DNA from: an uncultured bacterium | GTDB lineage: Bacteria; Chloroflexota; Anaerolineae; J036; Brachytrichaceae | Length of the DNA stretch: 34,927 nt | NCBI GenBank assembly: GCA_903921365.1 | Contig: CAIXPS010000247.1 | Coordinates: 1-34,927, forward strand | Direction of reading: 5' to 3' | In this document: piece after piece, positions 1-34,927 of the stretch | Numbering within the stretch: the stretch's first letter is position 1 | How the letters are laid out: each line of letters opens with the position of its first letter | The notes under the pieces: model-generated | The model's input: the letters and a program-made list of their open reading frames with translations, nothing else | What the model was told of the DNA's origin: nothing | Database searches by the model: none | Translations under genes and position numbers: made by a program

Positions 1-54
1 CTTCAGGCTTCATTCCGCCTTCAGGCTTCATTCCGCCTTCAGGCTTCATTCCGC
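1..54. repeat. 18-bp tandem repeat, three copies, inside nuoF
   Basis: Three exact head-to-tail copies of CTTCAGGCTTCATTCCGC occupy 1-18, 19-36 and 37-54. Read on the minus strand in the nuoF frame they encode GGMKPE three times. The unit length is a multiple of three, so the frame is kept. The array touches the window edge, so the true copy number is unknown, and an assembly break at the repeat is possible. Confidence 0.95.
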
Positions 55-157
55 CGACTGCTTTGCGCCAGGCGGCATAGCCATCGTTGGCCTGGTAAAT
101 ATCCAACTCCCGAATGTTCGGGATATCCAGATCACGCAACAGAACGTGTTTTTCCAT
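1..157 (-). CDS. nuoF: NADH-quinone oxidoreductase subunit F, N-terminal part (partial)
   Basis: This is the N-terminal part of the NADH- and FMN-binding subunit of complex I; the rest lies outside the window. The minus-strand ATG at 157-155 shares one base with the nuoE stop (TAATG), the tight coupling expected in a nuo operon. The visible protein starts MEKHVLLRDLDIPNIRELD and reaches AWRKAV, as in NuoF N-termini, where a short MxPEE-type stretch normally leads into the GRGGAGFP glycine loop. Here that stretch has become three copies of GGMKPE, encoded by an exact 18-bp tandem repeat. The catalytic part is not visible, so the identity rests on the N-terminal sequence and on position directly after nuoE. 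Confidence 0.85.
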   Translation of the reverse strand, partial: MEKHVLLRDLDIPNIRELDIYQANDGYAAWRKAVGGMKPEGGMKPEGGMKPE

Positions 158-633
158 TACACAGTCCCTTTCAATTCATCAACCATCTTGTCAAAGCCAT
201 CAGGTGTTAGAGAGTAGCGATACTCGCGGTTCACCTGGGCCACCGGCGCGCGGTCACATGCGGCAATGCACATAACTGTGCGAAGCGTAAACTTGCCGTC
301 TGGCGTGGTCTGGCCGGCGCGGACGCCCAGTTTGCGCTCGCAATGGTGGACAAACGCATCCGCCCCCTTCAACGCACAGGGCAGGTCGTCACACACCTCG
401 ATCACGTACTGCCCGGTCTTCTCTTCAAAGAACATGGTGTAGAAACCCACGACGGACTTGACCTCGGTTGGGTCAAGCGCAGTCAGGTCGGCCACCTCGC
501 GGATCGCCTCGTCGCTGCAATAGCCATATTCTTCCTGCGCCAGATACAACAACGGCATTACGGCGCTGCGCTTTGTCGGATACTTGGACAGAATTATCTC
601 AATGTCCGCTGAGCGTTTGTCTTTCAAAGTCAT
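157..633 (-). CDS. nuoE: NADH-quinone oxidoreductase subunit E (24 kDa [2Fe-2S] subunit)
   Basis: NuoE carries the N1a [2Fe-2S] cluster of the complex I peripheral arm and pairs with NuoF. The 158-residue product has the family's four cysteine ligands: C81 and C86 (Cx4C in EVCDDLPC) and C122 and C126 (Cx3C in VMCIAACDRAP). The N-terminal helical region (KRSAVMPLLYLAQEEYGY) is also typical, and the length is normal for this thioredoxin-like subunit. The ATG overlaps the nuoD stop as ATGA, and the stop overlaps the nuoF start, so it is translationally coupled on both sides. Confidence 0.96.
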   Translation of the reverse strand: MTLKDKRSADIEIILSKYPTKRSAVMPLLYLAQEEYGYCSDEAIREVADLTALDPTEVKSVVGFYTMFFEEKTGQYVIEVCDDLPCALKGADAFVHHCERKLGVRAGQTTPDGKFTLRTVMCIAACDRAPVAQVNREYRYSLTPDGFDKMVDELKGTV

Positions 634-1925
634 CTGTCAACCTCACCAAGGACGATATCGACGGAGCCAATGATGCCCACGATGTCCGCGATCAGACACC
701 CCTTGCTCATCTGCGGAAGCGCCTGCAGATTGCACAGAGATGGCGCGCGGAAATGGACGCGGCGCGGCTTTGTGCCGCCATCCGAGGAAATATAGACGCC
801 AAACTCACCCTTGCCGCTTTCCACCGAGAAATACACTTCGCCTTCCGGCGCTCTGAAACCTTCCGTCCACAACTTGAAGTGATGGATCAGCGACTCCATC
901 GAGTAAGCAATCTCGTGTTTCGGCGGCGGCGCGATCTTGCGATTGTCGGTGATCACCGGACCGGGAGGCAGTTTATCGAGCGCCTGCTGAATGATCTTCA
1001 GGCTCTGGTAAAACTCTTCCATGCGGCAGCGATAGCGATCATACACGTCGCCCTTGCTTCCCACTGGCACGCTGAACTCGAAATGGTCATACGAAGAATA
1101 GGGCATGGCCTTGCGAACATCGTAGTTCACGCCGCTGCCGCGCAGCGAAGGCCCAGTCATGCCCCAGGCGATTGCGTCTTCTTTGCTGATGACGCCCACC
1201 CCAATGGTGCGCTCGCGCCACAGAGGGTTCTCTTTAAGCAGCTTTTCGTAATCCAGCAACTTGTCAGGGAAAACCTTCAGCACGTTCTTCACCGCGTCGA
1301 CAAACCCATCCGGCACATCGCGCCACAACCCGCCGACGCGGAAATAACTAGCCATCATGCGCGTGCCCGATACCATCTCGAAAATATCGAGCAGCAACTC
1401 ACGCTCGCGGAAGGTGTAGAGAAACATGCTCATGGCGCCGATGTCGAGCGCGTGAGTCCCAAGCCACACCAGATGGCTGTTCATGCGGGTCAATTCGTTC
1501 AGAATCACGCGGATGTATTGCGCGCGCAAGGGCACATCAACGTCAACCAGTTTCTCCACCGCGCCCACATACGCCAGGTTGCAGATCATCGGCGCAAGAT
1601 AGTCGATTCGGTCAGTGACGACAATTGCCTGGGTGTAAGTCTTGTTCTCGGCGGTTTTCTCGATGCCGGTGTGCAGGAAGCCGATGTCCGGTATGCAGTT
1701 GATCACCGTCTCGCCGTCAAGCTCCAACAGTAGTCGCAACACGCCGTGCGTCGAAGGGTGCTGCGGCCCCATGTTCAGCAGCATATTCTCGCCCGTCAGC
1801 GCGCGCGGTGAAACCAGCTTCTTCAACTGGTCTAAGGTAATGTCGAGCTGGGTGTCGGCAGCGCTGACGACGTTCTTCGCCGACTCTTCTATCCTGACTC
1901 TTGGTTCTGCTTCGGATGTCGTCAT
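630..1925 (-). CDS. nuoD: NADH-quinone oxidoreductase subunit D (49 kDa subunit)
   Basis: NuoD helps form the quinone pocket at the base of the complex I peripheral arm and is related to the large subunit of NiFe hydrogenases. The 431-residue protein has the diagnostic MGPQHPSTHGVLR near residue 52, then FLHTGIEK, and ends with the VDIVLGEVDR tail. It has about 50 residues before the first conserved block, somewhat longer than many homologues. This extension is charged and shows no targeting features. It is a separate gene and not fused to NuoC as in Escherichia coli. Its stop overlaps the nuoE start (ATGA), and nuoC ends 3 bases upstream of its start. Confidence 0.97.
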   Translation of the reverse strand: MTTSEAEPRVRIEESAKNVVSAADTQLDITLDQLKKLVSPRALTGENMLLNMGPQHPSTHGVLRLLLELDGETVINCIPDIGFLHTGIEKTAENKTYTQAIVVTDRIDYLAPMICNLAYVGAVEKLVDVDVPLRAQYIRVILNELTRMNSHLVWLGTHALDIGAMSMFLYTFRERELLLDIFEMVSGTRMMASYFRVGGLWRDVPDGFVDAVKNVLKVFPDKLLDYEKLLKENPLWRERTIGVGVISKEDAIAWGMTGPSLRGSGVNYDVRKAMPYSSYDHFEFSVPVGSKGDVYDRYRCRMEEFYQSLKIIQQALDKLPPGPVITDNRKIAPPPKHEIAYSMESLIHHFKLWTEGFRAPEGEVYFSVESGKGEFGVYISSDGGTKPRRVHFRAPSLCNLQALPQMSKGCLIADIVGIIGSVDIVLGEVDR

Positions 1926-1928
1926 AGC

Positions 1929-2450
1929 TTATTCTTGTGCGCGGGGTTTGTCCGCCTCCACACGCTCGCGGTTGAACGTGAACGCCACTTCCTCAACCTT
2001 CACAGGGTTCTCCTTCAGCAGCGGATGACCCTCCCATCCAGGCGGCATCATGATGCGCCGCAGGTCAGGATGGTTTTCGAAGTTGATCCCGAACAGGTCG
2101 TAGATCTCGCGCTCCAGCCAGTTGGCCGCTATCCACACACCGGCGGCCGTCGGGATGGATCGGTCGTATTCGCTGAGCATCACCTTGACCCGCACGCGGA
2201 TGTTGCGCGATGTCGAATAAAGCTGATACAAAATAGCGAAGCGCGGCTCCTTCGGCAGGTAGTCCACGCAGGTCTCGTCGGTCAGCATGTCAAAGTGCTG
2301 CGCGTCGCGCAGATGGGTCAATACCTCGACCACGCGCCCTTTGGTGGTAATGAGCGTCACCTCATCCCTGAAAACACGAACGTCATTTACAGCGTCGCCC
2401 AGTGCCGCCACGGTTGCGTCCAGGTTCGCCGTCGTTACAGTTTGTTCCAT
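1929..2450 (-). CDS. nuoC: NADH-quinone oxidoreductase subunit C (30 kDa subunit)
   Basis: NuoC is a structural subunit of the complex I connecting module that packs against NuoD. The 173-residue product carries the family signature around EREIYDLFGINFENHPDLRR, followed by MMPPGWEGHPLLK. The length fits the stand-alone form of the subunit. The start has no clear ribosome-binding site and lies 13 bases after the nuoB stop. The ATG at 2450 was chosen because it gives the usual N-terminal length. Confidence 0.95.
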   Translation of the reverse strand: MEQTVTTANLDATVAALGDAVNDVRVFRDEVTLITTKGRVVEVLTHLRDAQHFDMLTDETCVDYLPKEPRFAILYQLYSTSRNIRVRVKVMLSEYDRSIPTAAGVWIAANWLEREIYDLFGINFENHPDLRRIMMPPGWEGHPLLKENPVKVEEVAFTFNRERVEADKPRAQE

Positions 2451-2463
2451 ACTAATATTGCGG

Positions 2464-2946
2464 CTACTGCCACTTTGTGAGCGGTTCTTTCTTAATCTTG
2501 TCTTGCAGCTTCAGAATGCCGTCAATCAGGGCTTCGGGTCGCGGGGGGCATCCTGCTACGTACACATCCACAGGCACTATCTCGTCAACGCCTTGTATTA
2601 CGGCGTAGTTGTTAAACACACCGCCGCACGAAGCACAATCGCCCATTGCAATCACCCACTTGGGTTCGGGCATTTGATCATACAAATTGCGCAGCACGGG
2701 CGCCATCTTGCGACTGACGCGACCCGCCACAATCATCAGGTCAGACTGGCGCGGGCTGGCGCGCATCAACTCCATACCGAAGCGCGACAGGTCATAATTG
2801 CTCGCCTGTGTGCTCATCATCTCGATGGCACAGCAGGCTAGACCGAACAGCATTGGCCAGATGGCGTTGGTGCGGGCCCAGTTAATGGCCTTCTCCGCCG
2901 ACATCGTGACAACGCCCATGTTACCCAGTTTTTGTTCCAAACCCAT
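2464..2946 (-). CDS. nuoB: NADH-quinone oxidoreductase subunit B (PSST subunit, cluster N2)
   Basis: NuoB holds the terminal [4Fe-4S] cluster N2, which passes electrons to quinone. The 160-residue protein shows all four ligands at the conserved spacing: adjacent C38 and C39 (LACCAIEMM), C104 (GDCASCGG) and C133 ([10 protein letters not shown]). C107 is an additional cysteine near the third ligand. A GAGG ribosome-binding site lies 7 bases before the ATG at 2946. The gene is followed by nuoC and preceded by nuoA in the standard order. Confidence 0.97.
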
Positions 2947-2975
2947 ACATCAACCTCACGCAAAGCAGGCGAACG

Positions 2976-3362
2976 CTACTGCTTGTCCATGCTTTCCCAC
3001 TCAAGCGCGCCCTTTTTCCACAACCAGATGTAACCAACGAGCAGCACACCAATGAAGACCATCATCTCGAAAAATCCGAACAACCCCAACTGCCTGAATG
3101 CCACGGCAAAGGGGTAGAAGAAAATCACTTCAATGTCAAACAGAATAAAGAGCACTGCGATCAGGTAGAAGCGCACGGGGAAACGGCGCTGCCCGCTACC
3201 AATCGCGTTCATTCCGCTCTCATAGGGAGCCACCTTTTTTGCGGCCTTTGCGCGGCGTTTTGGGCCGAAAACGACCGAGATCAGAATCACCAGACCCGCA
3301 ACGGCTGTTGACAAAAATAGAAGGATAAAGAGGGGCAAATAATCAGACAATTCAGTGTGCAT
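2976..3362 (-). CDS. nuoA: NADH-quinone oxidoreductase subunit A
   Basis: NuoA is a small membrane subunit of complex I at the junction between the peripheral and membrane arms. The 128-residue product has three predicted membrane helices (about residues 8-32, 64-85 and 97-115). The conserved loop YESGMNAIGSGQRRFPVRFY leads into LFILFDIEVIFFYPFA, whose acidic pair (D76, E78) is typical. It is the first gene of the minus-strand nuo operon. Upstream sequence up to the divergent gene at 3653 must hold its promoter, but no strong -35/-10 pair was found; GATAAAAT in the upstream AT-rich stretch is a weak -10 candidate. Confidence 0.96.
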   Translation of the reverse strand: MHTELSDYLPLFILLFLSTAVAGLVILISVVFGPKRRAKAAKKVAPYESGMNAIGSGQRRFPVRFYLIAVLFILFDIEVIFFYPFAVAFRQLGLFGFFEMMVFIGVLLVGYIWLWKKGALEWESMDKQ

Positions 3363-3652
3363 TGCTCACCAGTACTTAAGCCTCGCCAAACCCAGATTAA
3401 TCGATTTGCGCATTTTATCACAAGCAACCTCTTTTATAAGCATCTTTTCTTTCGACCGCAGCCAAACCACATCGCAACCCACCAGCTTTCCGTGTAATGG
3501 CGAACAACCACAGTTATGCCTGTTGCTATGGTGAGAGCATTCTCACGATGCGTTCATTGCTCCTTATGAATTGAACCTTATGATGATTGGGCAAGCTTGG
3601 TTTGGTTTGTATCGAGAAGCGGACAATTATTTGATGTTATGTGGAGTGGCGT
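3363..3652. other. Divergent intergenic region between nuoA and the repeat-protein gene
   Basis: This 290-base AT-rich stretch separates two divergent transcription units and holds no convincing gene. It contains an inverted repeat, GTGAGA at 3531-3536 and TCTCAC at 3541-3546 with a 4-base centre, which could be an operator. A plus-strand promoter candidate, TTGCTC at 3557-3562 and TATGAT at 3579-3584 with a 16-base spacer, lies about 70 bases upstream of the repeat-protein start. Both assignments are tentative. Confidence 0.4.
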
Positions 3653-4483
3653 ATGAAAAGATCGATTGCAATTATTGTGGCTGGATTTGTAACGACAGTG
3701 ACAATCATGGGTGGGACGCTCGTGGCTGCACAGACAGGCGCCTTTACAAGCGTCTCCGCCTCCGTGCAACCAAATGGGGAAATTCGGGTATTGCATAACG
3801 ACACTCGAAACCCTGCACCGTTGACGGATACTATTGAGATCAGATATTACACGGAGACGGAACAGCTTGACTCCCACGGCCCACCCGAAGTTGTCTTCAC
3901 TGACACCACGAATGTCGGCGCACCCTTCGAGACAAAGTTGTACGAGGCGTACGAAAAACTGCGGGGGGGGATGGCAGATCAAGACGTCGACGGCGGTGAT
4001 TGGGGCATCTCTGGAACGATGACAACCACGCATCACGAGCACGAAGTAGATGTGAATGACGGTATCCATATGTTCACCGACACAATCACCGGAACGCATC
4101 ATCACGAGATTCATGAGATTAATGACGACGGTTTCAAAGGATTCACAGACACGATCACGGATACCTATCACCAAAGCGAGAGCGGCAGCGATCATGATTT
4201 GCATGTGTTAACCGACACGCTCACGCACACGAATCACCTGGACGTCAAAGATGAGCATGGCGGGGAAATCCACTTGGGTGACGAAAATCACAATATCACC
4301 GGCACCATCGATATTACGAGCACGCGCCACGGTGACAATAAGTCGGTTGATGTTTCGCGCCAGGGTCAGAACACTGGCCATGGCGGCGCAAATACCCGGC
4401 AAAACTCGGACAATTCAGGCAATAACAACAATCGGTCGGGGCAGGGGAATAACAGTGGTCGCGGAGATCGCAGAAAACCCTAG
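3653..4483 (+). CDS. Secreted His/Asp-rich repeat protein of unknown function
   Basis: I do not recognise a named family. The ATG at 3653 is preferred over the upstream GTG at 3641 because a GTGGAG ribosome-binding site lies 6 bases before it; this gives 276 residues. Residues 1-26 form a signal peptide ending LVAA, so the protein is probably exported. Residues 118-228 hold about five degenerate repeats of about 23 residues built on FTDTITxTxHH: strand-like alternation of Thr, Ile and Asp followed by His/Asp/Glu-rich turns such as THHEHEVDVND and THHHEIHEINDD. The last 40 residues are Asn/Gly/Gln/Ser-rich and basic. Clustered histidines and acids suggest metal binding, and the repeats suggest a beta-solenoid; both are inferences. 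It lies directly upstream of a two-component system on the same strand but is separated from it by a terminator. A G8 tract at 3963-3970 is a possible slippage site. Confidence 0.75.
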   Translation: MKRSIAIIVAGFVTTVTIMGGTLVAAQTGAFTSVSASVQPNGEIRVLHNDTRNPAPLTDTIEIRYYTETEQLDSHGPPEVVFTDTTNVGAPFETKLYEAYEKLRGGMADQDVDGGDWGISGTMTTTHHEHEVDVNDGIHMFTDTITGTHHHEIHEINDDGFKGFTDTITDTYHQSESGSDHDLHVLTDTLTHTNHLDVKDEHGGEIHLGDENHNITGTIDITSTRHGDNKSVDVSRQGQNTGHGGANTRQNSDNSGNNNNRSGQGNNSGRGDRRKP

Positions 4484-4522
4484 CTGACCTGTTCGTGCCC
4501 GTTCGTGATTGAGTGACTGACC

Positions 4523-4559
4523 AGCAGCCCTCACAGACAAGACGTTTGTGAGGGCTGTT
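4523..4559 (+). terminator. Rho-independent-like terminator hairpin
   Basis: CAGCCCTCACA at 4525-4535 pairs perfectly with TGTGAGGGCTG at 4547-4557. Pairing extends inward (with one G.U) to a 5-base loop and outward to 4523/4559, and a T-rich stretch (TTATCATTT) follows. It lies 40 bases after the repeat-protein stop and 37 bases before the response regulator, so it probably ends the first transcript and separates the two units. In the genome strand the right arm also precedes a TAATAT motif at 4576-4581 that could serve the next gene. Confidence 0.8.
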
Positions 4560-4595
4560 ATCATTTAAACACTTTTAATATCAACAGATAAACCT

Positions 4596-5282
4596 ATGCG
4601 CGTATTACTGGCAGAAGACGATCATCGAATCGCAGGATTCATCACCAAAGGGCTGCACGAAGAAGGCTATCTTGTGCAGCATGTGTCAGACGGCGAACAG
4701 GCGCTCGAATATGCCATCGCCGATCCCGACATGCCGTTTGATCTGATCATCATGGATATCCTGATGCCAAAGCGCGACGGCTTATCCGTGTGCCGCGAAC
4801 TGCGCACGCGCGGCATCCACATCCCCATCCTGATGCTCACGGCATTGGACACGCTGGATGACCGTGTCCGCGGTCTTGACAGTGGCGCAGACGACTACCT
4901 GATCAAGCCATTCGCTTTCCCCGAATTGATGGCGCGGCTGCGAGCATTGTCGCGTCGCATGCCGATCGCTGCCAAAACCAACATGATGCAAATCGGCGAG
5001 TTGATCCTCGACACCGTGGCGCATACCGCGAAACGCGGCAACCGCAGGATTGAACTCAGTTCGCGCGAGTACCACCTGCTGGAGTACCTCATGCGCCACA
5101 GCGGTCGGCCGGTCAGCCGCACCAGCATCCTGCAAGCCATCTGGTCGTTCGACTACGACGGGGCGTCAAATGTCGTCGATGTATATGTGGGGTATATTCG
5201 CCGCAAGATAGATCACGAGGGAGAGCCGCCGCTGGTGCATACGGTGCGCGGCGTCGGGTACAAGATATCGGAGTCCCCGTAG
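4596..5282 (+). CDS. OmpR/PhoB-family response regulator
   Basis: This DNA-binding response regulator is paired with the kinase that follows. The 228-residue protein has a receiver domain (about 1-118) with acidic pair D8/D9, phosphoacceptor D54 (IIMDILMPKRDG), switch T82 and conserved K104 (YLIKPFAFPEL). A winged-helix output domain (about 127-225) includes LSSREYHLLEYLMRHSGRPV and ends VDVYVGYIRRKID...VRGVGYKI. No clear ribosome-binding site precedes the ATG. A TAATAT motif at 4576-4581 would put transcription start very close to it, so a short or leaderless transcript is possible. The stop shares a base with the kinase GTG (TAGTG), showing translational coupling. Its targets are unknown; the upstream repeat-protein gene is an obvious candidate. 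Confidence 0.95.
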   Translation: MRVLLAEDDHRIAGFITKGLHEEGYLVQHVSDGEQALEYAIADPDMPFDLIIMDILMPKRDGLSVCRELRTRGIHIPILMLTALDTLDDRVRGLDSGADDYLIKPFAFPELMARLRALSRRMPIAAKTNMMQIGELILDTVAHTAKRGNRRIELSSREYHLLEYLMRHSGRPVSRTSILQAIWSFDYDGASNVVDVYVGYIRRKIDHEGEPPLVHTVRGVGYKISESP

Positions 5283-7783
5283 TGCTCGATTTCGTTCGCA
5301 CCATCCGTTTTAAGTTGACGGTATGGTTCGTCGGTATTCTGGCGATCGTCATCCTCGCCATCAGCGCCCTGCTCTATATCGGCCTGCAGCGCGTGCTGCT
5401 GCAAAGCGTTGATGCCAACTTGCGCACCGCCGGTGTGCGCAGTGTGGCGCCCGCAAACGCTGACCAAAGCCTGCAGGAGCCCGGCTATCCGGATAACGAA
5501 CAGAGCGATCAACTGCGCCGGCTGGTGCTATTGAGCAACACCCCCGCGCGTCTGTTGTCGCTGGATGGCGCGCTTCTCCAGAGCGATCCCCTCTTCCCGC
5601 GCGGTATCTCTATTACCATGGAGGCGTTGAACACCGCCAACCAGGGCGCGGCGCGTTTCGAGACGATTGAAGTCGGGCTGAGCACCTATCGCCTGTACAC
5701 CGCCCCGGTGAAGGTAAACAACATCCGCACCGCCATCGTGCAGGTCGTTGACTCCATGGACGAGCAAATCAGAACGCTGGCGGGGCTGCGTTCGTTGCTA
5801 ACCTGGCTGATCCCTTTCACCTTGCTCCTTTCCGCCATCGGTGGATCATTTCTATCAGGGCGCACCCTCGCGCCTATGACGCGCGTGCGCCGCGATGTCG
5901 AGAAAATCATCGAACAGGCCGACCTGTCGCACCGCGTGAGCACCGACTTGCCCGACGACGAGGTAGGACGCCTGGCGCGCACATTCGACCAGTTGCTCGA
6001 ACGTGTGCAACAGGCGATGGAGCGCGAGCGGCGCTTCACCTCCGATGCCTCGCACGAACTGCGCAGCCCGCTCACCGTTCTGAAGGGCGAAATCTCCGTC
6101 GCGCTCAGCCGCGAGCGCCGCGGTGAGGAATATCGCGCTACTCTGGCGCAGCTTGAGCCAACGGTCGACGATATGATCCAACTCGTCGAAGACCTGCTGA
6201 CACTGACGCGCGCGGCCGGGAACAAGCAGATTGTGTCCATGTCGCCATTAAATATCGTCGATCTGGTAACGACGATCTGTGATCGGCTGCAAGTTGTCGC
6301 CAATGGCAAAGGCATCTCGCTGCAACCGCAATCAGATCGCGCGTCGATGATCATCCTGGGAGATCGCATCAAGTTGCAGCGCATCTTCACCAACCTGATC
6401 GACAACGCGATACGCTACACACCCAAGGGTGGTAAAGTCGACGTCACACTGCATAACGAAGGGTACAGTGTTCACATCGATGTGCGCGACACGGGACGCG
6501 GCATTGCTGCCGAACATTTGCCGCGCCTGTTCCAGCGTTTTTACCGCGCGGATAATGACCGGGCGCGCGACAGCGGCGGAACCGGTCTTGGGCTGGCCAT
6601 TGCACAGACCATTGCGCGCTCTCACGGCGGCAGAATCACTGTCGAGAGCAAACTCGGTCGAGGGAGTTGTTTTACCGTGGCGCTTCCGCTTGCGCCGAAC
6701 CAGGATGCGTTGTCGCCGGCGCAGCCTGAAAATCGCTCGCAGAGCGCGCAGCGTGAGCTTCGCGAGTCCAGAGGCATACGCCGGCTGAAGAAGAAGTTAG
6801 ATAAGGTCATCAATCCCATGCCAGTATCAGTACACACCTCCAGCAATGTCGCATTGCACGACCGCACCTTTCGCGCGATGAATACCGATGTCGCGCTGTA
6901 CCTGTTAAGCGCCGATGCCCGTCACGCCAACTGCGTGCTCGATGCCGCCGAGTGGTTCTTCGTGCAGACCGAGTGGCGATTGAGCCGCTTTCGCGACAGC
7001 AGCGAACTATCAATGCTGAATCGGAATAGTCCAGCTCAGGTTTCGCGCGTCTTGTTTGAAATACTGCAACTAGCGGCCCGATCCTGCGAGGAAACCAATG
7101 GCGTCTTCAACCCGCTGATTGGCCCGGCGCTCATTGCTGCCGGGTATAACCGCACATTCGATGATATAGGCTCTGATTCCGTGCAAACGGGCCTGCTTGA
7201 GGCGACAACGACCGTCCCATCGTTCAGCGATTCAGTCGCGCTTGATCCGATTACCCGTCTGGTGACGCTGCGCAATGGGGCGCAACTGGACCTCGGTGGA
7301 ATTGCCAAGGGCTGGGCCATCGACCGCGCTTTTCGGACGCTATCCAAACTGGGGCCGTGTTGTGTAAACGCCGGCGGCGATGTCCACGTCGGCGGGTCTT
7401 TCGAGACCGGCGGCAACGGTTGGCGCATCGATGTCGCCGATCCATTCGCGCCCGAGGACGGTTCCATCCCGGGAGTGCGCGCGGTGATGATGAAAGACCA
7501 GGCGATTGCGACATCTGGCATCATGAAGCGCCGCTGGATCGTTAATGGCGCGGAGCAACACCACCTGATCGACCCGCGCACAGCGCAACCCGCGCGCAAC
7601 AACCTGCTCTTCGTGACCGCCATCGCCGACACAGCTATTCAGGCCGAAGTCGCTGCAAAGACGGTGTTCATCATGGGTGAGGAAGAAGGGAGCGCATGGG
7701 CTGACGCGCGCCGCATTCCGGTGCTGCTGATGTTCCGCAACGGCGAGTATCTGTGCAACGAGTACTTCCCAGCCGAGGCTTAA
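5282..7783 (+). CDS. Sensor histidine kinase fused to an ApbE-type FAD:protein FMN transferase
   Basis: One uninterrupted 833-residue frame encodes two normally separate proteins. The kinase half has membrane helix 1 (about 12-36), an extracytoplasmic sensor loop (about 37-171), helix 2 (about 172-192), HAMP (about 190-247), phosphoacceptor H258 in SDASHELRSPL, N box N375 (NLIDNAIRY), and ATP-lid motifs DTGRGIA (403) and GGTGLGLAI (432). After a basic linker (about 478-525) an ApbE domain fills 528-830: FRAMNTDVAL, LSRFRDSSELSMLN, FNPLIG, LDLGGIAKGWAID, NAGGD, IATSG, HHLIDPRT and AEVAAK. ApbE enzymes transfer FMN from FAD to a Ser/Thr of target proteins. They usually act outside the membrane, but this topology puts the domain in the cytoplasm beside the kinase core. 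The GTG start overlaps the regulator stop. An internal ATG at 6818 could give a free ApbE; no strong ribosome-binding site supports it. Confidence 0.93.
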   Translation: MLDFVRTIRFKLTVWFVGILAIVILAISALLYIGLQRVLLQSVDANLRTAGVRSVAPANADQSLQEPGYPDNEQSDQLRRLVLLSNTPARLLSLDGALLQSDPLFPRGISITMEALNTANQGAARFETIEVGLSTYRLYTAPVKVNNIRTAIVQVVDSMDEQIRTLAGLRSLLTWLIPFTLLLSAIGGSFLSGRTLAPMTRVRRDVEKIIEQADLSHRVSTDLPDDEVGRLARTFDQLLERVQQAMERERRFTSDASHELRSPLTVLKGEISVALSRERRGEEYRATLAQLEPTVDDMIQLVEDLLTLTRAAGNKQIVSMSPLNIVDLVTTICDRLQVVANGKGISLQPQSDRASMIILGDRIKLQRIFTNLIDNAIRYTPKGGKVDVTLHNEGYSVHIDVRDTGRGIAAEHLPRLFQRFYRADNDRARDSGGTGLGLAIAQTIARSHGGRITVESKLGRGSCFTVALPLAPNQDALSPAQPENRSQSAQRELRESRGIRRLKKKLDKVINPMPVSVHTSSNVALHDRTFRAMNTDVALYLLSADARHANCVLDAAEWFFVQTEWRLSRFRDSSELSMLNRNSPAQVSRVLFEILQLAARSCEETNGVFNPLIGPALIAAGYNRTFDDIGSDSVQTGLLEATTTVPSFSDSVALDPITRLVTLRNGAQLDLGGIAKGWAIDRAFRTLSKLGPCCVNAGGDVHVGGSFETGGNGWRIDVADPFAPEDGSIPGVRAVMMKDQAIATSGIMKRRWIVNGAEQHHLIDPRTAQPARNNLLFVTAIADTAIQAEVAAKTVFIMGEEEGSAWADARRIPVLLMFRNGEYLCNEYFPAEA

Positions 7784-7804
7784 GAACGCCTTGTGATACT
7801 TGCC

Positions 7805-9100
7805 TCAGCTCATGCGCGCGATGCTGATGAGCGCCCGTTCCGCGCCGGAAATCGTGTCCTCAATGTCCTTGTCGCTGTGTGCCGAAGACATGAACCCGGC
7901 TTCAAACTGCGACGGCGCCAGATAGACGCCGCTCTCCAACATCGACTGGAAGAACACCGCATAGCGCTGTGTGTTCGCCGCCTTGGCGGTGCTCCAGTTG
8001 GTTACCGGTTCAGGTGTGAAGAACACTGTGGACATACTCCCGACCCGTTGCACTACAACAGGCACGCCGACGCTCTGCGCAACCGCCGTTATTCCTGCCC
8101 CCAGTTTGGCTGCACGCGCTTGGATGGCGCCCCATACGCCGGGCTGCTGCAGTTCGGATAGCGTCTCAATCCCCGCTACCATCGCCAGCGGATTGCCAGA
8201 GAGCGTGCCTGCCTGGTACATTGGCCCCGCTGGCGCAACCATCTGCATGATGTCGCGCCGTCCGCCATATGCGCCGACAGGCAAACCACCCCCGATCACT
8301 TTCCCCAGCGCTGTCAGATCGGGCGTGATACCGTACAGCGCCTGCGCACCGCCCGGATGAACCCTGAAGCCGGTCATCACTTCGTCGAAGATCAACAGCG
8401 ATCCATACGCCGAGGTGATATCGCGCAGATCGCGTAGATATCCGTCTGCCGGCGCCACGACGCCCATATTGCCTGCGACTGGTTCGACGATGATGGCGGC
8501 AATCTCGCGAGGATAGTGTTCGAACAGTCGTTCCACAGCGCCAATGTCGTTGTAAGGCGCAGTCATAGTGTCTGCCACAGTCGCGGCTGGAACACCCGGC
8601 GAATCCGGCAGACCAAGCGTCGCCACGCCAGAACCCGCTTTCACCAGCAGCATGTCCGCATGCCCGTGATAACACCCTTCAAATTTAACGATCTTGCTGC
8701 GCCCTGTGAACGCGCGCGCCAACCGCAGCGCGCTCATCGTTGCCTCTGTGCCGGAATTGACGAACCGCAACATTTCGATCTTTGGCATGGCTTGTTGGAT
8801 CAGCTTAGCCAGGTAATTCTCGCGCGGGTTTGGCGCCCCATAACTCGTGCCACGTGAGACGGCATCAATCAGCGCGGCCACGACGCGCGGGTGCGCATGG
8901 CCGAGGATGAGCGGCCCCCACGACAGCACGTAGTCGATATAGCGATTGCCGTCCACGTCAAACATATAGGCGCCCTGGCCGCGCTCGATAAAACGCGGTG
9001 TTCCGCCGACTGCGCGAAACGCCCGCACGGGTGAGTTGACGCCGCCAGGGAAAAGATTCAAGGCTTCAGTAAAAAGTTGCTGTGATCGCTCTGTATTCAT
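7805..9100 (-). CDS. hemL: Glutamate-1-semialdehyde 2,1-aminomutase
   Basis: HemL is a PLP enzyme converting glutamate-1-semialdehyde to 5-aminolevulinate, the second step of the C5 route. The 431-residue protein shows [11 protein letters not shown] near the start, [12 protein letters not shown], the PLP-binding [10 protein letters not shown], and the Schiff-base lysine K267 in [16 protein letters not shown]. Length and motifs are canonical. It is the last gene of the heme operon, and its ATG overlaps the hemG stop as ATGA. It is separated from its substrate supplier HemA by the whole operon, an unusual order since the two act consecutively. It ends 21 bases from the convergent kinase-ApbE gene, with no clear terminator between. 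Confidence 0.97.
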
Positions 9101-10548
9101 GCTGTGTGTTCCGCCTGGGCAGTAGGATGGGTTTGAGTATAGGCCAGCGCCTGTGTGGCTGTCTTCTCACCAGAGGCAATGCAATCGGGAATGCCAATCC
9201 CGCGATACGCAGCGCCAGCGAAGAACAGCCCCGGAAGCGCTTCAGAGCAGCTCTCTATCGCACTCACGCGTTCGAGATGCCCCAGCGTGTATTGCGGCAT
9301 CGCCATCGGCCAGCGGAATACGTAGTGCATTTGCGGTGGCGCAGTGATGCCCAGGACGCTGCGTAGTTCGTCCCGCACCATCTGTATCAATTCGTCGTCG
9401 GTCCGATTCAACACATCTTCCTGTCCGGCGCGACCGATAAAGGCGCGAATAAGCGCGAATCCTTCCGGTGCGCGATGCGGGAACTTTGTTGAGGTCCATG
9501 TGCACGCCAGCACCGGCCGCCCCTCGCTACGCGGGACGATATATCCATGCGCATCGAGCGGCACGGGCACTTGGCTCAGCGGATAGACAACCGACACCGT
9601 TGCCGTCGACGCGTAGGGAATCTGGCGCAACGCGGCTGCGGCTTGTGCGTCCAATGAACCGATAAGCTCAGCCGTGACAAACGCCGGCGTTGCCAGGATG
9701 ACGGCGTCAACCGTCACGGGGTTATCACCTGCAATTGCCACTTCGTAACCCGTCTGCCACGGTATGCGTTTGACGCTTGTCACGCGCGTGCACAACCGAA
9801 CATCGACATCGTTCAGCTCCGCCGCGATCTTTTCAGTGATCTCGGCGAGACCGCTTTGGAGCGTCAGAAATGCGGGCCAGCGCTTCGCCGGCTGTGTCGC
9901 TTTCGGCGTCGGTTTGGACCGGGCAGCCAGCATGCTTTTAATCAAACCGCCATAGTCCAACTCGGCCTTGCGCAGGTTCGGGAATGTGGCTGCCAGGCTG
10001 AGTTGTGCGCCATCACCCGCATAGATGCCGCTCATGAGCGGTTCAATCATCCGTTCATACACTTCGCGCCCCAGACGGCGCGACACGAACGATTGCAGCG
10101 ATTCGTCCTCATCGGTCATGCGGGGAGGGATCAAGTATTCCAGTCCCATACGCAGTTTTCCGAAGGGCGAGATCAGCGGGTTTTTTAACATTGGCCCGAA
10201 ACGCGAGGGAATCAACCCCGTCAGGCCTTCAGGCAATTGATGCAGTTTTCGTCCGCGCATGATGTAGGTGCGCCGGACTTTTCCACTGGTTCCATGCAGA
10301 CGGCTCTCAAGCCCTAGTTCGCGACACAATCCCAGCCCGCGCGGTTTGTATGACAGAAAAGAATCCGGCCCACCTTCGATGACAAAGCCGTCCGCTCGCT
10401 GCGTTCTGATTTTGCCGCCCAGTTCATCGGCGCTCTCAATCAGCGTCAAATCGACATCGGCGTTGTGCTGACGTAGCTGCCGCGCAGCAGCCAGCCCAGT
10501 AATCCCGCCGCCGACAATGACCACCCGTTTACGTTGTTGCAGTGTCAT
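9097..10548 (-). CDS. hemG: Protoporphyrinogen/coproporphyrinogen oxidase, HemY type
   Basis: This FAD flavoprotein removes six electrons from a porphyrinogen. The N-terminus has the dinucleotide-binding fold [17 protein letters not shown] followed about 20 residues on by a terminal acidic residue ([16 protein letters not shown]). The C-terminus has the closing FAD motif [19 protein letters not shown]. The ATG at 10548 was chosen over the TTG at 10554 because it forms an ATGA overlap with hemH, giving 483 residues. The gene is homologous to Bacillus hemY/cgoX rather than to the small E. coli HemG. Since hemQ is in the same operon, the likely substrate is coproporphyrinogen III (a CgoX role); that is inferred from context. 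Oxygen is the usual acceptor. Confidence 0.95.
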
Positions 10549-11471
10549 AGCCAACCTGCCTGCTGTGCCTCATCACGAACCAAACCAGCTAACCCGGCAA
10601 TCATGGCGGGCGCCGCATTGAGCATCTCAATGCGCTCAAGTTGCAGACCCAACGTGCGGGCTTGTCTTTGCAGCACCACGTCGATGTCGTATAGGATCTC
10701 GACGTGTTCGCAAACAAAGCCTATCGGCGCGATCAACACATTCTTTTGCCCAGCCGCCGCCAGTTGGGTGACCACCTGTGCGACATCCGGGCCCAGCCAT
10801 GGATCGGGCGTCATCGCCGCCGACTGGTATGCGAAATGATGCTCGCCGTGGTATGAGCCGAGACGTTCGATAACGGCTGCGACTGTGGCCTGCAACTGTC
10901 CGGGATAGGGGTCGTTCCACGTCAGAATGCGTTCGGGCAGGCTGTGCGCGGTGAAGACAACAGGGACGCGCATTCGCGCGTCGGCTGGGAAATGCTGCAA
11001 TGCAGTGCGGACGTGGTCCGCCAGTGCATCCAGGTATCCCGGCAACAGGTGCCACTGTTCAATCTGGCGCAGGGCAATAGGTGATTGCGCCTCATCGACT
11101 TTTTTGTAATAGACGCCGACGCTCATGCGCGAGTAATGCGGCGCCATCACCAGCCCGATGGCGCGATCGATGCCAGCGCCAGCCATTTCTGCCAGCACAT
11201 CCTTGATGTAGGGATGCCAGTGCCGCATCCCAGTATACAGACGAAACGCCTTCTGCTCAGGATCAAGCGCGTTCTGAAGCGCCGAGGCCTGCGCAAGTGT
11301 CTTTTCCAGGATCGGCGAGCGCCCGCCAATCTCACGATAGCGCTCACGCACTTCCGCAATTGCTACCGGTGATGTCGCGCGACCTCCGCGCACATCCATC
11401 AGATACGGCGCCACATCCTCCAGTTTGTCCGGCCCGCCGTAGGCCATCACAAAAACACCAATGGGGGTCAT
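10545..11471 (-). CDS. hemH: Ferrochelatase, probably coproporphyrin type
   Basis: HemH inserts Fe(II) into the porphyrin. The 308-residue product has GMRHWHPYIKD, the catalytic H176 in VFTAHSLPERI, YQSAAMTPDPWLGPDV and E258 in PIGFVCEHVEILYDID, all diagnostic of the family. It has no C-terminal extension or four-cysteine [2Fe-2S] cluster, resembling short Firmicute-type enzymes. With HemQ next door the substrate is probably coproporphyrin III (CpfC role), giving coproheme; substrate choice cannot be read from the sequence. The ATG overlaps the hemE stop (ATGA), and the stop overlaps the hemG start, so translation is coupled. Confidence 0.96.
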   Translation of the reverse strand: MTPIGVFVMAYGGPDKLEDVAPYLMDVRGGRATSPVAIAEVRERYREIGGRSPILEKTLAQASALQNALDPEQKAFRLYTGMRHWHPYIKDVLAEMAGAGIDRAIGLVMAPHYSRMSVGVYYKKVDEAQSPIALRQIEQWHLLPGYLDALADHVRTALQHFPADARMRVPVVFTAHSLPERILTWNDPYPGQLQATVAAVIERLGSYHGEHHFAYQSAAMTPDPWLGPDVAQVVTQLAAAGQKNVLIAPIGFVCEHVEILYDIDVVLQRQARTLGLQLERIEMLNAAPAMIAGLAGLVRDEAQQAGWL

Positions 11472-12559
11472 AGTTGTATTGCCTCTTTGAACGTTAAGTT
11501 TTGAGTGAGGTCGCGGGTTGTTGCTGTGTATTCATGCACCATATCTACAACCGCCCTCACGTTATCAACCGGCGTTTCCGGCAGGATGCCATGCCCCAGG
11601 TTGAAGATGTGTCCTGGACGGCCAACCGCCTGCTGCAGGATCCGACGCACCCGTTTCTCGATTTCGTCTCGCGGCGCCAGCAACGCCACCGGGTCGAGGT
11701 TGCCCTGAATGGCAACGTCCGCGCCAAGCTGCCGCCATGCCCAGTCCAGCGGCGCCCGCCAGTCCACACCAATCACCGTCCCGCCTGCTGCTTTCATCTG
11801 CTGCAGGAAAGCCGATGCGCCGGTTGCAAAATGGATGGTTGGCACGCTGGTTAAGCGCGGATCGCAAAGGACGGCGCGTGAATACGGGAGCACGTAGGCC
11901 GTGTAGTCGTCATGGCTGAGCGCGCCAGCCCAGCTGTCGAATAGCTGCGCCACCTGTGCGCCGGACGCGACCTGACAGGCCAGATAATCGGCCACCACGC
12001 GCGCGAGCTTGCCCATGAGCATATGCCATGTGTCTGGCGCGTGGTACATCATCTGCTTCGTCTTCACATAGTTGCGCGAGGATCCACCCTCGATGATATA
12101 ACTCGCCAATGTAAATGGCGCGCCGGCGAATCCAATCAGGGGGATGCGGCCCGCGAGTTCACGCCGAACGAGCCGAACGGTTTCCATGACATAGGCAAGC
12201 GATTCCATCGGCGCCACATCGTCACGCAAGACAACCACATCGGCTTCGGTGCGCACCGGGTTCTCGATGACAGGCCCCTCGCCCTCAGCAAAGTGCAGCC
12301 GGATGCCCATCGGGATCAGCGGGAGCAAAATGTCGGCAAAGAGGATGGCGGCATCCACGCCCAGCGATTTCACTGGCTGCATCGTCACTTCTGCAGCGAG
12401 TTCAGGTTGGCGGCATATCTCCAGCAAGGTATACCGCGCGCGTATAGCGCGGTATTCGGGCATATAACGCCCAGCCTGGCGCATAAACCAGATCGGCGTA
12501 ACGTCGGCAGGTTGCATCGCGCAGGCGCGTAGAAACCGGGATGTAACGGGTTCAGCCAT
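11468..12559 (-). CDS. hemE: Uroporphyrinogen decarboxylase
   Basis: HemE decarboxylates the four acetate side chains of uroporphyrinogen III to give coproporphyrinogen III. The 363-residue protein has the signature PIWFMRQAGRYMPEYR with substrate-binding R27 and R31, the active-site D76 in ILFADILLP, GFAGAPFTLASYIIEG, and the C-terminal FNLGHGILPETPVDNV. The ATG at 12559 was chosen over a GTG at 12568: it forms a TAATG overlap with the hemQ stop and has GTGGGA just upstream. Its product is the branch point used by the coproporphyrin route encoded around it. Confidence 0.97.
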   Translation of the reverse strand: MAEPVTSRFLRACAMQPADVTPIWFMRQAGRYMPEYRAIRARYTLLEICRQPELAAEVTMQPVKSLGVDAAILFADILLPLIPMGIRLHFAEGEGPVIENPVRTEADVVVLRDDVAPMESLAYVMETVRLVRRELAGRIPLIGFAGAPFTLASYIIEGGSSRNYVKTKQMMYHAPDTWHMLMGKLARVVADYLACQVASGAQVAQLFDSWAGALSHDDYTAYVLPYSRAVLCDPRLTSVPTIHFATGASAFLQQMKAAGGTVIGVDWRAPLDWAWRQLGADVAIQGNLDPVALLAPRDEIEKRVRRILQQAVGRPGHIFNLGHGILPETPVDNVRAVVDMVHEYTATTRDLTQNLTFKEAIQL

Positions 12560-13248
12560 TATTCCCACAGCGCGAGCGTCTCCTCGGCAGAATGGTAAAT
12601 CGCCATATGGAGCGGTGTGTCACGCTCGGTATAGCGGCGACCCTCGGTGCTGCGCAGCTCGTTAACCAGGTCTGAGAAGCGGGTCAGGTCATCCATCTCG
12701 TACACGACGACGAACTCCTGGTTCTGCACCCCGAAGGAATAGAGCAGCAGCTGGGTAATGTCCTCGTACTGTTTGCCGATGCGGATATGCTCATTCATCA
12801 TGCCCTGCCGCGCTTCACGGCTCATCATGTACCAGCTTGTCGTCTTGACGAATGGGTACGCGACCAGATAGGGCTTCCGCTCCGTGCTGAATGGGTCAAT
12901 CTCCTGTGTAGAACGTGTCTTTGTATACTGGGAGGGTCGCGTATAGCCCCACAGCACATCCACTGGATTGAGATAAGCGCGATAGGGGTTGATCGCGCGC
13001 GCCAGCTTGTCAAAGAACGCCGCTGTATCGTATGATGCCACGATAGGCGCTGCAGTCCAGAGCAGCATATCGCTGCCGCTCTCCGCAGGTGATACCTGGT
13101 AAAGGTTCACCATCGGCACGCTGGCGCGCAAAGCACGCAGCCATTCCCGGTGCAGGTCGGCGCGCGCGCCAGGCGCAAGCGCCCAATAAGCTTCTTTCCA
13201 GGCATAGAACCCGAAATGGCTCAGGGTTCGCGGTGTTTCTTCAGGCAT
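12559..13248 (-). CDS. hemQ: Coproheme decarboxylase (chlorite dismutase-like)
   Basis: HemQ/ChdC turns Fe-coproporphyrin III into heme b by two peroxide-dependent decarboxylations. The 229-residue protein has the catalytic tyrosine Y131 in YPFVKTTSWYMM and the proximal heme ligand H154 in MMNEHIRIGKQY. The YPF form and short loop match actinobacterial rather than Firmicute members, which read YPM with a longer loop. No arginine/histidine arrangement of true chlorite dismutases was recognised, so chlorite detoxification is unlikely. The ATG at 13248 is preceded by GAGGAG and overlaps the end of the radical SAM gene by 8 bases. It lies between hemE and a second possible coproheme decarboxylase. 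Confidence 0.93.
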   Translation of the reverse strand: MPEETPRTLSHFGFYAWKEAYWALAPGARADLHREWLRALRASVPMVNLYQVSPAESGSDMLLWTAAPIVASYDTAAFFDKLARAINPYRAYLNPVDVLWGYTRPSQYTKTRSTQEIDPFSTERKPYLVAYPFVKTTSWYMMSREARQGMMNEHIRIGKQYEDITQLLLYSFGVQNQEFVVVYEMDDLTRFSDLVNELRSTEGRRYTERDTPLHMAIYHSAEETLALWE

Positions 13249-14425
13249 TCTTCACTCCTCTTTCCTTTGGTTCATAGATACACACAGGGTCGCTTTCGAG
13301 ATAATCACCGGTCAAAGCAAATGCCCTGCCGCGTTGTCCGCCGCACACCACGCGATAGTCGCACCGTCCGCATTTGCCTTTGAGCAGATCGGGATCGCGC
13401 AGCGCTTTGAACGTTGGATGATGGCGATAGACTTCCACCACATCGCTGTCACGCACGTTGTCAACCGGGATAGGCAGGAATCCGGATGGCATGATGTCAC
13501 CGACGTGAGAGACAAACAAAAAGCCGCGCCCATCGTTCACGCCTTTCACGGGTCGGTTCAGTCCATCAGCATACTGGAAACCCGCGCCACGAATGTCGGC
13601 GCCATGCGCGTGATCGTGGTCGCTTACTCCTGCCTTCTGTGCCTCTTCCCGTTTTCGTTCAATGGCGACCCGGCGATACATTGGCGCCGCCGTCGTTTTG
13701 ATGTCAAACGGCGCGGTCTGGGCAAGGTCATACAGCCAGTTGAACAGGCGCTCGTGTTCCTGCGCCGAGATCATGTAGCGCGCCTGTGCGCGCCCGGTGG
13801 GCACCAGGAAAAACAGACTCCATTGCACCGCGCCGATCTCCTGGAGAAACGCCACCATCTCAGGCAGGAGGTGCTGGTTGTGGTTAGCAACCGTCGTATT
13901 GATCTGCGCCGCCAGCCCGATTGATTGGGCAGCGTGCGCAATCGCCCTGGTGCGTTTCCATGAGCCGGGCGCCTGTCGAAACCCGTCATGGATTTCCTCG
14001 GTTGGCGCATCAAGACTGAGCGCAATACGCCGTATTCCGGCTGCCTGCGCCTGTTGCAATCGTTCGACCGTTGGCAGCGCAGTGGCCGTGGGTGTGAGCG
14101 AGCAACGCAATCCCTGGTCGGTCGCATACTGGATTAACTCAAACAAGTCCGGCCGCATCATAGGATCCCCACCCGTGAAAATGAGTATCGGGTTGCCAAA
14201 CGTTTTGAATCGGTCGATGAGATGCTTCGCCTCGCCAGTCGTTAATTCCCGGCTATCACGGTGATGCTGCGCATTCGCCCGGCAATGGATGCAACTGTAT
14301 GCGCAAGCGCGCGTGACTTCCCACGCGATTGTGAACGGCGCCAGATCGAAATCGGCCTCAATCATGTGTTGATCGTGACCGTGGCGCTCGCGGGCAGCGT
14401 CGGGTGCAAGTTTCATATGAGCCAT
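13241..14425 (-). CDS. AhbD/NirJ-like radical SAM-SPASM protein, possible oxygen-independent coproheme decarboxylase
   Basis: The 394-residue protein has the radical SAM cluster motif Cx3Cx2C at C41, C45 and C48 ([13 protein letters not shown]), the SAM-binding FTGGDPMMR, and a SPASM-type C-terminal cluster region with C352, C355, C361 and C382 ([14 protein letters not shown]). This architecture is shared by AhbD, which oxidatively decarboxylates coproheme to heme without oxygen, NirJ of heme d1 synthesis, and peptide maturases. Position inside the heme operon, directly before hemQ, favours a heme role, but substrate and reaction are inferred. The ATG at 14425 is backed by a strong AAGGAGG 7 bases upstream; the later ATG at 14416 is too far from it. 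A His/Asp-rich stretch near 269-275 is an odd insertion. It overlaps hemB by 13 bases. Confidence 0.85.
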
Positions 14426-15456
14426 TGGGCAGCCTCCTTGGCATGATAGGTAATGATGAGATCGGCGCCGGCGCGCTGGATGCCTGTGAGCGTTTCAAGC
14501 ACCGCCTGCTGTTCGTTCAACCAGCCATTCGCCGCAGCCGCTTTGATCATGGCATACTCACCGCTCACGTTGTACGCAGCCAGCGGCAGCGCCTCAAAGC
14601 GCTCGCGGATCATGCGGATGATGTCGAGGTATGCCAGCGCCGGCTTGACCATCAGCATATCCGCGCCTTCCGCCACATCCAGGGCGGTTTCACGCAGCGC
14701 CTCGCGCGCGTTAGCCGGATCCATCTGGTGGCTGCGGCGGTCGCCAAATTTGGGGGCGCCCTGCGCAGCGTCACGGAACGGGCCGTAAAAAGCTGATGCG
14801 TACTTGGTGGAATACGACAAGATGGCAAGATGCTCGAAACCGCGCGCATCAAGGCCGGCGCGGATGGCGCGCACCATCCCATCCAGCATGCCCGACGGCG
14901 CCACGATGTCAGCCCCTGCTTCGGCATGCGATACGGCTACATCCGCCAGTATCTTGAGCGTTTCCGCATTTAGAACATAACCCTCCGGCAGATGTGGATA
15001 AGGTCGCAGATCGCCGCCCGTGTTTAATACACCGCAATGACCATGATCCGTGTACTCGCACAGGCACACATCCGTAATCACGACCATCTCCGGCACAGCT
15101 TTCTTGATGATCGTCACCGCTTGCTGCACGGCGCCATCCGGCGCGCAACTCTCAGTTCCGGTTGCATCCTTATGATCCGGAAGGCCGAACAAAAGCACCG
15201 CCGGGATACCCAGTCGGGCAATCGATTCTGCCTCAGCGGCCAGCAGATCGGGCGACCATTGGAATACACCCGGCATGGACGCTACTTCACGCTTCAATCT
15301 CTGCCCATGCGTCACGAACAGCGGGTAGATGAAATCACCTGCGGAGAGGCTGGTTTCACGCACCATCGCGCGTATCGCGGGTGAGATGCGCAAGCGTCGC
15401 GGCTGTGCTGCCGCGCCAGCCGTGAGTTCCCGGGAATGCGCTGTCAAGTGTGTCAT
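14413..15456 (-). CDS. hemB: Porphobilinogen synthase (delta-aminolevulinic acid dehydratase)
   Basis: HemB condenses two 5-aminolevulinate molecules to porphobilinogen. The 347-residue protein has the zinc-type triad C131, C133 and C141 ([14 protein letters not shown]), so it is a Zn enzyme rather than the Asp-rich Mg form. The two Schiff-base lysines are K218 ([13 protein letters not shown]) and K271 ([12 protein letters not shown]). A YPLFVTHG motif is present near residue 44. The ATG overlaps the hemD stop (ATGA). The last 13 bases overlap the radical SAM gene, whose ribosome-binding site lies within hemB. Confidence 0.97.
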
Positions 15457-16244
15457 TGTTTATACTCCTGCGATTGCTGAGCCTGTTGAAAATGGTTGAC
15501 CAGCGCCTGCACAAGCCCGTCTGTCGTGTACTCACTGGCGACGATATTGACTGTGAAGCCCAGATCACAAGCAGTTTGCGCAGTGATGGGGCCGATGCAC
15601 GCGATAACAACCCTCCCGGTCGACATAATATGGCCAGCAAGATATACGAAATTACGCACCGTGGACGAACTCGTGAACAGAATGGCATCGACGCCCTGCC
15701 GCAATTCGGCAAGCGCGCGTGGATCTGGCGCCGGGGAAACCGTGCGATAGGTAACAACCTCATCCACGATCGCGCCCCGCCGCCGGAGTTCAACCGCCAG
15801 CGCTTCGCGCGCGATCTCCGCGCGCGGCAGCAGGACATGTTTACCATCGACATCGCCGATACCTGCTGCTATCGCCTCCGCGATGTATTCGGATGGGACA
15901 AAGTGCGGGACTATACCGCGTTCCTCCAGCGCCCGCGCGGTTGCCGGGCCGATGGCAGCCATCGCCACATCCCGCATGCGGTTTGTGGGCGCGTCTGTGG
16001 CCTCCATGCGTTGCCAGAATGCGCTCACGCCGTTCACGCTCGTGAAGATAATCCAGTCATAAACATCCACATGAGCAATGGCTTGATCGAGCAGGATGGG
16101 ATCATTAATAGGTGCGATCTCGATAGCTGGCAGCGCGATGGCCTGTGCGCCCAGTGCCGTGAGCCGGCTTAGCAGCGCATCTGCCTGCGCGCGCGCCCGC
16201 GTGATCAGCACGCGGCGACCTTGGAGTGGAAGCATCGTCGTCAC
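15453..16244 (-). CDS. hemD: Uroporphyrinogen-III synthase
   Basis: HemD closes hydroxymethylbilane with inversion of ring D to give uroporphyrinogen III. The family is weakly conserved, but the 263-residue product has the expected two-lobed pattern: [18 protein letters not shown] at the start, [50 protein letters not shown] and [15 protein letters not shown]. It lies between hemC and hemB with ATGA overlaps on both sides, as expected for an enzyme that must act on the unstable HemC product. It is not fused to a methyltransferase, so there is no sign here of a siroheme branch. Confidence 0.94.
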
Positions 16245-17167
16245 GATAGTGCGCCCGCACCCTTTTTAAGAGCTTCCTGCGCAAGTTCAGAACCTAACTG
16301 TACCGGGTCAACGGCTTCACCCTTAACACGAATCACCGACGTCCCATCCGACGCCGCAACCAGACCGGTCATGCCGAACCAACCAGGCCGTTCGGGTAAT
16401 TGATGCGCAAATGCCGCCACAGGGGCAGAGCATCCACCTCCAAGGAAACGCAGAAAACAACGTTCCGCAGTAACCGCCGCTCGCGTGACTGGGTCGTCAA
16501 TGACCGCCAGCAACAGGCGCGTCTCTTCATCCTCGGATCGAGATTGCAGGGCAAGCGCCGCCTGTCCGGGAGCGGGCAGCATCAACTCAAAGGGAAGATA
16601 TTCTGTGACATGGTCTTCCAGACCAAGCCGGTTCAGCCCTGCCGCGGCCAGCACGATTGCGTCATAGTCACCCTGCAGTGCTTTGCGAATGCGGGTATCG
16701 ATGTTGCCGCGCAGCGGCAGGATCGTCAGGTCGGGACGCTCTGCCTTTAATTGCACTGCGCGACGAGGGCTCGATGTGCCGACACGCGCAGACTGTGGGA
16801 GTCTGGCGAACTGCCAACCTTGCGCTGATATCAGAACGTCGCGCGCATCCTCGCGCGCCGCGATCGCAGTGAGAGCGAGATCGTTTGAACCACCGATTGG
16901 CAGATCCTTCAGCGAGTGCACGGCAAAGTCAATATACCCCGACCGCAACGCTTCTTCAAGTTGCTCCGTAAAGACACCCTTCCCGCCGATTTCGGGCAAT
17001 GACTGGGTGAGGTTACGGTCACCCGTGGTGGCAATGATTACCGTCTCACAGTGAAGGTGTGGCCACGCTTCCTGCAACCTGTCGATGATCTGTTGCGTCT
17101 GGCGTTTGGCCAGGGGCGATGGGCGTGTGCCCGCTTTCAGTGTTTTCTTCTTTGGCATTTCCATCAT
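16241..17167 (-). CDS. hemC: Hydroxymethylbilane synthase (porphobilinogen deaminase)
   Basis: HemC joins four porphobilinogens on a covalently bound dipyrromethane cofactor. From the chosen start the protein has 308 residues, with catalytic D88 (HSLKDLP), the porphyrin-acid-binding GTSSPRRAVQL, LRGNIDTRI, and the cofactor cysteine C246 in LGGGCSAPVA. The ATG at 17167 overlaps the hemA stop (ATGA), as elsewhere in this operon; the GTG at 17194 would give nine extra residues not seen in the family. It lies between hemA and hemD. Confidence 0.96.
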   Translation of the reverse strand: MMEMPKKKTLKAGTRPSPLAKRQTQQIIDRLQEAWPHLHCETVIIATTGDRNLTQSLPEIGGKGVFTEQLEEALRSGYIDFAVHSLKDLPIGGSNDLALTAIAAREDARDVLISAQGWQFARLPQSARVGTSSPRRAVQLKAERPDLTILPLRGNIDTRIRKALQGDYDAIVLAAAGLNRLGLEDHVTEYLPFELMLPAPGQAALALQSRSEDEETRLLLAVIDDPVTRAAVTAERCFLRFLGGGCSAPVAAFAHQLPERPGWFGMTGLVAASDGTSVIRVKGEAVDPVQLGSELAQEALKKGAGALS

Positions 17168-18492
17168 CGTTCGTCCTGGCCTGGCGCCTGCCACGGTTCG
17201 TCAGCGTTAAGCCCAAACAGGTATCGCACCGAATTGGCATATTCGATACCTTGTCCATCATTCGCCGCGTCACGCAGTCGAGTGGTCGGTTCATGCAACA
17301 ACTTGTTTACCAGGGCGCGCGACATGCCCTGGATATACTCGCGAGTTTTGGCGTCAAGGTCGGGCAGATGACGCAACGCCCGTTCAATCTCATGCTGACG
17401 AATGGTTTCGGCCTGCTTGCGCAGATCCGTTATAACCGGGTGAACCTGCGCGCCCCGCAGCCACCTGGCAAACTCGGAAAGTTCGTCGGTCACAATCGCT
17501 TCAACAATAGGCGCTTGCGCCTGGCGGTCTGAGATCGATCGATCAAGATGCGCCTGCAGGTCGTCCAAATTAAAGAGACGCACACCGTCAACGTCGCCCG
17601 CCGCCGGCTCGATATCTCGCGGCATGGCAATGTCGATCAGCACGAGTGGTCGATCCGGGCGTGAATGCATGGCTTGTTGTATGTGACCGTAGAGAATGAT
17701 GGGCCGCGGCGCGCCGGTGGATGTAATGATCATGTCGGCCTTACCGATGGCCTGGCTTAACTGTGATAAGTCGCATGCGACGCCGTCCCAGCGTTGCGCC
17801 AGGGCGACGGCATGCGCATGAGTGCGGTTTGCCACCGCCAGCCGCTTGATGCCGCGCGCGTGTAAAGCCTTGATGACAAGTTCAGCCATATCTCCCGCGC
17901 CGACGACAAGCACCTGTGCATCAGATAGAGTTGCCGTCCCCATCACCTGCTCCGCCAGGAGCACCGCAACCGAACCGACGCTGGACGGGTTATGACCGAT
18001 CGTTGTTTCCGTTTGAGCGCGCTTACCAACGCGGATCGCGGCGCGAAAGACCGTGGAAAGAACAGGGCCAACTGAATCTGTCGCAATGGCGGCCTCGAAT
18101 GCATCACTCACCTGGCCGAGGATCTGTGATTCGCCTAGCACCATCGACTCAAGACCTGCGGCTACCCGGCACAAGTGCCCTACGGCATCCATACCATCAT
18201 ACCGATTCACATACGGCTCAAATTGTGCGGCCTGAAGACCACTGAGTTCAGATGTAAAGCCCGCTAATGCACTGAATGAGTCGCCAATGCGATCATCGTG
18301 CGTTGCCAGGTAGAGTTCCAGCCGGTTACAGGTGGAAAGGATCGCCATCTCTGCGTCTGCGCTGATATGCGCGCGCCTCCACTGGCGAAATCGGCTTAGT
18401 GCACTGGTCACCCCTTCCTTACCGAGTGATAGTTGCTCGCGCAGCTCGATTGACGCCGTGCGATATGAAATGCTCAGGCTGAGAATAGTCAT
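17164..18492 (-). CDS. hemA: Glutamyl-tRNA reductase
   Basis: HemA reduces glutamyl-tRNA(Glu) to glutamate-1-semialdehyde, the first committed and usually regulated step of C5 heme synthesis. The 442-residue protein has active-site C55 in LSTCNRLELYLA, GLESMVLGESQILGQV, an NADPH-binding VLVVGAGDMAELV region near the middle, and a C-terminal dimerisation helix region. The ATG overlaps the stop of the upstream regulator gene as ATGA, so regulator and HemA output are coupled in translation. HemA being first among the enzymes matches its control role. Confidence 0.97.
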   Translation of the reverse strand: MTILSLSISYRTASIELREQLSLGKEGVTSALSRFRQWRRAHISADAEMAILSTCNRLELYLATHDDRIGDSFSALAGFTSELSGLQAAQFEPYVNRYDGMDAVGHLCRVAAGLESMVLGESQILGQVSDAFEAAIATDSVGPVLSTVFRAAIRVGKRAQTETTIGHNPSSVGSVAVLLAEQVMGTATLSDAQVLVVGAGDMAELVIKALHARGIKRLAVANRTHAHAVALAQRWDGVACDLSQLSQAIGKADMIITSTGAPRPIILYGHIQQAMHSRPDRPLVLIDIAMPRDIEPAAGDVDGVRLFNLDDLQAHLDRSISDRQAQAPIVEAIVTDELSEFARWLRGAQVHPVITDLRKQAETIRQHEIERALRHLPDLDAKTREYIQGMSRALVNKLLHEPTTRLRDAANDGQGIEYANSVRYLFGLNADEPWQAPGQDER

Positions 18493-19124
18493 TGCTTGGA
18501 TTGACCGTCGTACACGTTCGCAACTGCCAGTTGTACTGCGTTGAGTAATGTGTTGATTTTCTTGAGAAGCCGGGCGTTGCTTTTAGACGCCGTGTGCGCC
18601 ACTTCAGGCACCAGGATCGCTGCCTCAAACATGGCGTCACGGAAGGACATCGTCGCTTCCAGCACCTCAGCCATCGCAAGACCATGTTCCATCGCGCTGT
18701 GCGCGTACTGCTCGCCAATCGCGCGTGCTTCACCAATGAGAATCTCGCTATTCTCATCGGACGAAATGTACTGAAGAACGATAGCCATCAGCCGTCGTCC
18801 GAGTTCCCTGCTTTGTTGACGATCACCTTCTCCGTACGCCTGCATCCACGCCGATTGGCGATGGGTTTGGATCACTTCCTGAGTATGAGCAGCGGCGCTT
18901 TCGGCCCACATTTGCTCGGCGCGCGGCAGAGGGCTCAGACGCAAGCGTTCCTCAGCAAACCGTTTAAGTTCCGTTACGGCGAAACGCCGGTGACCTCCGG
19001 CAGTCAGCATGTAGCTGATGTCACTCGCATCAGCCCATCGACGCAAGGTAACCGGATGTATGCCCAGATAGTGTGCGGCTTCGCCCAAACCGAGCCAGTC
19101 CTTTTCCGATGGATTTTCAGTCAT
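18489..19124 (-). CDS. MerR/BldC-like DNA-binding regulator with helical sensor-like C-terminus
   Basis: The 211-residue protein has an excisionase/MerR/BldC-type winged helix at about 10-60 (LGLGEAAHYLGIHPVTLRRW, then AGGHRRFAVTELKRF). A helical C-terminal region of about 70-205 follows (SAMEHGLAMAEVLEATMSFRDA, then LLKKINTLLNAV), which resembles the RsbRD/RsbU-type N-terminal helical bundle; that resemblance is by eye. The ATG at 19124 is preceded by AGAGAAG and is preferred over a TTG at 19157. It is the first gene of the heme operon, translationally coupled to hemA. The promoter ahead of it carries two direct repeats that suit a BldC/MerR-like head-to-tail binder, so autoregulation is likely but inferred. 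It lacks a Cys-Pro heme-regulatory motif, so any heme or iron sensing would have to use another site. Confidence 0.82.
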   Translation of the reverse strand: MTENPSEKDWLGLGEAAHYLGIHPVTLRRWADASDISYMLTAGGHRRFAVTELKRFAEERLRLSPLPRAEQMWAESAAAHTQEVIQTHRQSAWMQAYGEGDRQQSRELGRRLMAIVLQYISSDENSEILIGEARAIGEQYAHSAMEHGLAMAEVLEATMSFRDAMFEAAILVPEVAHTASKSNARLLKKINTLLNAVQLAVANVYDGQSKQ

Positions 19125-19166
19125 TAATGCTTCTCTGATGTGCTTATATGTAATCAAATCTAAACA

Positions 19167-19195
19167 AATCTATCACCCCGGCGCCGTTTTGTCAA
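19167..19195 (-). promoter_or_regulatory. Promoter of the heme operon (near-consensus sigma-70 type)
   Basis: On the minus strand TTGACA (19195-19190) is followed after exactly 17 bases by TAGATT (19172-19167). The -35 is perfect and the -10 matches TATAAT at four of six positions. Transcription would start near 19160, leaving a leader of about 36 bases before the regulator ATG at 19124. It is the only promoter-like sequence found for the 11-gene block, whose genes overlap or abut throughout. Confidence 0.82.
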
Positions 19196-19204
19196 TGTAT
19201 ATTT

Positions 19205-19223
19205 GGTGTACGTTGGGTGTACG
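19205..19223. promoter_or_regulatory. Two direct repeats next to the heme-operon -35 box, possible regulator operator
   Basis: The 8-base word GGTGTACG occurs at 19205-19212 and 19216-19223 on the plus strand (CGTACACC on the minus strand), an 11-base period that puts both copies on one face of the helix. They lie 9 bases upstream of the -35 hexamer relative to the minus-strand promoter. Direct repeats, rather than a palindrome, fit head-to-tail binding by BldC-like proteins, and the operon's first gene encodes such a domain. Binding itself is inferred. Confidence 0.6.
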
Positions 19224-19270
19224 GTGCCTGCCTTGATATCAGAATCACACCGTGAATACGAGGTGAGTTT

Positions 19271-19565
19271 CTACTGTGAGCGCTGCGATCGAATGCTTTC
19301 TAAATGGCTGAGGGGAAGCACCGTGATGTTTTTATCTACGGGATAAGTCTCATGACCCGGGTAGACAACCCAGTACAAGCTCTGGATTTTGCAACCGGCG
19401 CTGATCTGGGAAAGACTCCATATTAAAGAAAGTGGCTTTCCGGTCTGCTGCAAGCTCACGCGCAAGTGTTGTCTTACCGCATTGGCGCGGTACCAGAAGA
19501 GCGGTAATCGGCGACCGACCCGTCGCCGTCAATAGCCTGTTCAGGTAGTAAGACCGCTGCAGCAC
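19271..19565 (-). pseudogene. Remnant of an AAA ATPase (ATP-binding/DUF4143-type) gene
   Basis: The minus-strand reading from 19565 begins MLQRSYYLNRLLTATG and reaches the P-loop VPRQCGKTTLARELA (GxxxxGKT-like with Q before C), then FFNMESFPDQRRLQNPE, as in the N-terminus of AAA_14-type ATPases. In another frame the same strand ends with VVYPGHETYPVDKNITVLPL, which resembles the C-terminal strands of the same family. The central part, normally more than 250 residues, is missing, and the two ends are in different frames, so the gene is broken by deletion. It lies between the cytochrome operon and the heme operon promoter and no longer encodes a working ATPase. Confidence 0.72.
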
Positions 19566-19584
19566 ATCTCACATCAATTGTTGC

Positions 19585-20574
19585 CTACTTCTGGTGACAG
19601 GCTTCGCACACGCCGCGATTGGCAACCCGCAGTAGCGCACTATCGGTGGTATTGGTATTGCCAGGCAGAACATCAACGCCCGTTGGTCCACCGTTGGCAA
19701 AGCCAGCCATGGCAGCCGAACTGCCATGCGGAAGATGGCATGTCTGGCACACAACGAGGTTGTTCGTATTCGTGCCCGTGATGAATTGGCTTGCCAACGG
19801 CAACGTCACCGTTACTCCACCATTGCTACTCCATCCGGTTGTTTCCAGAAAAGTATTGCTGGTTATCATGTCTACACGGTGCGCGTATCCACCATGCTGT
19901 GCAACCGTTGCATCCGAGCCCGATCCGGGGGTTGTGACATGGTACGCACTATGGCACCCATCACAAATAGAGCTCATATCACTAAGCCAGTGTTCCTTGC
20001 CGTAATCCTTCGCGGCGCCTTCGTCCGTAACGGTGACGGTAATGGGAATGGTGTTAATACTGGTATTGATCATGCGGTAGTTGGTCGAGCCATGCGGGTT
20101 GTGGCAAGAGGAACACTTCAGGCCGCTGGTGATTGCGCGCCGCACGCCGCGGCTGGGCGTTAATGCCACTGTGCCGCTATAACCCCACGCGGCTATGACC
20201 AGTCCCGACGAAACATCGTGTTTGGATGTAACAGGTAGCCGGTTGTATTTGTTGAAACCGCCTCCGATTAGCGAACTGTTGACGGTGTTGCTTAACCCGG
20301 TAGTAGAGGCGCTCCGAGCCGTATAGATGCCGTCGTTCACGTTCGTATTTGCCCCGGTGGAGCCTGCGCCGTGGCAGGTCATGCACAAGTCGTATTCGGT
20401 CTCTACGGTCAGCAAATTCGCGCCTGCCGCCGTGTGCGCGCGATGGCATCCTGCACAGGCGTCAGTCGTCGTGGTGTAGTCGCCATGCGGCCCGCCGTTG
20501 GCTTTGGCAATTGAGGCTATGGCTATCGTCAGGAAAAACGCCGCTGCGCAAACAATTAAGAATTTTTGTGACAC
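19585..20574 (-). CDS. Exported hexaheme c-type cytochrome (doubled CXXCH type), copy 1
   Basis: The 329-residue protein begins with a signal peptide (about 1-26, cleavage near AKA-NGG) and has six CXXCH heme sites: CAGCH (40-44), CMTCH (63-67), CSSCH, CDGCH, CQTCH and CEACH near the C-terminus. Sites such as CAGCHRAH, CSSCHNPHG and CQTCHLPHG carry the extra histidine of the doubled-CXXCH family, suggesting bis-His hemes. It probably transfers electrons outside the cytoplasmic membrane. A GTG start at 20574 is supported by AGGAG 8 bases upstream. It is a paralogue of the cytochrome at 22638-23627: same length, near-identical signal peptide and same six sites. It is last in a cytochrome operon and needs the Ccm machinery encoded nearby. 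Confidence 0.92.
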   Translation of the reverse strand: MSQKFLIVCAAAFFLTIAIASIAKANGGPHGDYTTTTDACAGCHRAHTAAGANLLTVETEYDLCMTCHGAGSTGANTNVNDGIYTARSASTTGLSNTVNSSLIGGGFNKYNRLPVTSKHDVSSGLVIAAWGYSGTVALTPSRGVRRAITSGLKCSSCHNPHGSTNYRMINTSINTIPITVTVTDEGAAKDYGKEHWLSDMSSICDGCHSAYHVTTPGSGSDATVAQHGGYAHRVDMITSNTFLETTGWSSNGGVTVTLPLASQFITGTNTNNLVVCQTCHLPHGSSAAMAGFANGGPTGVDVLPGNTNTTDSALLRVANRGVCEACHQK

Positions 20575-20600
20575 CTGTTGCTCTCCTGTATTCGTTGTCG

Positions 20601-22514
20601 TTATCGTGAGTAGCTAAGTGGATTGTGATCCTTGCCGTGACAACTGAGGGCGCAACTACCGCCATTAGTCGTCGGTATGTAAGCGGACTGGCTATTTGCC
20701 GAACCATTGGGTGTGACGACGCTGAGATCAAAATTGATCAGATAGAGCTGCTCGCTGCCATGCGAATTGTGGCACGCATAACAACTTGCGCCTTTCTCAG
20801 CAACATGCTTGGAATGCAGGTTATCCGTTCCAATGCGGAAATTCGTATCAGCGCCTGATCCGGATCCGGCGTACGTTGAATAATTGTGACATTGAAAACA
20901 CACTTCTTTTGAGTTGGGTGTTTGTCGCGCGTCTATGCTGGTGTAATTCGCGCCGCCCTTCAGAATGTGCAAGTTCGACGAACCGTGCGGGCCCAACCCC
21001 TGCGTCGCCGAATCCGGATTGTTATGACAACTGCTGCAATAGATCATACTGGCGCTTGACATTCCCGAACCCGCGGCCCAGCTTCCCGCGGGAATATTCT
21101 GATTGACCCCCTGGGCCGTCACCGGATGAAAGCTCGCATTGTTGGGGTTGAATTCGCGCGCCATATCGCGACTGTCGAGTATCTGGTTACTATTCGGGCT
21201 GGTCAGCTTTGGCAAACCATTAGCAACATAGTCCGCGCCGTTCCACCCATCGGGCAAGTAAGAAGGCAGATACGTAAAACTGGAATGACACTTAAAGCAG
21301 ACCTGATATTCACGTTCCGCCTGGGTCATAAAGGTGTATCCGGCCGGTAATCCTGCGCCTGTCCACGACGCATCAACGCCAGATGTGCCGTTCATCACCT
21401 GCTGTAAAAATGGCGCACTGGCCGAGCCGCGCGTGGCTTTGTGCGGCTCGTGACAATCCTCACACTCGACATGGCGTTTCGCAGCGCCAAACTGGTCAAG
21501 GGAAGACTCTAAAGCCTGGTGAACGCCGCTCGTGGCGGCGACATCATGTTTGAAAAATCTCGTAGCCGTGTTCGTGTTATTGACAAAGGCTGGTTGAATG
21601 TTTGTGCCGGCAAATGGATTTGAAGCTCCCGCCGCGGTGTGGCAGGCAAAACACACGTTCTCTTCGAGTGCGGCAGTGCGCAAAACGGTTCCCTGGGCGG
21701 TGTGTGTGCGATGGCAGGCGGCGCAACTGGATGTCGAAGTGTCGTAACTCACATGCGGGTCGTTGGCCGATGGAATCAGTGTGGGCGCAGGGGCTTGTGC
21801 AATTGGCGTGGCCATGGCATACATATGCACAATGATTCTGCCCGACGGCGTTGAGGTGAATATCGGAGTCGCGGTGACAACAACAGTCGGGCTGATCTCA
21901 ATATAGGCAGAGATCGTGGCTGTCGCAGTCAGCACAAACCATGGCGTGGCCGTTACATAAGGTGTGGCAGTCTCGGCCGTCTGAGTGACCACCATTGTCC
22001 CACTGAAGACAGGCGTTGCCGTCGGAGTTGCGCTTTCTGTTGGGCTGGGTGTCGGCGTCGGAACGACGCTTGCGGTTGGCGTAGCACTTTCCGTCGGGCT
22101 GGATGTTGGCGTCGCAACAACGCCTTCTGTTGGCGCGGGCGTTTCTGTTGGGCTGGATGTTGGCGTCAGAACAACGCTTTCTGTTGGAGGAACCGTCGGC
22201 ATTTGCGTTGGAGTTGCGATTGCCAGATCAGGCGTCGATGTGCTTGTGGCAACCAACGTCGGCGTCGCTGTGGCGGCTTGATTGACAATGGCGCCTGGCG
22301 TCGCTGTCAGTGCGAGCGTGGCAGTAGGCGTCAACATCAGTGTGGGTGTTATCGTTGATGTTTCAGCGCCAATCGCCGCCATACGCGGCAGTGGTTGAGC
22401 GGTGATTTCCTGCATCATCGCCGTATAGATCGTCCCGGCAAATGCAAACAGACATACCATGACTGCTATCAATAGATAGAGCAGTCGGTAAACTGTAGAG
22501 TATCTGCGGGACAT
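20601..22514 (-). CDS. Membrane-anchored octaheme cytochrome with Pro/Thr-rich stalk
   Basis: From the ATG at 22514 (AGAGG 9 bases upstream) the protein has 637 residues. A membrane helix at about 9-30 is probably an uncleaved anchor or signal. Residues about 50-230 form a low-complexity Thr/Pro/Ser/Val stalk with repeated TPTxSPTExxxPT units, like a spacer through a cell wall or surface layer. The C-terminal part has seven CXXCH sites (CAACH, CFACH, CEDCH, CFKCH, CSSCH, CFQCH, CYACH) and a final CX3CH (CALSCH), so up to eight hemes. Several sites have the trailing histidine of doubled-CXXCH proteins. It lies between the two hexaheme paralogues and may hold a heme wire away from the membrane. 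An upstream ATG at 22571 lacks a ribosome-binding site. Confidence 0.9.
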   Translation of the reverse strand: MSRRYSTVYRLLYLLIAVMVCLFAFAGTIYTAMMQEITAQPLPRMAAIGAETSTITPTLMLTPTATLALTATPGAIVNQAATATPTLVATSTSTPDLAIATPTQMPTVPPTESVVLTPTSSPTETPAPTEGVVATPTSSPTESATPTASVVPTPTPSPTESATPTATPVFSGTMVVTQTAETATPYVTATPWFVLTATATISAYIEISPTVVVTATPIFTSTPSGRIIVHMYAMATPIAQAPAPTLIPSANDPHVSYDTSTSSCAACHRTHTAQGTVLRTAALEENVCFACHTAAGASNPFAGTNIQPAFVNNTNTATRFFKHDVAATSGVHQALESSLDQFGAAKRHVECEDCHEPHKATRGSASAPFLQQVMNGTSGVDASWTGAGLPAGYTFMTQAEREYQVCFKCHSSFTYLPSYLPDGWNGADYVANGLPKLTSPNSNQILDSRDMAREFNPNNASFHPVTAQGVNQNIPAGSWAAGSGMSSASMIYCSSCHNNPDSATQGLGPHGSSNLHILKGGANYTSIDARQTPNSKEVCFQCHNYSTYAGSGSGADTNFRIGTDNLHSKHVAEKGASCYACHNSHGSEQLYLINFDLSVVTPNGSANSQSAYIPTTNGGSCALSCHGKDHNPLSYSR

Positions 22515-22637
22515 GTTCATGAACCTCTTTTGATCTCGCGTTGTGTCTTTACTGAAGTGCTTATAACGCATGAAAGAGCGAAATGGAGGGCAGGATCGTC
22601 AATCCAGCGCCCTCCCATTTCACTGCAGTCACCTTGT

Positions 22638-23627
22638 CTACTTCTGGTGACAGGCTTCGCACACGCCTCGGTTATCTGCGCGAAGAAGCGCGCTATCGCC
22701 TGAAGTGGTATTACCAGGCTGGACGCCGCTGAGTGTTGGCCCGCCATTAGCAAAGCCTGACATGAGTGACGAACTGCCATGCACCAGGTGACACGTCTCA
22801 CAGACGATCATCTTGTCATCGGCCGTGAGCGTGCTCGTGACATACTGACTTGCGAATGGCAACGTCACTGTGACGCCTCCACGCATACTGATACCAGTGG
22901 TCGCAAGGTAGGATGCCTTGGAAGTGGTCCGATCTACGCGGTGCGTGAAACCACCGTTTACTGCAACCGCCGGATCCGATGCCGAGCCGGAGGATGTGAC
23001 ATGATAGGATTTATGACAACCGTCACAAGCAGTGCTGATATCAGCGCTCCAGTGCTCTGCGCCATAATTCTTGGCGGAACCTTCATCTGTCAAAGTGACG
23101 GAGATGGCAACTGAATTGATCGTGGTATTCATCATGCGGTAATTGGGCGAGCCATGGGGATTGTGGCAAGAGGAGCACCTTAACGCACCACCGCTCATCG
23201 TGCCCAACGCACCACGGTTCGTGCCGCTGATACCCCATGCACTCGTAATTGTCTCCGATATGACGTCGTGCCTGGATGTAACCGGCGATCCTTTGTACGT
23301 GGTAAAACCACCTGCGATCAAATCTGCATTGACCGCAGTGCTGGTGGTGCCGTTGACATTTGGATTGCGAGCCATATATTTACCGTCATTTACATTTGTG
23401 TTTGCCCCGGTGCCGCTTGAACCATGGCAGGTCATACACAAGTCATACTGAGATGTTGCTGCCAGCAACTTGGCAGCCGGCGCGGTATGCGCGCGATGGC
23501 ATCCTGCGCATGCGTCAGTCGTTGTGGTGTAATCACCATGCGGCCCGCCGTTGGCTTTGGCAATTGACGTTATGGCTATTGTCAAGAAAAACGCCGCTGC
23601 ACAAACAATTAGAATTTTTTGTAACAT
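22638..23627 (-). CDS. Exported hexaheme c-type cytochrome (doubled CXXCH type), copy 2
   Basis: The 329-residue protein has a signal peptide with the core LIVCAAAFFLTIAI and six CXXCH sites in the same order as the copy at 19585-20574: CAGCH, CMTCH, CSSCH, CDGCH, CETCH, CEACH. Large blocks are shared (ANGGPHGDYTTTTDACAGCH, GANTNVNDG, CSSCHNPHGS, GVCEACHQK), while loops between differ, so this is a diverged tandem duplication rather than a recent copy. The ATG at 23627 is preceded by the same AGGAGAGCAA leader as the paralogue. It probably works with the octaheme protein encoded after it. Confidence 0.92.
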   Translation of the reverse strand: MLQKILIVCAAAFFLTIAITSIAKANGGPHGDYTTTTDACAGCHRAHTAPAAKLLAATSQYDLCMTCHGSSGTGANTNVNDGKYMARNPNVNGTTSTAVNADLIAGGFTTYKGSPVTSRHDVISETITSAWGISGTNRGALGTMSGGALRCSSCHNPHGSPNYRMMNTTINSVAISVTLTDEGSAKNYGAEHWSADISTACDGCHKSYHVTSSGSASDPAVAVNGGFTHRVDRTTSKASYLATTGISMRGGVTVTLPFASQYVTSTLTADDKMIVCETCHLVHGSSSLMSGFANGGPTLSGVQPGNTTSGDSALLRADNRGVCEACHQK

Positions 23628-23777
23628 GTATTGCTCTCCTGTATTTGCTATGTGGTTAGAATCTTGCGATGTAGTCGATCAATTAAGCGACTGAATTTGT
23701 ACCCAGTTGACGTGGCACCTCCTGTTGGCAAAACCAGTTGAATTGGTTCAAGCAATTCCTCACTCCCAGCGCGAACA

Positions 23778-25025
23778 TCAATACGACCACACTTGAATGC
23801 GGTTATTGACGCGATCGGCAATGTACAGCTTCCCGTTACCCGATAAGGCGACATCGTTTGGATAGTTGAATTGCCCATCTCGCTGCCCTTCTTCTCCAAA
23901 CGCATATAGAAAGACCGGGCGGTCGCCAGCAACGTTATAGACTTTCACGTTGTGATCAGTGGCATCGGCAACAAACAAACGATCCCTGCCGTCCATGTAG
24001 GCGCCGTGCGGAAGACCCACACCGCCCGCGCCAGCTCCCTGTCCGAAGAAAAACACATATTGCCGGTTAGCGTCCCAGACAGTGATGCGACCATTGTTGC
24101 TGTCAATCACATAGATGCGCCCCCTGGCGTCCACCACGACATCGTTGGGGAAAGTCAACTGGCCGCTTCCGTTCCCAAACGCGCCAAAGATATCGGGCTC
24201 CAGCGGGAGGACGGCCCTGGAAGTGGCGGTTGTCAGACCAGCGGGGTAGACCAGCACCCGACTTTCCTGGTTCCCAACATCCGTGACCAGCAATCGACCA
24301 TCCGGCGCAATGGAAATTCCCAGAGGCGACCAGACTGCCTGGGTAGGCGGGGGCGCCACCTTCCATTCTGATTCCCCGCCCAGCTTGTATTGCACTCCGG
24401 ACATGAAGATGTTGTAGTAATAGATGCTGCCTGCGGGTAAACTACCCGCTTGCTTCAGGACATACCCGCTCAAGGTCGTGTTGCTATCAAGAATCGTGTC
24501 CAGGTAGTCGCCGTCGCCGTTATAAATGAAGATGGCGTGCTGCAACCGATCCGTCACATAGACACGCCCAAGCGCATCCACTGTGAGATATACCGGAGCG
24601 CGTTCACTGGGAGACGAAGTAGGCGGGGCAAATTCCCGGATCAGCTTACCGCTGTCCGTATCCAGCACCTTGACCTGGCGATCGCCATCAATCTCTGCCA
24701 CATAGAGCTTCGTCCCGTCCGGCGATACTGCCACGCCCATCGGTTGATTGACGCCGTCAATGGAAAACAGATAGTGCGGCGGATAATCCACTCGCACCGG
24801 CAGAAGGTCTGGTATGGGCTGGCGACGCTCCGTATAGAACACAAACAGGAATATGATACCGAGAGTTAAGGTAATGGCGATGCCCAACAGGATGAGAAGC
24901 CTGCGCCGACGCTTCAGTCCTGCGGGGGATTCCTGCGCCGGCTGGACTGTGTCAGTGGTCACGCCCGTTGTGTCGGACGACGGCGACGGCACAGGATCAG
25001 GAGTTGCTTGCGGTGGAGTTGTCAT
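23778..25025 (-). CDS. Membrane-anchored NHL-repeat beta-propeller protein
   Basis: The 415-residue protein has a short Pro/Thr/Ser-rich N-terminus, a basic KRRRR stretch, and one membrane helix at about 43-64 with the rest outside. From about 75 onward there are roughly six NHL-type blades with the pattern PxGVAVxPDGxLYVAD and FNYPNDVAL (for example VNQPMGVAVSPDGTKLYVAE, TFPNDVVVDARGRIYVID, FNYPNDVALSGNGKLYIAD). NHL propellers usually bind partners rather than catalyse; here the partners are probably the neighbouring cytochromes. The gene starts 1 base after the TPR gene. The 150 bases downstream, before the next cytochrome, hold no gene; a short AACCA/TGGTT hairpin there is weak. Confidence 0.9.
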   Translation of the reverse strand: MTTPPQATPDPVPSPSSDTTGVTTDTVQPAQESPAGLKRRRRLLILLGIAITLTLGIIFLFVFYTERRQPIPDLLPVRVDYPPHYLFSIDGVNQPMGVAVSPDGTKLYVAEIDGDRQVKVLDTDSGKLIREFAPPTSSPSERAPVYLTVDALGRVYVTDRLQHAIFIYNGDGDYLDTILDSNTTLSGYVLKQAGSLPAGSIYYYNIFMSGVQYKLGGESEWKVAPPPTQAVWSPLGISIAPDGRLLVTDVGNQESRVLVYPAGLTTATSRAVLPLEPDIFGAFGNGSGQLTFPNDVVVDARGRIYVIDSNNGRITVWDANRQYVFFFGQGAGAGGVGLPHGAYMDGRDRLFVADATDHNVKVYNVAGDRPVFLYAFGEEGQRDGQFNYPNDVALSGNGKLYIADRVNNRIQVWSY

Positions 25026-25026
25026 A

Positions 25027-25977
25027 TCACTCTTGTTCTTTTTGCGTGTTTTTCATGCGTCCGAAGGCCTGCTGAATGCCGATGTTATTTGGATCCAGTT
25101 GCGCCGCTGTCTGAATCATTTTGTAGGCATCTTGTATTCGGTTCAGCTTCTCGTACGTCAACGCTAGGCCGAAATACGCCTGGGCATTCGCGGGGAGCGT
25201 CTTGACGGCATACTCCAGATCCGTCTGCGCCGTCTTGTAATCCTTGATGGAGAGCGCCTGTAGCCCGCGCGCGCAAGCGACGTTATCCAGTTGATTGAGC
25301 GCTGTGTAGGTATCGATCAGCCCACTGTAAGCCTCAGTGAAATCCGGAACAAGCCGCGCCGCGCGGTTATAGTAGTCAACCGCTTTCTCGTATTGCTTCG
25401 TAGCCTGTGATGCCAGCCCGGCCTGATACAACGCATCCGCATCCGTTTTGTCGATTTTCAATGCCGACTCAAGCGCCGGAAGCGCCTTGTCATGCTGTCC
25501 TGCTGCGTTATAGTTTTGCCCCAGGAAGTAGTAAGCTGCCTCCAGCACGGTATCGTTGCTTGTCTTCGCATTGGCCTCGCGTAACTTCACCAGTGTTTCG
25601 AACCTGACAATCGCTTCCTGTGGACGACCGGCGCGCGTCAAAGCCGTGCCAGCAATCATGAGCGCGTCTTCCTGTTCCGGGAACGACGCAAGCACTTGCG
25701 TCGCTTGATCGACTGCCTTGGCATACATGGCTTGACTCAGGTATTGCTGGGCCAATGAAATTCGCAATTCGGGCGATTGCGGGTTATCACGCACAGCCTG
25801 TTCCACTTTCTGGATGTCTCCGTCGGGGGTGGATTGATTACCAACACGCACGTATCGATCCACATAGTAATAACCAGCAAACAACACAGCGATCACGACG
25901 AAGGCTGCGATGGTAATCCACAGTATGCGGCGCAATTCCTGCTCACGCATGTTATTAATGCGTTGCTTGACACTCAT
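25027..25977 (-). CDS. Membrane-anchored TPR protein
   Basis: From the ATG at 25977 (GAGGAG 8 bases upstream) the protein has 316 residues: a membrane helix at about 17-38, then tetratricopeptide repeats over about 55-310 (for example PELRISLAQQYLSQAMYAKA, ADALYQAGLASQATKQYEKA, AQAYFGLALTYEKLNRIQDA). TPR proteins are scaffolds. Placed between a decaheme NapC-like cytochrome and an NHL protein, it probably helps assemble the cytochrome complex, perhaps like the TPR part of CcmI/NrfG assembly factors; that is inference. An alternative start at 26004 would add nine residues. Confidence 0.88.
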   Translation of the reverse strand: MSVKQRINNMREQELRRILWITIAAFVVIAVLFAGYYYVDRYVRVGNQSTPDGDIQKVEQAVRDNPQSPELRISLAQQYLSQAMYAKAVDQATQVLASFPEQEDALMIAGTALTRAGRPQEAIVRFETLVKLREANAKTSNDTVLEAAYYFLGQNYNAAGQHDKALPALESALKIDKTDADALYQAGLASQATKQYEKAVDYYNRAARLVPDFTEAYSGLIDTYTALNQLDNVACARGLQALSIKDYKTAQTDLEYAVKTLPANAQAYFGLALTYEKLNRIQDAYKMIQTAAQLDPNNIGIQQAFGRMKNTQKEQE

Positions 25978-26006
25978 TCTTAAAACTCCTCTTTCCATCA
26001 TCACAT

Positions 26007-27647
26007 TTACTTCCCTGGGCTTGTGCCGGTAGGTGTAATCGGGCTCGTTTGAACGCTGAAACTACCGCTTGTAATCGTGCTTGTATACGGGGCGTCGATA
26101 GTGCCTGTAGTGACGCCGGTATAGCCATTTGTCGCAATAGTCGTGTGACACCGGCTGCATAGCACATCCTGATGGCACATGTAACAAGCCAACGCGCCGC
26201 TCTTCTGGAATTGAGTCGGGTGCGAGTAGAGCATGTCCTGTGGATGTGAAACGCCATGGCATACGCTGTTGTTGCATGACTTCTCGCCATGACACTGATA
26301 GCACTCCTGCTTTTGCATTTCGGTGGTAGATCGATGTTCGATCGTCCACCTGAAGTCATTATGCGTGGCAGGCTTGCTCCCGCCGATAATGGGAGTGTTC
26401 ACACCGATCTCGTCTCCGCGGCTGGTAATGGGCACGCTATGGCAGGTATTGCATTCCGCGCTGATTGTCCCAACGACTTTCCCAGTTGCGTCTTCTGTAA
26501 CATGCTTGCCATCGTGGCATCGGAAACAGCCGGATGATCCGGCATGGTGCTCGAAATTGGGGTTCGTATCCCAGTAGGCCTTCATTTCAGGAAAGCTCGT
26601 ATCGCCATAAAGAGACTTGAGTTCAGTAACGGTAGCGTCCAGTTTTCCGGCAACGGCGCCCGGGTAATTCTTCTGATAGAAGGCGCCCAGTGCATCGATT
26701 GCCGTATTGGCTTCACCTGTGCTGGGGTACTTCTGCCTCAGTAAATCCACTACTTTGGATCGAATGAAGGGCAGGTCGGTTGACAGGCGATTCAGCGACA
26801 AGGCATTATCAACGGCCTCTTCGGGTGTTGGGATGTAATGTGCGGTCCGGTTATGGCAATCGATGCAATCCATGAGGCGCACCTGATCATCGGCGCGAGC
26901 CTTATCCACAAATGCCTTACGGTCCATATTGAGCATGTCGCGAGAGAAATACTCTTTTAGTGAGCCATCTTTTTGCTCCACACCAATCCATGCAATGATC
27001 TGCCGTTGCTCGTCCACCGGAATGTAATAGATCTTGCTGCTGATATGCCAGTGAATTCCCTGGCTGAAGCCCGAGCCTGTCTGCGTGCCGCCCATCTTCA
27101 GAACCAGAGTCGTCTGGAGCTTAGTATTGGCCTCGTCGCTATCATAATGAATGATCGACTTGATCAGGTTATCCTTAAAGCTCTGGGGGTTATGGCAGGT
27201 TTCGCAGGTTTCACGCGCAGGGCGTAAGTCTTTCACCGGTCCCTTAATGGGCAGATTGTAACTATGGTTCAGCGTCAAAAACAATTGCCGCGCCCCATTG
27301 ATTTTCGACCGGACAAAGTGCTCGACGCCGGGGCCAATATGGCAGCTTACACACTCGACGTTGACGTGCGCCGATATATTGTGCTGAGTAAATTGTGGAC
27401 CCATGGAATGGCATAGTGTCCCGCAGAACTCCGTGCTCTCCATATAGACATAGCCCTGAATACCCGCAGCTCCTATCACTATTAAGACGACCAGCAGACC
27501 TAACGCACTCAAGGCTACCTTGCCTCGATCGGCAGGCCGATTAAGATCGATGTTAACCTTCGGCCAACTGCGCTTTGACCGCCGAGTTGGGAGGGTCGCC
27601 TGCTGCGATGCAGTCGTCACTTTTTTTGGCTTATTGAAGAATGGCAT
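26007..27647 (-). CDS. NapC/NrfH-like membrane decaheme cytochrome
   Basis: The 546-residue protein has a basic cytoplasmic N-terminus, one membrane helix at about 45-70, then heme sites: CGTLCHSM (CX3CH), CVSCH, CETCH, CIDCH, CFRCH, CNTCH, CYQCH, CNNSVCH (CX4CH), CYMCH and CSRCH, ten in total. A first site of the CxxCHxM kind directly after the membrane helix is typical of NapC/NrfH quinol dehydrogenases, where the Met ligates heme 1, but the rest of the protein is much larger than that family. It probably passes electrons from menaquinol to the downstream multiheme proteins. The last residues are Thr/Gly/Ser-rich. It is the first gene of the operon; AAGG lies 8 bases before the ATG. Confidence 0.9.
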   Translation of the reverse strand: MPFFNKPKKVTTASQQATLPTRRSKRSWPKVNIDLNRPADRGKVALSALGLLVVLIVIGAAGIQGYVYMESTEFCGTLCHSMGPQFTQHNISAHVNVECVSCHIGPGVEHFVRSKINGARQLFLTLNHSYNLPIKGPVKDLRPARETCETCHNPQSFKDNLIKSIIHYDSDEANTKLQTTLVLKMGGTQTGSGFSQGIHWHISSKIYYIPVDEQRQIIAWIGVEQKDGSLKEYFSRDMLNMDRKAFVDKARADDQVRLMDCIDCHNRTAHYIPTPEEAVDNALSLNRLSTDLPFIRSKVVDLLRQKYPSTGEANTAIDALGAFYQKNYPGAVAGKLDATVTELKSLYGDTSFPEMKAYWDTNPNFEHHAGSSGCFRCHDGKHVTEDATGKVVGTISAECNTCHSVPITSRGDEIGVNTPIIGGSKPATHNDFRWTIEHRSTTEMQKQECYQCHGEKSCNNSVCHGVSHPQDMLYSHPTQFQKSGALACYMCHQDVLCSRCHTTIATNGYTGVTTGTIDAPYTSTITSGSFSVQTSPITPTGTSPGK

Positions 27648-27922
27648 TAATAGAACCTTAGAACTGGCCTCATATCTATGCTGAGAATGTTAAGCGAATA
27701 ACCGGTAGTCCCGACTGCCCATAGGTGTGCGTTCCCATAAGACTTTGGTCTGATGGTCGGAGGCAGGTTTTGTCATACAATCCGTACAGGTAGCCTTTCA
27801 AACAAACGTCACCGGAATGACTTATGAGAAATTACTCATTAGTTACACGCAGCACTACTTAATTGAAGCGTTACACTCTTTAGAAGCAGTTAATTGCGTA
27901 TCGCCATGCGTTGAGGTTAGAT
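27648..27922. other. Divergent intergenic region between the cytochrome operon and ccmE
   Basis: This 275-base region separates the minus-strand cytochrome operon from the plus-strand maturation genes. It holds no convincing gene. A near-perfect inverted repeat, GGTAGTC (27704-27710) and GACTGCC (27713-27719) with a 2-base centre, could be an operator serving both directions. A second small inverted repeat, AGAC-TTTG-GTCT, lies at 27740-27751. No strong -35/-10 pair was found in either direction; TTATTC-17-TAGATA on the minus strand is a weak candidate. Confidence 0.4.
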
Positions 27923-28369
27923 ATGAAGCCAAAGTTCATCATTGGGATCGGTATCGTTATTGTTGCTGTCATTGCCGTCATGGGTTTTGCCGTAGCAGGC
28001 AACAGCAGTATGGAAGTGCAGGTCAACGATGTCGTTGCGCAGCGTTTACAGGGCGTGGATCTGTCACAACGAGTCCTTAAATTGACCGGCGTGGTGGTCG
28101 GCGATAGTATCGTCTATGAGCCATCGTCGCTGCATCTGGAATTTGACGTTGTGAACTCGCGCGAAGATCTGGTGGGTAGCCCGGCCAAAACGCCGCGTTT
28201 ACGGGTCGTTTACCAGGGAGTCAGACCGGATACTTTGGTAAACGAGGCACACGCCATCGTCACCGGCAAACTGTCAGCAGACGGCAAGTTTTACGCTGGA
28301 CAGGCGCAGGATTCGTTGATGCTGCAATGCCCCACGAAGTATCAGAGCGCCCAGACCGCAAGCAGGTAA
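27923..28369 (+). CDS. ccmE: CcmE heme chaperone, Cys-type (CXXXY)
   Basis: CcmE receives heme from the CcmABCD complex and hands it to the CcmF lyase for attachment to apocytochromes. The 148-residue protein has a membrane helix at about 5-25 followed by an OB-fold region (LRVVYQGVRPDTLVNEAHAI, then DGKFYAG). Canonical CcmE binds heme covalently through the His of HxxxY; here the motif is C136 in QCPTKY, the CXXXY variant known from some archaea and sulfate reducers. The ATG at 27923 is preceded by GAGG with 6-base spacing; a TTG at 27911 is less likely. ccmF follows after 12 bases. Confidence 0.9.
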   Translation: MKPKFIIGIGIVIVAVIAVMGFAVAGNSSMEVQVNDVVAQRLQGVDLSQRVLKLTGVVVGDSIVYEPSSLHLEFDVVNSREDLVGSPAKTPRLRVVYQGVRPDTLVNEAHAIVTGKLSADGKFYAGQAQDSLMLQCPTKYQSAQTASR

Positions 28370-28381
28370 TCAAGCACGCCA

Positions 28382-30385
28382 ATGATTACCGATCTCGGGT
28401 ATATTGCATTAGTTATTTCGCTGCTGGTTTGTGTGTATGCAATTGCGACATCGTTGCTTGGCGCGCGGCGCAATGACGAGAGGTTAGTCCAGAGCGGTCG
28501 AAATGCGGCAAAGCTGGTTTTTCCACTGGTGCTAGTCGCCTGCATCGGCCTGTGGTACGCCTTAATCACGTTTGATTTCGGGGTGATCTATGTCGCGGAT
28601 GTGTCCAGCAAGGCCACGCCGCTGTTCTACCGGATCACGGCGCTGTGGGGTTCACAGGGGGGCTCGATCCTGTTCTGGAACCTGCTCATGTCAGCTTTCA
28701 TCTTTGTGGCAATGCTACGCAATTGGTCCGAGGATAAGGATCTGCTGCCGTATGTCACTGCTGTGGCATGCCTTATAGCAGGCTTCTTTATCTTCATTAA
28801 TCTCTCTTCCGCCAATCCCTTCCTGCGCTTTGATTTTCCACCCGCAGATGGGCGCGGACTGAACCCGCTCCTGCGGCATCCGGGCATGATCATCCATCCC
28901 CCGATGCTTTACGCCGGATATACGAGCTTCATCATCCCGTTTGCTTTCTTAATCGCGTCACTGGCGGTGGGCAGGCGTGACAACCTGTGGCTTATCAAGT
29001 CCCGGCGTTGGACGCTGGTGGGCTGGGCTTTTCTAGCATCGGGATTGCTGCTGGGCGGGCGTTGGGCGCATGATGTTCTGGGCTGGGGCGGCTACTGGGG
29101 CTGGGATCCGTCGGAGAATATGCCGTTTGTGTCATGGCTTTTCGCAACCGCTTTCCTGCATTCAGCCATGATTCAGGAAAAGCGCGGCATGTTCAAGAAC
29201 TGGAACGTCCTTTTGATGGCGTTCACCTTCGTCTCCATTTTCTTCGGCACCTCGTTCATCCGAAGCGGCCTGCTCACATCGGTGCATGCCTTTGCCAAAT
29301 CCAACCTGGGGCCGCTCTTCCTGGGGTTCATGGTCCTTATACTCGGCGGCACGATCCTATTGTGGTTCAGCCGCCTGGACACGTTGCATAGCGAGAACAA
29401 GCTGGACTCGTGGTTCTCACGAGAAGGGATTTTCCTGCTGCAAAACGTGCTCTTTGTGAGCACAGCGATCACGATTTTCCTGGGCACGATTTTCCCGACG
29501 ATTACTGAAGCCATCAATGGCGTGAAGATCACCGTAGGCCCTCCGTTCTACAACCAGGTTGCGGGTCCGCAGCTAATCATCCTGGTGCTATTGATGGGAG
29601 TTGCGCCACTGCTGGCGTGGCGCAAGGCCAGTGCGCGGGCGCTGGGGAAAATGTCACTCATCCCCGCAGTGATCAGCCTGATCGCATTTGTGCTGATCCT
29701 TGTTGGGTCCGGACAGGTGATCCCATCTCTGTTGCTGGTTTTGTGTCTGTACACGTTTGTCCAGACCTGCCTCGAATATATTCGAGGCGTCAGGGCGCGC
29801 GTTAACAGTGCCGGCGAGAGTATCCCTGTCGCACTGCTGCATCTGGTGCAACGCAACCAGCGCCGCTATGGCGGCTACCTGATCCACATCGGGATTGTCC
29901 TGATTGCGGTTGGCGCTATCGGAAAGGGCTTTTACGGAACTGATGTGTTGCGAAATGTAAAACTCAATGACAGCTTCACGGTTGGTTCATACACGTTTAC
30001 CTACCGTGGAATTGCTTCCGTTCCCTGCGAGTTTAATGACTGCCAATCAGTCGAAGCCGCCCTCTTGACGACGTCGTCCCGCGACGGCAGCATCATCGGC
30101 GGGGTTTACCCCCATCGAGATCAATTCCCAGCCCAGCAGGAAACGTCCACCATCGCCGATATCACAGGAAGCTTCAACGAGGAAGTGTATGTCATTCTGG
30201 CTGGATGGGAGAATAACGGAACAACCGCTTCATTCCAGGTCTATATCAACCCGTTGATAAACTGGATATGGACAGGCGGCATCGTATTGATCCTGGGGTT
30301 TCTGCTGGCCTTCTGGCAAATGGAACCCTCCACGGCTATTCGCACAGTCCCGATCGCGCGAATGGTTGGATCACCCTCAAAATGA
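28382..30385 (+). CDS. ccmF: Cytochrome c-type biogenesis protein CcmF (heme lyase subunit)
   Basis: CcmF takes heme from holo-CcmE and ligates it to CXXCH apocytochromes on the outer face of the membrane. The 667-residue protein has many membrane helices, the WWD signature WGGYWGWDPSENMPFVSWL (about 235-253), and candidate periplasmic heme-binding histidines H172 (HPPMLYAGY) and H260 (AFLHSAMI). A C-terminal soluble loop and last helix complete the family pattern. Length is normal. The gene serves the cytochromes encoded on both sides; no ccmA, B, C, G or H is in this window. Confidence 0.95.
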   Translation: MITDLGYIALVISLLVCVYAIATSLLGARRNDERLVQSGRNAAKLVFPLVLVACIGLWYALITFDFGVIYVADVSSKATPLFYRITALWGSQGGSILFWNLLMSAFIFVAMLRNWSEDKDLLPYVTAVACLIAGFFIFINLSSANPFLRFDFPPADGRGLNPLLRHPGMIIHPPMLYAGYTSFIIPFAFLIASLAVGRRDNLWLIKSRRWTLVGWAFLASGLLLGGRWAHDVLGWGGYWGWDPSENMPFVSWLFATAFLHSAMIQEKRGMFKNWNVLLMAFTFVSIFFGTSFIRSGLLTSVHAFAKSNLGPLFLGFMVLILGGTILLWFSRLDTLHSENKLDSWFSREGIFLLQNVLFVSTAITIFLGTIFPTITEAINGVKITVGPPFYNQVAGPQLIILVLLMGVAPLLAWRKASARALGKMSLIPAVISLIAFVLILVGSGQVIPSLLLVLCLYTFVQTCLEYIRGVRARVNSAGESIPVALLHLVQRNQRRYGGYLIHIGIVLIAVGAIGKGFYGTDVLRNVKLNDSFTVGSYTFTYRGIASVPCEFNDCQSVEAALLTTSSRDGSIIGGVYPHRDQFPAQQETSTIADITGSFNEEVYVILAGWENNGTTASFQVYINPLINWIWTGGIVLILGFLLAFWQMEPSTAIRTVPIARMVGSPSK

Positions 30386-30457
30386 CGCGGCAGGCGCCCG
30401 CGGTTGCCGGGCAACGAAAAAATTCAGCATGCGGTGGATAACTCACAGGAAAAGTGA

Positions 30458-30991
30458 ATGGGTATTGGAACAATTCTGATCGGCGCGGCGCTCTTTATCA
30501 TCGTCGCCTTATACACAGCAAGCCCTCTGTTTGAAACACGTCGCCCGGCGATTGCGCCGCTCAGTCATGAACAAACACTCGAACGGGAGCGCGCAGCGAT
30601 CGTGCGGACAATCCGCGAGCTGGATCTGGATTACCGCACAGGGAAACTGAACGAGGCGGATTACAAAGGGCTGCGCGAAGCACAGGTGCAACGCGGCGCG
30701 GAGACGTTGCGCGAACTGGATGAGATGAGTCGAAATACCGAGGTAAATACCGAGGCGACTGCGGATGCTGAAGCGCAGTTGCAAGCAAAAGTCGACGTGG
30801 ACGCCGAAGCGGAATCGGAGGCACAGATGACGGCGCAGATTGAGGCGCGGGTCGCAGAATTGCGCCGCACCGCTTCTGTCTGTAAATCATGCGGCAAACC
30901 CCTCAGAGACGGGGATCGTTTCTGTGCGAGTTGTGGCGCATTGACCTCGCCAATTATGAATTCAAAGAAGACGCGGGGGGCAAGACGATGA
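30458..30991 (+). CDS. CcmI/CycH-like membrane protein with C-terminal zinc ribbon
   Basis: The 177-residue protein has a membrane helix at about 3-22, then the motif ERERAAIVRTIRELDLDYRTGKLNEADYKGLR (about 42-73), which resembles the cytoplasmic loop after the first helix of CcmI/CycH. An Ala/Glu-rich coiled coil follows (about 85-138), then a zinc ribbon with Cys pairs C142/C145 and C156/C159 (CKSCG, CASCG). A TPR region as in full CcmI is absent. AGGA lies 9 bases before the ATG, and the stop overlaps the next start (ATGA). Its place after ccmF suggests a role in cytochrome c assembly, perhaps in handling apocytochromes; the zinc ribbon is unexpected for that. Confidence 0.8.
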   Translation: MGIGTILIGAALFIIVALYTASPLFETRRPAIAPLSHEQTLERERAAIVRTIRELDLDYRTGKLNEADYKGLREAQVQRGAETLRELDEMSRNTEVNTEATADAEAQLQAKVDVDAEAESEAQMTAQIEARVAELRRTASVCKSCGKPLRDGDRFCASCGALTSPIMNSKKTRGARR

Positions 30992-32808
30992 AGCAGCTCC
31001 AGCCCTCCTCACATCAACTCAAGTATGTTCTGCTGCTCACAATTCTGGCGGTAATCACGCTGTCAGGCTGCTCCGGTGCGCCCAAGGCGCGGCAAGTCTC
31101 GGATTTGCTGACGCCGGCTCCAATTCCGGTCAGCGCAGTAGAGAATCAACTACCCGGTTCTCTTCCTGATGTTGCAAAGGGCGGAACGATCTATGGCGTC
31201 AAATGTCTGGCGTGTCATGGAGAAACGGGTCAAGGAAACGGCCCACAGGCGACGAAGATCAAATCACAGGGCGGCAACGTGGCAAAGCTGGTCGGATCGC
31301 AGCTGTCGCAGGACGCAACACCGGCGGATTGGTTCGATGTCGTCAGCAATGGTCGCATCGACAAGCTGATGCCGGGATTTGCACAATCGCTGACCCCTCA
31401 GGATCGCTGGGATGTGCTCAGTTATATATGGGCGATGGGTGTGCCGTCGCAAACATTACCCTCATTGCAACGCTCGTATGCAGATGCCTGTCTCGCCTGT
31501 CATGGCGCCGCCGGAAAAGGCGACGGCCCGGACGCCGGTTCTACCGTGCTGACATCGTTCTCAGATACACAGTGGCTGACGCACAGCTCGCTTGCCGATA
31601 TCTCCAAAGCAATGATCAGCGGCTCGGCACATGCGAAGGTGACGCTGGACGAACCGCAGCGCATGGCCATGGCAGCCTATGTGCGGTCATTTGGGTATCG
31701 CTACTCTGAGCCCGCTGTGTCTGCCCTTTCCGCAGCTGTTGGCGACGGAGTCTTGCGCCTGCGCGCGTTGAACCGCACGCCCAATGGAGAGTCCGTCGCC
31801 GGCCTACCCGTGGCGCTTCACACCTATAACGCAACAGGCGAAGTCTTCTCGCGGACTGCCACGATTGATCAGCAGGGAACGGTGACCTTCGAAGCGCTGC
31901 CACGGGATCCAAATCTGTTTTATCAGGCCGATCTCGTCTATAGTGGCGCGAAGTTTTTTGGCGCGCCCATGCAGTTCTCGACGACGCTGCAGATATCTGA
32001 CACGCTCTCAGTCTATGAGGTGACAAACGACCCGAGCGTGATCTCAATTCCCGAATATCACTACTTCATCCAGGATGTCGGCGAAGGTTTTATCAGCGTT
32101 GTGGAGTTTTACTCTTTCGCAAATCTGAGCGACCACGCGTATATCAACAAACTCTCAACCGAGGGGCAGTTGAAGTCGCTTCAGATTTCACTCCCCGCAG
32201 AAGCGACGGATGTGACATTCGATGGGCCCGGATTGGGCGTGCGTTTCTTCCAGGAGGGGCAGACCATCTACGACAGTGATGCCGTTCCTCCAGGCGAGCA
32301 GGCTACGACGATCGCGATGCTCTATAACCTGCCGTATCACGGCGGGAGTGAGATATCACGGTTAATGTCCTACCCCATTGGCAACTGGGATGTGTTGATA
32401 CCAGATGGCGTCCTTCGTATCACCGATCTGAAAGACACAGGGGTGCAGCCTTTCCACACCAGCAGCATACGTATCTATACGCCGGAAAGTGCGGGATTGG
32501 CGAATGCAGGCAAACTGTCTTTTCACCTGAATGGGCAGCCGCGCGCCGCACTGGTTGCCGGTGAAGACCACAACACGATTGCGCTTGGCGCAGGCGCCCT
32601 GGCATTTACAGTGTTAGGGGCAGGTTTAATCGTAGTGCGTGTGCGGCGATCCCGCACTCTCGAAGGCGACTTTACCAAAGAGCGCGAGGCCTTGCTGCGT
32701 CAGATAGCCGATATCGACAATCGCTTTTCCGCTGGCAAGCTGCCTGAGACGGACTACCGTCAAACGAGACAGGCGCTCATGGACGATTTGCGCGACATCT
32801 GGGAGTGA
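30988..32808 (+). CDS. Diheme c-type cytochrome lipoprotein with C-terminal anchor and CcmI-like tail
   Basis: The ATG at 30988 overlaps the previous stop, giving 606 residues; an upstream in-frame extension from 30889 lies within the previous gene. A lipoprotein signal ends LSGC with acceptor C28. Two class I cytochrome c domains follow: CLACHGETGQGNGP (C73-H77) with axial M128 in LMPGF, and CLACHGAAGKGDGP (C168-H172). Residues about 245-525 form an extracytoplasmic beta-rich region of unknown function. A membrane helix lies at about 530-551, and the last 53 residues (KEREALLRQIADIDNRFSAG, then DYRQTRQALMDDL) repeat the cytoplasmic motif of the CcmI-like neighbour. The predicted fold is anchored at both ends. 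It may transfer electrons or help mature other cytochromes. Confidence 0.85.
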   Translation: MKQLQPSSHQLKYVLLLTILAVITLSGCSGAPKARQVSDLLTPAPIPVSAVENQLPGSLPDVAKGGTIYGVKCLACHGETGQGNGPQATKIKSQGGNVAKLVGSQLSQDATPADWFDVVSNGRIDKLMPGFAQSLTPQDRWDVLSYIWAMGVPSQTLPSLQRSYADACLACHGAAGKGDGPDAGSTVLTSFSDTQWLTHSSLADISKAMISGSAHAKVTLDEPQRMAMAAYVRSFGYRYSEPAVSALSAAVGDGVLRLRALNRTPNGESVAGLPVALHTYNATGEVFSRTATIDQQGTVTFEALPRDPNLFYQADLVYSGAKFFGAPMQFSTTLQISDTLSVYEVTNDPSVISIPEYHYFIQDVGEGFISVVEFYSFANLSDHAYINKLSTEGQLKSLQISLPAEATDVTFDGPGLGVRFFQEGQTIYDSDAVPPGEQATTIAMLYNLPYHGGSEISRLMSYPIGNWDVLIPDGVLRITDLKDTGVQPFHTSSIRIYTPESAGLANAGKLSFHLNGQPRAALVAGEDHNTIALGAGALAFTVLGAGLIVVRVRRSRTLEGDFTKEREALLRQIADIDNRFSAGKLPETDYRQTRQALMDDLRDIWE

Positions 32809-32815
32809 TACTGCA

Positions 32816-34111
32816 TTACATACCTGGATACTGGGTATTGTTGTACAGAGTGGGAATGGACAGCGATCTGGCATTGCTATATATTCGCGCCCCTTTCCAC
32901 CCGCACAAAATGACCTCTTCGCGGCTATCGCCATAAACATCGGCGTGGCTGCAATAGTGGCATGGGGTGACGCCTTCACCCGAGTCATAATCCCCGCAGA
33001 TTGACGGCGGAACTTCCATTTCATCTACGATCGCGCCGTCACCGTCGTAGATCGCCACTGGATAGCCATCGCCACGCATGTAGACCATCATCTCCTCAAG
33101 GTCCGCTTTGCCGGTCCATCGGAGTTGCATACACGCAGCGCTCCAACCACCCGGGGGTTGGCGACGTTGCCAGAACTCGCGTCCCGTCTCGACATCCAAC
33201 AGATATAGGACGGCAGGATTGCCATTGATGGCCCTCGGGTAGCCCCGGTCAATCACTGCAGCCTGCAGAGGAGAATCGGCCCGAAAATGGCCTGCAACCA
33301 CATGCTGCGCCTCGCGCATCGGTTTGTGCCATACCTCGTTGCCGTTGACGTCAAGACAATGCACGCCGTGGTTCCCAAACATCAACCGCCATGCGCCATC
33401 GGGCAATCGCGCAATATACGACGCATCCTGGTGCGAGTCGCCCGGGTCTTTCTCAAACAACACTTTACCGTCATGATCGATCAGCGCATAACCGACGAAC
33501 ACCTCGTCGCAGCCATCGTTGTCGACGTCCGCGATAGCTGGATAATGCCCCGTCGAACCCTCCCATCGCCACAACGTTTCGCCGGTTCGCGACAGTCCCC
33601 ACATCGTCCAGTAGCGATCCTTGACCACGAAATCCTCGCGCCTGCCACGCCCAGTGAGATCTGCAAACAAGAAGGAGTCGTCCGCAGGCGCTGGGATCGG
33701 GAAGGTATGCTTTTCACGACCTGTCATGCCATCCAGCACCACCATCGTCGCGTTCCCTTCGTATCGCTTTGCGCGTTCACGGATCACATCGACGCCCTGT
33801 CGATATTCGATCGGTTCGGCGTAGGTCGCCTGGCGGACGAACAGAACTTCATTGACACCGTCGTTGTCCCAGTCATATATCTGAACGGGCAGATCGCTGT
33901 AGATGCGCCCATTCGACGCTGAAGGCTCGCCAGTCTGCCAGAGCAGTTCCCCAAGTATAGTAATTGCCGTCAAACAGCGAATTTCGCGTGAGCCATACAG
34001 GCTTTGCACAAACAGTAGATCGGGCGCGCCGTCGCCATTCAAATCGCCGATCCGAACGGTCTCCGCGCCATAATCGGGTGTATCAATCGAACTTATCAGA
34101 TGAGTTGACAT
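32816..34111 (-). CDS. FG-GAP/VCBS-type beta-propeller, resembles polysaccharide lyase family 11
   Basis: The 431-residue protein has calcium-binding-like loops: GDLNGDGAPDLLF (about 22), YDWDNDGVNEVLF, and ADVDNDGCDEVFVGYALIDHDGK, with GHYPAIADVDNDG. The order and phrasing recall rhamnogalacturonan lyases of PL11, whose propeller has GDG(K/C)DE blades and a similar DDGKLY stretch, and the C-terminus (REEVILCGWKGARIYSNA) fits too. No signal peptide is visible, unlike secreted PL11 enzymes, and catalytic residues were not identified, so the substrate and enzymatic activity are unproven. It is convergent with the cytochrome lipoprotein gene, 7 bases apart, and appears to be a lone gene. Confidence 0.75.
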   Translation of the reverse strand: MSTHLISSIDTPDYGAETVRIGDLNGDGAPDLLFVQSLYGSREIRCLTAITILGELLWQTGEPSASNGRIYSDLPVQIYDWDNDGVNEVLFVRQATYAEPIEYRQGVDVIRERAKRYEGNATMVVLDGMTGREKHTFPIPAPADDSFLFADLTGRGRREDFVVKDRYWTMWGLSRTGETLWRWEGSTGHYPAIADVDNDGCDEVFVGYALIDHDGKVLFEKDPGDSHQDASYIARLPDGAWRLMFGNHGVHCLDVNGNEVWHKPMREAQHVVAGHFRADSPLQAAVIDRGYPRAINGNPAVLYLLDVETGREFWQRRQPPGGWSAACMQLRWTGKADLEEMMVYMRGDGYPVAIYDGDGAIVDEMEVPPSICGDYDSGEGVTPCHYCSHADVYGDSREEVILCGWKGARIYSNARSLSIPTLYNNTQYPGM

Positions 34112-34160
34112 ATTCGTGCGTTATACATCAAGCAATCAGTGTAGATACATTTTCATAGAC

Positions 34161-34188
34161 TTGTGCTTACACGTGTTTTATTTATACT
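34161..34188 (+). promoter_or_regulatory. Candidate promoter of the reverse transcriptase fragment
   Basis: TTGTGC at 34161-34166 and TATACT at 34183-34188 are separated by 16 bases in an AT-rich stretch just before the gene. The -10 is good and the -35 is weaker. Transcription would begin near 34195, 20 bases before the ATG at 34215. Tentative, since AT-rich sequence yields such matches by chance. Confidence 0.4.
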
Positions 34189-34214
34189 TCGTGGGTAGCA
34201 TTTTGTAAAAGCAT

Positions 34215-34790
34215 ATGTCACTAAAGATCAACGATTTTGTCGGAGCTGTAGACGATCCATTTTGGAAAGCCATAACTAGCGAATCTGTCTATGAAGATGT
34301 TATCAAATTCAAAGATATTGATCGTAATGCCTTTTTAGTACGCTTAGCCAAGAAAATAAATAGGCACCTGCATGCGTTTCCTCCACCAGAGTATTTATAT
34401 CTTCCTAAAAGCAAGGGAATACTACGACGAATAAAAGTATACGGTCTTGAGGACAGTTCAATATATTATTACTGCGTAAAAGGCATTCAGGATACCTTAG
34501 CAAAAACTATAAAGCAGAATCCGTTTGTTTTCGGTGGATTCAGATTTACACCCGATTTGAAAATGTCTGATGAGGACCTGGATGCCATCCCGTTTGATCC
34601 TAAGTATCAAGGTGTGTTCTCGAAACATCAGTTTCGAAAGGAATGGGGTGAATACCAAAGATTAGCAGGTAGCTTAGCATCAAGAGACTTTGACCTATAT
34701 ATACACATAGATATCGCACATTTTTATGATGATATCAACCTCAATCTGCTTGAAAACAAAGTCCGTGGTGATGTGACTGAAAAAAACTAG
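34215..34790 (+). pseudogene. Truncated reverse transcriptase (RNA-directed DNA polymerase), N-terminal part
   Basis: The 191-residue product keeps the N-terminal fingers region (LPKSKGILRRIKVYGLEDSS, then FVFGGFR) and palm motif A with catalytic D166 in HIDIAHFYDDINLNLLENKV. It ends soon after, so the YxDD motif and the rest of the palm and thumb are missing, and it cannot be an active polymerase alone. This shape (fingers with KxxGxxRxI-like motif, DIxxFYDxI) fits chromosomal, defence-associated or Abi-type reverse transcriptases better than a group II intron, but the subfamily cannot be set. The gene is much more AT-rich than its neighbours, a sign of recent acquisition. A different, GC-rich sequence begins at the truncation point, near 34780. 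Confidence 0.75.
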
Positions 34791-34927
34791 GGCGGCAAAA
34801 TCAGCTTGACGAGGCGGGCCTCCAGGCTCACGAGGTAAGCAGCGGAGTCTTGCCGAAAGTGGCGCTGGCAAACTCGCGATTGACGGCGCTTGTCTAAGGA
34901 AGCCCTAAACGAACGCCAGTCTTGCAC
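34787..34927 (-). CDS. Partial ORF of unknown function at the window edge (C-terminal end)
   Basis: From the window end the minus strand reads 46 codons without a stop (beginning VQDWRSFRASLDKRRQSRVC and ending LEARLVKLILPP) and then TAG at 34789-34787. The GC content and amino-acid mix look like coding sequence and contrast with the AT-rich reverse transcriptase fragment on the other strand, whose stop overlaps this one. It could be the tail of a gene, for example of an inserted element, that truncated the reverse transcriptase. No family was recognised, and the upstream part is outside the window. Confidence 0.35.
   Translation of the reverse strand: MQDWRSFRASLDKRRQSRVCQRHFRQDSAAYLVSLEARLVKLILPP

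Follow-up and report, generated by a model that had tools for sequence, protein, structure and literature searches.

A sensor histidine kinase fused in frame to an ApbE-family domain in one genus of Chloroflexota

Does an open frame that reads from a sensor histidine kinase (HK) straight into an ApbE-family domain encode a genuine two-part protein, and what would such a protein do? The question is raised by a gene in the window analysed here, a 34,927-nucleotide stretch of DNA from an uncultured member of the Chloroflexota (contig CAIXPS010000247.1). The HK-ApbE fusion gene (5282..7783, + strand) is a single open frame of 833 aa, running from a GTG at 5282 to a TAA at 7783, and its start overlaps the stop of the response regulator (RR) gene by one base. 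Pfam domains were detected in the N-terminal half for HAMP (residues 190-244), HisKA (249-311; E 1e-11) and HATPase_c (360-471; E 9e-35), the last two exceeding the Pfam cut-offs, and in the C-terminal half for ApbE (554-812; E 5e-51, 174 bits against a cut-off of 25.6). Along the + strand the protein consists of a first transmembrane helix, an extracytoplasmic sensor and a second transmembrane helix (aa 7-193; 5300..5860), placed by hydrophobicity and the AlphaFold2 model, followed by HAMP, HisKA (H258) and HATPase_c (N375) (aa 190-471; 5849..6694), placed by Pfam, residues and structure match. A variable linker (aa 473-523; 6698..6850), with 19-37% identity and low pLDDT and differing in length across species, leads to the ApbE domain (aa 524-826; 6851..7759), in which S745, R750, H761 and E789 are kept and K793 occupies the position of the metal-site-1 Thr. 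The G boxes of the kinase are intact, as are H258 and N375, which stand where a first-pass annotation of this DNA had placed them; its reading of a full sensor kinase running without a stop into a full ApbE is confirmed by Pfam, residues and four genomes.

The AlphaFold2 model (mean pLDDT 83.9) comprises two well-folded parts and a low-confidence linker (approximately 477-520), the first part matching CusS (TM-score by target 0.89 to 7zp0_A) and the second ApbE (0.82 to 1vrm). The pTM was low (0.47), so the relative placement of the kinase and ApbE parts is not predicted. The whole protein fits no single family definition, while the kinase and the ApbE-family domain are each genuine. By sequence and fold the first is a sensor histidine kinase, predicted to autophosphorylate and to transfer the phosphoryl group to the regulator; the second belongs to the ApbE family by domain score and fold, with a predicted role in transferring FMN to protein.

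Four separate genomes encode the same architecture in a single frame, as proteins of 812, 833, 841 and 847 aa that are 61-80% identical to the window protein. This rules out a sequencing error, frameshift or missed stop, and the fusion is for the same reason no assembly artefact; all genomes compared are drafts. Searches of 60 relatives and afterwards of 396 genomes from the class found the full fusion only in four species, all from the window's genus; in a fifth species of the genus the fusion gene leaves the contig at aa 281. Among the matches listed from 400 genomes of the phylum, no further ApbE match lay in a frame of more than 600 codons. A 1008-codon frame in genome G463 was rejected as a second fusion, its locus consisting of separate RR, HK, ApbE and FRD (ferric-reductase-like membrane protein) genes. 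None of the best 5000 plasmid records spans 80% of the fusion query in one place; on a Psychrobacter plasmid, HK, PepSY and ApbE are separate adjacent genes. Between species, identity over the ApbE half is 58-81%, near the kinase value, and its NG86 dN/dS was approximately 0.07-0.11 where dS, which is close to saturation, was computable; it is under purifying selection, and both halves are constrained.

The first-pass annotation had counted separate genes in relatives as evidence against the fusion. Separate genes do occur in sister genera, but inside the window's genus the two are fused wherever the locus is readable, so the sister genera look pre-fusion and do not refute it. It had also suggested looking for an internal protein beginning at 6818 (M513). 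The start exists in G000 and G001, but G003 has Ile and G002 a deletion at that position, and no clear Shine-Dalgarno sequence accompanies it; given its absence from two species, internal translation from 6818 is ruled out as a conserved feature.

The gene neighbourhoods of free relatives show what the fusion brought together. The fused ApbEs form one clade (support 100/98), which lies within a larger clade that also holds free ApbEs from four sister genera, G005, G021, G008 and G014. An FRD gene lies near or adjoins all 17 free ApbEs of this subtype whose loci were examined, with several of the FRDs falling below the PF01794 cut-off, and a response regulator lies within approximately 6 kb at 13 of the 17 loci, accompanied by a kinase in nearly all (two of the remaining four lie on short contigs). 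At six loci from three families (L070, L076, L079, L083, L086, L032) a separate ApbE is preceded directly, on its own strand, by an RR and a window-related HK, with gaps to ApbE of approximately 0.35 to 2.9 kb, and the two-component systems found near ApbE-FRD belong to several kinase lineages. As RR-HK, ApbE and FRD are recurrently neighbours in relatives, the fusion joined genes that were already associated. A PepSY-domain protein sometimes adjoins the free ApbE and PF01794-like gene, and no FMN_bind was seen beside free ApbEs of the subtype among the proteins scanned.

No FRD (PF01794) gene lies beside the fusion itself. Three of the five genomes of the fused genus (G000, G001, G003) carry an unlinked FRD gene without its ApbE, which in G000 and G003 belongs to a coil-X-FRD operon lacking ApbE; the G001 copy of this FRD lies at the edge of a contig. 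No ApbE was found on the orphan-FRD contigs of these three genomes. In the tree the orphan FRDs fall together (99/99) with FRDs from the G005, G021, G008 and G014 loci, the same loci whose ApbEs are sister to the fused ApbE. The main exception is G002, which has the fusion but in which a search at E 0.01 detected no FRD, so its fused ApbE may have another FRD partner or none. The same genome carries a free ApbE split over two frames with no FRD adjoining (L056 5320-6356, contig C131), possibly decaying or a sequencing error. The orphan FRD is followed in all three genomes by proteins (L053 6022-6930, L054 5345-6277, L055 7512-9457) that we take to be secreted and glycoside-hydrolase-like.

Upstream of the regulator and fusion genes lies a coil gene (3653..4483, + strand; alternative GTG at 3641) encoding a membrane-anchored or secreted, His-/Thr-rich protein with no known domain. 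It has a homologue encoded at the head of the orphan FRD operon, the L053 coil, which it matches at 52% over 46 aa (E approximately 1e-13). Its His-containing repeats (THHEHEV, THHHEIHE) could bind metal, and the G003 and G004 coils are not His-rich. Ahead of the regulator, in the gap that follows the coil gene, is a strong RNA hairpin (4523..4559, + strand; z = -8.6 in the window, no T tract) that recurs at the same place in L028, L027 and L030 with stem sequences differing among the four species, and may be a terminator or attenuator. The regulator (4596..5282, + strand) is an OmpR/CopR-type response regulator with a receiver and a winged helix. In G000, G003 and G004, but not in G001, complex I genes (nuoA-D) are divergent neighbours of the fusion operon (window 630-3362; L027 3010-5712; L030 91-1498). 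A respiratory cluster elsewhere in the window (20601-22571 and 26007-30385) comprises proteins resembling multihaem cytochromes and NrfH/TorC, close to a haem lyase of the CcmF/NrfE type.

A candidate response-regulator box, TTCTCACGATGCGTTCAT (3540..3557, + strand), precedes the coil gene as a 7-4-7 direct repeat matching TTCTCAY-N4-TTCTCAT at 11 of 14 positions. An 11-base period is the usual spacing of direct repeats for OmpR/PhoB-type regulators. The window box is weak, being equalled by 34% of shuffles for the plain consensus, and 11/14 matches, which also precede the orphan FRD operons of G000 and G003, arise about once per 11 kb. Across 12 family genomes a single site fits the consensus without mismatch, and it directly precedes the coil-RR-HK operon in G007, a genome with a further 12/14 site between HK and ApbE; G001 has a single one-mismatch box, in front of its fusion operon. 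No such box precedes the fusion operon in G003 or G004, although G003 has a perfect TTCTCAY/TTCTCAT pair there with a 6-base spacer, and no exact 8- or 9-mers are common to four or more promoters. The repeat was first spotted by eye and then tested, with a consensus partly picked from these same promoters, so the putative regulon link between the fusion and coil-X-FRD operons is support and not proof. The broader proposal of the first-pass annotation, that flavin-transferase genes are tied to two-component signalling, is strengthened by the conserved fusion, the recurrent neighbourhoods of two-component system, ApbE and FRD, and the shared promoter motif.

What these genomes show directly is a conserved fusion, a set of gene associations and orphan FRD genes. 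The explanation that we prefer for them, at about an even chance, is that two associated genes fused and that one two-component system carries the ApbE of an FRD electron-transfer system that it also controls. The kinase would sense an extracytoplasmic signal, for which metal or redox is a guess based on the CusS-like core and the His-rich neighbour, and would phosphorylate the regulator encoded with it. The regulator would then bind TTCTCAY-N4-TTCTCAT and activate both the operon that encodes it and, in trans, coil-X-FRD. Using cytosolic FAD, the tethered ApbE would place FMN on a component of the FRD electron-transfer system, while being held at the membrane in fixed ratio with the kinase. 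We infer the signal, chemistry and substrate of this system from its parts, and the fusion would probably provide mainly co-expression and membrane placement, with no allosteric switch.

Alternatively, the fusion may be neutral, a stop lost between neighbours leaving two halves that act independently with no gain over an operon. The recurrent same-strand order of RR-HK followed by a separate ApbE, the variable and flexible linker and the single origin in one genus all fit such an event, but all species of the genus in which the locus can be read have kept the fusion whole, with no conserved internal start to restore a free ApbE, and we consider this explanation unlikely. A direct coupling of the two halves is distinctly unlikely. 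Here the state of ApbE (FAD, AMP, substrate) would set the kinase/phosphatase balance, or the kinase would set the transferase, and transcription would follow flavinylation demand. The covalent link has been kept to at least 58-61% identity in four species, and the presence of two-component systems of several kinase lineages near ApbE-FRD makes a functional reason for linkage plausible. However, the linker is little conserved, variable in length and predicted to be disordered, and so does not suggest a mechanical link between kinase and ApbE, and sister genera work with unlinked genes. Direct control between kinase and transferase had been proposed at the outset, and nothing supporting either direction was found. 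We hold at the same low probability the fuller version, in which the kinase would read its own ApbE (FAD or unmodified substrate) and maturation of the electron-transfer system would gate its own transcription through the regulator box.

The preferred reading, control of an FRD system by a two-component system that carries its ApbE, places the ApbE half in the cytoplasm, and the first-pass annotation had placed it there too, noting that ApbE normally works outside the membrane. The fusion did not move it, since FRD-linked free ApbEs of the set already have no signal peptide, most starting at the domain itself, and the cytoplasmic site is thus inherited and not made by the fusion; an exported ApbE misplaced through fusion is ruled out. 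In this the FRD-linked free ones differ from the lipoprotein or Tat-type ApbEs of other Chloroflexota. The ApbE active site consists of Asp, Ser and His, plus Arg in FmnB, with residue roles assigned (PMC12052999), and D280 and T284 are the ligands of metal site 1 in the E. coli enzyme (PMC4767422). The fused ApbE keeps S745, R750 and H761, with E789 (Asp in G002) a conservative change at the acidic position; Ser, Arg and His are likewise kept throughout the FRD-linked ApbEs, in which the acidic position is Asp or Glu, with Glu usually replacing Asp. Across all the FRD-linked ApbEs compared, Lys takes the place of the metal-site-1 Thr (e.g., L038, L040, L070; K793 in the fusion), and by this residue the fused and FRD-linked free ApbEs form a subtype, for the whole of which transferase activity therefore stays putative. 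FAD-binding transferases have Tyr at the pyrophosphatase switch position (PMC4767422), where the fused domain has Phe, also aromatic, making an Ftp-type FAD pyrophosphatase less likely.

The canonical flavinylation motif was found in none of coil, X, FRD and regulator. The regulator had been proposed as a protein that the transferase might modify; with no canonical motif in it, this role is not supported. A signal-less canonical ApbE with Asp and Thr kept occurs in G000 (L039 5752-8719, contig C54) beside a membrane-anchored FMN_bind protein, which bears the flavinylation motif DLVSGATLT, a pairing of a cytosolic enzyme with an exported domain. That the fused ApbE is no protein flavin transferase and instead senses or splits FAD, as the altered metal site (ligands from PMC4767422) and the linked operons without a canonical target motif might suggest, is very unlikely given the retained Ser, Arg, His and acidic residue and an aromatic switch residue like the Tyr of FAD-binding transferases (PMC4767422).

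The literature searched, which covers few subscription papers, contained no report of a kinase-ApbE fusion and says nothing of the regulation of covalent flavin attachment; a kinase with a flavin transferase offers a direct handle on that regulation in bacteria. A signal-less ApbE, a membrane cytochrome and a two-component system together would indicate a regulated electron-transfer module in Chloroflexota. Such a module, with its altered metal site, could be missed by a survey demanding signal peptides, and the survey of flavinylation clusters retained a cluster only if its ApbE, FMN_bind, DUF3570 or DUF2271 gene had a signal peptide or lipidation site (PMC8238504).

The closest group to the window kinase core and regulator is that of the CusS/CopS/CztS kinases and CusR/CopR regulators (TIGR01386, TIGR01387), with both falling below the curated cut-offs (kinase, TIGR01386, 250.2 vs. 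292.55 bits; regulator, CusR/CopR-type profile, 229 vs. 279 bits). To our knowledge, no CusS/CopS/CztS-type member carries ApbE. The nearest known setting of the fused ApbE is the MsrQ-like flavinylation cluster, in which apbE accompanies a PF01794 cytochrome (PMC8238504), much as the ApbE of the free relatives lies beside a PF01794-like membrane protein. Unlike in those clusters (PMC8238504), the ApbE here is signal-less with no FMN_bind partner seen, and the fused ApbE sits away from the FRD gene and is joined to a kinase. ApbE is cytosolic in Klebsiella and is fused to fumarate reductase in trypanosomatids (PMC12052999), and these enzymes, alike in fold and in the active-site Ser, Arg and His, are precedents for the cytosolic site and for fusion. 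However, whereas the trypanosomatid ApbE is fused to its own substrate (PMC12052999), the window ApbE is fused to a sensor kinase and has Lys in place of the metal-site Thr.
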